Assembly (NCBI RefSeq): GCF_900108025.1
Contig: NZ_FNUS01000006.1
Location: forward strand, 62,001-126,000
Length of the DNA stretch: 64,000 nt
Source: Halpernia humi
GTDB taxonomy: Bacteria > Bacteroidota > Bacteroidia > Flavobacteriales > Weeksellaceae
Reading direction: 5' to 3'
Below are positions 1-64,000 of this stretch, in pieces. Each line of letters begins with the position of its first letter. The stretch's first letter is position 1. The notes below the pieces were generated by a model that saw only the letters and a program-made list of their open reading frames with translations, was not told where the DNA came from and ran no database searches. The translations under genes and the position numbers were made by a program.

Positions 1-1
1 C

Positions 2-1993
2 GATCACGGCGGAATAATGATTTTAAATGAAAGTTATAAAAAAGGCGATTTATTTTCAGAATATTTTGATATTGCTGAAGATGAGGTTTATGAAATTGGT
101 CTCACGCCAAACCGAACCGACGCTATGTCGCACTACGGCGTTGCTCGCGATTTAAACGCTTTTCTTTTAAATAATCAATTAAGATCTGAATTTAAAAAAA
201 TTGAAATAAAAGAGCCAGAAATTTCTGGCACCAATGATTTTGTTTTAGAAGTAGAAGACGCGGAATTAACGCCAAGATATTTGGGCGCAGTTATTGAAAA
301 TATTAAAATTTCAGAATCGCCAAATTGGTTAAAAGACCGGTTGAAAGCGATTGGTTTAAATCCCATTAATAATGTAGTAGATATCACCAATTATATTCTT
401 CACAGTTATGGCCAACCTTTGCACGCCTTTGATGCAGCAAAAATTTCTGGAAATAAAATTGTAGTAGGAAATTGCCCTGAAGGAACAAAGTTCAAAACTT
501 TAGATGGAGTAGAGCGCAGTTTAAATGGTAGCGAAATCATCATAAAAGACGGCAGCCAAAACCCGATGTGTATTGCAGGCGTGTTTGGCGGTGCAGATTC
601 TGGCGTTACTTCTGAAACCACAAAAATTGTTTTAGAAAGTGCTTATTTTAATCCTGTTGCAATTAGAAAAGCGGCGAAATTTCACGGCTTAAACACAGAT
701 GCTTCTTTCAGATTTGAACGCGGTGTTGATGTGAAATTGGCCAGAAAAATTTTACTTAAAGCCATTGAAATGATTTCTGAAATTGCTAATGGAAACTTAG
801 TAGGTGAGATTTTAGAGTCTTATCCTGAAGAAATTGAAAACAATTATGTGGTTTTTAGATATTCTAAATTAGACCAAATTTTAGGTGTGAAAATTCACCG
901 TGAGAAAGTAAAATCCATTTTAAAATATTTAGAAATTGAAATTTTAAATGAAATAAATGACGGTTTAGAATTGTCGGTTCCCAATTACAGAGCAGATGTT
1001 ACACGAGAAATAGACGTGATAGAAGAGATTCTTAGAATTTATGGTTACAATAAAATAGATTTGCCAGAAAAATTTTCTTTCTCGCCAGTTTCTTTAAATT
1101 TAGATGATCAAGATGCGCTAGAAAATTCTTGGGCAAGATCGCTTCAAAGCCAAGGTTTTAATGAAGTGATGAATAATTCTCTACGTTCTGTGAAAGATGA
1201 AACCGAAGCGGTGAAATTATTAAATCCGTTAAGTGGCGATTTGGCCTTTATGCGAAAATCTTTGTTGGAAGGACTTTTAGAAAATGCGGCTTACAATATC
1301 AACCGAAAAAATGCCGATTTAAAATTCTTTGAATTGGGTAAAATCTATCATAAAAGAAGCGAAAAATATGAAGAGCGGAAACAATTAGCGCTTTTAGTAA
1401 CGGGAAGAAACCATGCAGAAAACTGGATGTTGCCAAAATCTGCTACGAATTTTTATTATTTAAAATCTTACGTTACACTTTTATTAGAGAAACTTAAATT
1501 AAATTTTGAAGAATTGCCATTAGAAGAGTCTAGATTTTCTGAAGGTTTAGAATTAAAATCAAATGGTAGAACTCTCGCCAAATTAGGGAAAGTGTCGCCA
1601 GAATTTTTGAAAGATGCAGATGTGGAGCAAGATGCTTTCTACGCAGAAATTGAAGTAGAAAACTGTGAGAAACTGCGGGTAAAAAATAATTTTAAATTTA
1701 TAGATATTCCAAAGTTTAATAAAATTAGAAGAGATTTGGCTTTGCTTTTAGACAAGCAAATTTCTTACGCAGAACTTCATTCTTTAGCACAGAAAAATCC
1801 ATCAAAATTTTTAAAAAATATCAATCTTTTTGATGTTTACGAAGGACAAAATTTACCGGAAGGAAAAAAATCTTACGCCTTAAGTTTTGAACTTTTAAAT
1901 GAAGAAAAAACTTTAGAGGAAAAAGATATTTCTGAAGTGATGAATGCGTTGATAAAATCTTTTAAAAGTGAGTTTAATGCGGAATTGAGGTAA
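2..1993 (+). CDS. pheT: Phenylalanine--tRNA ligase beta subunit, 5' end outside the window
   Basis: This is the beta subunit of the alpha2-beta2 enzyme that charges tRNA-Phe in the cytoplasm. The window opens inside the gene in the frame beginning at base 2, and 663 residues are visible; the family usually has about 800, so the N-terminal tRNA-binding (EMAP/OB) domain lies upstream. The visible part begins near the conserved GLTPNRTDAMSHYGVARDL segment, followed by the B3/B4 editing-domain region, the B5 domain, the catalytic-like core and a C-terminal FDX-ACB (anticodon-binding) domain over roughly the last 95 residues, starting at FKFIDIPKFNKIRRDLALLL. The stop is TAA. The next gene starts 37 bases downstream on the same strand. 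Assignment is very secure; only the missing start is unknown. Confidence 0.97.
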   Translation, partial: DHGGIMILNESYKKGDLFSEYFDIAEDEVYEIGLTPNRTDAMSHYGVARDLNAFLLNNQLRSEFKKIEIKEPEISGTNDFVLEVEDAELTPRYLGAVIENIKISESPNWLKDRLKAIGLNPINNVVDITNYILHSYGQPLHAFDAAKISGNKIVVGNCPEGTKFKTLDGVERSLNGSEIIIKDGSQNPMCIAGVFGGADSGVTSETTKIVLESAYFNPVAIRKAAKFHGLNTDASFRFERGVDVKLARKILLKAIEMISEIANGNLVGEILESYPEEIENNYVVFRYSKLDQILGVKIHREKVKSILKYLEIEILNEINDGLELSVPNYRADVTREIDVIEEILRIYGYNKIDLPEKFSFSPVSLNLDDQDALENSWARSLQSQGFNEVMNNSLRSVKDETEAVKLLNPLSGDLAFMRKSLLEGLLENAAYNINRKNADLKFFELGKIYHKRSEKYEERKQLALLVTGRNHAENWMLPKSATNFYYLKSYVTLLLEKLKLNFEELPLEESRFSEGLELKSNGRTLAKLGKVSPEFLKDADVEQDAFYAEIEVENCEKLRVKNNFKFIDIPKFNKIRRDLALLLDKQISYAELHSLAQKNPSKFLKNINLFDVYEGQNLPEGKKSYALSFELLNEEKTLEEKDISEVMNALIKSFKSEFNAELR

Positions 1994-2030
1994 TAAATTA
2001 ATTGCTTAATTTTAACAAAAAAAGAAAATT

Positions 2031-2438
2031 ATGAAAAATATACTTTTAGCATTTTGCAGCCTAATTCTGCTTGCATCTTGTTCGTCCGTAAATGGTTTAA
2101 AATCTAAATCTGGCAAAAGCCAAATGTCCATCAATAATAGCAGTTGGCGCGTGGCAGGTGATATAAAGGGAACTGTGCCGACTTTGCTAATAAAAGATGG
2201 AAAAATTTCTGGAAACGCAGGTTGCAATAATTACTTTTCTAACGAAGTGAATTTAGACCCGACGGTTGGTAATTTCAGTGTGAAAAATATTGGTTCTACG
2301 AGAAAAATGTGTCCTAATATGGAAGTGGAAACCAACTTCCTTAAAATGCTCGATGAAACGACAAAATATGTCGTAAAAGACAATGTTTTGGAATTATATA
2401 AGGATAATTTGTTGCTGTTGAGATTTAATAAAATGTAG
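2031..2438 (+). CDS. META-domain lipoprotein (HslJ/DUF306-like)
   Basis: The product has 135 residues. It has a lipoprotein signal peptide with lipobox LASC (Cys17), so it is probably anchored in the outer or inner membrane facing the periplasm. The mature part (about residues 38-135) matches the META domain pattern: a W near the start, GxISGNAGCNNYF, a short strand region containing IGSTRKMC, and a C-terminal LELY-LLLRF strand pair. META/HslJ proteins are small beta-barrel-like proteins linked to heat shock and novobiocin resistance in Escherichia coli; the biochemical role is unknown. It follows pheT closely and could be co-transcribed. A hairpin terminator lies about 80 bases downstream. 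Confidence 0.85.
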   Translation: MKNILLAFCSLILLASCSSVNGLKSKSGKSQMSINNSSWRVAGDIKGTVPTLLIKDGKISGNAGCNNYFSNEVNLDPTVGNFSVKNIGSTRKMCPNMEVETNFLKMLDETTKYVVKDNVLELYKDNLLLLRFNKM

Positions 2439-2439
2439 G

Positions 2440-2492
2440 TTTAGAATTGAGATTTTAGAATTGAGATTTTAGAATTGAGATTTTAGACATGA
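2440..2492. repeat. 14-bp tandem repeat
   Basis: Three consecutive units of attgagattttaga followed by a diverged fourth unit lie directly after the stop of the META-domain gene. The 14-bp unit is twice the 7-bp period seen in other intergenic arrays of this window. It is not coding in any obvious frame. Confidence 0.8.
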
Positions 2493-2516
2493 GATAATAG
2501 ATTTTAAAATCATCAT

Positions 2517-2551
2517 AAAAAAAGTGCCGAAATTACTTTCTGCACTTTTTT
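2517..2551. terminator. Bidirectional hairpin terminator
   Basis: A 10-bp stem (aaaaaagtgc paired with gcactttttt, positions 2517-2526 and 2542-2551) with an A-rich left flank and T-rich right flank lies between the plus-strand META gene and the convergent CocE-type hydrolase gene. It can stop transcription from both sides. Confidence 0.75.
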
Positions 2552-2563
2552 GTTTCTAATTAT

Positions 2564-2600
2564 TTAACTGTCAACTATCAACTATGAACTGACAACTATT
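2564..2600. repeat. Heptamer array (aactatc-like)
   Basis: Successive 7-bp units read aactgtc, aactatc, aactatg, aactgac and aactatt. The last unit contains the stop codon (CTA on the plus strand) of the minus-strand hydrolase gene. Confidence 0.65.
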
Positions 2601-4458
2601 TAATCACGTCTGCTTCTAATTTACTATCACCGTAAATTTTAATAAACGCTTTTGTATAATCTGCTTTCGTCGCTAAATTTACATTAGGAATAAACTTCTG
2701 AGGGTTCACCGTATAAAGCGGAAACCAAGTGCTTTCAATCTGAACTTGTATTTTATGCCCTTTTTTGAATGTGTGCATCACATCTTGAAGTTTAAAATCG
2801 ACCGCCGTTTTTTGATTTGGAACTAAAGCCTCCGGTTTTTCAATAGAATTTCTAAATCTTGCGGGCATTATTTCACTTCGAACCATTTGATGGTAATTGG
2901 CCATAATCACGTTTGGTTTATCTGGATTTTCTGGCTCATTTTCCGGATAAATATCAATTAATTTTACGATGAAATCAGCATCTGTTGACGTAGATGAAAT
3001 ATTGAGTTTTGCCATTAATTCGCCTCCAAAAGTGATATCGTCTGTTAAAACATCTGTGGTGAAAGTCGCCACATCTGGTCGCATATCTGCAAATCTTTGG
3101 TCTTCACTCATATAATTTCTGGGCGTAAAACCATTAAAATCTTTCAAGTTTTCTGAACTTACAACTGGTTTGTTTGGATCGCTGTAATATTCTGTGGTAC
3201 TTTCTGAGGGGTTCATTTCCAGTTTATTATTCACAAAATAGAAATCTTCTTTTTTTGCATTTTCTGGCGGATATTTTGAAAATTCGCGCCATTTTTTTGC
3301 ACCTGTATCAAACATTACTGCTTCTGGAATTCCAGAATCTTCGTTGGTATTTCCTTTTAAATAATGCGCAAAAAATTTAGTTTCCAAATTTTTCTGATAG
3401 TAAGTCGCAATGCTATCGCCGAAATAAATATCATTATGATAGGCTTTTCCGGTTTCTCTTCCCCAAGCACCATGAGAAAAAGGGCCCATCACAATGGTGC
3501 TTTTCGCTTTTGGCGAAGTTTTTTGGATGGTTTTGTAAATATTTAAAGGGCCAGATAAATCTTCTGCATCAAACCAACCGCCAACGAGCAAAACAGCCTG
3601 ATTCACGTCTGTCAAATGTGGTAATAAATTTCTTTTTTGCCAGAAATCATCGTAGTTGGGATGATCCATAATCTGCTGCATAAAGAAATTATTTTTATAA
3701 TATTTATCTACACCGTCTTTTAAAGTTCCCAAGTCTTGGTAAAATTTCAGGCCGTCGTCAGAATATTTTTTTATCATACTATCTGCAAACCAGGCTTTAG
3801 GTGTCGGTTCTGTTTTTTGGATTCCAAATACCGGAAACGTGCGGAAATAGCCAAGCATAAATCTGCCATTGTGTAAAAAATCATCGTTCCAAAAATTAGA
3901 AATTGGCGCTTGTGGCGAAGAAGCAACCAAAGCCGGATGATGCGCTAATAAACCAACTGCGGTATAAAAACCTGGATAAGACGTTCCATATTGTCCCACT
4001 TTTCCGTTGTTGTTCGGAAGATTTTTCACCAACCAATCTACGGTGTCGTAAGTATCGGTGCTTTCATCTACATCTTTTTTGGTTTTATGTTCTACTTGCG
4101 GCGTCATATTCGTCCAAGTTCCTTCGCTCATATATCTGCCTCGAACGTCTTGATAGACGAAAATGTATTCATCTTTCATCAAATATTTATTCGGGCCAAT
4201 CGCAGATTTAAACTCATTTTCACCATAAGGCGCAACGCTGTAACAAGTTCTTTGCATTAAAATTGGATATTTTTTATCTTTAGAAATATCTTTTGGCGTG
4301 TAGATAGAGGTGAAGAGTTTTACGCCATCACGCATGGTGATATAGATTTCTTTTTTGGTATAATGCTCTTTTATATAATTATTGCTTGCTTTTTTTTGCT
4401 CTTGAGAAAAGCTAAAAACAAACACAAATAATAACAGAACAGAACTGAATTTTTTCAT
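2596..4458 (-). CDS. CocE/NonD family serine hydrolase (alpha-amino acid ester hydrolase-like)
   Basis: This 620-residue secreted protein of the S15/CocE family has an N-terminal signal peptide (hydrophobic residues 7-18). The alpha/beta-hydrolase nucleophile is Ser160 in GQYGTSYPGF, the acid is probably Asp297 or Asp300 in GGWFDAEDLSGP, and the base is His329 in MGPFSHGAW. After the catalytic and helical cap domains the last 200 residues form the jelly-roll X-Pro dipeptidyl-peptidase C-terminal domain (LMAKLNISSTSTDADFIVKL). Relatives hydrolyse alpha-amino acid esters, beta-lactam side chains (glutaryl-7-ACA acylase) or cocaine; the natural substrate cannot be read from sequence. The length is normal for the family. 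The gene stands alone, with about 236 bases to the next upstream minus-strand gene. Confidence 0.9.
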   Translation of the reverse strand: MKKFSSVLLLFVFVFSFSQEQKKASNNYIKEHYTKKEIYITMRDGVKLFTSIYTPKDISKDKKYPILMQRTCYSVAPYGENEFKSAIGPNKYLMKDEYIFVYQDVRGRYMSEGTWTNMTPQVEHKTKKDVDESTDTYDTVDWLVKNLPNNNGKVGQYGTSYPGFYTAVGLLAHHPALVASSPQAPISNFWNDDFLHNGRFMLGYFRTFPVFGIQKTEPTPKAWFADSMIKKYSDDGLKFYQDLGTLKDGVDKYYKNNFFMQQIMDHPNYDDFWQKRNLLPHLTDVNQAVLLVGGWFDAEDLSGPLNIYKTIQKTSPKAKSTIVMGPFSHGAWGRETGKAYHNDIYFGDSIATYYQKNLETKFFAHYLKGNTNEDSGIPEAVMFDTGAKKWREFSKYPPENAKKEDFYFVNNKLEMNPSESTTEYYSDPNKPVVSSENLKDFNGFTPRNYMSEDQRFADMRPDVATFTTDVLTDDITFGGELMAKLNISSTSTDADFIVKLIDIYPENEPENPDKPNVIMANYHQMVRSEIMPARFRNSIEKPEALVPNQKTAVDFKLQDVMHTFKKGHKIQVQIESTWFPLYTVNPQKFIPNVNLATKADYTKAFIKIYGDSKLEADVIK

Positions 4459-4639
4459 AGTTTATTAAATTTTCTACTAAATTATAATTTTTTTCTGGAG
4501 CGTGGCATTTTTCTTATTAATATCTTACTAAAGCACAGTAGTTTTTTCTAAAATTATTGTGAACAAAGTTTTAAAAAATTGAAGATTTTTGTTTTCAATA
4601 GATTCCTCTACTTTAAAGTGGTTTATATGAGGAAAACAA

Positions 4640-4665
4640 AAAAGAACCCATTTCTGAGTTCTTTT
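4640..4665 (-). terminator. Hairpin terminator after the small acidic gene
   Basis: An 8-bp stem (aaaagaac at 4640-4647, gttctttt at 4658-4665) with a 10-base loop lies about 30 bases beyond the stop of the minus-strand acidic protein gene. Transcripts from that gene would end in a U-rich tail. Confidence 0.6.
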
Positions 4666-4694
4666 AATATTATATTTTTAGTTTAAACCAAAAA

Positions 4695-4934
4695 TTAATC
4701 TTCGTCTTCTTCGTCGTATTTCGCCAATTCATCGTCACACCATTTAAAAGCGGCTTCTACCACTTTTGTGGCTTCGTCGGCCATTGTTTCCTCGTCATCG
4801 CCTTCCAAATCATCAAACCATTCTACTTCTTCTTCTTCAACGTTTAAAATAAATCTTGGATATTCTGTGTGCACTACAAATAAATCTTCCGGCATATCGG
4901 AGTTGTCTGCTAATAAAAACTTTGGTAATTTCAT
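4695..4934 (-). CDS. Small acidic conserved hypothetical protein
   Basis: The product has 79 residues, is strongly acidic (runs EEEEVEWFDDLEGDDEE and a DEEDED tail), and has no signal peptide or membrane segment. A perfect TAnnTTTG promoter element lies 25 bases upstream of the start and a hairpin terminator follows, which supports a real, independently expressed gene. The N-terminal part (PKFLLADNSDMPEDLFVVHT) looks like a compact alpha/beta fold, but no family with known function is recognised. It resembles short acidic proteins common in Flavobacteriia; a cytoplasmic interaction role is only a guess. Confidence 0.8.
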   Translation of the reverse strand: MKLPKFLLADNSDMPEDLFVVHTEYPRFILNVEEEEVEWFDDLEGDDEETMADEATKVVEAAFKWCDDELAKYDEEDED

Positions 4935-4958
4935 TTTTTTAAAATTTTAATTTCTGCT

Positions 4959-4966
4959 CAAAGGTA
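4959..4966 (-). promoter_or_regulatory. -7 element TACCTTTG for the acidic protein gene
   Basis: On the minus strand this reads TACCTTTG, an exact match to the Bacteroidota TAnnTTTG element, 25 bases before the ATG at 4934. It lies just before the stop of the upstream gene, so the acidic protein gene has its own promoter. Confidence 0.6.
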
Positions 4967-4974
4967 AGAAATTC

Positions 4975-6294
4975 TTATTGAAATGGATTCTTACTTATTT
5001 TTATTTTTGAACTCACTTTATACTCAGTGAGAGTGCTTTCTTCTAATGTGTCTTTCGGTTTAAAAGTAATTGAAACTTGTGGATTTACTGTGCTTATTAG
5101 TTCTGCAACTTGTACTTTTTTTTCGGTGTCTGAATCATTGATGAGGTAATATTTTAAAGGAACTTTGTCTAGTTTTTCATTTACCAAAAACCGAGTGATG
5201 TTTTTTCGATTTTCTAAATAGTTCCCACGAGAAAGCCACGTAAAAAGAAAGCCAGTCATTAAGCTTAAAATTGCTATCGAATAAGTATAAAGACCAAAAA
5301 TATTAAATAATTTCTTAAAGTAAACCAACCAAATACTTAAAATAAAAGGCGACAAAAGTCTATAATCTAGAGGGTTAACCGAATAAAAATACTGAATAAA
5401 ATATGAACAAATTATCGTAAATAAACCTGTAAATAGTAAAAATTTTTCGCTCGCAGAAACTTTATTCTTCAAGAAAAGATAGAGCATTATAAAAATATTT
5501 AATGCTCCAATTCCGTAAATTCCGTAATTAATAAAACCGCCACTAGGGCTTGCGATATGGATAAACGGGTTAAAACTGGTGCAAAGTCCTTGAAATAGTT
5601 CTACTAAAAGTTCCGAACTTGGTTTAAGGCCAATTTTTAAAAATTCTTTAATGTAATCTTGATTAAAATAATCAATAAAAAAATACTTATATAAAACAAT
5701 GTATAAAAGGCCTGGCAAAGCAGAAATCAGAAATATTTTGGCGTAATTTTTTTTATAATATAATATTCCAAATCCGAAAACTGATAGGATGAAAAACAGT
5801 GCACTGTAGCGAATATTGTACATCAAAATTAAAATCAAACTTAAATAGATAATCGCTTTTTTGCCGCTAAGTTCACCAATAATGATTTGGCGACCAATGT
5901 AGAGAAAAACAAATACAAAAGGCAAGATTAATGTTTCGCTCATGCTATAAGAAAATATAGAAACGTAGCTGAAAAGTGCCGCTGTTATAAGTGTTTCTTT
6001 AAAATAAAACTTCTTTTTCCAAGCAAAATAGATTATAAATAAAAAGGACAAAAGACCAATAATTTTACTCGCCCAAAATTCATCAGAGAGAAATGCGAAA
6101 AATTTTATAAAAAGTGGATATCCGAGTGGCGTTGTTGTATTATCAATCACCGGAAATACTTTTGCTGTGCGAAAGTAGCGGATAGAATCTGGATTTACCC
6201 TGCCTTTTTCGTTCAAGAGAACGCGTAAAATTATCATTACAAAAGTGGTAATTAATAAAAACCACCGGATTGTGCTTTCTTGTTTTCTTTTCAA
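4975..6294 (-). CDS. Polytopic membrane protein, GT-C glycosyltransferase-like
   Basis: This 439-residue integral membrane protein has about ten to twelve hydrophobic segments and a short hydrophilic C-terminal tail of about 70 residues. After the first membrane helix it has the motif NPDSIRYFRTA, placed where GT-C enzymes (ArnT/PMT/DUF2029 types) carry the acidic catalytic residue, and then TTPLGYPLFIKF, also typical of these proteins. GT-C enzymes transfer sugars from polyprenyl-phosphate donors on the outer face of the inner membrane. This assignment rests on topology and the first-loop motif only. The gene starts 13 bases after the 3-hydroxyacyl-CoA dehydrogenase gene and probably ends the same operon. 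Confidence 0.6.
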   Translation of the reverse strand: MKRKQESTIRWFLLITTFVMIILRVLLNEKGRVNPDSIRYFRTAKVFPVIDNTTTPLGYPLFIKFFAFLSDEFWASKIIGLLSFLFIIYFAWKKKFYFKETLITAALFSYVSIFSYSMSETLILPFVFVFLYIGRQIIIGELSGKKAIIYLSLILILMYNIRYSALFFILSVFGFGILYYKKNYAKIFLISALPGLLYIVLYKYFFIDYFNQDYIKEFLKIGLKPSSELLVELFQGLCTSFNPFIHIASPSGGFINYGIYGIGALNIFIMLYLFLKNKVSASEKFLLFTGLFTIICSYFIQYFYSVNPLDYRLLSPFILSIWLVYFKKLFNIFGLYTYSIAILSLMTGFLFTWLSRGNYLENRKNITRFLVNEKLDKVPLKYYLINDSDTEKKVQVAELISTVNPQVSITFKPKDTLEESTLTEYKVSSKIKISKNPFQ

Positions 6295-6307
6295 TGGTCT
6301 TTAGATT

Positions 6308-7198
6308 TTATTTAGCAAACATTTTTGCCACTTTTTCTGCTTTTCTACTTTCGGAATAATCATAAAATCCTTCGCCAGACTTCACACCTTTTTTGCCTGC
6401 CATCACCATATTTACCAACAACGGATTTGGCGCATATTTCGGATTTTTGAAACCATCATACATCACATTCATAATCGCCAAACAAACATCTAGCCCAATA
6501 AAATCTGCCAATTGAAGCGGTCCCATCGGATGCGCCATTCCCAATTTCATCACCGTATCTATTTCTTCTACGCCTGCAACGCCGTTGTAAAGGGTTTCTA
6601 TCGCTTCGTTAATCATCGGCATGAGAATTCTATTCGCCACAAATCCTGGATAATCGTTTACTTCAACCGGCACTTTTCCTAAAGTTTTAGACATTGCAAA
6701 AGTTTGATCAAACGTTTCTTTGGAAGTAGAGTAGCCTTTTATAATTTCCACCAATTTCATCACTGGGACAGGATTCATAAAGTGCATGCCAATTACTTTC
6801 TCTGGGCGCGAAGTGGCAGCCGCAATTTTTGTGATAGAAATGGAGGAAGTATTAGTCGCCAAAATGCAATTTTCTGGCGCAAAATCATCCATTTGTTTAA
6901 AGATTTTCAGTTTTAAATCAAGATTTTCTGTTGCCGCTTCCACTATTAAATCGGTGTTTTTAGAACAATTTTCTAAAGAAGTGAAACTAGAAATATTACC
7001 TAAAGTTTCTGCCTTTTGGTCTTCGGTTAAATTTCCTTTCGCAACTATTCTATCTAAATTTGCAGCTATTGTTTTCAGCCCTTTTTGTAAAGCTTCTTCA
7101 GATACATCTACCAATTCTACTTTGAAACCGTTTTGTGCAAAGGTATGTGCGATACCGTTTCCCATTGTTCCTGCGCCGATTACAACTATGTTTTTCAT
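6308..7198 (-). CDS. 3-hydroxybutyryl-CoA dehydrogenase
   Basis: This 296-residue NAD(P)-dependent dehydrogenase oxidises 3-hydroxyacyl-CoA to 3-oxoacyl-CoA (or the reverse) in fatty acid or butyrate-type metabolism. The N-terminal Rossmann fold has GAGTMGNGIAHTFAQNGF (residues 7-24) and an acidic residue at the end of strand 2 (VELVDVS). The catalytic His lies in GMHFMNPVPVMKLVE, and the C-terminal all-alpha domain shows VNDYPGFVANRILMPMINEA and GMAHPMGPLQLADFIGLD. The length matches single-function PaaH/Hbd enzymes. It lies between an M23 peptidase gene (9 bases upstream) and a membrane protein gene (13 bases downstream), an unusual operon for a housekeeping enzyme. Family assignment is very secure; chain-length preference is not known. 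Confidence 0.95.
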   Translation of the reverse strand: MKNIVVIGAGTMGNGIAHTFAQNGFKVELVDVSEEALQKGLKTIAANLDRIVAKGNLTEDQKAETLGNISSFTSLENCSKNTDLIVEAATENLDLKLKIFKQMDDFAPENCILATNTSSISITKIAAATSRPEKVIGMHFMNPVPVMKLVEIIKGYSTSKETFDQTFAMSKTLGKVPVEVNDYPGFVANRILMPMINEAIETLYNGVAGVEEIDTVMKLGMAHPMGPLQLADFIGLDVCLAIMNVMYDGFKNPKYAPNPLLVNMVMAGKKGVKSGEGFYDYSESRKAEKVAKMFAK

Positions 7199-7207
7199 AT
7201 AAATTAT

Positions 7208-8026
7208 TTATTTTGATTTAGTATATTTCTTCTTTTCTTCTAAATATTCTGCATTTGAAGTTGACGTTTTAAATTTGGTTTTAATATAAATTCGTTCGCC
7301 TTTCATCTTGTTCAAGAATACGGCAAAATGTAAGTGTGGCCCTGTTGACCAACCTGTGTTTCCGCTATAACCAATAAATTGCCCTTTGCTGATTTCATCT
7401 CCCAACTGAACTTCTGCACCATTTTGCTTTAAATGTAAATATTCTGCAAAAGTGCCATCTGGCTGCAAAATAAGAATTTTATTATTAAATTTTGCACATT
7501 CAATGGTTTCGCATCTTGTATTAAAACCTTCTTCAATTGCTACTACTTTTCCTTCACGCGCTGCAAATATTTTGTCGCCCACATCTAAACCAAAATCCAA
7601 TGCGGCCTGATTTTGATGCGAAATTTTCCCATTGTAACCTTGGTAAATGGCGTAAGTTTTGCCCGTTTCGAATGGTAAATCGTAGATGTAATTTTCATCA
7701 AATTTTGTCAGCGTTACATCTCCGAAATTATAAGTTGATCTGAAATTATACCTGGCGGCTTTTTTTAAATTAATAATCGACAGTTTAAATACTGGAAATC
7801 TTTTAGAATTTGCAGGAATCACGATTATTTTATCAGCAGGCAAAGTTGATTGCATATTTTCTAGCGTAAATTGAAAATACACGGACATTGGCACCAATTC
7901 AGCATTTTCAGCATATATTTGATATTCATTATTCACTTTTTCGGTGGTGAAAGAAATTTTACTGAAAGTTTGCGCCCAAGAAATAGATGAGATGAGCAAA
8001 AGCGAACAAAGAAGAAATTTTTTCAC
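7208..8026 (-). CDS. Secreted M23 family metallopeptidase (LytM-type)
   Basis: The product has 272 residues with a cleavable signal peptide (hydrophobic core LLCSLLLISSIS, cut near AQ at 19). The C-terminal half is a LytM/peptidase M23 domain with zinc ligands His137 and Asp144 (SHQNQAALDFG) and His233 in the HLH motif (GPHLHFAVF), plus His198 and His231 as likely catalytic residues. Such enzymes cut peptide cross-bridges in peptidoglycan or act as cell-separation factors. All metal ligands are present, so it should be active. The N-terminal 120 residues form a beta-rich domain without clear assignment. It starts 1 base after the beta-lactamase gene, so both are probably on one transcript. 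Confidence 0.9.
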   Translation of the reverse strand: MKKFLLCSLLLISSISWAQTFSKISFTTEKVNNEYQIYAENAELVPMSVYFQFTLENMQSTLPADKIIVIPANSKRFPVFKLSIINLKKAARYNFRSTYNFGDVTLTKFDENYIYDLPFETGKTYAIYQGYNGKISHQNQAALDFGLDVGDKIFAAREGKVVAIEEGFNTRCETIECAKFNNKILILQPDGTFAEYLHLKQNGAEVQLGDEISKGQFIGYSGNTGWSTGPHLHFAVFLNKMKGERIYIKTKFKTSTSNAEYLEEKKKYTKSK

Positions 8027-8027
8027 C

Positions 8028-8930
8028 TCAATTATCTTTTAAATTTTCATATACAAGTTTAGAAATATCGGCAATTATTTTACAATTTATTGCTTCGGTT
8101 TCTTTAGAATTACTTACAAAAACGCAGATGGCATAATGATTTCCGTTGGGTAAAGTTACAATTCCCATATCATTTTCGGCGCCTGTTAAACCCGCATCAT
8201 TTTTCCCAGAAGAACCGGTTTTGTGAGCAATAATTGCGGTTTTTGGTAAAAGTGCTTTCAATTTATTTTGGCCGGTAGTTGTTCCAATTAAAATTTTCAT
8301 TAGAAAATCTGTGGAAGATTTTGAAACTATTTTATCATTGTAAAACGCTTTTAATACATTCACAAGAGAATTTGTGGAACTGTAATTTTCATATTGCGCG
8401 TTCCAATCTTGGTGCATTTTTTCTTCATTATATTTAATTTGAAAATCTTTCACCGCTTTAGAGTTGGTAAAATCTTGCACGGTTTGTACGCCGCCAATTA
8501 ATTTTAATAAAATATCGCAACCGTTATTGTCACTTTGCGCAACGGTGTATTTTATAATTTCCGCTAAAGTTAATTCTATATTTCCATTTGGATATTTCTC
8601 GCGAATTGGGCTCCAAGTATTTTCTAAAAGATCAGATTTTTTAATAAAAATTTTTTGGTTTAAATTTAATTCTCCCGTATCCACCAAATTCAAAACCGCC
8701 AAAGCAATATGAAATTTAAAAACGCTTTGCATCGGCAAATGCTTGTCGCCGTTGATGTTTAATTCAAATGGCTTTTCAAAACCCAAAATCGAAACGCCAA
8801 TTGTTGCATTTTTATCTTTAATAACATTTTGAATTTCTGCTTTTAAATTGGCTTTATTTTTAATTTCTTGCTTTTTTTCTGTGCAGGAAATTGTGAAAAT
8901 AAGAAAGAAAAGTGGGAGTAAATTTTTCAT
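8028..8930 (-). CDS. Class A beta-lactamase, subclass A2-like lipoprotein
   Basis: This 300-residue serine beta-lactamase has a lipobox FTISC (Cys16), so it is predicted to be a membrane-anchored periplasmic enzyme. Catalytic motifs are complete: S-V-F-K at 69-72, S-D-N at 133-135, the omega-loop Glu in NEEKMHQDWNAQYENY (Glu169/170), and K-T-G at 237-239. The omega-loop pattern with H-Q-D and Q-Y-E-N is characteristic of the Bacteroidota subclass A2 enzymes (CGA-1, CIA-1, CME, CepA, PER relatives), many of which hydrolyse cephalosporins. Resistance is inferred, not shown. It is packed between GH5 and M23 genes with gaps of 8 and 1 bases, so it is co-transcribed with cell-wall or glycan hydrolases rather than with a dedicated regulator. 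Confidence 0.93.
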   Translation of the reverse strand: MKNLLPLFFLIFTISCTEKKQEIKNKANLKAEIQNVIKDKNATIGVSILGFEKPFELNINGDKHLPMQSVFKFHIALAVLNLVDTGELNLNQKIFIKKSDLLENTWSPIREKYPNGNIELTLAEIIKYTVAQSDNNGCDILLKLIGGVQTVQDFTNSKAVKDFQIKYNEEKMHQDWNAQYENYSSTNSLVNVLKAFYNDKIVSKSSTDFLMKILIGTTTGQNKLKALLPKTAIIAHKTGSSGKNDAGLTGAENDMGIVTLPNGNHYAICVFVSNSKETEAINCKIIADISKLVYENLKDN

Positions 8931-8938
8931 TTATTTTT

Positions 8939-10660
8939 TTATTTCAATTCAATATCAAGTAAATTAACAGCATTATTTTCAAAGTAAATTCTCAATTTAT
9001 TTTCTCCTTTTTTAAGATTGATTGTTGTGCCAGAAGTTGTTTTCCAAGAATCGTTTCCACCAGTAGCATTTAAGGAAATTGCAGCCAATTCTTTCCCGGA
9101 AGCCTCTCCAATTTTTATTTTTGAATCTTGAGTTGCAGAATATTTAATAATTAATTGATAATTTTTTGCTGTTTCCGAGTTCACTGTATATTGCAGCCAT
9201 TCGCCTTTTTCAGTTTTTCCAACGTAATATTGGTTTTCTTTGGTTTTATAAATATCAACGCCGTCGTTTCTGAGTTGATTTCCAGAATTCCAATCTGATC
9301 TAAATATTTCATCACTCACCCAAAGATTTCTATAATCTGTATCGTTATACGCAGATCCCATTCTACCCAAATCATATTCTACCGCGAGAATTTTCCCCGG
9401 AATCGGATGGTTTTTAAAAGCGATTGTGGTAGAATCATTCACTTGCCGGAATAAGGCGTCTATCACATCTTTTATAATTTCCACTTTAGAAAATTTATAA
9501 TTGTCGGCAATTTTCATTAATGCTTTTTCGGCAAATTCTTTTGAGGGTTTTGTGCCGCCATTTTTCCAATAATCAAGAAGTTTTTCGTATTCTGGAGTGA
9601 TTTTTACATTGGTAATTCCTGCGATATTATCAATTTTTTTCATTGGCCAATAAGCCCAGCCGATATTTTCTTTTTCTAAAAGTTGATTTAATTCTGTAAA
9701 CCAAACATTAGAATTTTCGCCAGTTTCGCCCAACCAAATTGGCGTATTGAATTTTTTCCGAAGATCTAGGGCAAATTGAATACTTCCAATATTATTGAAA
9801 TTCCAGTATTTATGGAAACTGAAAGCCATATTATCATCCCAAATTTCCTTTAAACCATTATAATTATTTCCCCAGCCATTTCCTTCGATGATGATGATGT
9901 GTTTTTTATCTTCACTGCGGATGGCTTCTGTGATTTCTTTTTCCAATTTCCAAAGTGGCGCATTCGACATTTCATCCGTTCCGTTTGGATTTTTCCCTGT
10001 AAAGTTGATGTTTGGTTCATTTAAGATATCATAACCTCCAATCCAAGGTTCATTTTTATATCTTTCGGCGAGTTTTTTCCAAAGCGCAATTGTTTTTTTC
10101 TGGTTTTCTTCACTTTCCCACAACGAAGGTTTTGACTTATCATTATCGGAAATATTGACGTCATTTCCTTGTCCGCCAGGCGCGGCGTGCAAATCTAAAA
10201 TTAAATACATTTTATTTTCTTGGCACCATTTCAGTAAGTTATCCGTCATCTCAAAACCTTTTTTCAGCCAAGTATTTTCGCCTTTTATTGGTTCTTTTTC
10301 GATTGGCAAAGTGTAAAGATTGTAATGCATCGGAAGTCGAACGGAGTTAAAACCCGCCTTTGCCAAGAAGTCTATATCCTTTTTGGTTATTCCGTTTTTA
10401 AGGTAAGTTTTATAGAAATTTTTCATTCCCTTTTCACCAATCAATTCTTTTATTTTTTCTTTAATTTGATACTGCGGTCCTGCAAAATCGGCAGTTTTTA
10501 GCATATAACCTTCTTGCAACATCCAGCCACCTAAACCAAGACCTTTCAACTGGATGTTTTTACCTTTTTCATTCACGATTTCCTCACCGCTTCTTTTTAA
10601 AAACTGTGCAGTTCCCAATTGTGAGAGCAGAATAGCAGAAAATAGGATTGTTTTTTTCAT
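8939..10660 (-). CDS. Secreted glycoside hydrolase family 5 with C-terminal CBM6-like domain
   Basis: The product has 573 residues and an N-terminal signal peptide (cleaved near TAQ at 17-19). The (beta/alpha)8 catalytic domain covers about residues 25-375, with the family 5 signature LDLHAAPGGQ (156-164), acid/base Glu215 in YDILNEPN and nucleophile Glu312 in IWLGETGEN. The C-terminal 150 residues resemble a family 6 carbohydrate-binding module (WLQYTVN, NYQLIIKYSA, KKGENKLRIYFEN). This points to hydrolysis of a beta-glucan or related polysaccharide outside the cell or in the periplasm; the exact substrate is open. It is the first gene of a five-gene set continuing with beta-lactamase, M23 peptidase, hydroxyacyl-CoA dehydrogenase and a membrane protein. 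No SusCD-like pair is nearby. Confidence 0.9.
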   Translation of the reverse strand: MKKTILFSAILLSQLGTAQFLKRSGEEIVNEKGKNIQLKGLGLGGWMLQEGYMLKTADFAGPQYQIKEKIKELIGEKGMKNFYKTYLKNGITKKDIDFLAKAGFNSVRLPMHYNLYTLPIEKEPIKGENTWLKKGFEMTDNLLKWCQENKMYLILDLHAAPGGQGNDVNISDNDKSKPSLWESEENQKKTIALWKKLAERYKNEPWIGGYDILNEPNINFTGKNPNGTDEMSNAPLWKLEKEITEAIRSEDKKHIIIIEGNGWGNNYNGLKEIWDDNMAFSFHKYWNFNNIGSIQFALDLRKKFNTPIWLGETGENSNVWFTELNQLLEKENIGWAYWPMKKIDNIAGITNVKITPEYEKLLDYWKNGGTKPSKEFAEKALMKIADNYKFSKVEIIKDVIDALFRQVNDSTTIAFKNHPIPGKILAVEYDLGRMGSAYNDTDYRNLWVSDEIFRSDWNSGNQLRNDGVDIYKTKENQYYVGKTEKGEWLQYTVNSETAKNYQLIIKYSATQDSKIKIGEASGKELAAISLNATGGNDSWKTTSGTTINLKKGENKLRIYFENNAVNLLDIELK

Positions 10661-10823
10661 AAGAAGTTATTTTCAAGGTTTTATAATGATGAATTTTTAT
10701 TAGTTAAACTTTACTACAATATTATTTTGACTTTAAAGATTTTTAAATTTCCTATTCGCTGTTGCATCATCCGTTAAAAATTGAAAGTCATAATAATTAT
10801 ATTCTTCATTTTTAGTTTTTAGC

Positions 10824-10918
10824 GTCATTGCGAGGAACGAAGCAATCTGTTGTAGAATGCAGAATTTTTTTCAACGGATTGCTTCGTCACTACATTGCAT
10901 TTCGTTCCTCGCAATGAC
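10824..10918. repeat. 95-bp palindromic repeat element (REP-like)
   Basis: Outer arms gtcattgcgaggaacga (10824-10840) and tcgttcctcgcaatgac (10902-10918) are perfectly complementary, and inner arms gaagcaatc (10839-10847) and gattgcttc (10877-10885) pair as well. The right half contains a short insertion between the two arm parts. The GCGAGGAACGAAGCAATC core is a motif I have met in repeats of many bacterial genomes. It lies between two minus-strand genes, with no coding potential. Confidence 0.85.
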
Positions 10919-10941
10919 ACAAGTAATTCGGTTTTTTATTA

Positions 10942-11904
10942 TTAATTAATCATCTTCACGATTTCCAGCGCCACTTTCAACGCTTCCGTTCCGTCTTCCA
11001 GAGAAACTTCCACATTTTTATTTTCTGTAATCGCATCGGCAAAACTTTCCAGTTCGTCTAAAATTGCGTTATTCGGCGAAATCGGTGGATATTCAAAAAT
11101 AATCTGATTTTTTTCGCCTTCCGCATTTTCTATAATCATATCAAAATCACTCGGGTTTTCAGGCGCTTCTTTCATCCTAATGACTTCTGCTTTTTTCTCT
11201 AGAAAATCAACCGAAATGTAAGCGTCTTTCTGGAAGAATCTCGATTTCCGCATGGCTTTCATAGAAATTCTTGAAGTCGTAAGATTAGCAACGCAACCGT
11301 TTTCAAACTCAATTCTCGCATTGCAAATATCCGGCGATTTTGAAACCACGGAAACGCCAGAAGCGTGAATTTTTTTTACTTTAGATTTTACAATAGAAAG
11401 CAAAATATCCAAATCGTGAATCATTAAATCTAAAACGACAGAAACATCCGTCCCACGCGGATTAAATTCTGCCAAACGGTGAATCTCGATAAACATTGGG
11501 TTTTTGATGTAATCTTTTGAGCCAATAAATGCTGGATTGTAGCGTTCAACATGACCAACTTGCGCTTTTATCCCAAATTCTCTGCATTTAAAAAGGATTT
11601 CTTCTGCTTCTTTTAAATTTTGTGTAACGGGTTTTTCAATAAAAAAGGGAATCTTATTTCCGATGGCTTTCATTGCAAAATCGTAATGGTAAAGCGTGGG
11701 CGTTACAATATCGAGCATTTCAATTTTAGATAACAATTCATCAAAATTTTCAAAATATTTATAACCGAATTCGGCTTCTAATTTTTTGCCGTTTTCTACG
11801 TCTTTATCATGAAAACCAACCAAATTATATTTCTTTGATTGATTAAGAAGTTTCAAATGAATTTTCCCCAAATGGCCTGCACCAACTAAACCTGCGTTTA
11901 ACAT
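10942..11904 (-). CDS. Gfo/Idh/MocA family oxidoreductase
   Basis: The product is a 320-residue NAD(P)-dependent oxidoreductase. The N-terminal Rossmann fold begins with LVGAGHLGKIHLKLL (residues 6-20), the family signature FFIEKPVTQNLKEAEEIL follows near residue 92, and the catalytic-region motifs HVERYNPAF (about 118) and DLMIHDLDILL (about 164) contain the lysine and histidines expected for this family. Members act on sugars, inositols, bile pigments or amino sugars; the substrate is not deducible. It is not in a sugar-utilisation cluster. A second, unrelated-subgroup member lies 188 bases upstream on the same strand, but the spacing suggests separate transcription. Confidence 0.9.
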   Translation of the reverse strand: MLNAGLVGAGHLGKIHLKLLNQSKKYNLVGFHDKDVENGKKLEAEFGYKYFENFDELLSKIEMLDIVTPTLYHYDFAMKAIGNKIPFFIEKPVTQNLKEAEEILFKCREFGIKAQVGHVERYNPAFIGSKDYIKNPMFIEIHRLAEFNPRGTDVSVVLDLMIHDLDILLSIVKSKVKKIHASGVSVVSKSPDICNARIEFENGCVANLTTSRISMKAMRKSRFFQKDAYISVDFLEKKAEVIRMKEAPENPSDFDMIIENAEGEKNQIIFEYPPISPNNAILDELESFADAITENKNVEVSLEDGTEALKVALEIVKMIN

Positions 11905-12092
11905 ATTTTTGAATTTATTTTCTTTCCCGTAAAGATAAACATTTCGGCAAACATTTTATTTCACTATTTCACACAAAGAATGCAAAGGTTAATTTTAGGT
12001 TTGAATTTCGCCAAACGGCTTAAAAATTATTTTTTGCCAATATTTAAAATCTGAAAAATATCCTTGAGAATTTTGCGCAATAATCATTTTAT

Positions 12093-13121
12093 TTAAAAAC
12101 AAACAATTTTTTGCTCCTCCGAACTTTTTATTGCCCCTTCAATAATTTTCATTGTTTTTATCGCATCTTCTGCTGAAACTGGTACAGGTTTATTTTTTGA
12201 AAGCGCTTGGTATAATTCCCCGAAAAATTCTAGATAATTACCTTTCAAACTATCGATGAAGATTCTATTTTTGAAGGTATTTAAAATACCTTTTTGGCTT
12301 TCATTTTCAGTTCCCCAATCTTTGAAATTTGGCTTTTTTCCAGCTTTTAAATCATCTTCTTGCACATCGGCGCGCATCTTCAAAAAACTACCTTTTCTTC
12401 CTTGCAAAACATAGGCGGGCAAAACTTCTTTCGCAAAAAAAGAGGCTTTTAAACGAACTCTTTTATCGGGATAATAAAGCAAAATATCAAAATAATCTAC
12501 CACTTTTGTGTCTTTTCGAAGTTTTCGTAAATCGGCGAAAAGTTGCGTTGGAAAGCCGAATAGAACCAAGGCTTGATCAATAATATGCGCGCCTAAGTCC
12601 CACAAAATCCCAGAGCCATTTTGCATTTCTTCTTTCCAAGTTTTCTGACTTAAAATCGGGTTATATCGTTCAAACCTTATTTCCGCTTCAACAATTTCAT
12701 CCAAAATATTATCTTTTAAAATCTTTTGAACGGTTTTAAAATCGCTGTCCCATCGCCGATTTTGATAGATGCAAAGTTTTACATTTTGCGCTTTTGCGAT
12801 AGAATCAAGTTCAATGGCTTCGGCTACATTGGTGGTAAAACATTTTTCTACTAAAACATTTTTACCCGCTAAAAGTGATTTTTTAGCCAATTCAAAATGC
12901 GTGTGAACTGGCGTGTTTACAACAATTAATTCTGCTTCGCTTTCTAAAACTTCTTCTAAAGTTGCAAAGCTTTTTACGTTTTTAAAATCGTTTTCAATGT
13001 TTTTTTTACTTCTTTCGTACGCGCCAATTAGTTCAAAACCAGAATGAACTTCTAAAAATGGTGCGTGAAATAACTTGCCAGAATCGCCATAAGCGAGTAG
13101 TGCAGTTTTTATTTTTGACAT
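12093..13121 (-). CDS. Gfo/Idh/MocA family oxidoreductase (YdgJ/scyllo-inositol dehydrogenase-like)
   Basis: The product has 342 residues. The Rossmann domain opens with ALLAYGDSGKLFHAPFL, the form found in the YdgJ/IolW subgroup (F-H-A-P-F instead of a plain glycine loop), followed by NTPVHTHFELAKKSLLAGK and VLVEKCFTTNVAEA; the usual EKP motif reads E-K-C-F here. The C-terminal domain has WDLGAHIIDQALVLFG with the conserved Gly-x-His pattern. Relatives reduce or oxidise scyllo-inositol or similar cyclitols and sugars with NADP; substrate is not certain. Length is normal. Its start is about 120 bases from the divergent pcm gene. Confidence 0.88.
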   Translation of the reverse strand: MSKIKTALLAYGDSGKLFHAPFLEVHSGFELIGAYERSKKNIENDFKNVKSFATLEEVLESEAELIVVNTPVHTHFELAKKSLLAGKNVLVEKCFTTNVAEAIELDSIAKAQNVKLCIYQNRRWDSDFKTVQKILKDNILDEIVEAEIRFERYNPILSQKTWKEEMQNGSGILWDLGAHIIDQALVLFGFPTQLFADLRKLRKDTKVVDYFDILLYYPDKRVRLKASFFAKEVLPAYVLQGRKGSFLKMRADVQEDDLKAGKKPNFKDWGTENESQKGILNTFKNRIFIDSLKGNYLEFFGELYQALSKNKPVPVSAEDAIKTMKIIEGAIKSSEEQKIVCF

Positions 13122-13188
13122 TATTTTTTTAAATTTTTACTAATTTAATAAAAATGAATAAGCATTTTAAATTGAATTCAGAAAATTT

Positions 13189-13225
13189 CAAATCTTCAAT
13201 CTCAATTCTTCCAATCTCCAAACTA
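13189..13225. repeat. Degenerate 7-bp/14-bp repeat
   Basis: Units caatctc, aattctt, ccaatct and ccaaact follow each other just upstream of the pcm promoter. The sequence resembles the complement of the 14-bp repeat at 2440-2492, but copies are imperfect. Confidence 0.4.
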
Positions 13226-13231
13226 AATTCT

Positions 13232-13239
13232 TATTTTTG
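13232..13239 (+). promoter_or_regulatory. -7 element TATTTTTG for pcm
   Basis: An exact TAnnTTTG match ends 5 bases before the ATG at 13245. With the usual distance from this element to the first transcribed base, the mRNA would start at or very near the start codon (leaderless). Confidence 0.55.
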
Positions 13240-13244
13240 TTTTA

Positions 13245-13895
13245 ATGAAAGATTCTTTTGTACATAAGGGGAAACGTAAGATTTTAGTAGAATATTTGCG
13301 AGAAAAAATCGGAATTTTAGATGAAAATGTTCTTCAGGCCATCAATGAAGTGCCGCGCCATCTTTTTATTCAAAGTATTTTTGAAGAATTCGCTTATGAA
13401 GATCGCGCTTTTCCTATTGCGGCGCAACAAACCATTTCACATCCTTCAACTGTGGCCGAACAAACGGAAATTTTAGAATTAAAAAAAGACGAAAAAGTTT
13501 TGGAAATTGGCACCGGATGCGGTTATCAAACGATGGTTTTAATGAAAATGAACGCTTTGGTTCACACCATAGAAAGGCAGAAAGATTTGTTTGATTATGC
13601 TAAAAATAAATTTAGAGAACTGAATTGCCGCCCAAAATTTCAAAGTTTTGGTGATGGGTTTGCTGGTCTTCCTACTTTTGCGCCTTTTGATAAAATTTTG
13701 GTGACTTGCGGCGCAGAAAATTTGCCACAAGAATTGCTTCATCAGTTAAAAATAGGCGGAAAAATGGTAATTCCTTTAGGGAAAACCGATGAGCAAATTC
13801 TCTACAGATTTACAAAAATATCGGAAAACGAAATTCAAAAGGAAGAATTTGGGATTTATAAGTTTGTACCGATGTTGGGCGATACGAAAATTTAA
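13245..13895 (+). CDS. pcm: Protein-L-isoaspartate O-methyltransferase
   Basis: This 216-residue cytoplasmic enzyme methylates L-isoaspartyl residues with S-adenosylmethionine and starts repair of aged proteins. Motifs are clear: INEVPRHLFI near residue 36, AYEDRAFPI, QTISHPSTVAEQTEIL (the substrate-binding loop, usually QTIS-P), the SAM-binding loop VLEIGTGCGYQTMVL at about 82-96, HTIERQKDLFDYAK, and the C-terminal GGKMVIPLG. Length is typical. A promoter element is seen immediately upstream. The gene is divergent from the oxidoreductase at 12093. Confidence 0.95.
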   Translation: MKDSFVHKGKRKILVEYLREKIGILDENVLQAINEVPRHLFIQSIFEEFAYEDRAFPIAAQQTISHPSTVAEQTEILELKKDEKVLEIGTGCGYQTMVLMKMNALVHTIERQKDLFDYAKNKFRELNCRPKFQSFGDGFAGLPTFAPFDKILVTCGAENLPQELLHQLKIGGKMVIPLGKTDEQILYRFTKISENEIQKEEFGIYKFVPMLGDTKI

Positions 13896-13976
13896 AAACA
13901 GGCATACAAAACGCAAGAAAAGGCTTTATTTTTCAGAAAATAGGTAAATTTTCTTTCAATTCCGATAAAGATAATT

Positions 13977-13998
13977 CAGCGTATTAAACGCTGTTTTT
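13977..13998 (+). terminator. Hairpin terminator after pcm
   Basis: A perfect 6-bp stem (cagcgt/acgctg) with loop attaa is followed by five T residues, about 80 bases after the pcm stop. Confidence 0.6.
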
Positions 13999-14117
13999 CA
14001 CTTTTTTAAAACATCTAAATTCGTGATATTTGTTTTAAAAAAAAAATTTTTGAATTATTCGTGTTTAATTTTATAATGAGATATTTGCTTGTAACAATTA
14101 TATAAAGGTATTTTTTA

Positions 14118-14159
14118 CATCAATCATCAATCATCAATCATCAATCATCAATCATCATT
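14118..14159. repeat. Heptamer tandem array (catcaat)5
   Basis: Five exact copies of the 7-bp unit catcaat plus a diverged sixth copy end 5 bases before the stop codon of the minus-strand fabI gene. Confidence 0.9.
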
Positions 14160-14164
14160 TATTA

Positions 14165-14989
14165 TTACCCCATAATATGAAAACCACCATCCACATGGCG
14201 TATTTCGCCTGTAATTCTTGTTTCCTTGCGGAAAAGATGAATCACTTCATGCGCAAGATCTTCTGGCAAAGCGTTGCCAAGCGGGCTTAATCTATTTGCT
14301 CTTGCTACATCTTCGTCTTTCAACGTAGCATTTCCGGCTTTACTTCCCATGTAAGGTGAAAAACGTAATGCATTTGCTCGGATTCCGTATTTATTTCCCA
14401 ATTCGTAAGCCATTTCAATCGTTAATCTTTCTAATGCCGCTTTTGCAATACTCATATTTATGTAAGGAAAAAAGGATACCTTTTCAGCTGCAATATAACT
14501 TAAAGACACAATTGAAGCGCCATTTTGCAAAACGCCATTATCGAGCAAAGCATGGCAAAGTGAAATTAGAGAAAATGCAGACACATTCATTGTGTCATTA
14601 AATTCTTCCGCAGTAACTTCCAACATTGGTTTTACAGATTTATTTCTAATCGTTTTGTCCATAGCAATGGCATGTAAAAAACCATTAATTGGAATGTTTT
14701 TTTCTTTTAAATCATGCGCCAAAAATTGCAAACTTTCAGGCAAAGTAACATCTAGTGGTGCTGTGTAAACATCATTACCTAAAACTTTTTTTACAGAATT
14801 TTCGAAATCGGCGTAGTTTTTATTTAAAAAATCTTGTGCTTTTTCTGATAAATTTTTATGAAAAGGTGTAACGCCAAGTCCTGTGCAGACTACGTTTCCA
14901 TTGTTTTGAAGCACTTTTTCTGCTATTTTCATTGCTAATGAGTTTTCATCTGCAATCCCGGTAATTAAAAAAGTTTGATTTGAAAGCAT
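14165..14989 (-). CDS. fabI: Enoyl-[acyl-carrier-protein] reductase, NADH
   Basis: This 274-residue short-chain dehydrogenase performs the last reduction of each fatty acid elongation cycle. It starts with a FabI-type dinucleotide loop (ITGIADENSLAMKIAEKVL; FabI carries G-I-A-x-x-x-S-I/L-A instead of the classical glycine motif). The active-site region has SLSYIAAEKVSFFPYINMSIAKAALE with the first Tyr, the second Tyr and the Lys in FabI spacing, and the C-terminus reads LRFSPYMGSKAG and EIRHVDGGFHIMG. FabI enzymes are targets of triclosan and isoniazid-type inhibitors. It lies downstream of a FabH-like gene in the same direction, 103 bases apart, with heptamer arrays between them and after its stop. 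Very secure. Confidence 0.95.
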   Translation of the reverse strand: MLSNQTFLITGIADENSLAMKIAEKVLQNNGNVVCTGLGVTPFHKNLSEKAQDFLNKNYADFENSVKKVLGNDVYTAPLDVTLPESLQFLAHDLKEKNIPINGFLHAIAMDKTIRNKSVKPMLEVTAEEFNDTMNVSAFSLISLCHALLDNGVLQNGASIVSLSYIAAEKVSFFPYINMSIAKAALERLTIEMAYELGNKYGIRANALRFSPYMGSKAGNATLKDEDVARANRLSPLGNALPEDLAHEVIHLFRKETRITGEIRHVDGGFHIMG

Positions 14990-14995
14990 AATTTT

Positions 14996-15040
14996 AAAGT
15001 AAAAAGTAAAAAGTAAAAAGTAAAAAGTAAAAAGTAAAAA
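14996..15040. repeat. Heptamer tandem array (aaaaagt)5
   Basis: Five exact copies of aaaaagt, with a partial unit before and an A-run after them, lie directly upstream of the fabI start codon. Expansion or contraction could change the fabI leader. Confidence 0.9.
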
Positions 15041-15060
15041 AATATTTTAAAAGTCATTAA

Positions 15061-15095
15061 TAAACTGACAACCGACAACCGAAAACTAAGAACTA
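15061..15095. repeat. Heptamer array (aactgac-like)
   Basis: Successive 7-bp units read aactgac, aaccgac, aaccgaa, aactaag and aactaca. The last unit runs into the stop codon (CTA on the plus strand) of the minus-strand FabH gene, just as the array at 2564 does at its gene. Confidence 0.65.
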
Positions 15096-16067
15096 CACTT
15101 TGTAAAGCGCCGTTCCCCAAGTCCAACCAGAGCCAACTGCGGCAAAAAGCAATAAATTTCCCGGTTGAATTTTCCCACTTTTGTAAGTTTCATCTAACAC
15201 AATTGGAATCGTTCCGCCCGAAGTGTTTGCATATTTATCCATATTGGTCATCACTTTTTCAAACGGAATATTTACTTTTTTAGCGGTTTCCTGCAAAATT
15301 CTAATACTCGGCTGATGTGGAATAACCCAATCTACATCGTCAGAAGTTAATTGGTTGGCTTCTAGGATTTCTGTTATAACCTCTGGTAAAACTTTCGTCG
15401 CCGTGTTATAAACTTCCTTTCCATTCATTTGGAAATAATGCTGCCTATTTTTTAAAGTTTCTTCGGAAGCGGGAATTTCACATCCGCCAGCAGGAATATT
15501 AAAATGGAGTTTTCCGCGTCCGTCAGCATGTAGTTTAAAATCCATAAAACCTTTGTCTTCCGTAGTTGCAGATATCAAAATCGCACCTGCGCCATCGCCA
15601 AAAAACACAGAATCTTTTCTTTCCCAATCTGTAATTGTAGAAAAAGTATCTGCACCAATGATTAAAACATTTTTATACATTCCGGTTTGCACAAATTGGC
15701 AAGCAATGGCAATACCATAAAGTCCGCCAGAGCAAACCGCAGAAATATCAAAAGCCACCGCTTGGAAAGCACCCATTTTTTCTTGCACAAAACACGCGGT
15801 AGATGGCGCTTGGCGATCTGGCGTAGAAGTCGCAACAATAATTAAATTTATGTCTTCAGGTGTAACACCGGTGCCCTCCAAAGCTTTTAATCCAGCTTTA
15901 TAGGCTAAATCGCTCGTTACTTCACCAACCGCAATTCGCCGTTCTCTGATTCCTAAATTTTTAAATATCCATTCATCTGAAGAACCTACCGCTTCAAAAA
16001 AATCATTTTTCAAAATTTTTGGTGGGACATAAGAGCCAGTTCCTTTTATATAAGCATTCGTTTTCAT
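15093..16067 (-). CDS. 3-oxoacyl-[acyl-carrier-protein] synthase III (FabH-type)
   Basis: This 324-residue ketoacyl-ACP synthase III condenses an acyl-CoA starter with malonyl-ACP. The catalytic triad is present: Cys112 in SAVCSGGLYGI, His251 in WVIPHQPS and Asn281 in DKYANTSGGTIP. The residue after Cys112 is Ser rather than the usual Ala, and the loop reads C-S-G-G. The N-terminus (AYIKGTGSYVPPKIL) and the C-terminus (LFAAVGSGWTWGTALYKV) fit the family. In Flavobacteriia the housekeeping fabH usually lies with rpmF and accBC; here it precedes fabI, so this may be a second copy or one for branched starters. The 196-base gap before the next gene probably holds its promoter, though no exact element was found. 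Confidence 0.9.
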   Translation of the reverse strand: MKTNAYIKGTGSYVPPKILKNDFFEAVGSSDEWIFKNLGIRERRIAVGEVTSDLAYKAGLKALEGTGVTPEDINLIIVATSTPDRQAPSTACFVQEKMGAFQAVAFDISAVCSGGLYGIAIACQFVQTGMYKNVLIIGADTFSTITDWERKDSVFFGDGAGAILISATTEDKGFMDFKLHADGRGKLHFNIPAGGCEIPASEETLKNRQHYFQMNGKEVYNTATKVLPEVITEILEANQLTSDDVDWVIPHQPSIRILQETAKKVNIPFEKVMTNMDKYANTSGGTIPIVLDETYKSGKIQPGNLLLFAAVGSGWTWGTALYKV

Positions 16068-16263
16068 TACTAATTTTAATTAATTACAAATATCAAATAA
16101 ATTTTATAGAAATTGAATTTATTTCGGTAAAAATATAGAATTATTGGGAGATAAATATTTTATTTTAATTAAAAGTATCAAAATCTAAAATCTGGAATAT
16201 TATATTTCTTAAAATATTTTCATCAATGGCAATGCTTTTGTTACAATAAAATAAAATTACATT

Positions 16264-16554
16264 ATGAATACCGACAACAACCGAAAAGGGCAAAATGAAA
16301 ATTTAGAAGAACTTAATTATCCAAAATCTGATGATATTTTCACACAAAATGAGCCTGTTTCTATAGATTCAAATGGGGAATTGAGAGAAAATGAAGATTT
16401 AGATGATGCTATGGAAATGGGGTTAGACGTTCCAGGTTCAGAGTTAGACAATGCACAAGAAGACGTGGGTTCTGAAGATGAGGAAAATAATTATTATAGC
16501 ACAAGCGATAATAATGATAACCACGAAGAAGTGAATGAAGATTTAATTAATTAA
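16264..16554 (+). CDS. Small acidic hypothetical protein
   Basis: The product has 96 residues, is very rich in Asp, Glu and Asn, and has no hydrophobic segment, signal peptide or cysteine. It is probably disordered. Residues 45-65 (NEDLDDAMEMGLDVPGSELD) are the only part that looks conserved in style; similar short acidic proteins with an M-G-L-D-V-P-G-x-E-L-D core are frequent in Flavobacteriia, to my recollection. No function can be given. It has no close neighbours; the next feature is a repeat element that begins 15 bases after the stop. Confidence 0.7.
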   Translation: MNTDNNRKGQNENLEELNYPKSDDIFTQNEPVSIDSNGELRENEDLDDAMEMGLDVPGSELDNAQEDVGSEDEENNYYSTSDNNDNHEEVNEDLIN

Positions 16555-16568
16555 AAATTCTAAAATAG

Positions 16569-16673
16569 GGAGCAAGACGGTTTCAGTTTTTTCGAAGATT
16601 GTGCCGGCTTTCCACTATATATTTTTATTTTTTCTGACAAAAAATAAAAAAGATGTCGTTCCAATCCGGGCTA
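16569..16673. repeat. Hairpin repeat element, copy A
   Basis: This 105-bp element starts ggagcaag, contains gctttccact and a perfect 12-bp AT stem (16622-16633 paired with 16639-16650, loop ctgac), and ends with gatgtcgtt, ccaatc and gggcta. A second copy with the same order of conserved blocks lies at 50519-50628. It fills most of the 293 bases between the acidic protein gene and the DUF559 gene. Confidence 0.8.
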
Positions 16674-16782
16674 TCAAGTTCGGTTTTTTTCTTTTCAGAC
16701 GAGAAGTATTGTGTTCAAATAAAATTATTTATCTTTAAATAATAAATTATATAGTCTAATTTCCAGAAATTTTGCATCGAGA

Positions 16783-17323
16783 AATTCCCCTCCTCTGGAG
16801 GGGTGGCAAAAATTCGGAAAGAATTTTTGACGGGGTGGTTTTTATAGATGAAAGAAGAAATTTTAACATATATCAACAATATTCCAATCCGCAGAAATTT
16901 TGTGGAGAATTTACCCTATAATCCAAGTTTAAGGCAATTATCAAAAGAAAAAAGAAAGGCAGGAATTTTAAGTGAGGTTTTATTTTGGAAACAAGTGAGA
17001 GTAAAATCTTTTCATAATATAGATTTTGACAGGCAAAGAATTATTGGTAATTATATAGTAGATTTTTATGTAAAAACTTTAGGTTTGATTGTTGAAATTG
17101 ATCTAAGTAGCCATGAAAGTAAAGATAAAAATACCATTTTTAAACAAAAAAAATTAGAATCTTTAGGATTAGAATTTTTTATAATTAAAGACTTTGATGT
17201 TAAACATAATTTGAATTTGGTAATGAAAGATTTAGAAAATTTTATAATTGAAAAATATGGAAACCACCCCGTCTTATAAAATTTTTCAAATTTTATAATC
17301 CACCCCTCCAAAGGAGGGGAATT
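16783..17323 (+). mobile_element. 541-bp DUF559 element with structured inverted ends
   Basis: The left end (16783-16841) and right end (17261-17323, inverted) share an outer block that differs at 1 of 24 bases (aattcccctcc, 3 bases, ggaggggtgg) and an identical inner block of 13 bases (gacggggtggttt). Between these blocks each end has its own perfect hairpin of different sequence: aaaaattc/gaattttt on the left and ttataaaattt/aaattttataa on the right. The nuclease gene fills the interior and its last five codons lie in the right end. This is the architecture of a small mobile or co-mobilised element; movement is inferred. Confidence 0.75.
16848..17279 (+). CDS. DUF559 endonuclease-domain protein (Vsr-like fold)
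   Basis: The product is a 143-residue protein of the DUF559 family, related to very-short-patch repair endonucleases and the PD-(D/E)XK superfamily. Typical motifs are SEVLFWKQVR (Glu43, the usual helix 1 Glu), FDRQRIIGNYIVDFYV with Asp72, and LIVEIDLSSHES with Glu83, Asp85 and His89. The family normally reads D-G-x-x-H at the last site; here the Gly is Leu. The N-terminal 25 residues also fit the family (NLPYNPSLRQLSKEKRKAG). The start ATG at 16848 lies 6 bases after the left repeat, and the C-terminal residues NHPVL are encoded by the right repeat. Function is unknown; a nuclease that nicks at hairpin repeats is possible. Confidence 0.85.
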   Translation: MKEEILTYINNIPIRRNFVENLPYNPSLRQLSKEKRKAGILSEVLFWKQVRVKSFHNIDFDRQRIIGNYIVDFYVKTLGLIVEIDLSSHESKDKNTIFKQKKLESLGLEFFIIKDFDVKHNLNLVMKDLENFIIEKYGNHPVL

Positions 17324-17399
17324 GTTGCATTTCTTAAATAATTTGTTGGACTATATTTATTTGAATACCTTTAAACCATCAGAATTTTAAACTTTTAAA

Positions 17400-19385
17400 A
17401 TGACTTTCCAAGAAAAAATTCAACAAGGAATTCCTAAAGTTCTTCCTGCAATAAAACCTTACGAAGCCCAAATCAATCACGCGCCAAAGCGCAAAGAAAT
17501 TCTCAGCGAAGAAGAAAAAAAACTCGCTTTAAAAAATGCACTTCGCTATTTCGATCCAAGATTTCACGCAGAGTTATTGCCAGAATTTAGACAAGAATTA
17601 GAAGATTTTGGCAGGATTTATATGTACCGCTTTCGTCCAGATTATGAAATGAAAGCACGACCAATTTCAGAATATCCAGGGAAATCTGAACAAGCAAAAG
17701 CAATAATGTTTATGATCCAAAATAATTTGGATTATGCAGTGGCGCAACATCCACACGAACTCATTACTTACGGCGGAAATGGTGCGGTGTTTCAAAATTG
17801 GGCGCAATATCTTCTCACAATGAAATATTTGTCAGAAATGACAGACGAGCAGACCTTAACAATGTATTCCGGTCATCCAATGGGACTTTTTCCAAGCCAT
17901 AGAGATGCGCCGCGAGTTGTAGTAACCAATGGAATGGTGATTCCAAATTATTCAAAACCAGACGATTGGGAAAAATTCAATGCTTTGGGAGTTTCGCAAT
18001 ACGGACAAATGACAGCAGGAAGTTACATGTACATTGGGCCACAAGGAATTGTGCATGGAACGACTATCACCGTTTTAAATGCTTTTAGAAAAATTAAAAA
18101 ACATTCAAAAGGCGGAATTTTCCTCACTTCAGGTTTAGGCGGAATGTCCGGAGCACAACCAAAAGCCGGAAATATTGCAGGATGTATCACTATTTGTGCA
18201 GAAGTAAACCCAAAAATTACCAAAATTCGTCACGACCAAAAATGGATAGATGAAATTTATGACAATTTAGATAAATTAATTTCCAGAGTAAGAAAAGCGC
18301 AGGAAATTCAAGAAACGGTTTCCCTTGCTTATCTTGGAAATGTGGTGGAAGTTTGGGAAAAATTTGATGAAGAAAATTTAAAAGTTGATATTGGTTCAGA
18401 TCAAACTTCACTTCACAATCCTTTTGCAGGCGGTTATTATCCGGTCGGAATTTCATTTGAAGAATCCAACAAAATGATGGCAGAAAACCCTAAACTTTTT
18501 AAAGAAAAAGTGTATGAAAGTTTGAGAAGACACGCCAAAGCAATCAACAAACACAGCGAAAATGGAACTTATTTTTTCGATTATGGAAATGCGTTTTTAT
18601 TGGAAGCGAGTAGAGCAGGAGCAGATGTAATGTCGGAAAATCCAAGTTTGGGGCGAGAGTTTAAATTTCCAAGTTATGTGCAAGATATTATGGGACCCAT
18701 GTGTTTCGATTTTGGTTTCGGACCGTTTCGTTGGGTTTGTACCAGTGGAAAACCAGAAGATTTAGCAAAAACTGATGAAATTGCTAGCGAAGTTTTAGAA
18801 GAATTAATGAAAAATTCTCCACCAGAAATTCAGCAGCAAATGCAAGATAATATCACTTGGATAAAAGGCGCGCAAGAAAATAATTTGGTGGTGGGTTCAC
18901 AAGCGAGAATTCTCTACGCCGATGCAGAAGGCAGAATGAAAATTGCAGAAGCGTTCAACAATGCGATAAAAAATGGAGAAATTGGCGCCGTAGTTTTAGG
19001 TCGAGATCACCACGATGTTTCGGGGACAGATTCGCCTTACCGAGAAACTTCCAATATTTACGACGGTTCCAGATTTACCGCAGATATGGCCATTCACAAC
19101 GTAATTGGCGACAGTTTCAGAGGTGCAACTTGGGTTTCTATCCATAATGGAGGCGGCGTTGGTTGGGGAGAAGTCATTAACGGCGGTTTCGGAATGTTGC
19201 TTGATGGAACTCCAGAAGCCGAAAAAAGATTAAAATCTATGCTTTTTTGGGACGTCAATAATGGCATTTCCCGCAGAAGTTGGGCAAGAAATAAAGGGGC
19301 GATTTTTGCCATAAAACGAGCCATGGAAACCGAACCGAATTTAAAAGTGACGTTGCCGAATTTTGTGGATGAAAATTTATTTTAG
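17400..19385 (+). CDS. hutU: Urocanate hydratase
   Basis: This 661-residue cytoplasmic enzyme converts urocanate to 4-imidazolone-5-propionate with a tightly bound NAD, the second step of histidine breakdown. It is the long form found in Bacteroidota (E. coli-type enzymes have about 560 residues). Conserved segments include YGGNGAVFQNW, TMYSGHPMGLFPSHRDAPRVVVTNG, YIGPQGIVHGTTIT, GLGGMSGAQPKA (NAD-binding), HNPFAGGYYPVG, and DFGFGPFRWVCTSG with the catalytic-region Cys. The C-terminal GRDHHDVSGTDSPYRETSN is also conserved. No hutH, hutI or hutG lies near, so the rest of the pathway must be elsewhere. It is followed after 3 bases by an unknown secreted protein gene, which may share its transcript. 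Confidence 0.96.
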   Translation: MTFQEKIQQGIPKVLPAIKPYEAQINHAPKRKEILSEEEKKLALKNALRYFDPRFHAELLPEFRQELEDFGRIYMYRFRPDYEMKARPISEYPGKSEQAKAIMFMIQNNLDYAVAQHPHELITYGGNGAVFQNWAQYLLTMKYLSEMTDEQTLTMYSGHPMGLFPSHRDAPRVVVTNGMVIPNYSKPDDWEKFNALGVSQYGQMTAGSYMYIGPQGIVHGTTITVLNAFRKIKKHSKGGIFLTSGLGGMSGAQPKAGNIAGCITICAEVNPKITKIRHDQKWIDEIYDNLDKLISRVRKAQEIQETVSLAYLGNVVEVWEKFDEENLKVDIGSDQTSLHNPFAGGYYPVGISFEESNKMMAENPKLFKEKVYESLRRHAKAINKHSENGTYFFDYGNAFLLEASRAGADVMSENPSLGREFKFPSYVQDIMGPMCFDFGFGPFRWVCTSGKPEDLAKTDEIASEVLEELMKNSPPEIQQQMQDNITWIKGAQENNLVVGSQARILYADAEGRMKIAEAFNNAIKNGEIGAVVLGRDHHDVSGTDSPYRETSNIYDGSRFTADMAIHNVIGDSFRGATWVSIHNGGGVGWGEVINGGFGMLLDGTPEAEKRLKSMLFWDVNNGISRRSWARNKGAIFAIKRAMETEPNLKVTLPNFVDENLF

Positions 19386-19388
19386 ATC

Positions 19389-20483
19389 ATGAAAAGGATT
19401 ATTATTTGCGGTTTTTTTTTTAGTTTAAATATTTTTTATGCGCAAAAAAATAATGTTTTAACCGTAAAATTTAATGAAAAATTTTTTGTTTCAAACTTTA
19501 TGAAACAAAGAACCGATAACGCATTTGTGTTAAATTTAATAAATGAGGCCGATTCACTTGCATTAAAAAATTTAAAAGAAAATTATTCTGTTCTACTAGA
19601 TTCATTATTAAAAAAGAAAAGTAATTTGTCCAATGAGGAATTATCAAAAATGAGTGAAAAGGATCAGAAAGATTTTGATTCGTTAAAAGTTGCGATACAG
19701 AATAATTATTTTTTAGATTTATTTAAAAAAATGGTTGATGTTAATTTTGATAATGAACTCATCAAAACTAATTTTGAAAAAGCAGGTTTGAAAAATTTTG
19801 AGATTGTAAAACCTGATTATAATTTATTTCAATTCACTTTTATAGATTATAAAAATTATCTAAAAGCAAAAAATTTATTTAATGAAAATAGTATTTCTTT
19901 CCACGAAGCCCTTGAAAGCGAAGATTTAGAAAAGCTTAAAAATTGTTTTTTGAAAGAAAATAAGAAATTAGTCCAAGAAAATTATTTAAAAGACGGCAAG
20001 GATAATTATATACTATTTTATGATAATCATCCCATAGCGTTTCAAGAATTGTACAATTCATCGAAATGTTTTGATTTTAAAAAAGTTATATATTTAGAAA
20101 ATATTAAAAATAAAGATGCAGTTTACACGAAAATTTATCTTGTTAAAAAATCTAACAAAATTGAAGAAAATTTATCAAAATCTTTGAATGGGTTTGATGT
20201 AGATTTTAAGCAAAATCCAAATGTTTATAAAGAAAACACCTTTAAAATTTCGGTTTATTTAGATGAAATTGGGAAGCAGAATTTAAAAACATTTTCTACT
20301 GAAAATATTGGAAAGCAAATTATTATTTCAAATAAAAATCAATTTATTTTGGCACCTGCAATTTCTAATTCTTTAAATAATGGAATGTTTTTGTTTACAG
20401 GTAATTTATTTGATGCGGATTGGCAAGATTTATTGCAAATTGTGACGTTTCAAGTTTTCAAAAATTCTGTCACAATTGAGTAG
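19389..20483 (+). CDS. Secreted hypothetical protein
   Basis: The product has 364 residues, a signal peptide (hydrophobic residues 3-16, cleavage near YAQ at 19) and a lysine- and asparagine-rich mature part. It contains about eight short hydrophobic strands separated by charged stretches, for example NSISFHEALESEDLEKLKN and ENTFKISVYLDEIGKQNLK. No known domain is recognised. A pattern like SecD-type P1 head domains (KISVYLDEIGKQNLKTFS, then GKQIIISNKNQFILAPAI) occurs at about residues 280-330: SecDF and related proteins carry x-I-x-L-x-x-x-G/A-x-x-x-F-x-x-x-T followed by I-x-I-x-x-x-N/D. This similarity is only suggestive. Starting 3 bases after hutU, it may be co-transcribed. Confidence 0.7.
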   Translation: MKRIIICGFFFSLNIFYAQKNNVLTVKFNEKFFVSNFMKQRTDNAFVLNLINEADSLALKNLKENYSVLLDSLLKKKSNLSNEELSKMSEKDQKDFDSLKVAIQNNYFLDLFKKMVDVNFDNELIKTNFEKAGLKNFEIVKPDYNLFQFTFIDYKNYLKAKNLFNENSISFHEALESEDLEKLKNCFLKENKKLVQENYLKDGKDNYILFYDNHPIAFQELYNSSKCFDFKKVIYLENIKNKDAVYTKIYLVKKSNKIEENLSKSLNGFDVDFKQNPNVYKENTFKISVYLDEIGKQNLKTFSTENIGKQIIISNKNQFILAPAISNSLNNGMFLFTGNLFDADWQDLLQIVTFQVFKNSVTIE

Positions 20484-20503
20484 TTTCTGATTTTGAAATT
20501 ATT

Positions 20504-21337
20504 TTAAACAATCTTCTCCCCACAAATTTTACAAAACCGCGCATCCTTATCATTTTCCTTATTTCCGCATCGGTCGCAAGATTTTCCACTTTTAGTTTGT
20601 TTCCGAAATTGCGAAGTTACAATGCCCGTGGGAACTGCAATTATGCTATAGCCGCAAAGCATCACTAGAATTGATAAAAATTTTCCGCCCGCTGTTGCTG
20701 GTGAAATGTCGCCATAACCAACCGTTGTAATCGTAACTACCGCCCAATAAATGGACTGTGGAATGCTGCTAAAACCGTTTTTTCCACCTTCGATAACATA
20801 CATGCAAGAACCGATGATGACGATGAAAACCACCAAAAATAAAAGAAAAATATAAATTTTTCGGCTGCTTTCTCGCAAGGCTTTCAATATATAAGTGCCA
20901 TCTTGCTGGTAATCTGCAAGATTAAAAATTCTGAAAATCCGCATCATGCGAAGCATTCTTATAATCACAAAAAAATGCAAAACAGGAAATATTAAACTTA
21001 AGTAAAATGGCGTAATAGAAATAAAATCTATAATGCCAAGTGGACTGAAAATGTAACTTTTTTTATTTTTAATAGTGAAAATTCGCAGCGCATATTCTAT
21101 CGAAAAAAGTATGGTAATCACCAACTGAACGATGAAAAAAAGGTGGTGGTATTTTATGTTAATTAAACTTACCGTTTCCAACATCACCAAAGCCGTGCTC
21201 AAAAGAATCAGCACGAGTAGAGCCACATCAAAAAATTTTCCCGCTTTGGTATCAGAAAAATAAATAATCTGATATATTTTATTTAAAATCGGGTTTTTCT
21301 GTGGTTTATAATTATATTCAGATTTATCGGGATTCAT
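20504..21337 (-). CDS. Voltage-gated-type potassium channel with C-terminal zinc ribbon
   Basis: This 277-residue ion channel has six membrane segments between residues 37 and 232. S4 carries regularly spaced arginines (RMLRMMRIFRIF, about 127-138), the pore contains the potassium filter TTVGYGD (204-210), and S6 follows. After S6 the protein ends with a small C4 zinc ribbon: C-x2-C at about 256-259 (CDRCGN) and C-x2-C at about 269-272 (CKICGE). The channel belongs to the prokaryotic Kv (KvAP-like) group. The zinc ribbon replaces the usual RCK or cyclic-nucleotide domain and could serve metal or redox sensing or assembly; this is inference. It is divergent from the Nif3-like gene, with 54 bases between the two starts. 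Confidence 0.92.
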   Translation of the reverse strand: MNPDKSEYNYKPQKNPILNKIYQIIYFSDTKAGKFFDVALLVLILLSTALVMLETVSLINIKYHHLFFIVQLVITILFSIEYALRIFTIKNKKSYIFSPLGIIDFISITPFYLSLIFPVLHFFVIIRMLRMMRIFRIFNLADYQQDGTYILKALRESSRKIYIFLLFLVVFIVIIGSCMYVIEGGKNGFSSIPQSIYWAVVTITTVGYGDISPATAGGKFLSILVMLCGYSIIAVPTGIVTSQFRKQTKSGKSCDRCGNKENDKDARFCKICGEKIV

Positions 21338-21391
21338 TTTTATTTAATTAAAAAACAAATTAATATCTTCGTGAAAAATACGGAATTAAAA

Positions 21392-22489
21392 ATGAAAGTA
21401 AAAGAAGTTGCCGCACAAATTGCCGATTTGTTTCCCTTGCAGAAAGCAGAAAATTTTGATAATGTAGGCTTGCTTTGCGGAAATCTGGAGAGAAATGTTT
21501 CCGGAATTTTAATTTGTCATGATGCTTTAGAATGTGTTGTAGAAGAAGCCATTTCAAAAAATATTAATTTTATTGTCGCTTTTCATCCCATTATTTTTTC
21601 TGGTTTAAAGACTATCACAAGTAAAAATTATGTCGAAAAAGCCGTTTTAAAAGCCATTGAAAATAAAATCGCGATTTATACCATTCACACGTCTTTTGAT
21701 AATGATTATTTCGGTGTAAATTATAAAATATGTGAAATTTTAAGCTTAAAAAATCAACAAATTTTAATGCCGAAAAAAAATGCCTTGAAACAACTTCAAG
21801 TTTATGTCCCAAAAGAGTATTCGGAAAAATTAAAGGAATCTTTGTTTAAAGCAGGCGCAGGAAATATTGGTTTCTATGATGAATGCAGTTTTACTATTTC
21901 TGGCGGCGGAACTTTCCGTCCGAAGGAAGGTTCAAATCCTTTTTCGGGGACTTTAAATGAAAGAGAAAACGCCAACGAAGATTTAATTTCCGTAATTTTT
22001 GAAGGTTTTAAATTAAATAAAATTCTTGCTTCAATGAAAGCGGCGCATCCTTATGAAGAAATTGCGCACCAAATTATTAGTTTAGAAAATGAAAACCAAT
22101 ATTCTGGTTTGGGTAGATTTGGCGAGTTTGAAATGGAAATGGAAGTAGGAGAATTTTTAAATTTAATTAAAGAAAAATTTAATTTAAAAATCATTCGACA
22201 CAGTAATACGGCTTATAAAAAGATAAAGAAAGTGGCGGTTTTAGGCGGAAGTGGCGCGTCGGGAATTTCTGCTGCACTAAAAAATAATTGTTGCGCCTAT
22301 CTCACAGGTGACCTAAAATACCACGACTTCTTTGGCGTGGAAGAAAAAATGCTGCTTTGCGATATTGGGCATTTTGAATCCGAGCAATTTATTGTGCAAC
22401 AATTATTTGAAAAATTATCACAAAAATTCACTACCTTTGCAGTCTTAAAAACCGAGGTAAATACAAATCCTGTAAAATATTTCTTATAA
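21392..22489 (+). CDS. Nif3-like dinuclear metal centre protein (YqfO type)
   Basis: This protein of the NIF3/GTP cyclohydrolase 1 type 2 family has 365 residues if it begins at the ATG at 21392, which gives the usual N-terminus MKVKEVAAQIADLFPL and FDNVGLLCG; a GTG 21 bases further upstream is less likely. Metal-binding motifs include CHDAL, AFHPIIFSGLK, TIHTSFDN and, near the end, GDLKYHDFF and CDIGHFESEQF. Residues about 130-230 form the ferredoxin-like YqfO insertion (VYVPKEYSEKL to MKAAHPYEEIAHQI). The family forms hexameric toroids; its physiological role is still uncertain, and Nif3-family proteins should not be called cyclohydrolases without proof. It is followed after 4 bases by the DUF164 gene, a very common pairing in bacteria. 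Confidence 0.93.
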   Translation: MKVKEVAAQIADLFPLQKAENFDNVGLLCGNLERNVSGILICHDALECVVEEAISKNINFIVAFHPIIFSGLKTITSKNYVEKAVLKAIENKIAIYTIHTSFDNDYFGVNYKICEILSLKNQQILMPKKNALKQLQVYVPKEYSEKLKESLFKAGAGNIGFYDECSFTISGGGTFRPKEGSNPFSGTLNERENANEDLISVIFEGFKLNKILASMKAAHPYEEIAHQIISLENENQYSGLGRFGEFEMEMEVGEFLNLIKEKFNLKIIRHSNTAYKKIKKVAVLGGSGASGISAALKNNCCAYLTGDLKYHDFFGVEEKMLLCDIGHFESEQFIVQQLFEKLSQKFTTFAVLKTEVNTNPVKYFL

Positions 22490-22493
22490 TAGT

Positions 22494-23273
22494 ATGGCAA
22501 AGAAAAATATCGAAATTTCCGTAGAAGAAAAATTAAGAGCGCTGTATGATTTACAAATCATAGATTCCCGATTAGATGAAATTCGAAACACACGTGGCGA
22601 ATTGCCGATTGAAGTGGAAGATTTGGAAATAGAAATTGAAGGTCTGCAAAAAAGATCCGAAAAATTTGAAGCAGAAATTAAAGAGCAAAGTGACGAAGTT
22701 AATAATAAGAAAGAATTAATGACGCATGCTGCAACTTTGATAGACAAATATAAAACGCAGCAAGATAACGTTCGCAACAACAAAGAATTTGAATCTTTAG
22801 CAAAAGAAATCGAATTTCAGGAACTAGAAATTCAGTTGGCTGATAAAAGAATTAAAGAGTATAATGCTAAAATCGCCCACAAGCAAGACGCTTTAGACGA
22901 GTTGAAAACCAAGATTGCAGAATTAAAATCTCATCTTGGTTTCAAAAAAGACGAGTTGGAAACTTTGGTAAACGAAACCCAAAAAGAAGAAGATTATTTA
23001 TTGAAAAAATCTGAAGAATTTGCCAAAAATATTGACCAAAGATTGCTGGCATCTTACCAAAGAATTAGAAATAATTCTAACACAGGTTTAGCCGTTGTTG
23101 GTTTAGAAAGAGGCGCACCAAAAGGTTCGTTTTTCACTTTGCCACCACAAAAGCAAATGGAAATTGCACAACGTAAAAAAATTATTATCGATGAGCATTC
23201 TGGTAAAATTTTGGTAGATGATGAGTTGGTAAATGAAGAAAACGAAAAAATGAAAAGCGTTATTAAATTTTAA
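22494..23273 (+). CDS. DUF164 coiled-coil protein lacking its zinc-ribbon cysteines
   Basis: The product has 259 residues. About residues 10-185 are a long coiled coil rich in Glu and Lys, then comes the region where C4-type zinc ribbon proteins (CdsZ/YbgI-partner family, DUF164) carry C-G-G-C-F and C-E-x-C-G-R-I-L. Here the region reads VGLERGAPKGSFFTLPPQ and IIIDEHSGKILVDDEL: the surrounding residues are conserved, but all four cysteines are replaced, and the whole protein has no cysteine. The fold may persist without metal. Members have been linked to flagellar or trans-translation-related roles in other phyla, but no role is established here. It is translated directly after the Nif3-like gene and followed by a strong terminator. 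Confidence 0.88.
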   Translation: MAKKNIEISVEEKLRALYDLQIIDSRLDEIRNTRGELPIEVEDLEIEIEGLQKRSEKFEAEIKEQSDEVNNKKELMTHAATLIDKYKTQQDNVRNNKEFESLAKEIEFQELEIQLADKRIKEYNAKIAHKQDALDELKTKIAELKSHLGFKKDELETLVNETQKEEDYLLKKSEEFAKNIDQRLLASYQRIRNNSNTGLAVVGLERGAPKGSFFTLPPQKQMEIAQRKKIIIDEHSGKILVDDELVNEENEKMKSVIKF

Positions 23274-23293
23274 TTTAAGCGCAATAATTTATA

Positions 23294-23331
23294 AAAAAGT
23301 CCTCTAGTTAAATTTAACTAGAGGACTTTTT
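23294..23331. terminator. Strong bidirectional terminator
   Basis: A perfect palindrome with stem aaaaagtcctctagtta paired with taactagaggacttttt around a short AT centre lies between the plus-strand DUF164 gene and the convergent dps gene. A- and T-runs flank it on both sides, so it should work in both directions. Confidence 0.9.
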
Positions 23332-23381
23332 CTTTGCTTAACATAGAAAAAACACTATTATTTTTTCACTGTTTCAGGTGT

Positions 23382-23864
23382 TTATTTGAAATATTTTCTA
23401 AGTTTCCAGGCCATTTTTTCATGCTCTTGGATCAAGCCAGTCAAGAAATCTGCCGAACCAACATCTTTAAATTTATCCTCACATTGTGCAATAAAGTCAC
23501 GTAGAGATTTGATGATGCTTTCATGATCAGCTACCAACTCTCTGAGCATTGTTTGGTTATCGGGTATTTTCCCAGGATTTTCTTTTAACTGCGACATGCT
23601 TGCAAACTCTTTTGTAGTGCCAATTGCAATACCGCCAAGCGTACTAATTCTTTCTGCAACTGAATCTACAGCTTCACCAATTGCGGTATATTGGGCTTCA
23701 AAAAGTTCGTGTAATTCCAAGAAATTATCTCCAGATAAATTCCAGTGAAATTTTCTTAATTTAATATACAAAACGTTTCCATCTGCTAAAACTTTATTTA
23801 GCAATCCGTTTACGCCGTCTAAATTTTTTTGTGTAATTCCCAAATCGGGTTTCATACTTTTCAT
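23382..23864 (-). CDS. dps: Dps family DNA-protecting ferritin-like protein
   Basis: This 160-residue ferritin-like protein forms dodecamers that oxidise and store iron with hydrogen peroxide and shield DNA in starved cells. The inter-subunit ferroxidase motif is visible: His in KFHWNLSG (about residue 39), then the Asp/Glu pair in HELFEAQYTAIGEAVDSVAERI (about 52-73). The ending LTGLIQEHEKMAWKLRKYFK is typical for Dps. Length and lack of a signal peptide fit. It lies downstream of the SpoIIAA-like gene on the same strand with a 52-base gap, probably a shared stress-induced transcript. Very secure as a family call. Confidence 0.94.
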   Translation of the reverse strand: MKSMKPDLGITQKNLDGVNGLLNKVLADGNVLYIKLRKFHWNLSGDNFLELHELFEAQYTAIGEAVDSVAERISTLGGIAIGTTKEFASMSQLKENPGKIPDNQTMLRELVADHESIIKSLRDFIAQCEDKFKDVGSADFLTGLIQEHEKMAWKLRKYFK

Positions 23865-23916
23865 AATATTATTATTTTAATTATTTATTTATTATATTTA
23901 ATTTTCGCTTAATATT

Positions 23917-24294
23917 TTAATCCTTTTCATTACCATTTGCACACCAATAAATTGCGTTTTCTAAATCTTCAACGTGGAAGGTTTCATATTCGCCAGGCAT
24001 TATAACACTAAATATTTCCGTGAAATTGCGGATACTTGCTTGGTCTGTTACGATTGCGATTCTATTCCAATTGATTAAGTTTTTAATTCCAATTGCAGCA
24101 TCTTCTACCATTGCGCCTAAAGAAAAATCGCCCAATGTGGAGTCTAAATAAAAAAGAAAATTCAACTCATGAAATTGATTAACTTTGGCCTTAATTTCAG
24201 GTATAACGCAATTTTCATAATCTTTTTTTGTAATTTCTCCACTTGCTTTGAATGCAACAATGTTTTCGGGTGTTTGTGGTATTTTAGTAATCAT
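23917..24294 (-). CDS. SpoIIAA-like (STAS-fold) protein
   Basis: The product has 125 residues and resembles the SpoIIAA-like family (DUF3478). It begins with strand-helix elements NIVAFKASGEITKKDYENCVIPEI, then FLFYLDSTLGDFSLGAMVEDAAIGIKNLINWNRIAIVTDQ, and the C-terminal PGEYETFHVEDLENAIYWC. Such proteins resemble anti-sigma antagonist folds but usually lack the phosphorylatable Ser; their role is unclear and they often accompany stress genes. Here it precedes dps on the minus strand, 52 bases apart. No membrane segment is present. Confidence 0.85.
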   Translation of the reverse strand: MITKIPQTPENIVAFKASGEITKKDYENCVIPEIKAKVNQFHELNFLFYLDSTLGDFSLGAMVEDAAIGIKNLINWNRIAIVTDQASIRNFTEIFSVIMPGEYETFHVEDLENAIYWCANGNEKD

Positions 24295-24661
24295 AATTAA
24301 AGTTTTTTAAGTTAAAAGAAACAATTTCTTTGATGTTTAAATTAATTCTTAGCGTACCTGTTTATAAAAGGTAATTGAAATCTTAATAGAATTAGATGCT
24401 CAATTCTATTCAATTATTGAACCATAGAGTTTTTTTTATCTATTATTCTTGTTAAAAATTTCCTAAATGTTTTAAAAAGTAAAAATTTTAGAGCTTGATA
24501 TTGGGTAAGAATTCTAAAGATTATTTATTAAAAATTAAAATTAAATAGACTTGTAGATGATAAAATTTTGAACATTAATCGAAATCTAATTAAATTTTTT
24601 AAAAAAGATCGACGTTCTGTTTTTAATTATTTTAAATTTAGGATATTAATAATTTTTTATA
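24295..24661. other. AT-rich 367-bp divergent intergenic region with one inverted repeat
   Basis: This is the only gap longer than 300 bases without a gene. It separates the minus-strand SpoIIAA-like/dps genes from the plus-strand repair cassette, so both promoters should lie here, but no exact TAnnTTTG element was found. A perfect 9-bp inverted repeat (aatagaatt at 24385-24393, aattctatt at 24402-24410, spacer agatgctc) lies 91 bases upstream of the SpoIIAA-like start and is a candidate operator. No convincing open frame or RNA gene is seen. Confidence 0.6.
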
Positions 24662-25681
24662 ATGAATCTTATAAAATTTACTTCAAAAGGTATTTACTGT
24701 ATTCCCGGAAAATTTTATCTGGATCCGTGGCGTCCGGTTGATTTAGCAATCATCACCCACGGGCACGGCGATCATGCAAGATGGGGCATGAAAAAATATT
24801 TGTGCCATCATTTCACAAAACCGATTTTAAAAATACGGATTGGTGAAGATATTAATTGTCAAAGTCTGGGTTACAATGAACCTATTACGATTAACGGTGT
24901 TAAAGTCAGTTTTCATCCAGCAGGTCATATTGTTGGTTCTTCCCAAATCCGAATGGAATATAAAGGTTATGTCACCGTTTTCACCGGCGATTACAAAGTG
25001 CAAGATGATGGAATTTCAACGCCTTTTGAATTGGTTAAATGCAACGAATTTATCACTGAAAGCACTTTCGGATTGCCGATTTACAATTGGTTGAGTCCAA
25101 AACGATATTCAAATCAAATGACAGATTGGGTTTCTTTAAATAAAAGCCAAGAAAAAACTTCTGTTTTTATCGGCTATTCTTTAGGTAAAGCACAACGGAT
25201 TTTAAAATCAGTGGAAGGAGCGGGAAAAATTTATGTTCACAGTTCTATCGGCAAATTAAATGAAGCCATTGAAAGTTGTGGTATTAAACTTCCCGAGTAC
25301 GAAGTTTTAGATTTTCACGATGATGTAAAGAAAGTAAAGGGCGAAATCGTGATTGTTCCGCCCGCACTTTCAGATTCCAATATGATTCGCAAAATTCCCA
25401 ATCGCGCAAATGCTTTTTGTTCCGGTTGGATGCAGGTTCGCGGTTCTCGCCGGTGGAAATCTGCAGATGCTGGTTTTGCAATTTCCGATCACGCCGATTG
25501 GAATGGTTTAATTAATACCATAAAAGCAACTGGCGCAGAAAAAGTGCATGTCACACACGGACAAATTGCGGTCTTCACCAAATATTTAAACGAAATTGGA
25601 ATCAACGCTTTTGAAGTAAAAACCCATTTTGGTGACGAAGAAGAAAGTTCAACAGAACCCATCAAAACAGAAAAGGAATGA
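24662..25681 (+). CDS. Ligase-associated DNA exonuclease (metallo-beta-lactamase fold, SNM1-like)
   Basis: The product has 339 residues and belongs to the beta-CASP/SNM1-like ligase-associated exonuclease family. The metal site HGHGDH (His33, His35, Asp37, His38) is complete, followed by FHPAGHIVGSSQI and FTGDYKV with the further ligands, and a C-terminal DHADWNGL plus HVTHGQ that complete the beta-CASP region. The enzyme is expected to process DNA ends or cross-links before sealing by the neighbouring ligase. It overlaps the start of the ATP-dependent ligase gene by 4 bases, so the two are translationally coupled. Assignment is firm because all four cassette members occur in this region. Confidence 0.93.
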   Translation: MNLIKFTSKGIYCIPGKFYLDPWRPVDLAIITHGHGDHARWGMKKYLCHHFTKPILKIRIGEDINCQSLGYNEPITINGVKVSFHPAGHIVGSSQIRMEYKGYVTVFTGDYKVQDDGISTPFELVKCNEFITESTFGLPIYNWLSPKRYSNQMTDWVSLNKSQEKTSVFIGYSLGKAQRILKSVEGAGKIYVHSSIGKLNEAIESCGIKLPEYEVLDFHDDVKKVKGEIVIVPPALSDSNMIRKIPNRANAFCSGWMQVRGSRRWKSADAGFAISDHADWNGLINTIKATGAEKVHVTHGQIAVFTKYLNEIGINAFEVKTHFGDEEESSTEPIKTEKE

Positions 25682-27258
25682 AACACTTCGCTGAATTAAT
25701 AAATGCTGTAGAAAGCAGCAACAAAACCACCGCAAAGGTTGATTCAATCGTTCGTTACCTCGAAATCGCGGATGAAAAAGACAAACTGTGGTTTCTGGCT
25801 TTATTTACTGGTAAACGTCCAAAAAGACCGATCAATTCTAATCTTTTAAGAAGTTGGGCTTTAGAAATTACAAATTTACCCGAATGGCTTTTTTTAGAAA
25901 GTTATTCTTCGGTAGGCGATCTTGGTGAAACTTTATCTTTGATTTTACCCGCGCCAGAAAATTTAATCGAAAAATCCTTGCATCAATGGATGTCGGAATT
26001 ATTAGATTTAAAAAGTAAATCTGATGAAGAGAAAAAAGAATATGTTTTGGAAAGTTGGAATGGTTTAGATTACACCGAGCGTTTCATTTTTAATAAATTA
26101 ATTGGTGGAAGTTTCCGGATTGGAGTTTCCAAAAAATTATTAATCAATGCTTTGGCAAAATTTTCTGGACAAGAATCAAGTGCGTTGATGCATTCAATTA
26201 TGGGAAAATGGGAGGTTTCGGACACTAAATTTTCTGAATTAATTTCCGGCGAAAATATCAATCCAGATAATTCTAAACCTTACCCTTTTTGCCTCGCTTA
26301 CCCGATTGAAAAAACGGTTGAAGAATTGGGCGACATCAACGATTGGCAAGCGGAATACAAATGGGACGGAATTCGTGGACAGTTTATTAAAAGAAATGAT
26401 GAGGTTTTTATTTGGTCGCGCGGAGAGGAATTGGTCAATGCTCAGTTTCCGGAATTAGTTGATGCATTTTCTAAAATGGAGGGCGATTTTGTTTTAGATG
26501 GTGAGATTTTAGCAGTTTTGGATGATAAAGTTTTAAATTTTAATAAACTTCAAAAACGATTAAATAGAAAAACAATTTCTGCTAAAATGATGCGTGAAAT
26601 TCCCATTCAAACTTTCGTTTATGATATTTTAGAAATTGATGGCAAAGATTTACGAAATCTAGAACTAGTGGAAAGAAGGTTGATTTTAGAAAATTTAATT
26701 AAGAAAAATTCAATTGAAAATATTAAAATTCCTAATTTAATTTTCGCTAAAAATTGGGAAGAATTAGCAGATTTTCGAAATAATTCTCGCGAAAATAATA
26801 GTGAAGGTTTAATGCTAAAATCAAAAAGATCGCTTTATCATTCTGGCAGAAAAAAAGGCGATTGGTGGAAATGGAAAGTCGATTCGTTAACGATTGACGC
26901 AGTTTTAATTTATGCTCAAAAAGGAAGCGGAAGACGAAGCGGTTTTTATACAGATTATACTTTTGCAGTGAAAAAAGAAGATCAGTTGGTAACGATTGCA
27001 AAAGCCTATTCTGGTTTAACAGACAAAGAAATTATGGAAGTAAGCCGTTTTGTAACTAAAAATTCAATTGAAAAATTTGGTCCGGTCCGAACAGTAAAAG
27101 CCGAACTGGTTTTTGAAATTGCTTTCGAAGGAATTGGTTTTAGCAAAAGACATAAAAGTGGCATTGCGTTGCGTTTTCCGAGAATTTTAAGATGGCGACG
27201 AGATAAAAAAGTAGATGAAATAGACGATATCGAAGAAGTGAAAAAATTAATTTATTAA
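25678..27258 (+). CDS. ATP-dependent DNA ligase (cassette type)
   Basis: This 526-residue ligase of the bacterial ATP-dependent group often called PP_1105-type joins nicks in DNA using ATP. The N-terminal 200 residues form the DNA-binding domain, motif I is YKWDGIRGQ with the adenylated Lys228, motif III reads QTFVYDILEIDG, motif IV EGLMLKSKRS and motif V DWWKWKVDS; the OB domain ends with GIALRFPRILRWRRDK (motif VI). All catalytic motifs are intact. It is co-transcribed with the exonuclease upstream. In related genomes the helicase gene normally comes next; here a fic gene lies between, 1155 bases separating ligase stop and helicase start. The gene's stop lies in a palindromic repeat. Confidence 0.95.
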   Translation: MKHFAELINAVESSNKTTAKVDSIVRYLEIADEKDKLWFLALFTGKRPKRPINSNLLRSWALEITNLPEWLFLESYSSVGDLGETLSLILPAPENLIEKSLHQWMSELLDLKSKSDEEKKEYVLESWNGLDYTERFIFNKLIGGSFRIGVSKKLLINALAKFSGQESSALMHSIMGKWEVSDTKFSELISGENINPDNSKPYPFCLAYPIEKTVEELGDINDWQAEYKWDGIRGQFIKRNDEVFIWSRGEELVNAQFPELVDAFSKMEGDFVLDGEILAVLDDKVLNFNKLQKRLNRKTISAKMMREIPIQTFVYDILEIDGKDLRNLELVERRLILENLIKKNSIENIKIPNLIFAKNWEELADFRNNSRENNSEGLMLKSKRSLYHSGRKKGDWWKWKVDSLTIDAVLIYAQKGSGRRSGFYTDYTFAVKKEDQLVTIAKAYSGLTDKEIMEVSRFVTKNSIEKFGPVRTVKAELVFEIAFEGIGFSKRHKSGIALRFPRILRWRRDKKVDEIDDIEEVKKLIY

Positions 27259-27294
27259 TATCGGATAGTTTATTTTTTAATTTTAACCGATATT
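27255..27294. repeat. 40-bp palindromic repeat, left of fic
   Basis: The sequence starts with ttaatatcgg and ends with aaccgatatt; arms aatatcgg and ccgatatt (27257-27264, 27287-27294) are complementary. It matches the repeat right of fic at 33 of 40 positions. It covers the region where the -33 element of the fic promoter would be, so it may be an operator. Confidence 0.75.
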
Positions 27295-27307
27295 AAAAAT
27301 AAAGTTG

Positions 27308-27315
27308 TACATTTG
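27308..27315 (+). promoter_or_regulatory. -7 element TACATTTG for fic
   Basis: An exact TAnnTTTG match ends 4 bases before the ATG at 27320, which predicts a leaderless or nearly leaderless fic mRNA. Confidence 0.55.
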
Positions 27316-27319
27316 TGGT

Positions 27320-28279
27320 ATGGAATGGACGAAATATAATTACGAATTTGAAGGTTTAAACATTTACCTCGATAGAATTGCAGAAAAAAAAATGCAGTTG
27401 GATAAATTACGCCCTATTCCTACAATCGCTTTGATGAGTATAAAAGAAAGTCTTACTTTAGAATGGACTTACAATTCAAACAGTATCGAAGGAAATACAC
27501 TTTCTTTACATGAAACGAAATTGGTTTTAGAGGAAGGAATGACCATTAAAGGAAAATCTTTACGGGAGCATTTTGAAGCAGTTAACCATCAAGATGCGAT
27601 AGATTATGTTGAAGGGTTAGTGACGCCTGACTATGTTTTTACAACATCTGATATTTTGTCGGTGCACGCTTTAGTTTTAGATAAAATTGAAAAAGATTAT
27701 GCGGGAAGATTTCGTACTAGCGCGGTTAGAATTTCAGGTGCTAATTTTGTTCCGCCGAATGCTCTAAAAGTTTCATCTTTAATAGATGAATTGATTGATT
27801 GGGTAAATTCTGCAGATCTAAATCCGTTAATAAAAGCTGCTATTTTTCATCATCGTTTTGTTTGGATACACCCTTTTTTTGATGGAAATGGTAGAACTGC
27901 AAGGTTACTTTTTAATTTAATTTTTATGAAATTAGGTTTTCCGCCTGCAATTATATTAAAAAACGATCGCAAGAAATATTATGATGCTCTTAATAAAGCC
28001 AATCAGCAAGATTATTCTAAAATTTTATTATTGGTTTTGCAGGCTTTGGAACGTAGTCTTGATATTTATTTAAGCAGTTTGAATAATACTTATGAGCAAT
28101 ATCAAAATATTTCTGATATTGTAAAAGAGCCTAATGTTCCCTATGGTCAAGAATATGTGAGTTTACTTGCCAGAACAGGGAAAATTGATGCTTTTAAAGA
28201 GGGCAGAAATTGGCTTACAACAGAATCAGCGGTTTTGGAATATATGGAGAAGCGGAAAAGAGTACGAAGTTTTAATTAA
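27320..28279 (+). CDS. Fic family AMP-transferase-like protein
   Basis: The product has 319 residues from the ATG at 27320 (a TTG five codons upstream would overlap the promoter and is unlikely). The catalytic Fic motif is complete: HPFFDGNGRTAR at about residue 193. The N-terminal part holds the inhibitory helix motif S-x-x-x-E-G in NSNSIEGNTL (about residues 54-63), as in class II Fic proteins that keep themselves off. Fic enzymes usually transfer AMP from ATP to target hydroxyls. A C-terminal winged-helix-like tail may exist (residues 255-319) but is not clear. The gene lies between the DNA ligase and helicase of the repair cassette, between two palindromic repeats, and appears inserted there. 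Confidence 0.93.
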   Translation: MEWTKYNYEFEGLNIYLDRIAEKKMQLDKLRPIPTIALMSIKESLTLEWTYNSNSIEGNTLSLHETKLVLEEGMTIKGKSLREHFEAVNHQDAIDYVEGLVTPDYVFTTSDILSVHALVLDKIEKDYAGRFRTSAVRISGANFVPPNALKVSSLIDELIDWVNSADLNPLIKAAIFHHRFVWIHPFFDGNGRTARLLFNLIFMKLGFPPAIILKNDRKKYYDALNKANQQDYSKILLLVLQALERSLDIYLSSLNNTYEQYQNISDIVKEPNVPYGQEYVSLLARTGKIDAFKEGRNWLTTESAVLEYMEKRKRVRSFN

Positions 28280-28281
28280 TT

Positions 28282-28321
28282 TTAATATCGGATAATTTAT
28301 TTTTATGAATTATCCGATATT
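28282..28321. repeat. 40-bp palindromic repeat, right of fic
   Basis: Perfect 14-bp arms aatatcggataatt (28284-28297) and aattatccgatatt (28308-28321) with a 10-base loop. It is the better-preserved partner of the repeat at 27255-27294, in the same orientation. As RNA it would fold into a strong hairpin directly after the fic stop codon. Confidence 0.85.
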
Positions 28322-28413
28322 TGTTTTCATATCTTTATTCACCAATTTATTTTTAAATTACAAATTATTGAAGTTACTTTTACCAAAAACCACTAAAAGC
28401 CAAATTTTCATTA

Positions 28414-30867
28414 ATGACTGATTTCCAAAATTCCGAAGGTTTTAAAATCATCCAAAAATGGTTGGCTGAAAAATCTTTCGTGCCTTTTGATTTTCAACTT
28501 AAAACCTGGGAAAAATACAGCCGTGCTTATTCTGGAATGGTAATCGCACCAACTGGTTTTGGTAAAACATTTTCTGTTTTTTTAGCCGTAATCACAGATT
28601 TTCTAAATCATCCGGATCAATATAAAGACGGTTTAAAATTACTTTGGGTTTCACCGCTTCGTGCTTTGGCAAAAGATATCGCAAAGGCAATGACAGAAGC
28701 GATTGCGGAAATCGGTTTGGATTGGACGGTTGGCGTTAGAAATGGAGACACGCCACTTTCAGAAAAAGCCAAACAGGTCAAAAAAATGCCCGATATTTTA
28801 TTTGTAACGCCGGAAACTTTACACTTACTTTTAGCGCAAAAAAACCACCAGCGTTATTTCAAAAATTTAAAATGTGTCGCCGTCGATGAATGGCATGAAC
28901 TTTTGGGAAGCAAACGCGGCGTTTTGGTTGAGTTGGGTTTGAGCAGATTAGTTTCCTATCAAAAAAAAATAAAAATCTGGGGAATCACCGCAACGATTGG
29001 GAATTTGGATGAAGCGCTTGAAGTTTTAATTCCTTTTGATTTAAAGAAAACCAAAATCGTCGCGAAAGAAAAAAAGAAAATAGATATAATTCCCGTTTTC
29101 CCCGATGAAGTTGAAATTTTACCTTGGGCAGGACATTTGGGTGGAAAATTGGTCGATAAAGTGGTTCCGATTATTTTGGCAAGCAAAACCACGATTGTTT
29201 TTACCAACACAAGAAGTCAATCGGAAATGTGGTATCAACTTTTGCTTGCGCATTATCCAGAATTTGCCGGACAAATCGCCATTCATCACAGTTCTATTGA
29301 TAAAGATTTACGCGTTTGGATTGAAGAAAATCTGAGTTCAGGTTATCTAAAAGCCGTCGTTTCAACGTCGTCTTTGGATTTGGGTGTAGATTTTAAACCA
29401 GTTGATACCGTGATTCAGGTTGGTTCTGCGAAAGGTGTGGCGAGATTTTTACAAAGAGCGGGCAGAAGTGGACATTCGCCATTTGAAACGTCAAAAGTTT
29501 ACTTTGTTCCGACGCATTCTTTGGAATTAATTGAAGTAGCCGCTTTGAAAGAAGCCGTGAAACAAAATGTAATTGAACCCAGAATTCCGATGGTCATGAC
29601 TTTCGATGTTTTGGTGCAATATCTCGTGACGTTGGCGGTTGGCGAAGGTTTTGAACCGATTGAAACCTTTAAACAAATTAAAAATACCTTTGCTTTTTCT
29701 GAAATTACAAACGTAGAATGGACTTCACTTTTACAGTTTATCACCGTCGGCGGCGGCGCTTTTAAAAATTATGAAGAATTCCATAAAGTGGTGATTGAAG
29801 ACGGAATATACAAAGTCACGAGCCGGAGAATTGCAATGCTTCACCGGATGAATATTGGCGTAATTGTGAGCGACGCGATGATGAAAGTTAAATTTATCAG
29901 CGGCGGTTATGTCGGGATAATTGAAGAATATTTCATCACAAAACTCAATAAAGACGATAAATTTATTCTCGCTGGTCGCGTTTTGGAAGTCGTTCACATC
30001 AAAGAAATGACGGTTTACGTAAAAGGTGCGAAAGGAAAAGCGCGCGTTCCAAGTTATTTGGGTGGAAGATTGCCGATGAGTTCCTATCTCGGTCAGTTTT
30101 TACGTTTAAAATTATCAGATTCTTTAACGGCGAAAACTTCTGAAAAGGAATTAAATTTTTTGCATCCGCTTTTGGCAAGTCAAAGCGAGCGTTCGCATAT
30201 TCCGAAATCTGATGAATTTTTGGTAGAATCCATTCACACCAGAGAAGGTTACCATTTGTTTATGTATCCGTTTGAAGGCCGCTTAATTCACGAGGTAATG
30301 TCGGCTTTGATGGCTTTTCGTTTGAGTAAATTTGAGCAGTTATCGTTTTCAATGGCGATGAATGATTATGGTTTTGAATTATTTTCCGCGAAAGAAATCC
30401 CGATTGATGATGGTATTTTAGCCGAAATTTTAAGCAAAGACAATTTAATTCAGGATGTTTTGAGTTCTATTAATGCGACGGAAATGGCGCGCCGAAAATT
30501 TCGTGATATTGCTGTAATTTCGGGAATGGTGATCCAAACATATCCCGGACAACAGAAAAATAACAAGAGTTTGCAGTCTTCAGCAGGTTTGGCTTTTAAT
30601 GTTTTGGAAGACTATAATCCTGAAAATTTGCTTTATAAACAGGCTTTCACGGAAGTTTTTAATCAACAGATCGATGAAGCGAGATTATATGAAGCCTATT
30701 CCAGAATTGAAAATTCAAAAATTATCCTCAAATTTGCAAACGCATTTACGCCTTTAAGTTTTCCCATAAAAGTCGACAGTTTGCGGCAGTCGATGAGCAA
30801 TGAAGATTTGGGCGAAAGAATCCGCAGGTTGCAGGAAACTGCGATGAAAAAGAAGAAAAGAAAATAA
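28414..30867 (+). CDS. Ligase-associated DEXH-box DNA helicase (Lhr-like)
   Basis: This 817-residue superfamily 2 helicase of the Lhr group belongs to the ligase-associated repair cassette. Motif I is APTGFGKT (residues 45-52), motif Ia WVSPLRALAKD, motif II VDEWHEL (DEWH instead of DEAH, typical for this family), motif III ITATIGN, motif IV FTNTRSQSEMWY, motif V TSSLDLGVDF and motif VI QRAGRSGH. A winged-helix and Lhr C-terminal region fills the second half. It is expected to unwind or remodel DNA for end processing. The PdeM gene starts within its stop codon (shared A), so the pair is coupled. Very secure. Confidence 0.95.
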   Translation: MTDFQNSEGFKIIQKWLAEKSFVPFDFQLKTWEKYSRAYSGMVIAPTGFGKTFSVFLAVITDFLNHPDQYKDGLKLLWVSPLRALAKDIAKAMTEAIAEIGLDWTVGVRNGDTPLSEKAKQVKKMPDILFVTPETLHLLLAQKNHQRYFKNLKCVAVDEWHELLGSKRGVLVELGLSRLVSYQKKIKIWGITATIGNLDEALEVLIPFDLKKTKIVAKEKKKIDIIPVFPDEVEILPWAGHLGGKLVDKVVPIILASKTTIVFTNTRSQSEMWYQLLLAHYPEFAGQIAIHHSSIDKDLRVWIEENLSSGYLKAVVSTSSLDLGVDFKPVDTVIQVGSAKGVARFLQRAGRSGHSPFETSKVYFVPTHSLELIEVAALKEAVKQNVIEPRIPMVMTFDVLVQYLVTLAVGEGFEPIETFKQIKNTFAFSEITNVEWTSLLQFITVGGGAFKNYEEFHKVVIEDGIYKVTSRRIAMLHRMNIGVIVSDAMMKVKFISGGYVGIIEEYFITKLNKDDKFILAGRVLEVVHIKEMTVYVKGAKGKARVPSYLGGRLPMSSYLGQFLRLKLSDSLTAKTSEKELNFLHPLLASQSERSHIPKSDEFLVESIHTREGYHLFMYPFEGRLIHEVMSALMAFRLSKFEQLSFSMAMNDYGFELFSAKEIPIDDGILAEILSKDNLIQDVLSSINATEMARRKFRDIAVISGMVIQTYPGQQKNNKSLQSSAGLAFNVLEDYNPENLLYKQAFTEVFNQQIDEARLYEAYSRIENSKIILKFANAFTPLSFPIKVDSLRQSMSNEDLGERIRRLQETAMKKKKRK

Positions 30868-31508
30868 TGATTGAGGTTTTAGAGAAAGAAATAAATGGCG
30901 AGATTTTAATATTCACAAATTTTCGCGCGGTCTTTTGGAATAGAGAAAATGCTTTAATAATCAGTGATTTACATGTTGGAAAATCTGCGCATTTTCGTAA
31001 AAACGGTATTGCGATTCCCGCCGGAATTCTGGAAAAAGATTTAAAAAATTTAGAAGAATTATTGCATTTTTTTGAAGTTCAGCACATAATAATTGTCGGC
31101 GATCTTTTTCACGCGGGAAAAAACACAGATTTGGATTTGTTTTGTAACTGGCGAAAACAATTTTCACATTTAAAACTGACTTTGATAAAAGGCAATCACG
31201 ACAGAATTAAGAAAGATTTTTACGATGAACACTGCATTGATTTAATAGAAGAAAAACTAGAAATCCCACCTTTCACATTCATTCACGAACCGGAAATTCA
31301 GGAAAATCAATTTACAATTTCCGGGCATATTCATCCGGGAATTGTGGTCGGAAATCATAGAGAAAGTGTGAAATTGCCGTGTTTTTCTTATTCAAAAAAC
31401 CAGTTGGTTTTGCCGGCTTTCAGTGAGTTTACAGGTTTGGATACCAAAACTTTAAAGAAAAATTTTAAGGCGATTGCGTTTACAAAAGGTCTGATTTTTG
31501 AAGTTTGA
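30867..31508 (+). CDS. pdeM: Ligase-associated DNA damage response endonuclease PdeM
   Basis: The product is a 213-residue calcineurin-like metallophosphoesterase. Metal-binding motifs are in order: ISDLHVGKSAHF (D-x-H), IIVGDLFHAG (G-D), LIKGNHDRI (G-N-H-D), and FTISGHIHPGI (G-H-x-H). PdeM-type proteins occur with the ligase, helicase and exonuclease genes and are described as DNA endonucleases of that system. The start overlaps the helicase stop. The last 29 bases, including the stop, are repeated at 32153-32182 behind the parDE module, which suggests that the module was inserted at this gene's 3' end without disrupting the reading frame. Confidence 0.93.
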   Translation: MIEVLEKEINGEILIFTNFRAVFWNRENALIISDLHVGKSAHFRKNGIAIPAGILEKDLKNLEELLHFFEVQHIIIVGDLFHAGKNTDLDLFCNWRKQFSHLKLTLIKGNHDRIKKDFYDEHCIDLIEEKLEIPPFTFIHEPEIQENQFTISGHIHPGIVVGNHRESVKLPCFSYSKNQLVLPAFSEFTGLDTKTLKKNFKAIAFTKGLIFEV

Positions 31509-31515
31509 TTTTAAA
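31487..31515. repeat. 29-bp direct repeat, pdeM side
   Basis: The sequence aggtctgatttttgaagttt plus gattttaaa covers the pdeM stop and recurs at 32153-32182 with a single extra base. The two copies bracket parDE. Confidence 0.8.
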
Positions 31516-31807
31516 ATCTACTTTTAATATCCATTTGTTGATGAAGAATCCTTACAATTAAAACTTCTTTATTTTTGATATCAATTTTGTAGAATATGTA
31601 ATGTGATTTTATTCTCGCCCGAAAATAGCCTTTTCTTAAATGACTAAAATCTTCACCAATCTTCGGGTTTTGTGAAATATATTTTATTTCTTCAAAAATA
31701 AGTCCTAAATAATAATCCGCCTGCTCAAGAGACCAATTTTTTAAAGTATAAAGCCAAATATTTTCAAGATCTATTGCAGCCTGCTTACTGATATTATAAA
31801 TCATCAT
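31511..31807 (-). CDS. ParE/RelE family toxin
   Basis: This 98-residue type II toxin of the RelE/ParE superfamily shows the usual pattern: YNISKQAAIDLENIWLYTLKNWSLEQADYYLGLIFEEI at the N-terminus, then PKIGEDFSHLRKGYFRARIKSHYIFYKI and a C-terminal VLIVRILHQQMD. The R-I-L-H-Q-Q-M-D ending is characteristic of ParE, which poisons DNA gyrase. The start codon (two adjacent Met codons) overlaps the stop of the antitoxin gene by 4 bases, as expected for coupled translation. The target is inferred from the family. Confidence 0.93.
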   Translation of the reverse strand: MMIYNISKQAAIDLENIWLYTLKNWSLEQADYYLGLIFEEIKYISQNPKIGEDFSHLRKGYFRARIKSHYIFYKIDIKNKEVLIVRILHQQMDIKSRF

Positions 31808-32052
31808 TTGGCTAAATGCTTATCTTTCAGTTGTTTCAGAAATTCATTAGGATTAAAGTCAGTTACAAGACCAGATTCTTCGCCAAGTTTCAAAGCCTCG
31901 ATCAATTTCTCTTTTTTATATTCTTCCTGTTCAAAATCGCGCAACGCAGTTCTTATAATCTCACTTGCAGAAGAAAAACGGCCGGTTTTTATTTTTTCAG
32001 CGATAAAATTTTCGTAATAATCACCCAACAAGATTGAAGTATTTTTTGCCAT
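31804..32052 (-). CDS. ParD family antitoxin
   Basis: The product is an 82-residue antitoxin of the ParD (ribbon-helix-helix) type. The N-terminal MAKNTSILLGDYYENFIAEKIKTGRFSSASEIIRTALRDFE matches the family's beta strand plus two helices (S-A-S-E-I-I-R-x-A-L-R), and the C-terminal half is the toxin-binding part. Acting as a repressor, it should bind the 7-5-7 palindrome at 32073-32091 that overlaps its own promoter. ParDE pairs maintain plasmids or stabilise chromosomal segments; here the pair sits right after a DNA repair cassette between short direct repeats. Confidence 0.94.
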   Translation of the reverse strand: MAKNTSILLGDYYENFIAEKIKTGRFSSASEIIRTALRDFEQEEYKKEKLIEALKLGEESGLVTDFNPNEFLKQLKDKHLAK

Positions 32053-32068
32053 TATACTAAAGTTTAAA

Positions 32069-32091
32069 CAAATATACCAATTTATGGTATA
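32069..32091 (-). promoter_or_regulatory. parDE promoter and operator
   Basis: On the minus strand TATATTTG (32076-32069) is an exact -7 element, 16 bases before the parD start at 32052. A palindrome tatacca, attta, tggtata (32073-32091) overlaps it, so binding of ParD or the ParDE complex would block RNA polymerase. The predicted leader is about 10 bases. Confidence 0.75.
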
Positions 32092-32152
32092 ATTCAGATA
32101 TAATTTTTCACATTAAAATTTATCTTTTTATCGAAAAAACTAATCTGTAAAG

Positions 32153-32182
32153 AGGTCTGATTTTTGAAGTTTAGATTTTAAA
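32153..32182. repeat. 29-bp direct repeat, lipocalin side
   Basis: The second copy of the pdeM 3' end (31487-31515), with one base inserted. It lies 8 bases before the lipocalin start codon and so probably forms part of its leader. Confidence 0.8.
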
Positions 32183-32190
32183 TAAAACCA

Positions 32191-32739
32191 ATGAAAAGTT
32201 TCAGTAAAATAGCACTCGGTTTAGGTCTAAGCGCGGCCGCGATATTTTTATTAAATTCTTGCGCGATAGGTTTACCAAAAGGCGCGGAAGCAGTAAACAA
32301 TTTTAAAGCCGACAAATATTTAGGAAAATGGTATGAAATGGCGCGTTTTGATTACCGCTTTGAAAAAAATATGGATCAGGTAACGGCGACTTATTCTAAG
32401 AAAGAAAATGGTAATTTAAAAGTGGACAACCGCGGCTACGATTATGTAAAAGATAAATGGAAAGAATCTGTGGGCGAAGCAAAGTTTGTAAAAAAACCAA
32501 GTATTGCAGAATTAAAGGTGTCTTTCTTTAAACCAATTTGGGGCTCTTATAACGTGATCGATATTGATGAAGATTATAAATACGCCTTGGTTGTTGGTAA
32601 TAATTTAGATTATCTCTGGATTTTATCCCGTGAAAAAACCATTCCTGAATCTTACAAACAACGATTTTTAGCAAAAGCAAAATCTTTGGGTTTTAAAACT
32701 GATGATTTGATTTGGGTGAAGCATAGTGAGAAAGATTAA
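32191..32739 (+). CDS. Lipocalin family lipoprotein (Blc-like)
   Basis: This 182-residue lipocalin has a lipoprotein signal peptide (lipobox LNSC, Cys24). The lipocalin signature is clear: NFKADKYLGKWYEMARFDYRFEK (G-x-W at about 46-48), followed by eight predicted strands and the C-terminal LWILSREKTIPESYKQRFLAKAKSLGF (the third conserved region, with the Arg and a terminal helix). Blc-type bacterial lipocalins bind lysophospholipids at the outer membrane under stress. Its leader contains the copy of the pdeM 3' end; before insertion of parDE it may have been directly downstream of pdeM. Confidence 0.93.
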   Translation: MKSFSKIALGLGLSAAAIFLLNSCAIGLPKGAEAVNNFKADKYLGKWYEMARFDYRFEKNMDQVTATYSKKENGNLKVDNRGYDYVKDKWKESVGEAKFVKKPSIAELKVSFFKPIWGSYNVIDIDEDYKYALVVGNNLDYLWILSREKTIPESYKQRFLAKAKSLGFKTDDLIWVKHSEKD

Positions 32740-32754
32740 TTTATTTTGATTAAG

Positions 32755-33180
32755 TCAATTCGCAATTTTTTGTAAATGAATTAATCTATTTTTAATTTTA
32801 TTATCCCAAAAAAAATAGTTTCTTTTAGGAATAAATAAAATTTCTCGAAAATTTTCATTCATTAGTTTTAGAATAATTATTGGTCCAAAAATTCGTGTTT
32901 GTGAAATATTTAAAACGTGTTTAAGACTTATTTTGACATATTTACCCCGATCTACCAAAATTAATTGGAGATTAGTTTCATCTAAATATATTTTTCTAAG
33001 TTTATAATAAAAAATCCGATAAATACAAATGTAAATAAACAAGGAAATTACTGAGATAAAAGATATAATGTAGATTTTAGAATTTAGAGAATAGTAAAAA
33101 ATGCAAATGAAAATAACGATAGTAATTGTTGGCGAAATAAACTTTTTAAATAAAGTGTAATTTGAATGTAGACGTTCCAT
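32755..33180 (-). CDS. Two-helix membrane protein with C-terminal PH-like region, unknown
   Basis: The product has 141 residues with two membrane helices at about residues 14-30 and 36-56, then a soluble part of 80 residues with alternating strands (LQLILVDRGKYVKISLKHVLNISQTRIF, FREILFIPKRNYFFW). The arrangement of two helices followed by a small beta-rich domain is like bacterial PH-domain (YdbT/PHb) proteins, but no specific family is recognised. It is convergent with the lipocalin gene (15 bases between stops) and divergent from cinA. No clear promoter was found. Confidence 0.65.
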   Translation of the reverse strand: MERLHSNYTLFKKFISPTITIVIFICIFYYSLNSKIYIISFISVISLFIYICIYRIFYYKLRKIYLDETNLQLILVDRGKYVKISLKHVLNISQTRIFGPIIILKLMNENFREILFIPKRNYFFWDNKIKNRLIHLQKIAN

Positions 33181-33287
33181 TTATTGAAGGTAATAACTTT
33201 AAGCGAACTTTGAAAATTTTTTTTAAATTTTTAAAAATTTTATAATACTTTCAAATCTCACTACCTTTACACAAACTTTTAAAATAA

Positions 33288-34538
33288 ATGAAAGCAGCAC
33301 TCATAACCATCGGTGATGAAATTTTATCCGGAAATACAGTCGATACCAATTCTACTTTTATTGCAGAACAACTGAAAAATATCGGTATTAAAACTGTTCA
33401 AATTTTCACCATTTCTGATGAAATTGAAACCATCAAAAAAACCTTGAAATCTGCTTTTGAAATGGCAGATTTGGTGATTACAACCGGCGGTTTAGGTCCG
33501 ACAAAAGATGATAAAACCAAAATTGCTTTTAAAGATTTTTTCAATGACAGATTGGTTTTAGATGAAAAAACTTTTGAGCATTTAAGGCAATTATTAATTA
33601 AGAGAAAACGCGAACATTTATTGGAAATCAATAAAGACCAAGCCGTGGTTTTGTCGAAAGCCTTTGTTTTCCAGAACTTTAACGGAACCGCACCTTGCCA
33701 AATGCTAGAAGTAAATGGAAAGATTGCGATTTGTTTGCCCGGCGTTCCGTATGAAGTGAAACCTTTTATCAGAAACCAGATTGTGCCGTATTTGCAGGAC
33801 AAATTTCAACTTGATTTTATTGAAAACCGAATTATTTCCGTGGTCGATTATCCGGAAAGTTTATTGTCAAACGATATTGAAAGTTGGGAATTAAGTCTGC
33901 CAAAACACATTTCTTTGGCTTATCTTCCCGTGGGAAATCGTGTAAAATTAAAATTAACCGCTTCTGGAAATGATCAAAAAGAATTACAAAAAGATTTAGA
34001 AATCCAAGTAAAAGAAGTTGCGGCGATTATTGGCGAACGCGTTATTGCAACCCATGAAGACAAAATAGAGCAGATTTTACACGATATTTTAATTAAACAA
34101 AATCTCACCATTTCAACGGCAGAAAGTTGCACCGGCGGCGAATTAGCAAGGTTAATTACTTCAATTTCCGGGTCGTCGAACTATTTTTTAGGTGGAATAA
34201 TTCCATATCAAACCGAGAAAAAAACACAAATTTTGGGTGTTGATAAAAATTTAATTGAAAAATTCACAGTTGTAAGTGAAGAAGTTGCCACAGAAATGGC
34301 GGAAAAATGCCAGGAATTATTTAAAACCGATATTGCAATTTCTACAACGGGCGTTGCTGGACCAAACAAAGGCGAGGACGGAAACGAAACAGGAACGATT
34401 TTTTACTCAATTAGAATCAAAGATAAAACGGAAAATTTCAGATTATTTCTGCCACATTTGGATCGCGGTGATTTTTTGAATTTCGTGTCGCAGAAAATTA
34501 TACAAGAATTGGTGACTTTGTTGGTGAAGAATCGGTAA
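33288..34538 (+). CDS. cinA: CinA family protein (nicotinamide-nucleotide amidohydrolase)
   Basis: This 416-residue two-domain protein has an N-terminal molybdopterin-binding (MoaB/MogA-like, COG1058) domain with ITIGDEILSGNTVDTNS and TTGGLGPTKDD, and a C-terminal PncC-type domain with STAESCTGGELARLITSISGSS, YFLGGIIPYQ and STTGVAGPNKGE. The C-terminal domain deamidates nicotinamide mononucleotide in NAD recycling; the N-terminal one can act as ADP-ribose pyrophosphatase in some species. Both active-site regions are complete and the length is standard. A near-match promoter element (TACCTTTA, 33262-33269) lies 18 bases upstream of the ATG. Confidence 0.95.
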   Translation: MKAALITIGDEILSGNTVDTNSTFIAEQLKNIGIKTVQIFTISDEIETIKKTLKSAFEMADLVITTGGLGPTKDDKTKIAFKDFFNDRLVLDEKTFEHLRQLLIKRKREHLLEINKDQAVVLSKAFVFQNFNGTAPCQMLEVNGKIAICLPGVPYEVKPFIRNQIVPYLQDKFQLDFIENRIISVVDYPESLLSNDIESWELSLPKHISLAYLPVGNRVKLKLTASGNDQKELQKDLEIQVKEVAAIIGERVIATHEDKIEQILHDILIKQNLTISTAESCTGGELARLITSISGSSNYFLGGIIPYQTEKKTQILGVDKNLIEKFTVVSEEVATEMAEKCQELFKTDIAISTTGVAGPNKGEDGNETGTIFYSIRIKDKTENFRLFLPHLDRGDFLNFVSQKIIQELVTLLVKNR

Positions 34539-34544
34539 TTTTTT

Positions 34545-34618
34545 TTCTCACAGATGAAGCGGATTTGGCAGATTTTCTAATGCATTTTAATCTGCGTCAT
34601 TTGCAAAATCTGCGAGAA
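34545..34618. repeat. Imperfect inverted repeat with aatctgcg-like units
   Basis: Arms 34545-34574 and 34589-34618 match in 21 of 30 positions when one is inverted; both contain gcagatt and cagat units. The element fills the space after cinA. Sequences with many (a)atctgcg words are, to my recollection, abundant in intergenic regions of Bacteroidota. Confidence 0.5.
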
Positions 34619-34720
34619 CTGTTTATTTAAGAATTCGGTGAAATCCTTTACCGCTTAGATTCCTGCGGAATGACAAAGATACTGTTGAAGAATATTGAAT
34701 AAAAAAATTGAATTAATTTT

Positions 34721-36571
34721 CTAATCTTCCTCTTCGTTTTGTTGAAATTTATTTTCATCAAAATTAAGATTATCCAGTGCTAAAAGTTCAGATTCTCTCT
34801 GCAAAGCATCTTTTGTTGTAAATGTAAAATCATCAGAAATCTTAGATTTTGCGAGTTTTCTCGTCACTTCTTTGTCAATTAAAGTAAATCTTTTTGCCAT
34901 TCTTCTTGCGGCATATTTCCGCATTCCAGTGGTTTGCAATATGTCAACTGCCATGTTTACTGCAGTTCCCAAAGTTTCTCGGTAAATATTATCGATACCA
35001 TTATTGATAAAAGTGAAGGCGTCATTTCTATTTTTAGCCCGAACAAATATTTTTAAATGTGGGAAATTTTCTCTCGCCATTTCAGAAATATAGAGATTGT
35101 CTTCTGGCTTATCTAAACACAAAACTAAAATATCGGCGTTTTCAGCCCCCGCAGTTTTAAGCATTTGCAAGCGTCGCGCATCGCCGTAATACACTTTAAA
35201 ACCATAACTTCTCAAAATTCTTACCTGATTAGAATCGTGATCCAAAACGGTTGGTTTTATTTTATTAGCCCGCAATAATCGCCCAACTGTTGAACCAAAA
35301 TGACCGAAACCAACGATGATGATTTTCCGCTGTTCAATATCTTGGTTTAAAGATTCATTTTCTTTGTCTTCGGATAATTTAATATTAAAATTAGGCGCAA
35401 TAAATCTTTCATTTAAAATTAATAAAAATGGCGTTGCAAACATCGTAATTGCAACAACCGCCAACATTTGCGAATGAAAAACAGGTTCTATTAAATATAA
35501 ATTTGAAGAATAATTAAGCAACACAAAAGCAAATTCACCCACTTGAGACAGTGCAAAAGCGTAAAGAAAATTCTGATCATTGGTCATTTTATGAAATTTC
35601 CCGATGCTGAAAAGCACCACAAATTTCACAACTAAAATAACAGCAGCGGTTCCTAAAATAAAACTTGGACTTTGTATTATCACATTAAAATTAATGGTAG
35701 AACCAACGCTGACGAAAAAGACGGCCAAAAGCAAACCTTTAAAGGGATCAATATGACTTTCCAATTCATGGCGAAATTCACTATTTGCAAGCATTACGCC
35801 GGCAATAAAAGCGCCCAAAGCCGGGCTTAAACCTACTAAAATCATCAATTCTGAAACGCCTAAAACTAAAAATAGGGAAGAAGCAGTCAGAAGTTCATTC
35901 ATACCAGATTTTGAAACATATCTTAAAAAAGGAACGAAAACGTAGCGACCTAAAATAATGAGAATAATAACACCAAAAATTACCGAAAAAGACTGAACCC
36001 ATTCTGGAAATCTTTGCAGAAAAAGTGTTCCTGCAGTTTCTTCTTTCGGTTTATAATCTGCAATAATTGGAAGGAAAGCCAAAATAGGAATTACGGCAAT
36101 ATCTTGTAAAAGTAAGGTTGAAAATGAGGCTTCACCAGCAACGGTATTGAAAATATTTTTTTCTTGCAAAGTTTGCAAAACGATGGCTGTAGAAGAAAGT
36201 GAAAAGCAAAGCGCAATCGTTAAAGCCTGATCTGTGCGCCAATCTGCCCAACTGAAAATCGCGAAAAGTATAACAGTTGTAAGAGCCATTTGAGCCAATC
36301 CCAAACCTAAAATTTTCTTTCGCATGCCCCAAAATTTCTTGGGTTCTAATTCTAAACCGACCAAAAATAAAAGCATTACAACACCAAATTCTGTCGCGTG
36401 CATAATATTATCTGCTTCACTACCAGTCAATTTTAAAACAAAAGGACCAATAATAACGCCGCCTAAAATATAACCAACCACGGAACTTAAACCCAATTTT
36501 CTAACCAACGGAACCATAATGATTGCCGCACCAAGAAAGATAAGTGCCGTCATTGCAAAAGAGGATTCCAT
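34721..36571 (-). CDS. CPA2-family monovalent cation/proton antiporter (KefB/KefC-like)
   Basis: This 616-residue protein has 12 to 13 membrane helices (about 1-390) of the Na+/H+ exchanger CPA2 type, including LGLSSVVGYILGGVIIGP and GLSPALGAFIAGVMLANSEF, followed by a cytosolic RCK_N domain (about 410-540) with the NAD-binding GFGHFGSTVGRLLR. The C-terminal 60 residues are charged and probably disordered. It probably exports potassium in exchange for protons, with gating by the RCK domain; classical KefC is opened by glutathione adducts, but whether that holds here is unknown. The KefF/KefG-like ancillary gene directly upstream (gap of 1 base) supports the Kef assignment. Confidence 0.92.
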   Translation of the reverse strand: MESSFAMTALIFLGAAIIMVPLVRKLGLSSVVGYILGGVIIGPFVLKLTGSEADNIMHATEFGVVMLLFLVGLELEPKKFWGMRKKILGLGLAQMALTTVILFAIFSWADWRTDQALTIALCFSLSSTAIVLQTLQEKNIFNTVAGEASFSTLLLQDIAVIPILAFLPIIADYKPKEETAGTLFLQRFPEWVQSFSVIFGVIILIILGRYVFVPFLRYVSKSGMNELLTASSLFLVLGVSELMILVGLSPALGAFIAGVMLANSEFRHELESHIDPFKGLLLAVFFVSVGSTINFNVIIQSPSFILGTAAVILVVKFVVLFSIGKFHKMTNDQNFLYAFALSQVGEFAFVLLNYSSNLYLIEPVFHSQMLAVVAITMFATPFLLILNERFIAPNFNIKLSEDKENESLNQDIEQRKIIIVGFGHFGSTVGRLLRANKIKPTVLDHDSNQVRILRSYGFKVYYGDARRLQMLKTAGAENADILVLCLDKPEDNLYISEMARENFPHLKIFVRAKNRNDAFTFINNGIDNIYRETLGTAVNMAVDILQTTGMRKYAARRMAKRFTLIDKEVTRKLAKSKISDDFTFTTKDALQRESELLALDNLNFDENKFQQNEEED

Positions 36572-36572
36572 A

Positions 36573-37094
36573 TTAGTTTTCTAAAATTTTTTGAAAATGT
36601 TGTTTGTGAAGGATGATTTCTTTTTTACTGATTTTATCGGCATTGTAGATGCATTTTATTTCTTTTAATTTTATGTTGTTCACTTCTAAAGAAACCAATA
36701 AACCTGAAAGTAATTCTTCAATGGTATAGCGAAATTTGCCGTTTTTTGAATAACAAGATTCATCACCTTCTGCGGTAATTAAAATAACGGCATCGACTTG
36801 TGCTAAAGGATTTTTCTCGTTTTTTTGTTGCCAATGTTTATCAAAAACTTCGTCAATCCAGAGTTTTAAAAGTGGCGGCATTCCAAACCAGATTAAAGGA
36901 AAATGAAAAATAATGCGCTCATAATTTGGTAATCTTTTACGTTCTCGAAATGCAGCAATATGAAAATCGTGGTAATCTTCATACAAATCCCGAAAATCCA
37001 GATGATCGTATTTGCCATAAAATTTAATAATTTCACGGTTAGATCGGGAATGTTCCAAATATGGATGTGCAAAAAGGACTAAAGTATTTTTCAA
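36573..37094 (-). CDS. KefF/KefG-type flavodoxin-fold NAD(P)H oxidoreductase
   Basis: The product has 173 residues with a flavodoxin-like fold. The N-terminus LVLFAHPYLEHSRSNREII forms the FMN-binding loop, and FHFPLIWFGMPPLLKLWIDEVF is the hallmark of the quinone reductase/KefF group, with QVDAVILITAEGDESCY following. Kef ancillary proteins of this type sit on the cytosolic domain of KefB/KefC and are needed for full potassium efflux activity. Being directly upstream of the antiporter with one base between them, it very likely forms a bicistronic operon with it. Confidence 0.92.
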   Translation of the reverse strand: MKNTLVLFAHPYLEHSRSNREIIKFYGKYDHLDFRDLYEDYHDFHIAAFRERKRLPNYERIIFHFPLIWFGMPPLLKLWIDEVFDKHWQQKNEKNPLAQVDAVILITAEGDESCYSKNGKFRYTIEELLSGLLVSLEVNNIKLKEIKCIYNADKISKKEIILHKQHFQKILEN

Positions 37095-37186
37095 GGTTAA
37101 TGTGATTGTGGTAAAAATAATTATTTAAAATTAGAAAACCTAAAAAAAACAGTTCCAAAAAATTGAAACTATTTTTTAAATTTTAT

Positions 37187-37999
37187 TTACCAGCCGCCAC
37201 TCGCGCCGCCGCCGCCGAAACTTCCGCCGCCGCCGAAGCCGCCAAAACCACCGCCACCGCCAGATGATCCGCCGCCGAAACCGCCACCAAATCCTCCGCC
37301 GCCAATTGGGAAAGGGAAAAATCCGCCGGGATAAACTCTTCTACCTTTTCGGGAAAGTCCGACATCGTCGTCATCGTTATTTCCGCCATTTTTATTTTTA
37401 AAGAAATTAAATATAATAATGATGACAAAAATGATAAGCATGATTTGAAAAAAACTTAAACCTTCTTCTTTTTGCGGTTTTTTTATGGGTTTAAATTTCC
37501 CTTGTACGGCTTCCATTATGGCGGAAGTTCCACGATCGATGCCTGTAAACCATTGTCCTTGTTTGAAAGCGGGCGTTACTAAATAATCCAAAATTTGTCC
37601 TGCAACAGATGCTGTAAGATAAGGTTCCACTGCGCGACCTTGCTGAATAGACATCGTGTGATCTTGGGTTGCAATTAAAAAAACAACGCCATTATCTACG
37701 CCTTTTTGCCCAATTCCCCATTTTTCGCCATACATTGTGGCTAAAAAATTCACGTCTTGTCCGCCAGTTGTAGGGATAATTATAACTTCAATTTCGGTAG
37801 AAGTAGAGTCGGAAAATTTTATTAATTTTTGGTTTAAAGTTTCCTTTTCTTGCGCCGATAGAATTCCTGCTTCGTCGTAAACGGGGTATAAAACAGCAGG
37901 TTTTTTCGGAATATTTTGGGCTGAAATTAATAGATTTAATCCCAGTAAAAATAAGACGAAAAAACGTTTAAGAGAAGGTAATCTCATCGGGTAACTCAT
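37187..37999 (-). CDS. TPM-domain secreted protein with Gly-rich tail (YgcG-like)
   Basis: The product has 270 residues: a signal peptide (about 1-26), a TPM domain (about residues 38-165; PVYDEAGILSAQEKETLNQKLIKF, TSTEIEVIIIPTTGGQDV, GVVFLIATQDHTMSIQQGRAVEPYLT), one membrane helix (about 182-202) and a C-terminal region after residue 205 that is rich in Gly and Ser, with a long glycine-rich stretch. TPM domains are found in envelope proteins tied to photosystem II repair in plants and to membrane stress in bacteria; in vitro some are acid phosphatases. The start overlaps the next upstream gene by 32 bases, in an operon with a second TPM protein and LemA. Confidence 0.9.
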   Translation of the reverse strand: MSYPMRLPSLKRFFVLFLLGLNLLISAQNIPKKPAVLYPVYDEAGILSAQEKETLNQKLIKFSDSTSTEIEVIIIPTTGGQDVNFLATMYGEKWGIGQKGVDNGVVFLIATQDHTMSIQQGRAVEPYLTASVAGQILDYLVTPAFKQGQWFTGIDRGTSAIMEAVQGKFKPIKKPQKEEGLSFFQIMLIIFVIIIIFNFFKNKNGGNNDDDDVGLSRKGRRVYPGGFFPFPIGGGGFGGGFGGGSSGGGGGFGGFGGGGSFGGGGASGGW

Positions 38000-38393
38000 T
38001 TGGATTTTCTCCTTTTAAAGGAAAGTGTTTTTTTAGTTCTAAACCGGTTTTTAAAATGGCATTTTTTAGACCGTCGCAATAATTTTTTTTAGCAAATTCT
38101 TGTGTGACGTAATCGTGAAGATTATCCCAAAATTTTTGTTTTACAACGGCATGAATTCCTGTATCACCAATAATTGTAAGATATTTTTGCTCAAAATTCA
38201 CATGAAACAAAACGGCGTTTCTGTGCGCCGTATGTTCCATGTGTAAAGATTGGAAAATTTCAAAGGCTATTTTTGCATTTTGGGTTTCTGTTGTAGAATC
38301 TATATGCACTCTAATTTCGCCTGTAGAATTATTTTCTGCAGTTTTTATGGCTTCCACTAGGGTTGCTAAATCATTATTGGTTAGAAACTCCAT
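37968..38393 (-). CDS. TPM-domain protein, cytosolic or short form
   Basis: The product has 141 residues and consists almost entirely of one TPM domain: LATLVEAIKTAENNSTGEIRVHIDSTTE, then HRNAVLFHVNFEQKYLTIIGDTGIHAVVKQKFWDNL and a C-terminal amphipathic helix NYCDGLKNAILKTGLELKKHFP. It has no signal peptide or membrane helix. It is preceded after 3 bases by lemA and followed by an overlapping second TPM gene, a gene order (lemA, TPM, TPM) common in Bacteroidota. Function not established. Confidence 0.88.
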   Translation of the reverse strand: MEFLTNNDLATLVEAIKTAENNSTGEIRVHIDSTTETQNAKIAFEIFQSLHMEHTAHRNAVLFHVNFEQKYLTIIGDTGIHAVVKQKFWDNLHDYVTQEFAKKNYCDGLKNAILKTGLELKKHFPLKGENPNELPDEITFS

Positions 38394-38396
38394 TAT

Positions 38397-39005
38397 TTAT
38401 TTAAAAACTTCTGGTGCTTTTTCTGTGCCTGCTGCTGCTTTAAAGAATGGTTTTGATTTGAATTTTGGGAAAAGCATTACCAAGAAACTTGTAGGAGGCG
38501 TTTCTACTTTATTATTAAAAGTTTCCACTGCATTGTTGTAATTCACAGTTTCCATTCTAATACTATTTTCAATCGCTGTATATTCCCGCTGAAAATTAAT
38601 GTATTGCTGGTCAGCTTTTAGATTAGGATAACTTTCTACAACCGCCATTAATCGGCTTAAGGAACCAGTCAATTCTCCTTGCGCTGCTTGAAATTTTGCC
38701 ATATCGGCTTCGGTAAGATTGGAGGCATCAATATTTACAGATGTCGCTTTGCTTCTTGCTTCAATCACACTTGTAAGAGTTCCTTGTTCGTATTTTGTGT
38801 AAGATTTAATTGTGTTTTCCAAATTGGGAATCAAATTGGCTCTTTTTTGATAAACCGTTTCTACGTTCGACCAGTTTTTTTGAACATCATTATTGCCTGT
38901 TACCAAACCTTTATACGCACCAAATCCCCAGAACACTGCAATTGCGGCAATTACAAGGAGAACTATACCGATAGTTCCGGCGCTCATACAACCTTTGTTT
39001 TTCAT
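38397..39005 (-). CDS. lemA: LemA family protein
   Basis: This 202-residue LemA protein has an N-terminal membrane helix (about residues 8-28), followed by the helical LemA domain: GNNDVQKNWSNVETVYQKRANLIPNLENTIKSY, VIEARSKA, LTEADMAKFQAAQGELTGSLSRLMAVVESYPNLKADQQYINFQREYTAIENSIRMETVNYNNAVETFNNKVETPP. It is predicted to be anchored in the inner membrane. Its precise role is unknown, though it associates with TPM proteins and envelope stress. Its own promoter with an exact TATATTTG element is at 39038-39045. Confidence 0.93.
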   Translation of the reverse strand: MKNKGCMSAGTIGIVLLVIAAIAVFWGFGAYKGLVTGNNDVQKNWSNVETVYQKRANLIPNLENTIKSYTKYEQGTLTSVIEARSKATSVNIDASNLTEADMAKFQAAQGELTGSLSRLMAVVESYPNLKADQQYINFQREYTAIENSIRMETVNYNNAVETFNNKVETPPTSFLVMLFPKFKSKPFFKAAAGTEKAPEVFK

Positions 39006-39037
39006 TGTTTTATGTTTTTAATTTTAAATTCGAAAAT

Positions 39038-39045
39038 CAAATATA
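39038..39045 (-). promoter_or_regulatory. -7 element TATATTTG for the lemA operon
   Basis: Exact TAnnTTTG match on the minus strand, 32 bases before the lemA start. It is back to back with the folA promoter, 12 bases apart. Confidence 0.65.
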
Positions 39046-39057
39046 CAAAATAAGTGC

Positions 39058-39065
39058 TAAATTTG
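39058..39065 (+). promoter_or_regulatory. -7 element TAAATTTG for folA
   Basis: Exact TAnnTTTG match on the plus strand, 16 bases before the ATG at 39082. Confidence 0.65.
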
Positions 39066-39081
39066 TAAAAATTAAATTTCA

Positions 39082-39576
39082 ATGGTAACTCTAATTGTAG
39101 CAATGGGCGAGAATAATGAAATTGGCTACCAAAACCAATTGCTGTGGCATCTTCCCAAAGATTTAAAACATTTTAAAGAAGAAACCACCGATCATCCGAT
39201 TGTGATGGGTAGAAAAACTTTCGAAAGTATTGGGAAAGCGTTACCAAACCGCACCAATATTGTGATCAGCAATAAAAAAGATTGGTTTGAAGAAGGGATT
39301 TTAATAGTTGGAAGCATCAAAGAAGCGTTGAAATTTGCAAAAAAAATAGATGAAAATATTTTCGTGATTGGCGGTGGAAGTATTTATGGACAAACCATTG
39401 ATTTTGCTGATGTTTTAAAAGTTACATTGGTAAAAACTACTTTAAAAGCAGATACTTTTTTTCCAAAAATTAAAACAAAAGAATTTACCAAAACAGAAGA
39501 AATCTGTTTTGAAAAAGATGAAAAAAATGCGTTTGATTTTTGTTTTCAAACTTGGGAGCGAAAAAAAGCCAAGTAA
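39082..39576 (+). CDS. folA: Dihydrofolate reductase
   Basis: This 164-residue enzyme reduces dihydrofolate to tetrahydrofolate with NADPH for thymidylate and purine synthesis, and is the trimethoprim target. Motifs fit a chromosomal type: IVAMGENNEIGYQNQLLWHLPKDLKHFKEET with catalytic Asp27, PIVMGRKTFESIG, PNRTNIVIS and FVIGGGSIYGQ. Length is standard. It has its own promoter, divergent from lemA, and the next plus-strand gene has a separate promoter, so it is probably transcribed alone. Very secure. Confidence 0.97.
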   Translation: MVTLIVAMGENNEIGYQNQLLWHLPKDLKHFKEETTDHPIVMGRKTFESIGKALPNRTNIVISNKKDWFEEGILIVGSIKEALKFAKKIDENIFVIGGGSIYGQTIDFADVLKVTLVKTTLKADTFFPKIKTKEFTKTEEICFEKDEKNAFDFCFQTWERKKAK

Positions 39577-39618
39577 TTTCAATAAAAAATTGGCATTAAA
39601 AAAACAAAAGCCTTAAAC

Positions 39619-39649
39619 TTTGAATTCTAATTTTTGAATTCTATCTTTG
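39619..39649 (+). promoter_or_regulatory. Complete promoter TTTG-N19-TATCTTTG
   Basis: TTTG at 39619-39622 and TATCTTTG at 39642-39649 are separated by 19 bases, matching the Bacteroidota -33/-7 consensus. The ATG of the downstream membrane protein gene follows after 18 bases. Confidence 0.8.
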
Positions 39650-39667
39650 CACCTCAAAAATAAGTAA

Positions 39668-40231
39668 ATGAACAAGTATTTCAAATTTTTAATTGCTGCC
39701 CTCATGGTCGCTGCCGGAATTTTCTTAATGTTTAATAGAAACATTGGTTGGGGAATTGTAGTCGTGATTTTAGCAGGAATTCCTATATTTTTATTTTTTA
39801 AAAATGAATTTATTTTGCTGGCATTTTACCAGTTAAGAAAACAAAAAATGGATAAAGCGGCGGATTGGTTAACAAGTATTACAGATTATGAAAAGCAACT
39901 ACACAAATCACAGTTTGGCTATTTTCATTATTTACAAGGTTTAACTTTGGCCGAAAAACAACCTCAAAAAGTGGAGCCATTGATGAAAAAAGCCTTAGAT
40001 TTTGGCTTGAATATGAAACACGATCGCGCTATGGCAACTTTAAATTTAGCAGCAGGCGCTCTGCAAAAGGGTAGAAGACAAGAAGGTGCAAGACTTCTAG
40101 ACGAAGCAAAAAAACTTGACAGCGCAGGGATGATGACGGAGCAAATAAAAATGCTAAAAGACCAAATGAAATTGCCAACCATGCAAAAACATATGCACAA
40201 CCCGAATATGCGGAATAGAGGTAAATTTTAA
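39668..40231 (+). CDS. Membrane-anchored protein with TPR-like region, unknown
   Basis: The product has 187 residues. Two membrane helices (about residues 5-23 and 26-46) are followed by a soluble helical part: ADWLTSITDYEKQLHKSQFGYFHYLQGLTLAEKQPQKVEPLMKKALDFG and MATLNLAAGALQKGRRQEGARLLDEAKKLD resemble two to three tetratricopeptide repeats. The last 20 residues are rich in Met, Asn and His (PTMQKHMHNPNMRNRGKF). Similar proteins occur in Chryseobacterium-like genomes to my recollection; no function is known. Strong promoter upstream and hairpin terminator downstream suggest a single-gene transcript. Confidence 0.75.
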   Translation: MNKYFKFLIAALMVAAGIFLMFNRNIGWGIVVVILAGIPIFLFFKNEFILLAFYQLRKQKMDKAADWLTSITDYEKQLHKSQFGYFHYLQGLTLAEKQPQKVEPLMKKALDFGLNMKHDRAMATLNLAAGALQKGRRQEGARLLDEAKKLDSAGMMTEQIKMLKDQMKLPTMQKHMHNPNMRNRGKF

Positions 40232-40248
40232 TTTATGCTTTTAAATAA

Positions 40249-40280
40249 AAAATTCTGAAAATAATTTCAGAATTTTTTTT
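40249..40280 (+). terminator. Hairpin terminator
   Basis: The stem aattctgaaa paired with tttcagaatt with a 3-base loop is followed by a run of T residues, directly after the 187-residue membrane protein gene. Confidence 0.8.
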
Positions 40281-40317
40281 GCTTATAAATGGTAATTTAT
40301 CAATGCAAAATTATTGT

Positions 40318-41796
40318 TTATGTCGTTTCAATTTTTACTATTTCTTGGCCTTGCTCGCCCAAATAATAATTGAGTAATTTTTCGTAAACTTTGTAGCCAT
40401 CATCTACATTTGTGAAAATTATTAGGCCTTTTTTTGTTTTCGGAAATATAAAAAAAATGGTTTGCACGCCTTTATCTGCGCCTCCGTGAGATATTGCAAA
40501 ATCTCCATTTTTGAAATTGTAGATTTCAAAACCGAGCCCAAAATGTTTGCCGTTTTTTGTGGCGACTTGCGGTGAAACCATTTCAGCGAAAACTTGGTCT
40601 GAAAGATTGCCACCATTCATTACATTCACTAGAAATTTCCCGTAATCTTCAATACTCGTCGTTAAATCATCTGCTGCATTTGGTGTTAAATTTTTTAAAC
40701 TTTTGTAAGCATTTCCATCTTTATCATAACCAATTGCCAATCTTGAAGTGTCTAAATTTTTGGTCCAAACAAAACTTGTATCTTCCATTTTAAGTGGTTT
40801 AAAAACAAGTTCTTCCGCTAATTTTTGCAGTGATTTATTGAATTTTTTCTCCAAGGCTTTTCTTAAATATTCATAGCCTTCACCAGAATATTGGTATTTT
40901 GTTCCAGGTTCAAACTGAAAATTTAGTTTTTTACTTTCATTCATAAACCGCCAATTTGGGAAACCTGTTTGATGGCTCAAGATTATGCGTGTCGTTAATT
41001 CTTTATTTCGAGGATCATTTACAACATCAGGATCTGTGTAATATTTGTAAACGGGTTCATCTAAACTCCATTTTCCTAAACTTACTAATTTCAGCGCAAC
41101 CATTGCTGTTACTGGTTTTGTGAGCGATGCCACATTAAAAATGGTATTGTATGGTGCAGAAATTCCTTTTTTTATTTCTCCGAAAACCTTTACTTTTTGT
41201 AGTTTTCCGTTTTCTATAATTCCAAGTCCTAAAGTTGGTATTTTATTTTCTTGAAGCCATTTTTCGGTTTCTTGGTCGTTTTCAAAAATGGTTTTTTCTG
41301 GTTTTCTATTTTCGTAAGTTTTGTGGTCAAAACTGATGGAAGTGGCTAATTTCCATTCGCCGTTTTGTATTTCCCAAACATTGGTGAATTTTGCTATTCC
41401 GGCTTGGCTCTCCCGTTTTTCGGAAAATATATGTGCACCATTTTGCACGGCTGCGTAAAGAAGACCGTTTCTATAGAGCGGAAAAATTTCGGTGCTTTCT
41501 TTTACTAAAGATCTTTTTACCTGTCTGGTTTCTGGGTTTTTGCATAGTCCATTTTTTAAATCAAAAAGAAATTTGGTTTTATCTGAAATTCCGTCTTTAT
41601 CATGATAAAATTTGAAATCTTCGCTTAAAGATTTGTCGTATTGCGAAATATTGCAAGTATTAAAACCAACATTAAATAGCAAACTATCTTGTGATAGAAT
41701 GGTTTTGTAGAGATCTGAATTTTTGCTGACTTGCGCGCTTGTTTTTGAACTTGTAAAGAGTGCAACCAAACTGAATATTAGAATAGATTTTGTCAT
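40318..41796 (-). CDS. Secreted serine hydrolase (class C beta-lactamase fold) with N-terminal SnoaL/DUF4440-like domain
   Basis: The product has 492 residues with a signal peptide (cleaved near SAQ at 20-22). Residues about 27-160 resemble a nuclear-transport-factor-2-like DUF4440 domain (LYKTILSQDSLLFNVGFNTCNISQYDKSLSEDFKFYHDKDG, then FTNVWEIQNGEWKLATSISFDH). The C-terminal part is the beta-lactamase/D-alanyl-carboxypeptidase fold with S-x-x-K (Ser224, Lys227 in VASLTKPV), Tyr303 in YQYSGEGY and H-G-G (437-439). Such enzymes act as esterases, peptidases or penicillin-binding-like proteins. The fusion order is notable. A minus-strand single gene; the next upstream gene is about 97 bases away. 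No specific substrate can be given. Confidence 0.88.
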   Translation of the reverse strand: MTKSILIFSLVALFTSSKTSAQVSKNSDLYKTILSQDSLLFNVGFNTCNISQYDKSLSEDFKFYHDKDGISDKTKFLFDLKNGLCKNPETRQVKRSLVKESTEIFPLYRNGLLYAAVQNGAHIFSEKRESQAGIAKFTNVWEIQNGEWKLATSISFDHKTYENRKPEKTIFENDQETEKWLQENKIPTLGLGIIENGKLQKVKVFGEIKKGISAPYNTIFNVASLTKPVTAMVALKLVSLGKWSLDEPVYKYYTDPDVVNDPRNKELTTRIILSHQTGFPNWRFMNESKKLNFQFEPGTKYQYSGEGYEYLRKALEKKFNKSLQKLAEELVFKPLKMEDTSFVWTKNLDTSRLAIGYDKDGNAYKSLKNLTPNAADDLTTSIEDYGKFLVNVMNGGNLSDQVFAEMVSPQVATKNGKHFGLGFEIYNFKNGDFAISHGGADKGVQTIFFIFPKTKKGLIIFTNVDDGYKVYEKLLNYYLGEQGQEIVKIETT

Positions 41797-41893
41797 ACTG
41801 GTTTTCGTTTTTTTTATTGTGCAAAGATTGAAAACGCAGTCATTTTAAACTAAAAAAATGCCCGACAATGACCCGACAAAACCCTGACAAATA

Positions 41894-42466
41894 TTATAAC
41901 ATACTGAAATTCAATTTATAATAAAGTTTTTGGTTTCGGTCTAATTCTATCGCATTTCTAATGATAAGAAATACATTTGATAAAATAATTAAAATTAAGA
42001 GTACCAAAGTGAACTTATTTCCAAGTTTTAAAAAAAGCCCTAAAATAAAAATTATAGGTGCGGAAATCGACCAAATAATTTGCAATGAAATGATTTGTTT
42101 TGTGATAGCATTTGTTTGCTTCATAGTGTACATCAACATTGCCGGTATTAAAAAGTTTAAAAGCGGAAGTATTATAAACGGAATTGAAGACAGATTGATT
42201 AATTTTAATTTGGAAAAATTGATTGGTAACTCTTCTGGCGAATTTTCATTTTCACTAAGTTCGGAGTTTTCATTTGCTTCCATTTTTTTGTTTAATAATT
42301 TCGTTTCAGGAATATTTAATTCTTTAGCCAAAGCGCGAAGTGTGAAACCTTTTGGATCTTTTCCTGATTCAATTCTCTGAATGGTGCGCACTGAAACCCC
42401 TGATTTTTCTGATAATTCTTCTTGAGTGAGATTTTGTAATTCTCTAATTGTCTTTAATTTTGACAT
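41894..42466 (-). CDS. XRE-family transcriptional regulator with C-terminal membrane segments
   Basis: The product has 190 residues with a helix-turn-helix at the N-terminus (LKTIRELQNLTQEELSEKSGVSVRTIQRIESGKDPKGFTLRALAKELNIPE, about 4-54), a short acidic linker (about 60-82) and four hydrophobic segments between about 90 and 175. Membrane-bound XRE regulators with DUF4870-like four-helix tails occur in Flavobacteriia. It may control a nearby transport or envelope function, but no target is visible; it is near the serine hydrolase and the TRIC channel, on the same strand as both. No operator was identified. Confidence 0.85.
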   Translation of the reverse strand: MSKLKTIRELQNLTQEELSEKSGVSVRTIQRIESGKDPKGFTLRALAKELNIPETKLLNKKMEANENSELSENENSPEELPINFSKLKLINLSSIPFIILPLLNFLIPAMLMYTMKQTNAITKQIISLQIIWSISAPIIFILGLFLKLGNKFTLVLLILIILSNVFLIIRNAIELDRNQKLYYKLNFSML

Positions 42467-42655
42467 TTTTTGTAAATTAAAATTTTCTTAAAAATATAAA
42501 TTTTTGTTTAATTAAAACCTATTTTCTTCTGCTCAATAATTGAAAAAAGCAATTTAAAGATGTAAGTTGATTTTGATTATTTTGTAAATTTTTTACGGAT
42601 AAAACGCAAAGATGATAACTATAAAAAGAAAACAAAATTCTACTTTTAAAATAAG

Positions 42656-43291
42656 TTACATTTCTGTATTATGCTTATTCGACCAATAAAATTTGGGAAT
42701 TTCCCATTGATATTTTACGGCTAAAGTGCGAACCACGACAATGGTAACAATTGTGAAAATTTGCACGAAAGCGTAGGAAAAACTTAAATATTTTACAGCA
42801 AATAAAAACACTGTGCCACCAACTAAGCAGGCTGTAGCGTATATTTCTTTTCTAAAAATCAGTGGAATTCTATTCAATAAAATATCTCTGATAATTCCAC
42901 CAAAACAACCAGTAATTGTTCCTAAAGTAAGACAAATAATGGGGTGCAAATGCGCCGAAAGTCCTTTCTGAACACCGATAATTGTGAATAATCCCAAACC
43001 AAAACTATCAAATAAAAATAAAGTTACCCGAAATTTTTTCTCAAAAGATTTCACGAGCATTGCCAACATACAAGAGGCGAAAATGACGCCGCAAATAAAA
43101 ACATCGTGCATCCAAAAAACGGGAATACCAAGTAAAATATCACGCACAGTTCCGCCACCAATAGATGTTACAAAAGCAATAATTAAAACTCCAAACGGAT
43201 CAAATCGTTTTTGCATTGCCGCAAAAGCGCCAGACATAGCGAATGAGATGGTTCCTAAAATTTCGATTATAAAGTTTAATTGTTCGTGCAT
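42656..43291 (-). CDS. TRIC-type trimeric intracellular cation channel family protein (UPF0126)
   Basis: This 211-residue membrane protein has seven helices in two repeats. Both repeats carry the typical glycine motif: SGAFAAMQKRFDPFGVLIIAFVTSIGGGTVRDILLG (first) and GTITGCFGGIIRDILLNRIPLIFRKEIYATACLVGG (second). Homologues form potassium-permeable trimers (prokaryotic TRIC) with a GGG-x-x-R-D kink in each repeat. The physiological role in bacteria is uncertain. No operon partner is visible: about 190 bases separate it from the XRE regulator gene, and the other side faces the tRNA region. Confidence 0.92.
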   Translation of the reverse strand: MHEQLNFIIEILGTISFAMSGAFAAMQKRFDPFGVLIIAFVTSIGGGTVRDILLGIPVFWMHDVFICGVIFASCMLAMLVKSFEKKFRVTLFLFDSFGLGLFTIIGVQKGLSAHLHPIICLTLGTITGCFGGIIRDILLNRIPLIFRKEIYATACLVGGTVFLFAVKYLSFSYAFVQIFTIVTIVVVRTLAVKYQWEIPKFYWSNKHNTEM

Positions 43292-43423
43292 TTAAGATTT
43301 TAATAAATAATTTATAGGTTCGCAATTTAGCCCTATTCTGAAACTAAAAAAAATATTTTTCTTTTTCTAATTTTATTAGTTTAAAAAAGCCATTTCTGTG
43401 GGCAAAATTCATAAAAATTTCAG

Positions 43424-43431
43424 TATTTTTG
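43424..43431 (+). promoter_or_regulatory. -7 element TATTTTTG of the left tRNA-Arg copy
   Basis: Exact TAnnTTTG match in the left direct repeat, 25 bases before the tRNA-like sequence. The same element is at 43911-43918 before the intact tRNA. Confidence 0.6.
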
Positions 43432-43456
43432 CACTCGGTAATAATTTATAAATTTT

Positions 43457-43550
43457 GGCTGCGTAGTTCAACTGGATACCTGTCTGCCGACAGGCAGGGA
43501 ATATCAGATTTCGGCTCTGAGGGTTGGGGGTTCGAATCCTTTTTTAGTCA
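43457..43550 (+). pseudogene. Interrupted tRNA-Arg (TCG) copy
   Basis: The sequence matches the intact tRNA-Arg downstream from ggctgcg to ttcgaatcc, including the anticodon arm tcaga-tttcggc-tctga. It is broken in two ways: a 20-bp palindrome is inserted in the D-arm side (43479-43498), and the 3' acceptor strand reads ttttttagtca instead of cttcgcggtca, so it no longer pairs with ggctgcg. It is probably not a functional tRNA. Confidence 0.9.
43479..43498. repeat. 20-bp palindrome inserted in tRNA copy
   Basis: The insertion cctgtctgccgacaggcagg can fold into an 8-bp hairpin (cctgtctg with caggcagg, one G-T pair, loop ccga). Flanking bases actggata and gaatatcag are contiguous in the intact tRNA, so the insertion is clean, without target duplication. 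Confidence 0.9.
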
Positions 43551-43608
43551 TGTAAAGAGAGAATTTTTACGCTTTTATATCGAAATTTTTTAATAAATTT
43601 TATTTGAA

Positions 43609-43875
43609 ATGACTGAAGTGGAATATTTCGTTTATGTATTGAAAAGTGAAGTTGATGGAAGATTATATAAGGGGCAAACTTCAAATTTAGAGAAGAGATT
43701 AAAGGAGCACAATTCAGGCAAAACTAAATCAACGAAAGGTTTTATTCCATGGAGATTGGTGTATTTTGAAATTTTTGCAAGTAGAGAAGAAGCACTTCTT
43801 CGAGAAAAATATTTTAAAAGTGGTATAGGTCGAGAATTTTTAAAGGAGATGTTAAATAGAAATCAGTTGCAATAA
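43609..43875 (+). CDS. GIY-YIG domain nuclease (small, stand-alone)
   Basis: The product is an 88-residue protein that is almost only a GIY-YIG (URI/UvrC-type) domain: VEYFVYVLKSEVDGRLYKGQT gives the two strands with VYV and LYKG in place of GIY and YIG, then NLEKRLKEHNSGKTKSTKG with the conserved Arg and the H-N-S-G, PWRLVYFEIFASREEALLREKYFKSGIGREFLKE with the catalytic Glu. The S-T-K-G-x-x-P-W-x-L-V-Y-F pattern matches the group common in Bacteroidota, where such genes are often found near RNA genes, to my recollection. It lies between a broken and an intact tRNA-Arg, and 58 bases separate the broken copy from the ATG. Nuclease activity and homing are inferred. Confidence 0.9.
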   Translation: MTEVEYFVYVLKSEVDGRLYKGQTSNLEKRLKEHNSGKTKSTKGFIPWRLVYFEIFASREEALLREKYFKSGIGREFLKEMLNRNQLQ

Positions 43876-43890
43876 ATTAAATCTAAAAGT

Positions 43891-44006
43891 AAAATTCATA
43901 AATATTTCAGTATTTTTGCAACCGGTAATAATTTATAAATTTTGGCTGCGTAGTTCAACTGGATAGAATATCAGATTTCGGCTCTGAGGGTTGGGGGTTC
44001 GAATCC
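43891..44006. repeat. Direct repeat, right copy (with intact tRNA-Arg)
   Basis: Right-hand copy of 43404-43540. It contains the promoter and the intact tRNA-Arg, without the 20-bp palindrome. Confidence 0.9.
43911..43918 (+). promoter_or_regulatory. -7 element TATTTTTG of the intact tRNA-Arg
   Basis: Exact TAnnTTTG match, 25 bases upstream of the first base of the tRNA. The GIY-YIG gene ends 35 bases before it. Confidence 0.65.
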
Positions 44007-44017
44007 CTTCGCGGTCA
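43944..44017 (+). tRNA. tRNA-Arg (anticodon TCG)
   Basis: The 74 bases fold as a cloverleaf: acceptor ggctgcg with cgcggtc (two G-T pairs), D-arm, anticodon stem tcaga/tctga with loop tttcggc (anticodon TCG), and T-arm gggggttcgaatcccc-like with ttcgaat. The discriminator base is A; the CCA end is not encoded. It should read CGN arginine codons. A strong terminator follows. Confidence 0.92.
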
Positions 44018-44020
44018 CAA

Positions 44021-44058
44021 AAAAAGACAGGAAAGTCATTAGATTTTCCTGTCTTTTT
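44021..44058 (+). terminator. Terminator of the tRNA-Arg
   Basis: A 14-bp stem (aaaaagacaggaaa with tttcctgtcttttt) with a 10-base loop and trailing T residues lies directly after the tRNA. Because A- and T-runs flank both sides it may also stop the convergent marR transcript. Confidence 0.9.
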
Positions 44059-44076
44059 ATTTAGGTAGAAAGAATG

Positions 44077-44511
44077 TTACTTTAATAATTTTAGAAATAA
44101 TTTATCTACTAGAATTTTTAAATCTTCGAGTTCTTCATCTGTCAGATTTAGTTTTTCCTTCATTTTTAAAGGAATTTCGCAGGCTTGGATTTTTAGATCT
44201 TGTCCGTTTTTTGTTAAAAAAATTTCTACTGATCGCTCATCACAAGTTTTTCTCTGTCGTGAAATATATTTCTTGGCTTCTAATCTTTTAAGCAAAGGCG
44301 TTATAGTGCCGCTGTCTAGAAAAAGTTTTTCTCCAATTTGGTTTACGGTTAATCCATCTTTTTCCCAAAGCACCATTAAAACTAAATATTGCGAGTACGT
44401 AATATCCAATTTTTCTAAAAGTGGCCGGTACAAACCAATCATCTCCTTTGAAATCACATAAAGTGGAAAACAAATTTGATTTTCGAGTTTTGGTGGAATC
44501 GGATTTTCCAT
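44077..44511 (-). CDS. MarR family regulator, OhrR-like
   Basis: This 144-residue winged-helix regulator has N-terminal LENQICFPLYVISKEMIGLYRPLLEKLDITYSQYLVLMVLWE and HTH region LTVNQIGEKLFLDSGTITPLLKRLEAKKYISRQR, as in OhrR. Cys14 in N-Q-I-C-F-P-L-Y corresponds to the peroxide-sensing Cys of OhrR (usually L-C-F-A-L-Y). OhrR-type proteins repress a thiol peroxidase gene (ohr) and leave DNA when the Cys is oxidised by organic peroxide. Here no ohr gene is near; instead a nitroreductase gene lies 25 bases upstream in the same direction. An OhrR-like palindrome (CAATT-A-AATTG) lies in the promoter of that operon, which supports autoregulation. Confidence 0.9.
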   Translation of the reverse strand: MENPIPPKLENQICFPLYVISKEMIGLYRPLLEKLDITYSQYLVLMVLWEKDGLTVNQIGEKLFLDSGTITPLLKRLEAKKYISRQRKTCDERSVEIFLTKNGQDLKIQACEIPLKMKEKLNLTDEELEDLKILVDKLFLKLLK

Positions 44512-44536
44512 TAATGTTTAAATTAAATTTTAGAAA

Positions 44537-45169
44537 TTATCTTCTAATAATAAATTCCTCCATCGGAATTCTCACTTTTTTCATGTGCGCCAAATAATCA
44601 TTCGTACTATCTCGGTAACCTAAATAAAGCAATGTAACGCTCTTTAAGCCTAATTCTTTTAAGTTTAAAATTTCATCTACAACGGCGTTGCTAAAACCTT
44701 CTGCTGGTGTAGAATCCACTTTTAATTCTGCTGCTTGCGCCATTGCTAAACCAAGAGCGATATAACTTTGTCTGGCAGTATGTGCAAAATGTTCTTCTTT
44801 TGTTTGCCCGTTATAAAGTTCTTTAATTTTGTCGGTATAACTGCTAAATCTTCCTCTTGGCAAATCTCTCACATCTGTGTGATGGTCGTACACTTTATCA
44901 ATTTTTTCATCCGAATAACTGTCCCAAGCGGCAAAAACCAAAACTTGTGAGCAATCTCTCATCACTTCAGGATTTAGCGCGCCTTTTACCATTTTTTCTT
45001 TTAATTCCTGATTTTCTACCACGATAATTCTAAATGGTTGTAAACCCGATGAAGTTGGTGCTAATCTCGCCGCTTCTAAAATTTTATCTAAATCTTCTTG
45101 TGATACTTTTTTTGTGGAATCATAGGCTTTTACAGCGTGTCTCCAATTTAGGTTTTCTATTAATGACAT
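44537..45169 (-). CDS. Nitroreductase family NAD(P)H oxidoreductase (NfsB-like)
   Basis: This 210-residue FMN-dependent homodimeric oxidoreductase shows typical segments: NWRHAVKAYDSTKKVSQEDLDKILEAARLAPTSSGLQPFRIIVVENQELK (FMN phosphate and flavin contacts), RQSYIALGLAMAQAAELKVDSTPAEGF and GLKSVTLLYLGYRDSTNDYLAHMKKVR. Such enzymes reduce nitroaromatics and quinones with NAD(P)H. Its gene is the first of an operon with an OhrR-like regulator, so it probably responds to organic peroxides or electrophiles. Its promoter and operator are readable at 45192-45220. Confidence 0.94.
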   Translation of the reverse strand: MSLIENLNWRHAVKAYDSTKKVSQEDLDKILEAARLAPTSSGLQPFRIIVVENQELKEKMVKGALNPEVMRDCSQVLVFAAWDSYSDEKIDKVYDHHTDVRDLPRGRFSSYTDKIKELYNGQTKEEHFAHTARQSYIALGLAMAQAAELKVDSTPAEGFSNAVVDEILNLKELGLKSVTLLYLGYRDSTNDYLAHMKKVRIPMEEFIIRR

Positions 45170-45191
45170 AATTTTTTATTTAATATTTTTG

Positions 45192-45220
45192 CAAATGTAG
45201 CACGCAATTAAATTGTGCGC
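45192..45220 (-). promoter_or_regulatory. Promoter and OhrR-like operator of the nitroreductase-marR operon
   Basis: On the minus strand TACATTTG (45199-45192) is an exact -7 element, 22 bases before the ATG. The palindrome CAATT-A-AATTG (45205-45215, extended imperfectly to 45200-45220) lies between it and a TTG located 20 bases from the -7 box. It resembles the OhrR box TACAATT-AATTGTA. Confidence 0.7.
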
Positions 45221-45288
45221 AATTTGATTTGATAGATTATATCTAAAAGCTCTATTCTTCCGTTTTAAAAATCAATTTTGCTTAAGGT

Positions 45289-45753
45289 TTAAAGTTTCTT
45301 GCCAGTTAAAGGTTCAATTAATATAGGAACTTTATTTGATGTTTTTTTATAAAATCCATCAGCGATTACGTTCATCCCGAAGCCACAAGAATTATAATCT
45401 GCCGCTTTTTCTGTAACTATTATTCCCTTTTTATTAAAATCAAAAATAATTTTGCAAGTCGAACTCAATTCTGAAATTTTATAAATCGCCCGATTATTTT
45501 TATAAATTAAAGTATCTACAAATGAGCCAGAGTTATAACTTGGCGCACCCTTATTCACCTCAAATGTCATTATAATTTTTTCTGAGTTCAATTTTTTAAC
45601 CTGAATTTTTCCGAAATATCCATAAATCTCGCCATCTTTTTTAATGGTTTTACTTTTTAAATGGTAAGTTCCGGTGGGATTCAGTTTCTCTTCTTTAGCA
45701 TTAAAACTTGTGATTACGAGTACTGAAATTAGAAATACAAAAGAAAATTTCAT
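45289..45753 (-). CDS. Secreted hypothetical protein
   Basis: The product has 154 residues with a signal peptide (hydrophobic residues 3-18). The mature part is beta-rich, with TGTYHLKSKTIKKDGEIYGYFGKIQVKKL near its start and FNKKGIIVTEKAADYNSCGFGMNVIADGFYKK; two cysteines (SSTCKI and NSCGFG) could form a disulfide. A T-G-T-Y-x-L start followed by antiparallel strands is like small periplasmic beta-barrel or lipocalin-like proteins, but no family is recognised. It lies alone between yeiH and the nitroreductase operon. Confidence 0.7.
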   Translation of the reverse strand: MKFSFVFLISVLVITSFNAKEEKLNPTGTYHLKSKTIKKDGEIYGYFGKIQVKKLNSEKIIMTFEVNKGAPSYNSGSFVDTLIYKNNRAIYKISELSSTCKIIFDFNKKGIIVTEKAADYNSCGFGMNVIADGFYKKTSNKVPILIEPLTGKKL

Positions 45754-45787
45754 TTTAATAAATTAAAAAAAAATGGGTTATTAATTT

Positions 45788-46711
45788 TTAAAAATAAATA
45801 ATATAACCCAAAGCAAAAACTGAAATCGTTACCCAAAGTATCACCGCCAGCAAAATTGGTTTGTAACCTGTTTCTTTTAAATCTTTAAAATTGATGGTTG
45901 TTCCCACCAAAAAGAGCGTTACAACTAATAGTCTTTTTGAAATTAAAACAATATTTTCAGTAATTATTTTTGGAAGAATATCGAATGAATTTATAACAAT
46001 TGCCAAAATAAAAAGTCCGATAAAATAAGGGATTTTAATTTTTTCGCCTTTGCTTTTAAATAAAAACATAGATAAGATAGAAAGTGGAATAATCCATAAA
46101 GTTCTAGAAAGTTTCACCGTGGTGGCAATTCTCAAGGCTTCATCGCCATAGCCTAAAGCCGCACCCACAACGGAACTTGTGTCGTGAATGGCAACGGCGC
46201 ACCACAATCCAAACTGGTTTTGGCTTAAATTTAAAAAATGACCGAGTGGCGGAAAAATAAAAAGTGCAATAGAATTTAATAAAAAAACCACGCCCAAAGC
46301 AACGCTAATAGTTTTTGGTTCTGCTTTTATAACTGGCGCAACGGCCGCAATGGCACTTCCGCCGCAAATGGCTGTTCCAGAAGTTATTAGATGTCCCAAT
46401 TTTAGATCAATTTTCAAAATTCTGGAAAGTAAAATCCCCAGAGAAACTGTAATTAATATGGAGAAAAATGTTAAACTTAAACCCTCTTTTCCCGTTTCTA
46501 AAGTTTGTTTGATAAACATCCCAAAACCTAATCCTACAACCGCAATTTTCAACAAGTAAGAGATGGTTTTTTGGCTTTCTTTTTTATAAGGATGACTGAA
46601 AAAGAGCGCAAACACAAAACCGAATAAAAGCGCAACAGGACTGTTTAATACACCGAAAAATGACAATAATATAAATGAGAAAAATACCAATTGAACGATT
46701 TTGTTTTTCAT
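45788..46711 (-). CDS. YeiH family putative sulfate/thiol-type exporter (UPF0324)
   Basis: This 307-residue membrane protein of the YeiH/PSE family has ten hydrophobic segments. Signatures are GLGFGMFIKQTLETG, LILLGHLITSGTAICGGSAIAAVAPVIKAEP-type block (TSGTAICGGSAIAAVAP, with an aqueous cavity between helices) and HDTSSVVGAALGYGDEAL. The family is described as putative sulfate exporters, and in E. coli yeiH is paired with the LysR regulator YeiE. Here a LysR gene lies immediately upstream on the same strand. A palindromic T-N11-A box about 63 bases before the predicted transcription start supports control by that regulator. Substrate is not proven. Confidence 0.92.
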   Translation of the reverse strand: MKNKIVQLVFFSFILLSFFGVLNSPVALLFGFVFALFFSHPYKKESQKTISYLLKIAVVGLGFGMFIKQTLETGKEGLSLTFFSILITVSLGILLSRILKIDLKLGHLITSGTAICGGSAIAAVAPVIKAEPKTISVALGVVFLLNSIALFIFPPLGHFLNLSQNQFGLWCAVAIHDTSSVVGAALGYGDEALRIATTVKLSRTLWIIPLSILSMFLFKSKGEKIKIPYFIGLFILAIVINSFDILPKIITENIVLISKRLLVVTLFLVGTTINFKDLKETGYKPILLAVILWVTISVFALGYIIYF

Positions 46712-46728
46712 AAATTTTTTTTAGACTA

Positions 46729-46762
46729 CAAAGGTCTTTTATTTCAATAACTTTTTAGCAAA
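46729..46762 (-). promoter_or_regulatory. Promoter of yeiH (TTTG-N22-GACCTTTG)
   Basis: On the minus strand TTTG (46762-46759) and GACCTTTG (46736-46729, one mismatch to TAnnTTTG) are 22 bases apart, and the yeiH start follows 17 bases later. Confidence 0.55.
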
Positions 46763-46779
46763 TTAAATTTTGATATTGG

Positions 46780-46794
46780 ATAACTAAAAGTTAT
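46780..46794. promoter_or_regulatory. LysR-type T-N11-A box upstream of yeiH
   Basis: The perfect palindrome ataact-aaa-agttat contains TAACTAAAAGTTA, a 13-bp T-N11-A element. It overlaps the stop codon of the LysR gene (46784-46786) and lies about 63 bases upstream of the predicted yeiH transcription start, where LysR regulators usually bind. Confidence 0.65.
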
Positions 46795-47668
46795 AGTTAT
46801 TGCGAATTAATTTTTCAAAATAATCGAATAATTGTGATTGGTAACCAGTTCGTGAAACAAAATAAAACCAGCGTTCTAAAGTAAAATCTTTAATATCAAT
46901 TATTTTTAATTGGTTGTTTTTTAATTCTTCTGAAACAGCGCTGATTGATAAAAACGCAAAATGATTGGAATATTTTAGGTAATTTTTTATCGCTTCTGTG
47001 CTGTTCAAAATCACCAAAGAGTTGAGTTTGTTAATGCCTTTTTTTTGTAAAGCATCGGTGCTAATATTTCGCGTTCCCGAACCTATTTCCCGAACAATCA
47101 TAGGGATTTCTGGCAGGTTTTGAAGCGTTAAAATATCACCTTTTATGCTTTTGTTTTTCACATTTGTTACCAACACTATTTCATCTCTTTTAAATTTTTT
47201 ATACTGAAGTTTAAGATTGGTGTTTTTGCCTTCTATAATGCCAAAATCTAAGTTTTGGTTTAAAATATCATCTTCAATCTGTTCAGAATTTCCACTTTTT
47301 ATATCAAAGGAAGTTTGTGGAAATTTCGCTATGAATTCTGCAATAATTTTAGGAACAATATACGCGGCAACCGTGCTGCTCGCTCCAAATGTGATGTTTT
47401 CTGGGAAACTGTTTTTAGTGCTCAAAAACTCGGTTTCCATTTCGTCATAAAGATTCAGGATTTGGTTGGCGTATTTTAGAAAAATTTTTCCTTCTGGCGT
47501 TAGAGAAAGAGAATTTCTTTGCCGAACGAAAAATTGGCTTTTATATTCATCTTCCAGATTTCTAATCAATTTTGAAATCGCTGGTTGTGAAATAAAAAAT
47601 TGCTCCGCAGCCTTTGTAAAACTGAGGTTTATAGCGATATGTTTAAAAATTTGAAGTTTTCTTTTCAT
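46784..47668 (-). CDS. LysR family transcriptional regulator (YeiE-like position)
   Basis: This 294-residue regulator has an N-terminal winged helix with KRKLQIFKHIAINLSFTKAAEQFFISQPAISKLIRNLEDEYKSQFFVRQRNSLSLTPEGKIFLKYANQI, the LysR signature, and a substrate-binding domain starting near residue 88 (NITFGASSTVAAYIVPKIIAEFIAKFP). In E. coli the LysR gene yeiE is next to yeiH and responds to sulfite; the same pairing here suggests a comparable role, but the ligand is not readable. It is upstream of yeiH on the same strand, with 72 bases between them and its stop inside the putative binding site. Confidence 0.9.
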   Translation of the reverse strand: MKRKLQIFKHIAINLSFTKAAEQFFISQPAISKLIRNLEDEYKSQFFVRQRNSLSLTPEGKIFLKYANQILNLYDEMETEFLSTKNSFPENITFGASSTVAAYIVPKIIAEFIAKFPQTSFDIKSGNSEQIEDDILNQNLDFGIIEGKNTNLKLQYKKFKRDEIVLVTNVKNKSIKGDILTLQNLPEIPMIVREIGSGTRNISTDALQKKGINKLNSLVILNSTEAIKNYLKYSNHFAFLSISAVSEELKNNQLKIIDIKDFTLERWFYFVSRTGYQSQLFDYFEKLIRNNYNF

Positions 47669-47700
47669 TAATATTAATTAGAAATTCCAATTGATTATCA

Positions 47701-48375
47701 TTAAAAATTTTGAATTAATTTTTTAAAATATAGTTTAAAAACCAAAACCCTATTTTGATTTGAAATTTCTGCGGCGATTCTATAGAAATTATCTTTTGTA
47801 TCTATGATGCGATAGAAATATTTATCTCCTTTTCTACTGAAGCCTTTTCTGCCTTCATTGTTACTTTCTATAAATTCGAGTTCGAAGTCACTTTCGTTTT
47901 TCCAAACCATTTTATTTTTAGAAAAAGTGCCATCTACAAATCTTTCAATCCAAAACCCTTTATTAATTCGCACTTCAGTTTTATCACCATTTCCTTCTAG
48001 ATAAAAGAAATTAGATTTTTTTAAAAATTCGTCTTTTTCTACATTAGACAATTTAGAAATCGGCATTTCCCGGACTTCTTCCCAGTTTTCTTGAGGGTCT
48101 ATTTTATCTAAAAACTGACTGAAACTTTCGCAATTTCTTTGCAATCTGAAATAAATAGAAATCGCAACTGAATCCACTTTTGCCGTTTCATATTTCTTGA
48201 GATAAGGTGCTAGAAATTTGTTTTTTATATTTTCAACTCTTGCGGAATCCGAAAAATTAGTTGAATTTGTAAATTCATTGCACATATTATTTATTAATTC
48301 ATCTTCTGAAATATGTGTTTGTGAAAAGCAAAAAACAGGCAGAATCAAGACTAAAAATAATCGAACTTTTTTCAT
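47701..48375 (-). CDS. Secreted hypothetical protein
   Basis: The product has 224 residues with a signal peptide (cleaved near CFSQ at 16-19). The N-terminal half is helical, with acidic patches and a conserved-looking block (ISEDELINNMCNEFTN, YFRLQRNCESFSQFLDKI), and the C-terminal half is beta-rich with RINKGFWIERFVDGTFSKNKMVWKNESDFELEFIESN. A W-x-x-x-x-D-G-x-F/Y-x-x-x-x-x-W pattern of this sort occurs in periplasmic DUF-type proteins of Flavobacteriia, but no family is named with confidence. It is divergent from the ECF sigma factor gene, 85 bases apart. Confidence 0.7.
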   Translation of the reverse strand: MKKVRLFLVLILPVFCFSQTHISEDELINNMCNEFTNSTNFSDSARVENIKNKFLAPYLKKYETAKVDSVAISIYFRLQRNCESFSQFLDKIDPQENWEEVREMPISKLSNVEKDEFLKKSNFFYLEGNGDKTEVRINKGFWIERFVDGTFSKNKMVWKNESDFELEFIESNNEGRKGFSRKGDKYFYRIIDTKDNFYRIAAEISNQNRVLVFKLYFKKLIQNF

Positions 48376-48410
48376 GGAAGTTTTTAAAGCCTAAATTTAG
48401 TTTAAAATAT

Positions 48411-48444
48411 TTTGAAAATTATACGTTCTAAAATTTTATCTTTG
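48411..48444 (+). promoter_or_regulatory. Complete promoter TTTG-N22-TATCTTTG for the ECF sigma gene
   Basis: TTTG at 48411-48414 and TATCTTTG at 48437-48444 are 22 bases apart; the ATG of the sigma factor gene follows after 16 bases. Confidence 0.75.
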
Positions 48445-48460
48445 CTAAAGACGGCAAATT

Positions 48461-49021
48461 ATGACCAAAGAAAAACTTCTCCCACTTTTGCAATTGGCTT
48501 TAGAGAAAAATCAAAAAGCCCAAACACAGTTAATTAATTATTACTGGAATGATGTTTTTTCTTTCAGCCTCCAAAAGTTGGGCGATTATAATGTTGCAGA
48601 CGAAATTACCGTTACGGTTTTTGCTAAAGTTCTTTCTAAATTAAATCTTTACGATCCTGCTTTTCAATTTAAAACGTGGCTTTTAACTGTCGCACAAAAT
48701 ACAATCATAGATTATTGGCGAAAAAAATCGCGCGAAAATGAAGATGCAACCGACGGTTTAGAAATGGTTGAAAATCAATTTGCAAAATCGCCAGAAGAAT
48801 TGATGATTTCTGAAGAAGAACAAAAGAAAATATTAAAAATCATCGAAACTTTAGATGCAAATTATCAAACCATCATTCGTTTGCGTTTTTTTGAAGAAAG
48901 AAGTATCAAAGAAATTTCTGAAGAACTGCAAATCTCCGTTTCTAACGCGAAAGTTCGCATAATGCGCGCAAAGAAATTATTGGCAAAATTGCTTCAGGAT
49001 GAAGATTTTAGTGAACTTTAA
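48461..49021 (+). CDS. ECF-type RNA polymerase sigma factor
   Basis: The product has 186 residues with the two ECF domains: sigma2 with LINYYWNDVFSFSLQKLGDYNVADEITVTVFAKVLSKL and WLLTVAQNTIIDYWRKKSRE (the -10 recognition and melting region), a linker of about 30 residues, and sigma4 with IIETLDANYQTIIRLRFFEERSIKEISEELQISVSNAKVRIMRAKKLLAKLL. No anti-sigma gene is next to it: upstream is a divergent secreted protein, downstream a lipoprotein. It therefore may be controlled at transcription or by an anti-sigma encoded elsewhere. It has a textbook housekeeping-type promoter. Confidence 0.93.
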   Translation: MTKEKLLPLLQLALEKNQKAQTQLINYYWNDVFSFSLQKLGDYNVADEITVTVFAKVLSKLNLYDPAFQFKTWLLTVAQNTIIDYWRKKSRENEDATDGLEMVENQFAKSPEELMISEEEQKKILKIIETLDANYQTIIRLRFFEERSIKEISEELQISVSNAKVRIMRAKKLLAKLLQDEDFSEL

Positions 49022-49032
49022 ATATTTTTAAA

Positions 49033-49464
49033 ATGATTAAATTTTTTATTTGTTTAATATTTGTAACCACTTTTATTTCTTGCAATAAATGCAATTATAA
49101 AGAAATTAAAATTGGTTCGGATTTGTGTGAAGCTCAATCTTACAAACAAAATAGAAAATTAATTAAAATTATAGATTTGATTTTAATCAAAGATAAAGAA
49201 GGTTTAATAAAAATGTCAACTTATGATTGTGGCGGTGGAGCAGGTTGTTACGATTTGGGTTCTGTTTTAGCGCAAACGATAGGTAAAGTAGGAGAAAACA
49301 ATTTTATTAAAATGTGTTCTCAATTAGATGAAAATCAAAAATCAGAAATTTATAGTTTATTAGAAGCTGGTTTTGAATACGGCGATATTAATAACGATGG
49401 TAAAATGGATGATTCATCTTTAGAAAAAAATTATCCTAAGATTAGTGATGAATTAAACAACTGA
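49033..49464 (+). CDS. Small lipoprotein with EF-hand-like motif, unknown
   Basis: The product has 143 residues and a lipoprotein signal peptide (lipobox FISC, Cys17). It has several cysteines (NKCNYK, SDLCEA, DCGGGAGCYD, KMCSQ) and near the C-terminus GDINNDGKMDD, which resembles a dockerin or EF-hand calcium loop (D-x-N-x-D-G-x-x-D). It starts 11 bases after the sigma factor gene, so the two are likely co-transcribed, perhaps as sensor-related or regulated product. No known family is recognised. Confidence 0.7.
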   Translation: MIKFFICLIFVTTFISCNKCNYKEIKIGSDLCEAQSYKQNRKLIKIIDLILIKDKEGLIKMSTYDCGGGAGCYDLGSVLAQTIGKVGENNFIKMCSQLDENQKSEIYSLLEAGFEYGDINNDGKMDDSSLEKNYPKISDELNN

Positions 49465-49568
49465 TTTAACAATTCAGAATGACAAAGCATAAATTAAGAA
49501 ATTCTAGTTTTAATATATTTCATCGACAAATTCAATATTTCTATAAAAATTTTCTAAAAAATTAGCCG

Positions 49569-49576
49569 TAAATTTG
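49569..49576 (+). promoter_or_regulatory. -7 element TAAATTTG for lipA
   Basis: Exact TAnnTTTG match, 21 bases before the ATG of lipA at 49598. Confidence 0.6.
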
Positions 49577-49597
49577 AATCTTCAAAAAAGATATTAA

Positions 49598-50467
49598 ATG
49601 TCAGAAACTGCCACTTTACAAGAAAATTTACAAAAACCAAAATGGATCCGCGTAAAACTTCCGACAGGAAAAAATTACCGCGAACTGAGAACTTTGGTGG
49701 ATAAATATAAATTAAACACCATTTGCCAAAGCGGAAGTTGCCCAAATATGGGCGAATGTTGGGGAGAAGGAACAGCAACGTTTATGATTTTGGGAAATAT
49801 TTGCACCAGAAGTTGTGGTTTTTGCGGCGTAAAAACCGGGAAACCTTTAGACGTCAATTGGGACGAACCAGAAAAAGTAGCGCGTTCTATTAAATTAATG
49901 AAAATAAAACACGCGGTTTTAACATCCGTTGATCGTGATGATTTAAAAGATATGGGCTCTATTCTTTGGGCAGAAACTGTAAATGCGGTGCGAAGAATTT
50001 CACCGGGAACCACGATGGAAACTTTAATTCCAGATTTTCAAGGTGTGGAAAAACACATTGATAGAATTTTGGAAGTTGCGCCCGAAGTAATTTCTCACAA
50101 TATGGAAACCGTGAAACGTTTGACGCGAGAAGTAAGAATTCAGGCAAAATATGAGCGTAGTTTAGAAGTTCTAAATTATATGAAAAATTCTGGACAAAAA
50201 CGCACAAAAACAGGTTTAATGCTCGGTTTGGGTGAAGAAAAAGACGAAGTTTTCAGAACAATTGAAGACATTAGAAATGCGCAAGTTGATGTGATCACAA
50301 TCGGTCAATATCTGCAACCAACAAAAAATCATTTGCCAGTGAAACGTTTTGTTTCTTTGGAAGAATTCGAAGAATACAGACTTTTTGCGCTTGATTTAGG
50401 TTTTCGCCATGTGGAAAGTTCGCCGCTTGTGAGAAGTTCTTATCGCGCGGAAAAGCATATTCATTAA
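49598..50467 (+). CDS. lipA: Lipoyl synthase
   Basis: This 289-residue radical-SAM enzyme inserts two sulfur atoms into octanoyl groups on lipoyl domains of pyruvate and related dehydrogenases. Both iron-sulfur sites are visible: the auxiliary cluster with CQSGSCPNMGEC (Cys43, Cys48, Cys54) and the radical-SAM cluster with CTRSCGFC (Cys69, Cys73, Cys76). Typical further motifs are SVDRDDLKDMGS, METLIPDFQG and the C-terminal GQYLQPTKNHLPVKRF with the distal Ser in SSPLVRSSYRA. The length is standard. It has its own promoter and a terminator, so it is a single-gene unit. Very secure. Confidence 0.97.
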   Translation: MSETATLQENLQKPKWIRVKLPTGKNYRELRTLVDKYKLNTICQSGSCPNMGECWGEGTATFMILGNICTRSCGFCGVKTGKPLDVNWDEPEKVARSIKLMKIKHAVLTSVDRDDLKDMGSILWAETVNAVRRISPGTTMETLIPDFQGVEKHIDRILEVAPEVISHNMETVKRLTREVRIQAKYERSLEVLNYMKNSGQKRTKTGLMLGLGEEKDEVFRTIEDIRNAQVDVITIGQYLQPTKNHLPVKRFVSLEEFEEYRLFALDLGFRHVESSPLVRSSYRAEKHIH

Positions 50468-50482
50468 AATAAATTTCAATCA

Positions 50483-50518
50483 AATTGCCAAAGTTTAAAA
50501 ATTTTGGCAATTTTTTTT
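50483..50518 (+). terminator. Hairpin terminator after lipA
   Basis: The stem aattgccaaa paired with tttggcaatt (50483-50492, 50503-50512) is followed by T residues. A repeat element (copy B) begins directly after it. Confidence 0.8.
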
Positions 50519-50628
50519 AGGAGCAAGAAAGTTTTCGCTTCTTTCAAATTTGGTCCTGCTTTCCACTCTATCTTTTTTGCCGCTCGCTTCGCTCGCGCCA
50601 AAAAAGGATGTCGTTTCAATCAGGGCTA
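50519..50628. repeat. Hairpin repeat element, copy B
   Basis: This 110-bp copy shares the ordered blocks ggagcaag, gctttccact, cttttttg-stem, aggatgtcgtt, caatc and gggcta with copy A at 16569-16673. The central hairpin differs: cttttttg with caaaaaag around a GC-rich loop (cgctcgcttcgctcgcg) instead of the AT stem of copy A. The order of blocks is conserved while the stem sequence differs, which indicates selection for structure. Confidence 0.8.
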
Positions 50629-50671
50629 AAAAAGAGGTTTGTTTTTTCTTTAGATTATTTTTAAAGTTATG

Positions 50672-50679
50672 TATATTTG
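50672..50679 (+). promoter_or_regulatory. -7 element TATATTTG
   Basis: Exact TAnnTTTG match, 34 bases before the ATG of the hypothetical gene at 50714. Confidence 0.6.
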
Positions 50680-50713
50680 TTTTGGATAAAATTTATTTCA
50701 AAGAGATTTAAAA

Positions 50714-51454
50714 ATGAAAAATATAATTAATTCTACGCTTCCATTCGTGATAATAGGATTATTTATTGCTTTTATGAAAAATTTTAGAAATCATTCCAAA
50801 CCTGAAATTAATATTTCAAAAAGTAATTTAGAAATAAATTCTGATACGATTGATTCTGCTATTGATTTTGGTTACAAAACTCTTTGGTTTGCAGTTAAAA
50901 CAAATAATAAAAAGAGAATTGCTGAAATTTTTAAATTAAAAAACACAAAAGAATGTAATTGGAAAGTTGGAATTGCAGAGTCTTATAATAATTTCATTTA
51001 CATTACGCCACAGATTGGCGATTGGACTTTAGTTCGTGGCATGGCTTTATTAGATAAAGGAGATAAAGAAAATACAAATTTCATAAAAGATAAAATAATA
51101 GTTTTAAGCAAAGAGTTTGGTGAGGCTCAGTTTTTTGGAAGTGAGCGAGTTGTAGAATATCAAACATGGATGAAGGCTGTAAATGGAAAAATAATTAGAG
51201 CATATTCTTATATTGGAGAAAGTGGTGAAAATTTAATTGTAGAAGGAGAACCAACAGAATTTGAAAAGAAATATAATTTAGTTAATACTTTTTCGGAAGA
51301 AGCAAAAGATGAAAAATATTTTGAAAGAGAAGATTTGTTTTTTCCAGACGAAGATTTTGTTATGAAAGTGGCAGAAAATTGGAGCGTAAATCCGCAAGAA
51401 CTTACGGAAAGAACAGATATTAAAAATGAATTAGGTATTATTGGAAATAAATAA
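50714..51454 (+). CDS. Hypothetical protein with N-terminal membrane anchor
   Basis: The product has 246 residues with one hydrophobic helix (about residues 5-20: STLPFVIIGLFIAFM) and then a soluble, mixed domain. Recognisable segments are SAIDFGYKTLWFAVKTNN, ECNWKVGIAESYNNFIYITPQIGDWTLVRGMALL and FGEAQFFGSERVVEYQTWMKAVNGKIIRAYSYIGESGENLIVEGEPTEFEK. These W- and G-rich blocks suggest a family of intracellular or membrane-tethered proteins seen near polymorphic-toxin immunity genes in other bacteria, but this is speculative. No known family is assigned. It is followed after 28 bases by the dienelactone hydrolase gene. Confidence 0.65.
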   Translation: MKNIINSTLPFVIIGLFIAFMKNFRNHSKPEINISKSNLEINSDTIDSAIDFGYKTLWFAVKTNNKKRIAEIFKLKNTKECNWKVGIAESYNNFIYITPQIGDWTLVRGMALLDKGDKENTNFIKDKIIVLSKEFGEAQFFGSERVVEYQTWMKAVNGKIIRAYSYIGESGENLIVEGEPTEFEKKYNLVNTFSEEAKDEKYFEREDLFFPDEDFVMKVAENWSVNPQELTERTDIKNELGIIGNK

Positions 51455-51482
51455 AAATAACTTTAAATATAAATTTTAAAAA

Positions 51483-52316
51483 ATGAAAATTTACTTACCA
51501 ATTATTCTTTTTACATGCTTGCTTTCAGTTTCAAGTTGTAAAAAAAGTGAAAAAACGATGTTGTCTGAAATCGGTGAAAAAGCAGTAGATTCTGTAAAAG
51601 TTGAAACGCAAACCGTAGAATACCAATTAAATGGAAAAACCTACAAAAGTTTTGCTGCTTACCAAAATAATGACGACAAAAAACCTGTTGTTTTCGTTAT
51701 TCCAGAATGGTGGGGTTTAAATGATTATGCAAAAAGGCGCGCGAAACAACTCGCAGATTTAGGTTATTTTGCTTTGGCTGTTGATTTTTATGGAAACGGA
51801 AAATCTGTAGAAACACCAGACGAAGCCACAAAATTATCCAGTCAATTTTATGGAAATGCGGTATTGGCAAAGGAAACTTTTGATGCTGCAAAAAAATCTA
51901 TCGCAAAATTCCCAAGTGCAGATTTAACCCAAACTGCCGTAATTGGTTATTGTTTTGGCGGCGCGCAAGCATTAAATATGGCGCGTCAAGAATCAGATTT
52001 AAAAGGCGTAGTAAGTTTTCATGGAAATTTGATGACGGGCGTAAAACCGAATAATAACAATGTTCCATATCTGGTTTTGAATGGTGAAGATGATTCTTAT
52101 GTGCCTCAAAAAGAAAGAGATGCGTTTAAAAAACAAATGGATTCTGCGGAAATAGATTATCAGTTTATCAATTATCCAGGCGCAATTCATTCTTTCACCA
52201 ATCCCAATTCTACCGCAATTGGAAAAAAATATAACTTGAAAGTGGCTTATAATAAAAATGCAGATGAAAAATCTTGGGCTGCGATGAAAGATTTTTTCAA
52301 TAAAATATTTAAGTAA
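51483..52316 (+). CDS. Dienelactone hydrolase family lipoprotein
   Basis: This 277-residue alpha/beta hydrolase has a lipobox VSSC (Cys19). The catalytic triad of the dienelactone hydrolase family is present: nucleophile Cys157 in AVIGYCFGGAQAL (the family uses Cys instead of Ser), Asp203/204 in LNGEDDSYVP and His236 in PGAIHSFTNP. N-terminal VVFVIPEWWGLNDYAKRRAKQLADLGYFALAVDFYGNGK fits the oxyanion-hole region. Physiological substrates of these membrane-attached members are unknown; typical family enzymes open lactones from aromatic compound breakdown. It may share a transcript with the upstream hypothetical gene. A terminator follows the stop. Confidence 0.93.
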   Translation: MKIYLPIILFTCLLSVSSCKKSEKTMLSEIGEKAVDSVKVETQTVEYQLNGKTYKSFAAYQNNDDKKPVVFVIPEWWGLNDYAKRRAKQLADLGYFALAVDFYGNGKSVETPDEATKLSSQFYGNAVLAKETFDAAKKSIAKFPSADLTQTAVIGYCFGGAQALNMARQESDLKGVVSFHGNLMTGVKPNNNNVPYLVLNGEDDSYVPQKERDAFKKQMDSAEIDYQFINYPGAIHSFTNPNSTAIGKKYNLKVAYNKNADEKSWAAMKDFFNKIFK

Positions 52317-52366
52317 ATCGACATAGGAGTTTATAACTTTTGTGCGAATATGCTTTTCACCAATAC

Positions 52367-52418
52367 ACTTTGTTAAAGTTTTGCAATTTTTGATTGTACT
52401 TTAGCAAAGTTTTTTTTA
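52367..52418 (+). terminator. Hairpin terminator after the dienelactone hydrolase gene
   Basis: A 13-bp stem (actttgttaaagt with actttagcaaagt) with an 18-base loop is followed by a T run, about 50 bases after the stop. Confidence 0.75.
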
Positions 52419-52463
52419 ATTAAATTTTCCTAATTTAACCGTTTCAAATTTTAAAATTTATTA

Positions 52464-53750
52464 ATGCAAGAAGTTTTAGTCGCCAATCCGATTTTTAAAA
52501 ATAATATTATAGTTCTTGGAATTTTAGCCCTTTCGCTTGCGGCTATTTTTTATACATCTTCTTTAAAAAGTTGGAAGAAATTTTATACTATTTTCCCTGC
52601 TTTGCTGCTTTGCTATATTATTCCAGCAATATTAAATACAACAAATATTATTTCTAGTGAAACGCCAGAATACGAAGAATTATACTACGTTGCCACACGT
52701 TATCTTTTGCCTGCTTCACTGCTTTTACTCTGTTTGGGAATCGATTTAAAGGGTTTAATAAATCTTGGTTGGAAACCAATTGCAATGTTTTTTTCGGGAA
52801 CTTTGGGAGTTGTTTTTGGTGGGCCGATTGCACTTTTTCTGTTTAGCCAAATTCATCCTGCAACCGTTTCTGGCGAAGGAAATCAAGCAATTTGGCGCGG
52901 ACTTTCAACAATTGCCGGAAGTTGGATTGGCGGCGGTGCAAACCAAACCGCGATGCTTGAAATTTTTACTTATGATAAACGTTTTTATGGTGCAATGATT
53001 TTGGTAGATATCGTGGTTGCAAACATTTGGATGGCAATTCTTCTGTTTATGATTTCAAAAAATGAAAAGATAAATAAATGGTTAAAAGCCGATAATTCTT
53101 CCGTTAAAAATTTAATAGATCGTGTTGAAAATTATTCTTTAAGCGTACAAAAGCAGCCCACTTTGAAAGATTATATGGTGATGTTCGGGATTACGTTTGG
53201 TGGCTTGGCAATTTCGTTTTATTTTGCCGAACTTATTTCAAAATTTTTATCGGGCATTCCTTCGTTTGCCGATCCAAAGTCTTTTTTTAATTCTTTTACA
53301 TCAAGTTTCTTGTGGTTAATTTTATTTTCAACCGTTATTGGTGTTATAGTTTCAACTACAAAATTACGCAGGTTAGAAGGCGTTGGAGCGAGTAAAATTG
53401 GAAGTATTTTTATCTATATTTTAGTGGCTGTAATTGGAATGCGCATGGATATTAAGCAAATTTTCGACAATCCTTTTCTGATAATTTTAGGTTTGGTTTG
53501 GATATTTATTCATGTCGCCATATTATTTATCGTGGCAAAATTAATAAAAGCGCCTTTGTTTTTTATCGCCGTGGGAAGCCAGGCGAATATTGGCGGTGCG
53601 GCTTCTGCACCAGTTGTGGCAGGTGCATTTAACCCAAGTTTAGCGCCAGTTGGTGCTTTGCTGGCTATTTTAGGATACGTGGTGGGCACTGTTGCAGCGC
53701 TGTTTTCTGCTTTAATGATGGAGTGGGTTTCAAATAATTTTATAATTTAA
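52464..53750 (+). CDS. DUF819 family membrane protein (YjcL-like)
   Basis: This 428-residue integral membrane protein has ten to eleven helices. Two internal repeats of the DUF819 family are visible: GTLGVVFGGPIALFL with GLSTIAGSWIGGGANQTAMLEIF and, in the second half, AVGSQANIGGAASAPVVAGAFNPSLAPVGALLAILGYVVG. The glycine- and asparagine-rich loop motifs resemble those of sodium-coupled carboxylate or glutamate-type transporters, but substrates are unknown. A hydrophilic loop of about 55 residues occurs near residues 200-250. It is followed after 12 bases by the prohibitin-like gene and is probably co-transcribed with it. Confidence 0.9.
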   Translation: MQEVLVANPIFKNNIIVLGILALSLAAIFYTSSLKSWKKFYTIFPALLLCYIIPAILNTTNIISSETPEYEELYYVATRYLLPASLLLLCLGIDLKGLINLGWKPIAMFFSGTLGVVFGGPIALFLFSQIHPATVSGEGNQAIWRGLSTIAGSWIGGGANQTAMLEIFTYDKRFYGAMILVDIVVANIWMAILLFMISKNEKINKWLKADNSSVKNLIDRVENYSLSVQKQPTLKDYMVMFGITFGGLAISFYFAELISKFLSGIPSFADPKSFFNSFTSSFLWLILFSTVIGVIVSTTKLRRLEGVGASKIGSIFIYILVAVIGMRMDIKQIFDNPFLIILGLVWIFIHVAILFIVAKLIKAPLFFIAVGSQANIGGAASAPVVAGAFNPSLAPVGALLAILGYVVGTVAALFSALMMEWVSNNFII

Positions 53751-53762
53751 ATTAAAAAAAAT

Positions 53763-54680
53763 ATGAGTTGGTTATTAGTAATTTTAGGAATTTTAATTTT
53801 GTTTTTCGGAACATCATTTATTAAGAATTTACCACCAAATGGTCAGGTAAAAAATTTGAAAGGAAGTTCCACAATTGTGGGCGTTGGTTTAATAGTTTTA
53901 GGTGTGTTATTGGCGTCTATAGTGCAAGTTGAAACGGGCTACATCGGTGTGAAAAAGTTATTTGGAAAAGTGCAACCAGAAATTTTAGAAAGTGGAATGA
54001 GCCTTATCAATCCCTTAATGGATGTAGAAAAATTAGACATTAGAACACAAAATTATACCATGAGCGGTGTGAAAAATGAAGGACAAGTGGAAGGCGATGA
54101 TGCGATAAAAGTATTGACGAATGACGGTTTAGAAGTAACGATGGATTTAACGGTTCTTTATAGATTAAACCAAAGTGATGCACCCAGATTACTAAAAGAA
54201 ACCGGTGCTAATTATACCGACAAAATTATTCGTCCGCTTGCTAGAACAAAAATTCGTGATAATGCAGTTCGTTTTGATGCTGTTGCGCTTTATTCCCAAA
54301 AAAGAGAACTTTTTCAAAGTTTAATCACAAAAGATATTGAAGATGCTTTTAAGAAAAGAGGGATTATTTTAGAAAATATTCTGATTAGAAATATCTCTTT
54401 ACCAGCAGCAGTCCGCTCAACTATTGAGCAAAAAATTCAGGCCGAACAAGAAGCCCAAAAAATGCAATTTGTTTTGCAAAAAGAGCGGCAAGAAGCCGAA
54501 CGGAAAAGGGTAGAAGCACAGGGGATTTCTGATTATCAAAATAAAATTAATGCTTCTTTAACGCCAGAATTGATACAATATGAACAAATTAGCGCTTACA
54601 AAGAACTAGCACAATCGCCCAATGCAAAAATAATTGTAATGGGAAAAAGTGATGCGCCGATAATTTTAAACGGAAAATAA
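53763..54680 (+). CDS. Prohibitin/SPFH family protein
   Basis: The product has 305 residues with two hydrophobic segments near the N-terminus (about residues 3-20 and 37-58) and then the SPFH (band 7) domain: VQVETGYIGVKKLFGKVQPEILESGMSLINPLMDVEKLDIRTQNYTM, DGLEVTMDLTVLYRLN, NILIRNISLPAAVRSTIEQKIQAEQEAQKMQFVLQKERQEAERKRVEAQGI (the coiled-coil helix) and a C-terminal domain. These proteins form large ring- or scaffold-like membrane assemblies linked to protein quality control with FtsH-type proteases. It probably shares a transcript with the DUF819 gene upstream. Confidence 0.93.
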   Translation: MSWLLVILGILILFFGTSFIKNLPPNGQVKNLKGSSTIVGVGLIVLGVLLASIVQVETGYIGVKKLFGKVQPEILESGMSLINPLMDVEKLDIRTQNYTMSGVKNEGQVEGDDAIKVLTNDGLEVTMDLTVLYRLNQSDAPRLLKETGANYTDKIIRPLARTKIRDNAVRFDAVALYSQKRELFQSLITKDIEDAFKKRGIILENILIRNISLPAAVRSTIEQKIQAEQEAQKMQFVLQKERQEAERKRVEAQGISDYQNKINASLTPELIQYEQISAYKELAQSPNAKIIVMGKSDAPIILNGK

Positions 54681-54722
54681 AAATCTAAAAGATATATTTT
54701 AAACTACATCAGCAAAAAAAAC

Positions 54723-54730
54723 TATATTTG
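54723..54730 (+). promoter_or_regulatory. -7 element TATATTTG for the first POT gene
   Basis: Exact TAnnTTTG match, 28 bases before the ATG at 54759. Confidence 0.6.
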
Positions 54731-54758
54731 CTATCATTAACAAATAATTAACAAAAAA

Positions 54759-56648
54759 ATGGATGACGTTCAAGCTTTAAACGCAAGTGAGGAATTTATA
54801 AACGAGCCAAAAAGTAAACACCCGAAAGGATTGTGGGTTTTGTTCGGCACAGAAATGTGGGAACGATTTAACTTCTACGGAATGCGCGCCTTATTGACGC
54901 TTTTTATGGTAAATGCACTTATGATGCAAGAAGCCGATGTTTCCATCATTTATGGTGGATTTTTAGCTTTATGTTACCTAACGCCGATGCTTGGAGGTTT
55001 TATTTCAGATCGATTTTTAGGGAATAGATATTCAATTATTATCGGCGGAAGCATGATGGCTTTGGGACAACTTTGTATGTTTTTAAGCGCCACTACTTTC
55101 GATTCTAGCCTAGGAACGGCTACAACTTTAATGTGGGTGGCTTTAGGAATTATTATTTTTGGTAATGGTTTCTTTAAACCAAATATCTCCTCAATGGTTG
55201 GAAGTCTTTATCCGAAAGAAGAGAAATCTAAATTAGATTCTGCCTTCACTATTTTTTATATGGGTATAAATTTAGGAGCATTTTTAGGTCAATTTATTTG
55301 TCCAATTTTAGGAGATAGAATTAGCGATGGTGGGATTAGAGATGTGCACGCCTTTAAATGGGGATTTTTAGCCGCATCTTGTGCTATGTTGTTTGGAACT
55401 TTGTTTTTTATTATCTTAAAAAATAAATATGTAGTAACACCAGAAGGAAGACCAATAGGCGGTTTGCCAAGTAAAAATACCGCAGCAGATTTCGACGAAG
55501 GAGAAGCACAAAAAGCCAATTTTACAGGTAAATCTATTGGTATTGCTATGGCGCTTTTTGTTGTTGGTTACTTATTATTTAATATTGGCTTAGGGCAAAA
55601 TGTCATCTATTCTTTGGTTTATTCTGCTGGTATTGCTTTGTCGGTTTTAATTATTTTAGATTCTACCCTTACTAAAGTTGAAAGAGATAGGATTTTTGTA
55701 ATTTATATCGTTTCATTTTTCGTTATATTTTTCTGGGCCGCTTTCGAGCAGGCGGGGATTTCTTTAACATTTATCGCTAATAACCAGACAGATAGAAATA
55801 TTTTTGGATGGAATATGCCACCTTCAATGGTACAGATTTTCAATGGGTTATTTATTGTGATAATGGCTGTTCCTTTCAGTATGTTATGGGATAAATTACG
55901 AGAAAAAGGTAGAGAGCCAATTTCGCCTTTAAAGCAAGCTTTAGGTTTAATATTGATAGCGCTTAGTTATTTTATAATCGCTTATAATGTAAAAGATTTA
56001 GGAAACGATGGTCTTTTAGCCATAAAATGGTTGATTTTACTTTATTTTATTCAAACTTGTGGAGAGTTAGCATTATCACCAATTGGTCTTTCTTTAGTTG
56101 GAAAATTAGCGCCCAAAAGATTTGCTTCCTTATTATTTGGAGTTTTCTTTATTGCAAATGCTGCCGGATATGCATTAGCAGGAACTTTAGGATCTATTTT
56201 GCCACCAACAGGAGACAAATTTCAACAAGCAGAAAAACAAGGCGTGAATTTGCAGGCAGTTTTAGATAAGAAATACGATGTTTCTGGTAAAGATTTATTC
56301 AAATTATCCCAAGTTAATATTGCTAAAGTGGATGAAGACAAATTAAAATCTTCTAAAATTAAACTTCGAGAATATATTGAGAAAAACAATAAAACTTTAG
56401 AGGAAATGCAAAAAACCAATAAAGAAGCAGAGTTAACCCCAGATAAAATGGTTTATCCTACAGATGCAGAAATGGCACAACTTAAAGACCAAAAAATTAT
56501 AACAATGGAATACAATAAATTTGCAGGTTTTACGATCCATAATTTATTTGAATTCTTTATGGTGTTTGTCGTTATTTGTGGTATTGCAGGCATACTTTTA
56601 GCCTTAATTTCTCCGTTCTTGAAGAAATTAATGCATGGCATCAGATAA
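54759..56648 (+). CDS. Peptide MFS transporter (POT family), with inserted hydrophilic domain
   Basis: This 629-residue proton-dependent oligopeptide transporter has 14 helices and the POT motifs: GTEMWERFNFYGMRALLTLFM (E-x-x-E-R in helix 1), GGFISDRFLGNRYSIIIGG, FFKPNISSMVGSLYP and FYMGINLGAFLGQFICP. About residues 482-590 form a hydrophilic insertion before the last helix, roughly 85 residues longer than in the paralogue downstream, predicted to face the periplasm. It begins with PPTGDKFQQAEKQG and is rich in Lys, Glu and Asp. The gene ends 86 bases before the second POT gene, with a terminator between them, so they are tandem but separately transcribed. Confidence 0.95.
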   Translation: MDDVQALNASEEFINEPKSKHPKGLWVLFGTEMWERFNFYGMRALLTLFMVNALMMQEADVSIIYGGFLALCYLTPMLGGFISDRFLGNRYSIIIGGSMMALGQLCMFLSATTFDSSLGTATTLMWVALGIIIFGNGFFKPNISSMVGSLYPKEEKSKLDSAFTIFYMGINLGAFLGQFICPILGDRISDGGIRDVHAFKWGFLAASCAMLFGTLFFIILKNKYVVTPEGRPIGGLPSKNTAADFDEGEAQKANFTGKSIGIAMALFVVGYLLFNIGLGQNVIYSLVYSAGIALSVLIILDSTLTKVERDRIFVIYIVSFFVIFFWAAFEQAGISLTFIANNQTDRNIFGWNMPPSMVQIFNGLFIVIMAVPFSMLWDKLREKGREPISPLKQALGLILIALSYFIIAYNVKDLGNDGLLAIKWLILLYFIQTCGELALSPIGLSLVGKLAPKRFASLLFGVFFIANAAGYALAGTLGSILPPTGDKFQQAEKQGVNLQAVLDKKYDVSGKDLFKLSQVNIAKVDEDKLKSSKIKLREYIEKNNKTLEEMQKTNKEAELTPDKMVYPTDAEMAQLKDQKIITMEYNKFAGFTIHNLFEFFMVFVVICGIAGILLALISPFLKKLMHGIR

Positions 56649-56671
56649 TTTATTTTAAAATATATTTTTAC

Positions 56672-56702
56672 AAAACCACCGATTTATTCGGTGGTTTTTT
56701 TT
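56672..56702 (+). terminator. Hairpin terminator between POT genes
   Basis: The stem aaaaccaccg paired with cggtggtttt, loop atttatt, ends in a T run. Confidence 0.85.
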
Positions 56703-56734
56703 ACATTCGTGTAGAAAATTACTAAAACAAGATC

Positions 56735-58267
56735 ATGAACCTAACTCTCGAGCAAATCCAAGATTTCAAAGGCAAATATCCAAGACAAATTTGGAGCCTC
56801 TTTTTCTCCGAAATGTGGGAACGATTTTGTTTCTACGGCATGCGCGGAATGCTTGTAGTTTTTATGATTTCACAATTACAATTTATTGAAAAAGATGCGA
56901 AACTTCAATATGCTGCAACACAAGCTTTTGTTTATGCATTCACATTTGTAGGCGGTTTTTTTGCAGACAGACTTTTAGGATTTAGAAAATCTCTTTTTTG
57001 GGGTGGTTTTTTAATGATTGTAGGAAGTTTGATTTTAGCAACAAATGCATTTTCATTTGCACCAGGTATTTCAAAATTTAATTTCTTTTTAGGTTTATCT
57101 TTTACAATTATAGGAACAGGTTTTTTCAAACCCAATATTTCTACAATGGTAGGAAAGCTTTACAAGCCCGAAGATAACAGAACAGACGCCGGTTTTTCTC
57201 TGTTTTATGCAGGAATCAATTTAGGTGCTCTGCTCGGAGGATACGTCTGTATAGCAATTGGACAAGGAGATATGTTTTCAAAAATTCCTGTGCATTTTCG
57301 TTGGAATGTTGCTTTTGGATTGGCGGCTGTTGTAATGGTGATTAGTTTAATTAATTTTATTTTTACCCAAAGAAGTTTAGGACCAATAGGTTTTCAACCT
57401 GGTCATCCTCTTTCCGATGAGCCAAATAAAATCATAAAAAAATGGCAAGAATATCTTGTTTATCTAGGAACAATTTTGGTAGTTCCACTTATCATGGTAA
57501 TGGTTTCTAAAACAGAATATACCGATTATTTTATGTATACCATCGGACCGTTAACGCTTATTTATCTTTTTTACGAAATGTCTAAAGTTACTTCTGTAGA
57601 AAGACAAAAGCTTTGGGCAGCACTAGTGTTCATAATTTTTTCAATTCTGTTTTGGGGAATTTACGAGCAAAGTGGAGGTTCATTAAGTGTTTTTGCAGAG
57701 AATAATTTGAACAAAGATTTATTTGGATTAAATGCAAACGGAGTTAATAATTCTGGCGGTTCATTCTTTGTTTTGTTATTGGCAATTCCAATTGGTCTTC
57801 TTTGGATATGGCTCAGCAAAAAAAAAGCAGAACCAAATACAATTATTAAATTTGGTTTAGGCTTTCTATTTTTAGGACTTGGTTACTATGCTATTTTTGC
57901 GACAAGATTCTTTGCGAATGCAGCAGGAATAACCTCTTTAAGTGTTTTCACAATTGCACTTTTTATTATCACAATTGGTGAGATGTGTTTGTCGCCGATA
58001 GGGTTGTCGATTATGACAAAACTTTCTACCAAAAATCTTCAAGGTATGATGATGGGAATGTGGTTTCTGGCTTCTGCTTATGGACAATATGTTGCTGGGA
58101 TTTTAGGTGCACATTTGACAGAACCTAAAAGTGGAGCCTCTAATTTAGAAGTTTTAAATACCTACACTTCTGGGTACAAAGATTTAGGTTTATATGCAGT
58201 AATTGCTGGTGTTGTTTTAATTTTAGTTTCACCTTTAGTAAAAAAATTAATGCACGGCGTGAAATAG
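56735..58267 (+). CDS. Peptide MFS transporter (POT family)
   Basis: This 510-residue proton-coupled peptide transporter has the standard 14 helices and POT motifs: FSEMWERFCFYGMRGMLVVFM, GGFFADRLLGFRKSLFWGG, FFKPNISTMVGKLYKPEDNR and LFYAGINLGALLGGYVC. The C-terminus SPLVKKLMHGVK closely resembles that of the 629-residue paralogue upstream, so the two arose by duplication and then diverged. They probably import di- and tripeptides as a carbon and nitrogen source. A near-match promoter (TACATTCG, 56702-56709) lies 25 bases upstream of the ATG. The thioredoxin-like gene follows 17 bases later and may be co-transcribed. Confidence 0.95.
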   Translation: MNLTLEQIQDFKGKYPRQIWSLFFSEMWERFCFYGMRGMLVVFMISQLQFIEKDAKLQYAATQAFVYAFTFVGGFFADRLLGFRKSLFWGGFLMIVGSLILATNAFSFAPGISKFNFFLGLSFTIIGTGFFKPNISTMVGKLYKPEDNRTDAGFSLFYAGINLGALLGGYVCIAIGQGDMFSKIPVHFRWNVAFGLAAVVMVISLINFIFTQRSLGPIGFQPGHPLSDEPNKIIKKWQEYLVYLGTILVVPLIMVMVSKTEYTDYFMYTIGPLTLIYLFYEMSKVTSVERQKLWAALVFIIFSILFWGIYEQSGGSLSVFAENNLNKDLFGLNANGVNNSGGSFFVLLLAIPIGLLWIWLSKKKAEPNTIIKFGLGFLFLGLGYYAIFATRFFANAAGITSLSVFTIALFIITIGEMCLSPIGLSIMTKLSTKNLQGMMMGMWFLASAYGQYVAGILGAHLTEPKSGASNLEVLNTYTSGYKDLGLYAVIAGVVLILVSPLVKKLMHGVK

Positions 58268-58284
58268 TTTTATTTAAATTAATT

Positions 58285-58815
58285 ATGAAAAAACCAATCC
58301 TTTTACTTTTTCTTCTAACTGTATTTCTCTCGAAAGCGCAAGTGAAATGGATGACTTTTTCGGAGGCAATGGAGGCTCAAAAAAATCAACCTAAAAAAAT
58401 ATTAATAGATTTTTACGCAGATTGGTGCAAGCCCTGCAAAACAATGGACAAAAACACCTACGGAAATTCTATCATTGCAAAATACATTAATGATAATTTC
58501 TACGCCGTAAAATTTAAAGCCGATGGCGACGAGAAAATTAATTACCTAGGCAAAGAGTTTTCTAAAACAAACAATGAAACAAACAATAAAAAAGCGTTGA
58601 ATGATTTCACTGTTTTTATGAATGTAAGTTCTATACCATCGACAGTCTTTTTAGATGAAAAATCTTATCCAATTACCAATTTGAATGGCTATTTAACAGC
58701 GAAAGAATTGGAAGTTTACCTCAATATGATTGCCAGTAACGATTACAAAAAAATTAAAACAAAAGCAGATTGGGAGGATTATACCAAGAAATTGCAATCG
58801 AAAATTAAAGAATAA
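58285..58815 (+). CDS. Secreted thioredoxin-fold protein (DUF255/DsbD-type)
   Basis: The product has 176 residues with a signal peptide (about 1-18, ending near SKAQ). The thioredoxin domain has KKILIDFYADWCKPCKTMDKNTYGN with the active-site pair Cys48 and Cys51 (W-C-K-P-C-K), and later PSTVFLDEKSYPITNLNGYLTAKELEVYL. W-C-x-P-C proteins of this sort reduce or oxidise periplasmic disulfides or cytochrome c partners. The partner is unknown. It follows the second POT gene with a 17-base gap; a 12-bp terminator follows the stop. Confidence 0.93.
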   Translation: MKKPILLLFLLTVFLSKAQVKWMTFSEAMEAQKNQPKKILIDFYADWCKPCKTMDKNTYGNSIIAKYINDNFYAVKFKADGDEKINYLGKEFSKTNNETNNKKALNDFTVFMNVSSIPSTVFLDEKSYPITNLNGYLTAKELEVYLNMIASNDYKKIKTKADWEDYTKKLQSKIKE

Positions 58816-58825
58816 AAACCGAATT

Positions 58826-58859
58826 AAACTTTGTCAATATTTGGCAAAGTTTTTTTTAT
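58826..58859 (+). terminator. Hairpin terminator after the thioredoxin gene
   Basis: The stem aaactttgtcaa paired with ttggcaaagttt (one G-T pair), loop tat, is followed by seven T residues. Confidence 0.85.
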
Positions 58860-58892
58860 TCCCGAAATTCGCTTACTTTCATTTTCTAAATT

Positions 58893-58928
58893 AAATATCA
58901 ATTATCATCCATCAATAATCATTTATAA
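58893..58928. repeat. Degenerate heptamer array upstream of recG
   Basis: Units such as caattat, catccat, caataat and catttat follow one another with a 7-bp period, ending directly before the TTG start of recG. They resemble the (catcaat) array next to fabI. Confidence 0.45.
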
Positions 58929-61019
58929 TTGAATCTCGACACTTCCATAGAATTTTTAAAAGGCATCGGTGCAGAACGTGCGAAGGTTATAAAATCTATT
59001 TTGGGACTTTCGACTGTGGAAGATTTTCTCACTTTTTATCCAAACAGATATTTAGATAAGAGTAAAGTTTATTTAATAAAAGATTTATTAGAAGATTTGC
59101 CAGATGTTCAGTTAAAAGGTAGAATCACCGAATTACAAGAAATTTCTTCGGGAAAAATCAAACGTCTCGCAGGAAAATTTCAAGATGAAACTGGCACGAT
59201 GGATTTGGTTTGGTTTCGATATTCTAAATGGATGAAAGAGCAAATCCCCATTAATAAAGAAATTTTCATTTTTGGTAAAGTCACTTTGTTTAATAACACT
59301 TTTTCAATGGCGCATCCCGAAATTGAAATTGAAGAAAAAAAAGAAACCGAAGTTCGTTTAAGACCAATTTATCCTAGTTCTGAAAAACTGGTAAAACGCG
59401 GTTTAAATCAAAAGTTTTTTGTGCAAGTCATGAAAAATTTAATGGTAGAAATGCCCAATTTAATTAATGAAAATCTGCCGAATTATTTAATTAATGATTT
59501 AAAATTAATGTCGAGACAAGCGGCATATTTCAATATTCATTTCCCTAAAGATTTAGAACATTTTCAGGCTGCAGAACGAAGATTGAAGTTTGAAGAAGCC
59601 TTCTTTTTCCAGTTAAGTTATGGTTTAAAAAAGCAATATCATAAAAGCCATTCAGTCGGAAATCCGATGCCGAAAGTGGGTGAAAATTTCAATGATTTTT
59701 ATGCTAAATATTTACCTTTTGAATTAACTGGCGCGCAAAAAAAAGTTTTAAAGGAAATTAAAAAAGATTTAGCAAAGCCCATCCAAATGAACCGTTTGCT
59801 GCAAGGTGACGTAGGTTCTGGGAAAACGATGGTGGCTTTATTGGCGATGCTTTTGGTTTTAGATAATGGTTTTCAATCTTGTTTAATGGCGCCAACGGAA
59901 ATTCTAGCGCAACAACATTTTAATGGGATTTCAGAACTTTTAAAAGAAACAAACATTAAAGTAAAATTATTAACGGGTTCCACAAAAAAATCGGAAAGAA
60001 AAATAATCCATGAAGATTTATTAAGCGGCGAACTTTCTATTTTAATCGGGACGCACGCTGTTTTGGAAGACATTGTTCAGTTTAAAAATTTAGGTTTAGC
60101 CATTATTGATGAGCAACACCGTTTTGGCGTGGCGCAGAGAGCGAAACTTTGGGCAAAAAATAAAATTCCGCCACATATTTTGGTGATGACTGCAACACCC
60201 ATTCCGAGGACTTTAGCGATGAGTTTTTACAGCGATTTGGAAGTGTCTGTGATTGATGAAATGCCAGTTGGAAGAAAGGAAATTATCACCGCGCATCGCC
60301 GAGAAAAAGACCGTGCTTTTGTATATAATTTTTGCAAAGATGAAATAAAAAAAGGGCGGCAAATTTATTTCGTTTATCCGTTAATCGAAGAATCTGAAAC
60401 TTTAGATTATAGAAATTTAATGGAAGGTTTTGAGCGTGTTTCAGAATATTTCCCAAATCCAGATTTTAATACCACAATGCTTCACGGCAAAATGAAACCT
60501 GCTGAAAAAGACGCTGCAATGCAATATTTCGCAAGTGGAAACGCCAATTTAATGGTCGCAACTACCGTAATTGAAGTCGGCGTAAATGTGCCGAATGCAT
60601 CGGTAATGGTAATTGAAAGTGCCGAAAGATTTGGTTTGTCGCAATTACATCAACTTCGTGGTAGAGTAGGACGCGGCGCGGAACAGAGTTATTGTATTTT
60701 AATGACTTCGGATAAACTCACCAACGAAAGCCGAAAACGCATCAAAACGATGTGCGAAACTAACGATGGTTTCAAAATTTCTGAAGTCGATATGGAACTT
60801 CGCGGCCCAGGCGACATTCTTGGAACGCAGCAAAGTGGCGTGGTAGATTTTAAAAAATTGGACTTAGTAAATGATGGAAAAATCATCAAAGCATCCAAAG
60901 ATATTGTAGAAAAAATACTAAAAAAAGACCCGCAACTAACCGATGCGAGTCATATTTCTTTGAAAAATTTTTATGTAAAACAATACAAAGCGAAAAATAA
61001 ATGGGGAAAAATTTCTTAA
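58929..61019 (+). CDS. recG: ATP-dependent DNA helicase RecG, TTG start
   Basis: This 696-residue helicase drives fork reversal and Holliday junction branch migration in replication restart. N-terminal wedge domain (about 1-190), then the SF2 motor: QGDVGSGKTMVALLAM (motif I), LMAPTEILAQQHF (Ia), IIDEQHRFGVAQR (DEQH-type motif II), VMTATPIPRTLA (III), TTVIEVGVNVPNASVMVIESAERFGLSQLHQLRGRVGRG (V and VI) and the RecG C-terminal element ending FYVKQYKAKNKWGKIS. The start is almost certainly TTG at 58929: the codon before it is a stop, no ATG occurs in frame until well inside the protein, and residues NLDTSIEFLKGIGAERAKVI match the normal family start. Length is normal. Confidence 0.96.
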   Translation: MNLDTSIEFLKGIGAERAKVIKSILGLSTVEDFLTFYPNRYLDKSKVYLIKDLLEDLPDVQLKGRITELQEISSGKIKRLAGKFQDETGTMDLVWFRYSKWMKEQIPINKEIFIFGKVTLFNNTFSMAHPEIEIEEKKETEVRLRPIYPSSEKLVKRGLNQKFFVQVMKNLMVEMPNLINENLPNYLINDLKLMSRQAAYFNIHFPKDLEHFQAAERRLKFEEAFFFQLSYGLKKQYHKSHSVGNPMPKVGENFNDFYAKYLPFELTGAQKKVLKEIKKDLAKPIQMNRLLQGDVGSGKTMVALLAMLLVLDNGFQSCLMAPTEILAQQHFNGISELLKETNIKVKLLTGSTKKSERKIIHEDLLSGELSILIGTHAVLEDIVQFKNLGLAIIDEQHRFGVAQRAKLWAKNKIPPHILVMTATPIPRTLAMSFYSDLEVSVIDEMPVGRKEIITAHRREKDRAFVYNFCKDEIKKGRQIYFVYPLIEESETLDYRNLMEGFERVSEYFPNPDFNTTMLHGKMKPAEKDAAMQYFASGNANLMVATTVIEVGVNVPNASVMVIESAERFGLSQLHQLRGRVGRGAEQSYCILMTSDKLTNESRKRIKTMCETNDGFKISEVDMELRGPGDILGTQQSGVVDFKKLDLVNDGKIIKASKDIVEKILKKDPQLTDASHISLKNFYVKQYKAKNKWGKIS

Positions 61020-61025
61020 TCTTAA

Positions 61026-61823
61026 TTAGGTTGTTCCCATTACCATCATATTTTCCATGGTTGGCGAATCTACGCCACCTGCTTTTTCTAAAGTAATGGC
61101 AAATGCTTGTGCTTTATCAATAACCGCCATAGATTGAATTTGATCTGGATGGTTTCCGTCAAACATACCTGCACTAACAGGTTTTCCATCTACAATCGCC
61201 CAAAGTTGGTATTGCTGTCCTTTTGGTGCGCTTGGCATATTATTAACTTTTAAATATACTTTTTTAGATGTATCCCAATAAACATTTGCAAGCATTCCTG
61301 GGTGTGATGCAACGCCATTTAATTTGATATTTCTGGAATTTAACATCAAGTTATTTTGACTTTTAAGCTCTGAAACTTGATTCGTTAAAATAGTGTTGTT
61401 AGTTGCTAATTTTGCCAATTCTTGTTTTTGGTTTTGGCCGGTGTATATGTTATATCCCAAACTTGCCAATAAAAGTAAAGATGCGGCAACCAAGGCAAAT
61501 TTTGAAAAATTACTTCCTTCATATTTTTTATTTAATGGAATAATTGGTGTGATAACGGTTTCTTTTTCAGTCGATTGGCTTGTGTTTTCAACTGGTTTTG
61601 CAAAATCTAATTTCGCAAAAATTTGTGATTTTAATTCTGAAGGCGGTTCTACGGCTTCGGCATCAGCTAATTGTTCAAAAGTATTTTGCGCTTCTAAAAC
61701 GGCGTTTTTTACTTCTAAATTATTTTTCATAATGCACTCTAAAATAGAAGCCTCTTCCTGCGAAAGAACTCCTAAAGCGTATTCTTCAATAATACCGGAT
61801 GATATGTAAGTTTTAATATCCAC
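61026..61823 (-). CDS. Anti-sigma factor, RskA/anti-sigma-K type
   Basis: The product has 265 residues: a cytosolic N-terminal anti-sigma part (about 1-100; IIEEYALGVLSQEEASILECIMK matches the start of RskA-like proteins), one membrane helix (about 107-126), a coiled-coil stretch (about 130-155) and a periplasmic RskA domain with VYLKVNNMPSAPKGQQYQLWAIVDGKPVSAGMFDG, ending AITLEKAGGVDSPTMENMMVMGT. It should hold the sigma factor encoded just upstream (4 bases between them) until an envelope signal triggers release, often by regulated proteolysis. It is convergent with recG, with 6 bases between the stops. Confidence 0.93.
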   Translation of the reverse strand: MDIKTYISSGIIEEYALGVLSQEEASILECIMKNNLEVKNAVLEAQNTFEQLADAEAVEPPSELKSQIFAKLDFAKPVENTSQSTEKETVITPIIPLNKKYEGSNFSKFALVAASLLLLASLGYNIYTGQNQKQELAKLATNNTILTNQVSELKSQNNLMLNSRNIKLNGVASHPGMLANVYWDTSKKVYLKVNNMPSAPKGQQYQLWAIVDGKPVSAGMFDGNHPDQIQSMAVIDKAQAFAITLEKAGGVDSPTMENMMVMGTT

Positions 61824-61827
61824 TTTT

Positions 61828-62385
61828 TTATATATTGTGTTTAAAACCTTTCAACAATTCTCTTAACTCTTTTATAGCGGCCCTACTTCGCGTTTTTACG
61901 GTACCTAAAGGAATTCCCAGATCATCTGAAATTTCTTCTTGGGTATATCCACCGAAATATGACTTATTAATAATAACTTTATAATCGTCCCGAAGCGTGT
62001 TTACAATATTTTGAACTTCATTAAATTCATGCTTCTGTTCTGTTGAAAGCGATTTACTGTCATTTACGAAATCAGGAATGCTTTGGTTTTTTAAATCGTT
62101 TCTGAAAGATTTAGATTTCACTTTATCTATTGCTGCATTCCTTGCAATATTCAGCATCCAAGTGTAAAGACTGCCTTTGTTTTCGTCAAAAGAATTTATA
62201 GAATTCCAGATTTTTACAAATACATCTTGCAAAACTTCATTGGTTTCTTCCTTATAAGTAAGCACTTTAATTATGATACCATATAAAGCACCGGAATAAT
62301 TATCATAGAGATAATTAAATCCGTTTTCATCTCTGCTTTTTAGCATAGATACTAATTCTTCCGTTGAAATCTTCTGTTTATTCAA
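61828..62385 (-). CDS. ECF-type RNA polymerase sigma factor
   Basis: The product has 185 residues with ECF domains: NGFNYLYDNYSGALYGIIIKVLTYKEETNEVLQDVFVKIWNSINSFDENKGSLYTWMLNIARNAAIDKVKSK (sigma2) and IVNTLRDDYKVIINKSYFGGYTQEEISDDLGIPLGTVKTRSRAAIKELRELL (sigma4, with P-L-G-T-V-K-T-R). This is the SigK-like group that is governed by RskA-type anti-sigmas, and the partner gene follows 4 bases later. Divergently transcribed genes for a secreted MsrB and a fasciclin protein are likely targets. Its promoter with an exact TATATTTG is 17 bases before the start. Confidence 0.94.
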   Translation of the reverse strand: MNKQKISTEELVSMLKSRDENGFNYLYDNYSGALYGIIIKVLTYKEETNEVLQDVFVKIWNSINSFDENKGSLYTWMLNIARNAAIDKVKSKSFRNDLKNQSIPDFVNDSKSLSTEQKHEFNEVQNIVNTLRDDYKVIINKSYFGGYTQEEISDDLGIPLGTVKTRSRAAIKELRELLKGFKHNI

Positions 62386-62401
62386 AATATTTATTGCGGT
62401 T

Positions 62402-62409
62402 CAAATATA
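62402..62409 (-). promoter_or_regulatory. -7 element TATATTTG for the sigma/anti-sigma operon
   Basis: Exact TAnnTTTG match on the minus strand, 16 bases before the ATG at 62385. It suggests transcription by the main sigma factor, with or without additional autoregulation. Confidence 0.65.
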
Positions 62410-62478
62410 AATTAATTTTTTTTGAAAAAAATCTTTTTTTGCCATTTTTTCGTAAATATTTTTACTAAATCTTATTAA

Positions 62479-63021
62479 ATGAAACTAAACATACTAAAAA
62501 CTGCGGCTGTAGTTCTTATAACTTCTTTACCTATTCAAAATTTTTCTGCCCAGAAAATACAAGAAGTAAACGGTAGAAAGTTAATAAATCCTTTTTATTC
62601 CCGCACAGATACTTCAATATTACATGTAACAGATGCACAGTGGAAAAAAGTCTTAAATAAAAATCTGTACGCCGTTGCCAGAAAAAATAATACAGAAATG
62701 GCATATACTGGTAAGTATAATGATTTCGATGGTATTGGCACCTATTATTGTGCGGTTTGTGGAAATGCTTTATTCAAATCTGATGCAAAATTTTCTTCCA
62801 CGTGTGGATGGCCAAGTTTTTTTGAAACTATTCGTCCGAAGTCTGTTGTTTACAAAAAAGATTATTCTTTGGGAATGCTAAGAACGGAAGTAAGATGTGG
62901 CAGATGCGATGCGCATTTAGGGCATTTGTTTGATGATGGCCCAACGGCCAATAAAAAAAGATATTGCATGAATTCTATTTCTTTAGAATTTGTGCCTGAT
63001 AAAAAAATTGAAAAAAAATAA
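62479..63021 (+). CDS. msrB: Secreted peptide-methionine (R)-S-oxide reductase
   Basis: This 180-residue methionine sulfoxide reductase B repairs the R-form of methionine sulfoxide in proteins. A signal peptide (about 1-24, cleaved near FSAQ) sends it to the periplasm. The zinc site has Cys91 and Cys94 (CAVC) and Cys140 and Cys143 (CGRC); the catalytic Cys163 lies in R-Y-C-M-N, and Cys109 in SSTCGWPSF is the likely resolving residue. Typical blocks are GTYYCAVCGNALFKS, GWPSFFETI and HLGHLFDDGP. The gene is divergent from an ECF sigma factor and followed by a fasciclin gene, so it probably belongs to an envelope oxidative-stress response. Confidence 0.95.
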   Translation: MKLNILKTAAVVLITSLPIQNFSAQKIQEVNGRKLINPFYSRTDTSILHVTDAQWKKVLNKNLYAVARKNNTEMAYTGKYNDFDGIGTYYCAVCGNALFKSDAKFSSTCGWPSFFETIRPKSVVYKKDYSLGMLRTEVRCGRCDAHLGHLFDDGPTANKKRYCMNSISLEFVPDKKIEKK

Positions 63022-63098
63022 ATCTAAAAAAAACTTTACGTCGTAATTTATAACAACACAAATTAACAATATATTTTATCAACTTAATTTAAATTATT

Positions 63099-63674
63099 AT
63101 GAACTATTTAAAAATCACAACCGCAGCATTAGCATTAACAATGACTCTCGGTTTTGGAAATCAACTTTCTGCGCAGAACATGATGCAAAAAGAAAAAACA
63201 GTAATGGTGGGCGGTGCAGCAATGTATCCTACAAAAAACATTATTGAAAACGCAGTAAACTCTAAAGATCACACCACACTAGTTGCTGCTGTAAAAGCCG
63301 CAGGTTTGGTAGAAACTTTAGAAAGTAAAGGGCCATTCACAGTTTTTGCGCCAACAAATGAGGCTTTCGCAAAATTGCCAAAAGGAACTGTAGAAACAGT
63401 TTTGAAACCAGAAAACAAAGCACTTCTTACTTCAATTCTTACTTACCATGTAGTCCCAGGAAGAATTTCTTCTAAAGAATTAGCCGCTTGGATTAAAAAA
63501 GGAAACGGTAAATACGTCGCTAAAACTGTGCAAGGTGAAGATTTAACATTTTGGATGAAAGGAAAAAACATTTACGTTTCTGATATGAAAGGGAACAAAG
63601 CAAAAGTTACCATTGCAGATGTTAACCAATCTAATGGTGTGATACACGTGATTGACACCGTGTTGATGCCATAG
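63099..63674 (+). CDS. Secreted fasciclin-domain protein
   Basis: The product has 191 residues, a signal peptide (about 1-25, SAQN cleavage) and one FAS1 domain (about residues 45-190): NIIENAVNSKDHTTLVAAVKAAGLVETLESKGPFTVFAPTNEAFAKLPKGTVE, then LTSILTYHVVPGRISSKEL, and VADVNQSNGVIHVIDTVLMP. FAS1 proteins are adhesion-type surface or periplasmic proteins; in Bacteroidota they often lie near ECF sigma factors. It follows msrB in the same direction with a 77-base gap, so both may respond to the divergent sigma factor. A terminator follows. Confidence 0.94.
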   Translation: MNYLKITTAALALTMTLGFGNQLSAQNMMQKEKTVMVGGAAMYPTKNIIENAVNSKDHTTLVAAVKAAGLVETLESKGPFTVFAPTNEAFAKLPKGTVETVLKPENKALLTSILTYHVVPGRISSKELAAWIKKGNGKYVAKTVQGEDLTFWMKGKNIYVSDMKGNKAKVTIADVNQSNGVIHVIDTVLMP

Positions 63675-63704
63675 TTTTCATAGTTTTTTAATGTTATGTG
63701 AAGG

Positions 63705-63739
63705 TGCCGCTCTTAGAAATAAGTGCGGCATTTTTTTTT
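63705..63739. terminator. Hairpin terminator after the fasciclin gene
   Basis: The stem tgccgctctt paired with aagtgcggca (one mismatch), loop agaaat, is followed by nine T residues. It lies between two convergent genes. Confidence 0.85.
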
Positions 63740-63740
63740 G

Positions 63741-64000
63741 TTAAATTATAAATTCCATTAAAAAATCATCCATCACAAAACCGCCGCCAATATCAAAAAC
63801 ACCTTCTTCATACGTTGAAAAACCTTGGGATTTGTAGAAATTAATGGCAGGATTTTCTTTGTTCACATTTAAAATAATGCGTTTGTTGCCAAATTTTTCA
63901 ACCTCATTTTTCAAAAAATTTAAAGCATGTTTTCCGAAACCTTTGCCTTTGGTTTCCTTTAAAAGATAGATGCGATGCAGTTTTGTGCTGCCTTCTTCAT
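63741..64000 (-). CDS. GNAT family N-acetyltransferase, N-terminal part outside the window
   Basis: Reading the minus strand from the right edge gives 86 residues that end at the stop codon at 63741. They include LHRIYLLKETKGKGFGKHALNF, the pyrophosphate-binding loop of GNAT enzymes (Q/K-G-x-G-x-G/A), KRIILNVNKENPAINFYKSQGF, the motif B region with Asn and the Y-x-x-x-G-F, and EEGVFDIGGGFVMDDFLMEF. The acetyl acceptor is not known. The gene starts beyond the right edge, so its length and start cannot be judged. Confidence 0.88.
   Translation of the reverse strand, partial: EEGSTKLHRIYLLKETKGKGFGKHALNFLKNEVEKFGNKRIILNVNKENPAINFYKSQGFSTYEEGVFDIGGGFVMDDFLMEFII

Follow-up and report, generated by a model that had tools for sequence, protein, structure and literature searches.

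Why should a gene for an 88-residue GIY-YIG nuclease lie between two copies of one tRNA gene, one of them decayed and the other intact? The question is raised by a locus in a window of 64,000 nucleotides, by which we mean the whole stretch of DNA that was analysed, where a decayed tRNA-Arg(TCG), the GIY-YIG gene and an intact tRNA-Arg(TCG) all lie on the same strand. The original prediction left two readings side by side: either an element driven by the nuclease had recombined at the tRNA gene and restored an intact copy, or the tRNA had been duplicated in tandem and one copy had lost its function. In our best reading, the region belongs to a large family of minimal mobile elements, about 0.3 kb in size, that sit inside tRNA genes. 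The parts of the locus are the following.

43403..43448, + strand: left copy of a TonB-receptor-like gene 3'-end remnant (97.8% identity to the end of the protein gene at locus L112 of genome G001)
43457..43550, + strand: displaced, decayed tRNA-Arg(TCG) copy, or psi-tRNA (Rfam 37.1 bits, acceptor 3' strand altered)
43479..43498, + strand: 20-bp insert in the D-loop (GGATA^GAATA), the hairpin-forming palindrome CCTGTCTGCCGACAGGCAGG
43609..43875, + strand: gene for the 88-residue GIY-YIG endonuclease (PF01541, E 4.5e-17)
43891..43935, + strand: second copy of the gene remnant, duplicated with the rebuilt tRNA (91.1% to L112)
43944..44018, + strand: intact, rebuilt tRNA-Arg(TCG) (ARAGORN; Rfam tRNA, 59.0 bits)
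44021..44058, + strand: inverted repeat with a T-run, presumed terminator of the intact tRNA (inverted-repeat scan, sequence)

The predicted direct repeat is real. ARAGORN calls the right tRNA-Arg(TCG) at 43944-44018 and no other tRNA in the window, leaving the left copy uncalled, and the Rfam tRNA score is 59.0 bits for the right copy vs 37.1 bits for the left. The insertion in the left D-loop, exactly 20 bp long, and the altered acceptor strand both stand, as does the GIY-YIG nature of the 88-residue gene between the copies. The insert CCTGTCTGCCGACAGGCAGG has no other match in the window at up to 3 mismatches and none in 100 shuffles; folded in isolation, it reaches -11.2 kcal/mol (z -3.06), whereas the psi-tRNA as a whole shows no excess of RNA stability (z -0.11), the hairpin alone standing out. 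Its palindrome class recurs in relatives, frequently at the identical site. No third tRNA-Arg(TCG)-like place was listed in the window genome at E <= 1e-10 (14 of 65 candidates scored), so that the rebuilt copy is probably the sole working one there. Rfam matches in the window are limited to tRNA and two Flavo-1 sRNAs (RF01705), the latter at 50548-50631 (-) and 16597-16676 (-).

The stretch upstream of both tRNA copies had been taken for a shared promoter. It is indeed common to both and contains TATTTTTG; read in frame, however, it gives KIHKNFSIFALGNNL followed by a stop, and it matches the 3' end of a protein gene that in G001 lies upstream of a single tRNA-Arg. The naming of this protein as a TonB-dependent receptor is weak, its PF00593 match (E 0.0046) falling short of the Pfam cut-off, and the stretch may also be used as a promoter. 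Since the restoring copy in the window takes in at least 53 bp upstream of the tRNA, copied tracts can exceed the minimum. That the 20-bp insert is a recurrent hairpin and the supposed promoter a gene remnant goes beyond what had been predicted.

The association of the gene with tRNA genes extends far outside the window. Its protein was matched in 55 of 320 genomes of the window's family (E <= 1e-8), and a profile of 13 relatives in 101 of 316 family genomes (E <= 1e-17). Family arrays were taken from the matches listed in the one or the other family search and from loci that the searches themselves had supplied; each had to contain a piece scoring 70 bits or more, and merging of identical sequence reduced 128 arrays to 111. 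An ARAGORN tRNA lies within 300 bp in 88 of these 111 unique arrays, against a rough chance rate of about 1% estimated from usual tRNA numbers. The nearest tRNA is always on the gene's strand and most often about 35-60 bp upstream of the GIY-YIG gene. A few ARAGORN calls inside arrays are psi-tRNAs, each such array also holding a proper tRNA, and 7 of the 23 arrays with no ARAGORN tRNA nearby are at contig or locus ends. Another 23 loci, with a best GIY piece below 70 bits, had been dropped before this count, among them L036 (a decayed gene beside tRNA-Arg) and L022 and L090 (stops); in none of the 23 is a recognised GIY match accompanied by a tRNA at 300 bp or less (Fisher p 2e-13), L036 having a tRNA-Arg upstream and no recognised GIY match. 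At least two GIY matches, fragments counted, occur in 40 of the 111 family arrays.

For a second set, named genomes were scanned with four window-like proteins, and the best 80 of at least 473 confirmed stretches were kept. These best 80 comprise several orders of Bacteroidota, five loci whose titles name Patescibacteria (L297, L314, L315, L322 and L324, three of them with a tRNA), one Neomarinimicrobiota and one "uncultured bacterium". A tRNA is found within 300 bp in 70 of the 80, the nearest again always on the same strand, and 4 of the 10 with no ARAGORN tRNA nearby are at contig or locus ends. The nearby tRNA is a tRNA-Arg in 59 of the 70, an excess to be expected because the query is Arg-like. 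The two sets overlap by 3 loci and together hold 191 arrays. The tie of this GIY-YIG subgroup to tRNA genes, which the original prediction had proposed to look for, is thus found in both sets. When 20 GIY loci with no called tRNA were searched with Rfam, no match reached the gathering scores; these 20 are therefore not at another catalogued RNA. No vehicle was found, a phage collection giving 5 weak matches only and a plasmid collection a single weak one. At L050, two tRNA-Met genes enclose an array of four copies of the nuclease gene, the majority interrupted by stops. L044 and L052, both at tRNA-Ala, have several direct copies of the tRNA 3' part plus terminator, at a 148-bp period in L044 and mostly with no nuclease gene between them in either locus.

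At the level of aligned genomes, comparison of occupied with empty sites shows an insertion with restoration of the whole tRNA in two genera. In Flavobacterium ranwuense (L250), compared with the empty sites of G370, G511 and G452 (L330-L332), a 315-bp insertion splits the D-loop of tRNA-Arg. Homology stops at GGATA (L250:1454), the hairpin begins at 1455 as the exact left boundary of the insertion, and homology picks up again 1 to 8 bases ahead of the rebuilt tRNA. The occupied locus reads GGATA, hairpin, 17 nt of tRNA, nuclease gene, new tRNA nt 1-22 and native nt 23 onward, and the empty loci have a single tRNA 5' part and no CCTGCCTGCC. Seven genomes were matched for this comparison, L330, L331 and L332 being empty; the insert is also absent from L334, a more diverged locus, the gene is ahead of the tRNA in L333, as it is in L252 from the scan of named genomes, and L329 (tRNA 3' part only) and L335 (no tRNA match) are uninformative. 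L329, from the Flavobacterium-like relative G635, has near 1480-1530 the tRNA-Arg 3' part with foreign DNA upstream, and looks as if a larger element had integrated at tRNA-Arg.

The second case is tRNA-fMet in genus g8, occupied in G191, G197 and G194 and empty in G193 and G196. Between G191 and the two empty genomes, flanks of 91.5-95.5% identity enclose an insertion of 339 bp (341 for G194). At the occupied site, the intact tRNA is followed by an element-borne terminator and the native terminator stands behind the psi-tRNA; the two differ. Relative to G193, 15 bp of the tRNA end are present twice, and the hairpin of G191 is at, or no more than 4 bp from, the native part. G192 and G195 have no DNA match to the nuclease gene there, and their right flanks are unalignable. 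Occupied and empty alleles at one conserved site are thus seen between species of a genus, not within species, and the empty relatives could in principle reflect precise loss.

The window genome itself has a second such locus. It contains six PF01541 matches, three of which make up two tandem GIY-YIG genes, one frameshifted, directly downstream of an intact tRNA-Met(CAT). Each of these genes is followed by a partial tRNA-Met with two hairpins of TCCGCC-N3-GGCGGA type and then a terminator, the hairpin being at, or at most 4 bp from, the native part. G001 has the same tRNA-Met with no insertion, left flanks aligning over 810 bp and right flanks over only 49 bp. At the tRNA-Arg locus, a syntenic empty site with the window's own flanks was not found among the genomes compared; G001, of the same genus, has one tRNA-Arg(TCG) and lacks the gene, so that the duplicated state is not common to all relatives. 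The empty sites anticipated for a mobile element do exist in Flavobacterium (tRNA-Arg) and g8 (tRNA-fMet), and they end at a partial tRNA plus hairpin.

How regular is this broken tRNA part? A partial cognate tRNA could be aligned beside 146 of the 191 arrays. If a hairpin is counted wherever GC-rich inverted arms of 6 bp or more match perfectly, 126 of the 146 psi regions have one, a figure slightly high because a few of the counted hairpins look like terminators, as compared with 193 of 2920 simple shuffles (6.6%) and 17 of 146 intact tRNAs; a perfect hairpin is missing in 20 of the 146. In the second set, the fragment display gave a fragment for 61 of the 80 loci and none for 7, the others having no suitable tRNA near. 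The hairpin class tracks the type of tRNA: CCTGCC..GGCAGG goes with most Arg tcg/acg/cct and with Phe, TCCCGA..TCGGGA with most Arg tct, Asn and Ala, TCTCGTC..GACGAGA with Asp, and TCCGCC..GGCGGA or TTCGCC..GGCGAA with Met. Stems change on both sides (TCCCGA/TCGGGA vs TTCCGA/TCGGAA), which hints that pairing may be conserved. In the Arg group, the D-loop site GGATA^GA is the commonest, then TCAGA^TTTCGG, and the T-loop site GGTTC^GA is also used. The psi side is broken by the hairpin, yet the rebuilt tRNA retains GGATA^GA. Random insertion into a dead tRNA was considered and dropped, as the same hairpin class and site recur.

The hairpins might nevertheless have a life of their own, as a mobile repeat mobilised by the GIY-YIG nuclease or otherwise, for which psi-tRNAs would be favoured landing sites; the palindrome would then not be an element end. 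We hold this to be doubtful, though it is the most serious competitor. Dispersal is apparent in the P1 palindrome, which at up to 3 mismatches is present in 18 of 316 genomes and at 24 places in G279, whereas the window genome has only 2 other P1-like sites. Of 5 carriers, 3 have P1 at places other than the element (3 of 6 if G307, which has a longer hairpin, is included) vs 13 of 311 other genomes, the carriers having been named after their loci were seen. The P1 scan also recovered a reversed control pattern, in three genomes with a single copy each. TCCCGA-N-TCGGGA averages 7.75 copies in 20 genomes with the Arg(tct) element vs 4.5 in 20 without (Mann-Whitney p 0.0002), in hand-picked genomes where "without" means absent from the 1e-17 profile matches, and the excess is about 3 copies with the element's own included. 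Both tests of genome-wide amplification of the palindromes gave weak results. Some psi-tRNAs contain at least two hairpins (L276, L295, L301, L304, L309), and at L020, outside any tRNA, inverted CCCTGTTAGATA copies flank a GIY gene and a short copy that lacks the gene is close by; both observations would also suit an independent repeat. Against it, the L250 hairpin coincides exactly with the left boundary of the insertion, and palindromes crowd around the gene: in the second set, a CCTG palindrome lies within 330 bp of 51 of the 80 genes, with 63 copies in 50,204 bp near genes vs 3 in 167,418 bp further out, a rate beside the nuclease 70 times that of the outer flanks.

Several palindromes were also encountered away from tRNA elements. 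The L020 gene (L020:1470-1760, 1940-1993) belongs to another GIY-YIG clade (CLNQQDATHREKYLKT) and interrupts a coding region, and the short gene-less palindrome with the same ends, about 190 bp downstream, resembles a non-autonomous copy. Dispersed CCTG-type palindromes occur in the genus g22 genomes G279 (at its 24 places), G283, G256 and G261, some sharing their context across species. G019 has three identical TCCCGATTTCATCGGGA palindromes 156-176 bp apart (G019:C1:501097-501445) and no nuclease match at 1e-17; these copies are perhaps gene-less units.

Regarding the protein, membership of the GIY-YIG superfamily is indicated by PF01541 together with an invariant Arg and Glu. Y9, Y20, G22, R30 and E66 are invariant in 13 aligned relatives, R30 and E66 being what we take to be the GIY-YIG catalytic pair. 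Two comparisons of coding sequences show purifying selection on the protein, with a dN/dS of 0.074 between the window gene and the Flavobacterium homologue in L249 and of 0.055 for L016/L017; L024/L021 give 0.78 from few changes, and window/L016 is saturated. Among solved structures, the closest relatives are UPF0213 proteins and the structure-specific nuclease SLX1, and PHROG gives a weak match to a homing endonuclease. On a FastTree phylogeny of 190 proteins, 155 of which bear one of ten tRNA-type labels, 16 changes of type are needed, compared with a mean of 56.4 and a minimum of 51 in 200 shuffles; nuclease lineages therefore keep to one kind of tRNA. Because the nearest rows to the window protein, among the matches listed (which may lack records very close to the window), are mostly Flavobacterium and G001 has no nuclease match at E <= 1e-17, transfer between families is suggested. 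In L042 (850-2451, minus) and L064, the GIY-YIG domain is in frame within an open frame of more than 500 residues, and in L042 it adjoins a type I restriction specificity domain (PF01420, E 3.2e-19).

The protein could alternatively serve in repair or defence, as an enzyme of the SLX1 or UPF0213 kind acting on a cruciform formed by the psi-tRNA hairpin, the repeats being a by-product rather than a means of transfer. The nearest solved structures are in keeping with such a function, cruciform extrusion being itself an assumption. We judge it unlikely, as the nuclease lineages track tRNA type, presence is patchy (101 of the 316 genomes at the 1e-17 threshold), the window protein has mostly Flavobacterium proteins around it on the tree, and PADLOC gives no match. 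In the second of the predicted readings, the tRNA would have been duplicated locally in tandem, a GIY-YIG gene captured by chance and one of the copies left to decay. This fits the window taken alone (a direct repeat with one decayed copy) and the commonness of tandem arrays, but it is very improbable, given that it fails to explain the link to tRNAs, G001, the precise empty sites, the element-borne terminator, the recurrent hairpins and an anatomy that is repeated at tRNAs of ten amino-acid types, in Bacteroidota as well as in some Patescibacteria.

We thus regard as probable a homing-type element that has neither intron nor integrase, restores the tRNA gene it targets and closes off the displaced part by means of a hairpin. 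Of the first predicted reading, the insertion and the rebuilding of the tRNA are supported; that a nuclease drives them we infer, like the role of the hairpin, as part of the best explanation. In this reading, the element consists of a single-domain GIY-YIG gene, a piece of tRNA and a hairpin, the last lying within another, broken piece of tRNA or at its margin. It would enter a tRNA gene, in the window's Arg subgroup mainly at D-loop GGATA^GA, so that the carried piece and the native remainder make a complete tRNA on one side and the displaced native part becomes, on the other, a psi-tRNA broken by the hairpin. Two arrangements are distinguished: in type A, that of the g8 tRNA-fMet, the intact tRNA is upstream and the element brings the 3' part together with a terminator; in type B, that of the window and of L250, the psi-tRNA is upstream and the element brings the 5' part. 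The nuclease would cut an unoccupied tRNA gene, and repair of the break from the element-bearing copy would amount to homing, the donor tRNA piece restoring the gene. Misaligned cutting and repair could generate the tandem arrays. Since the restored tRNA keeps the presumed cut site, self-cutting must be inefficient or tolerated.

As for the hairpin, it would destroy the cut site and/or stop the displaced part from folding as a tRNA, and spoiling that part both as a nuclease site and as a tRNA is its likely job. Alternatively, it might form an RNA structure that lowers translation of the nuclease, as the accessible part of one article describes for phage homing genes (PMC2988022), a role to which the type A hairpin, lying behind the gene, is a counterpoint. 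It might also be a substrate of the nuclease, an alternative that arises from the resemblance to SLX1. Two known arrangements were set aside: a group I intron with a homing endonuclease, as an uninterrupted tRNA stands beside the gene and Rfam finds no intron in the window, and an integrase-type tRNA element, as the 315- and 339-bp insertions are filled by the GIY-YIG gene and tRNA pieces.

If this homing-type element is real, essential tRNA genes in Bacteroidota and in some Patescibacteria house a mobile element of about 0.3 kb that is easy to miss, since its product resembles any GIY-YIG protein and its psi-tRNA is a fragment. It would offer a testable route for the duplication, breakage and movement between species of tRNA genes, a range of nuclease lineages each adapted to its own kind of tRNA gene, and an enzyme that may account for how short palindromes spread in bacteria. 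More tentatively, such elements could form a distinct class of mobile DNA, in which a tRNA piece, a hairpin and a nuclease of about 80-90 residues make up a complete moving unit of about 0.3 kb that targets conserved parts of tRNAs, heals the gene it enters and is also the source of the short GC-rich palindromes scattered through Bacteroidota and Patescibacteria genomes.

Integrative elements of tRNA sites carry part of a tRNA gene, restore the gene on integration and leave a partial copy at the far end. They are integrase-borne and kilobases long, whereas the insertions described here have no integrase, measure 315 and 339 bp and encode a GIY-YIG protein only. REP sequences with RAYT transposases are short palindromes tied to a small nuclease gene; in the present elements the enzyme fold is another, and the palindromes are low in copy number in the genomes counted and concentrated beside the gene.

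A closer likeness is to SegB and the free-standing GIY-YIG homing endonucleases of T-even phages, which are GIY-YIG enzymes, intron-less and encoded among tRNA genes, as far as the accessible portions of two articles describe them (PMC13096335; PMC2988022). According to the same portions, T4 segB is located at tRNA-Arg/tRNA-Ile (PMC2988022), the enzyme is tied to amplification and preferential inheritance of the tRNA segment (PMC13096335; PMC2988022), and the same puzzle of an uncut restored site is stated (PMC13096335). The SegB target is listed there as a tRNA intergenic region (PMC13096335; PMC2988022), whereas here the tRNA gene itself is split; unlike SegB, the element also has a restoring tRNA piece, bears a hairpin where the displaced part begins or ends, and resides in the chromosomes of Bacteroidota and Patescibacteria. 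In CPR bacteria, GIY-YIG genes are likewise described within structural RNA genes, carried by insertions that do not resemble group I or II introns, in the part of the source available (PMC11270868). Those insertions target rRNA, the text contains neither "tRNA" nor "palindrom", and its accessible part makes no mention of target restoration (PMC11270868). A 2006 survey of GIY-YIG proteins has tRNA, in its accessible part, only for a fused methyltransferase and in the references (PMC1564403). No description of an element with this anatomy was found among the literature matches listed, judged by titles and abstract starts, with subscription journals mostly uncovered, and no occurrence of the palindrome letters in the literature searched. 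The enzyme family and intron-less homing are known; a tRNA gene that is split and restored by a carried piece, with a hairpin end and with neither intron nor integrase, is described by none of the literature matches listed.
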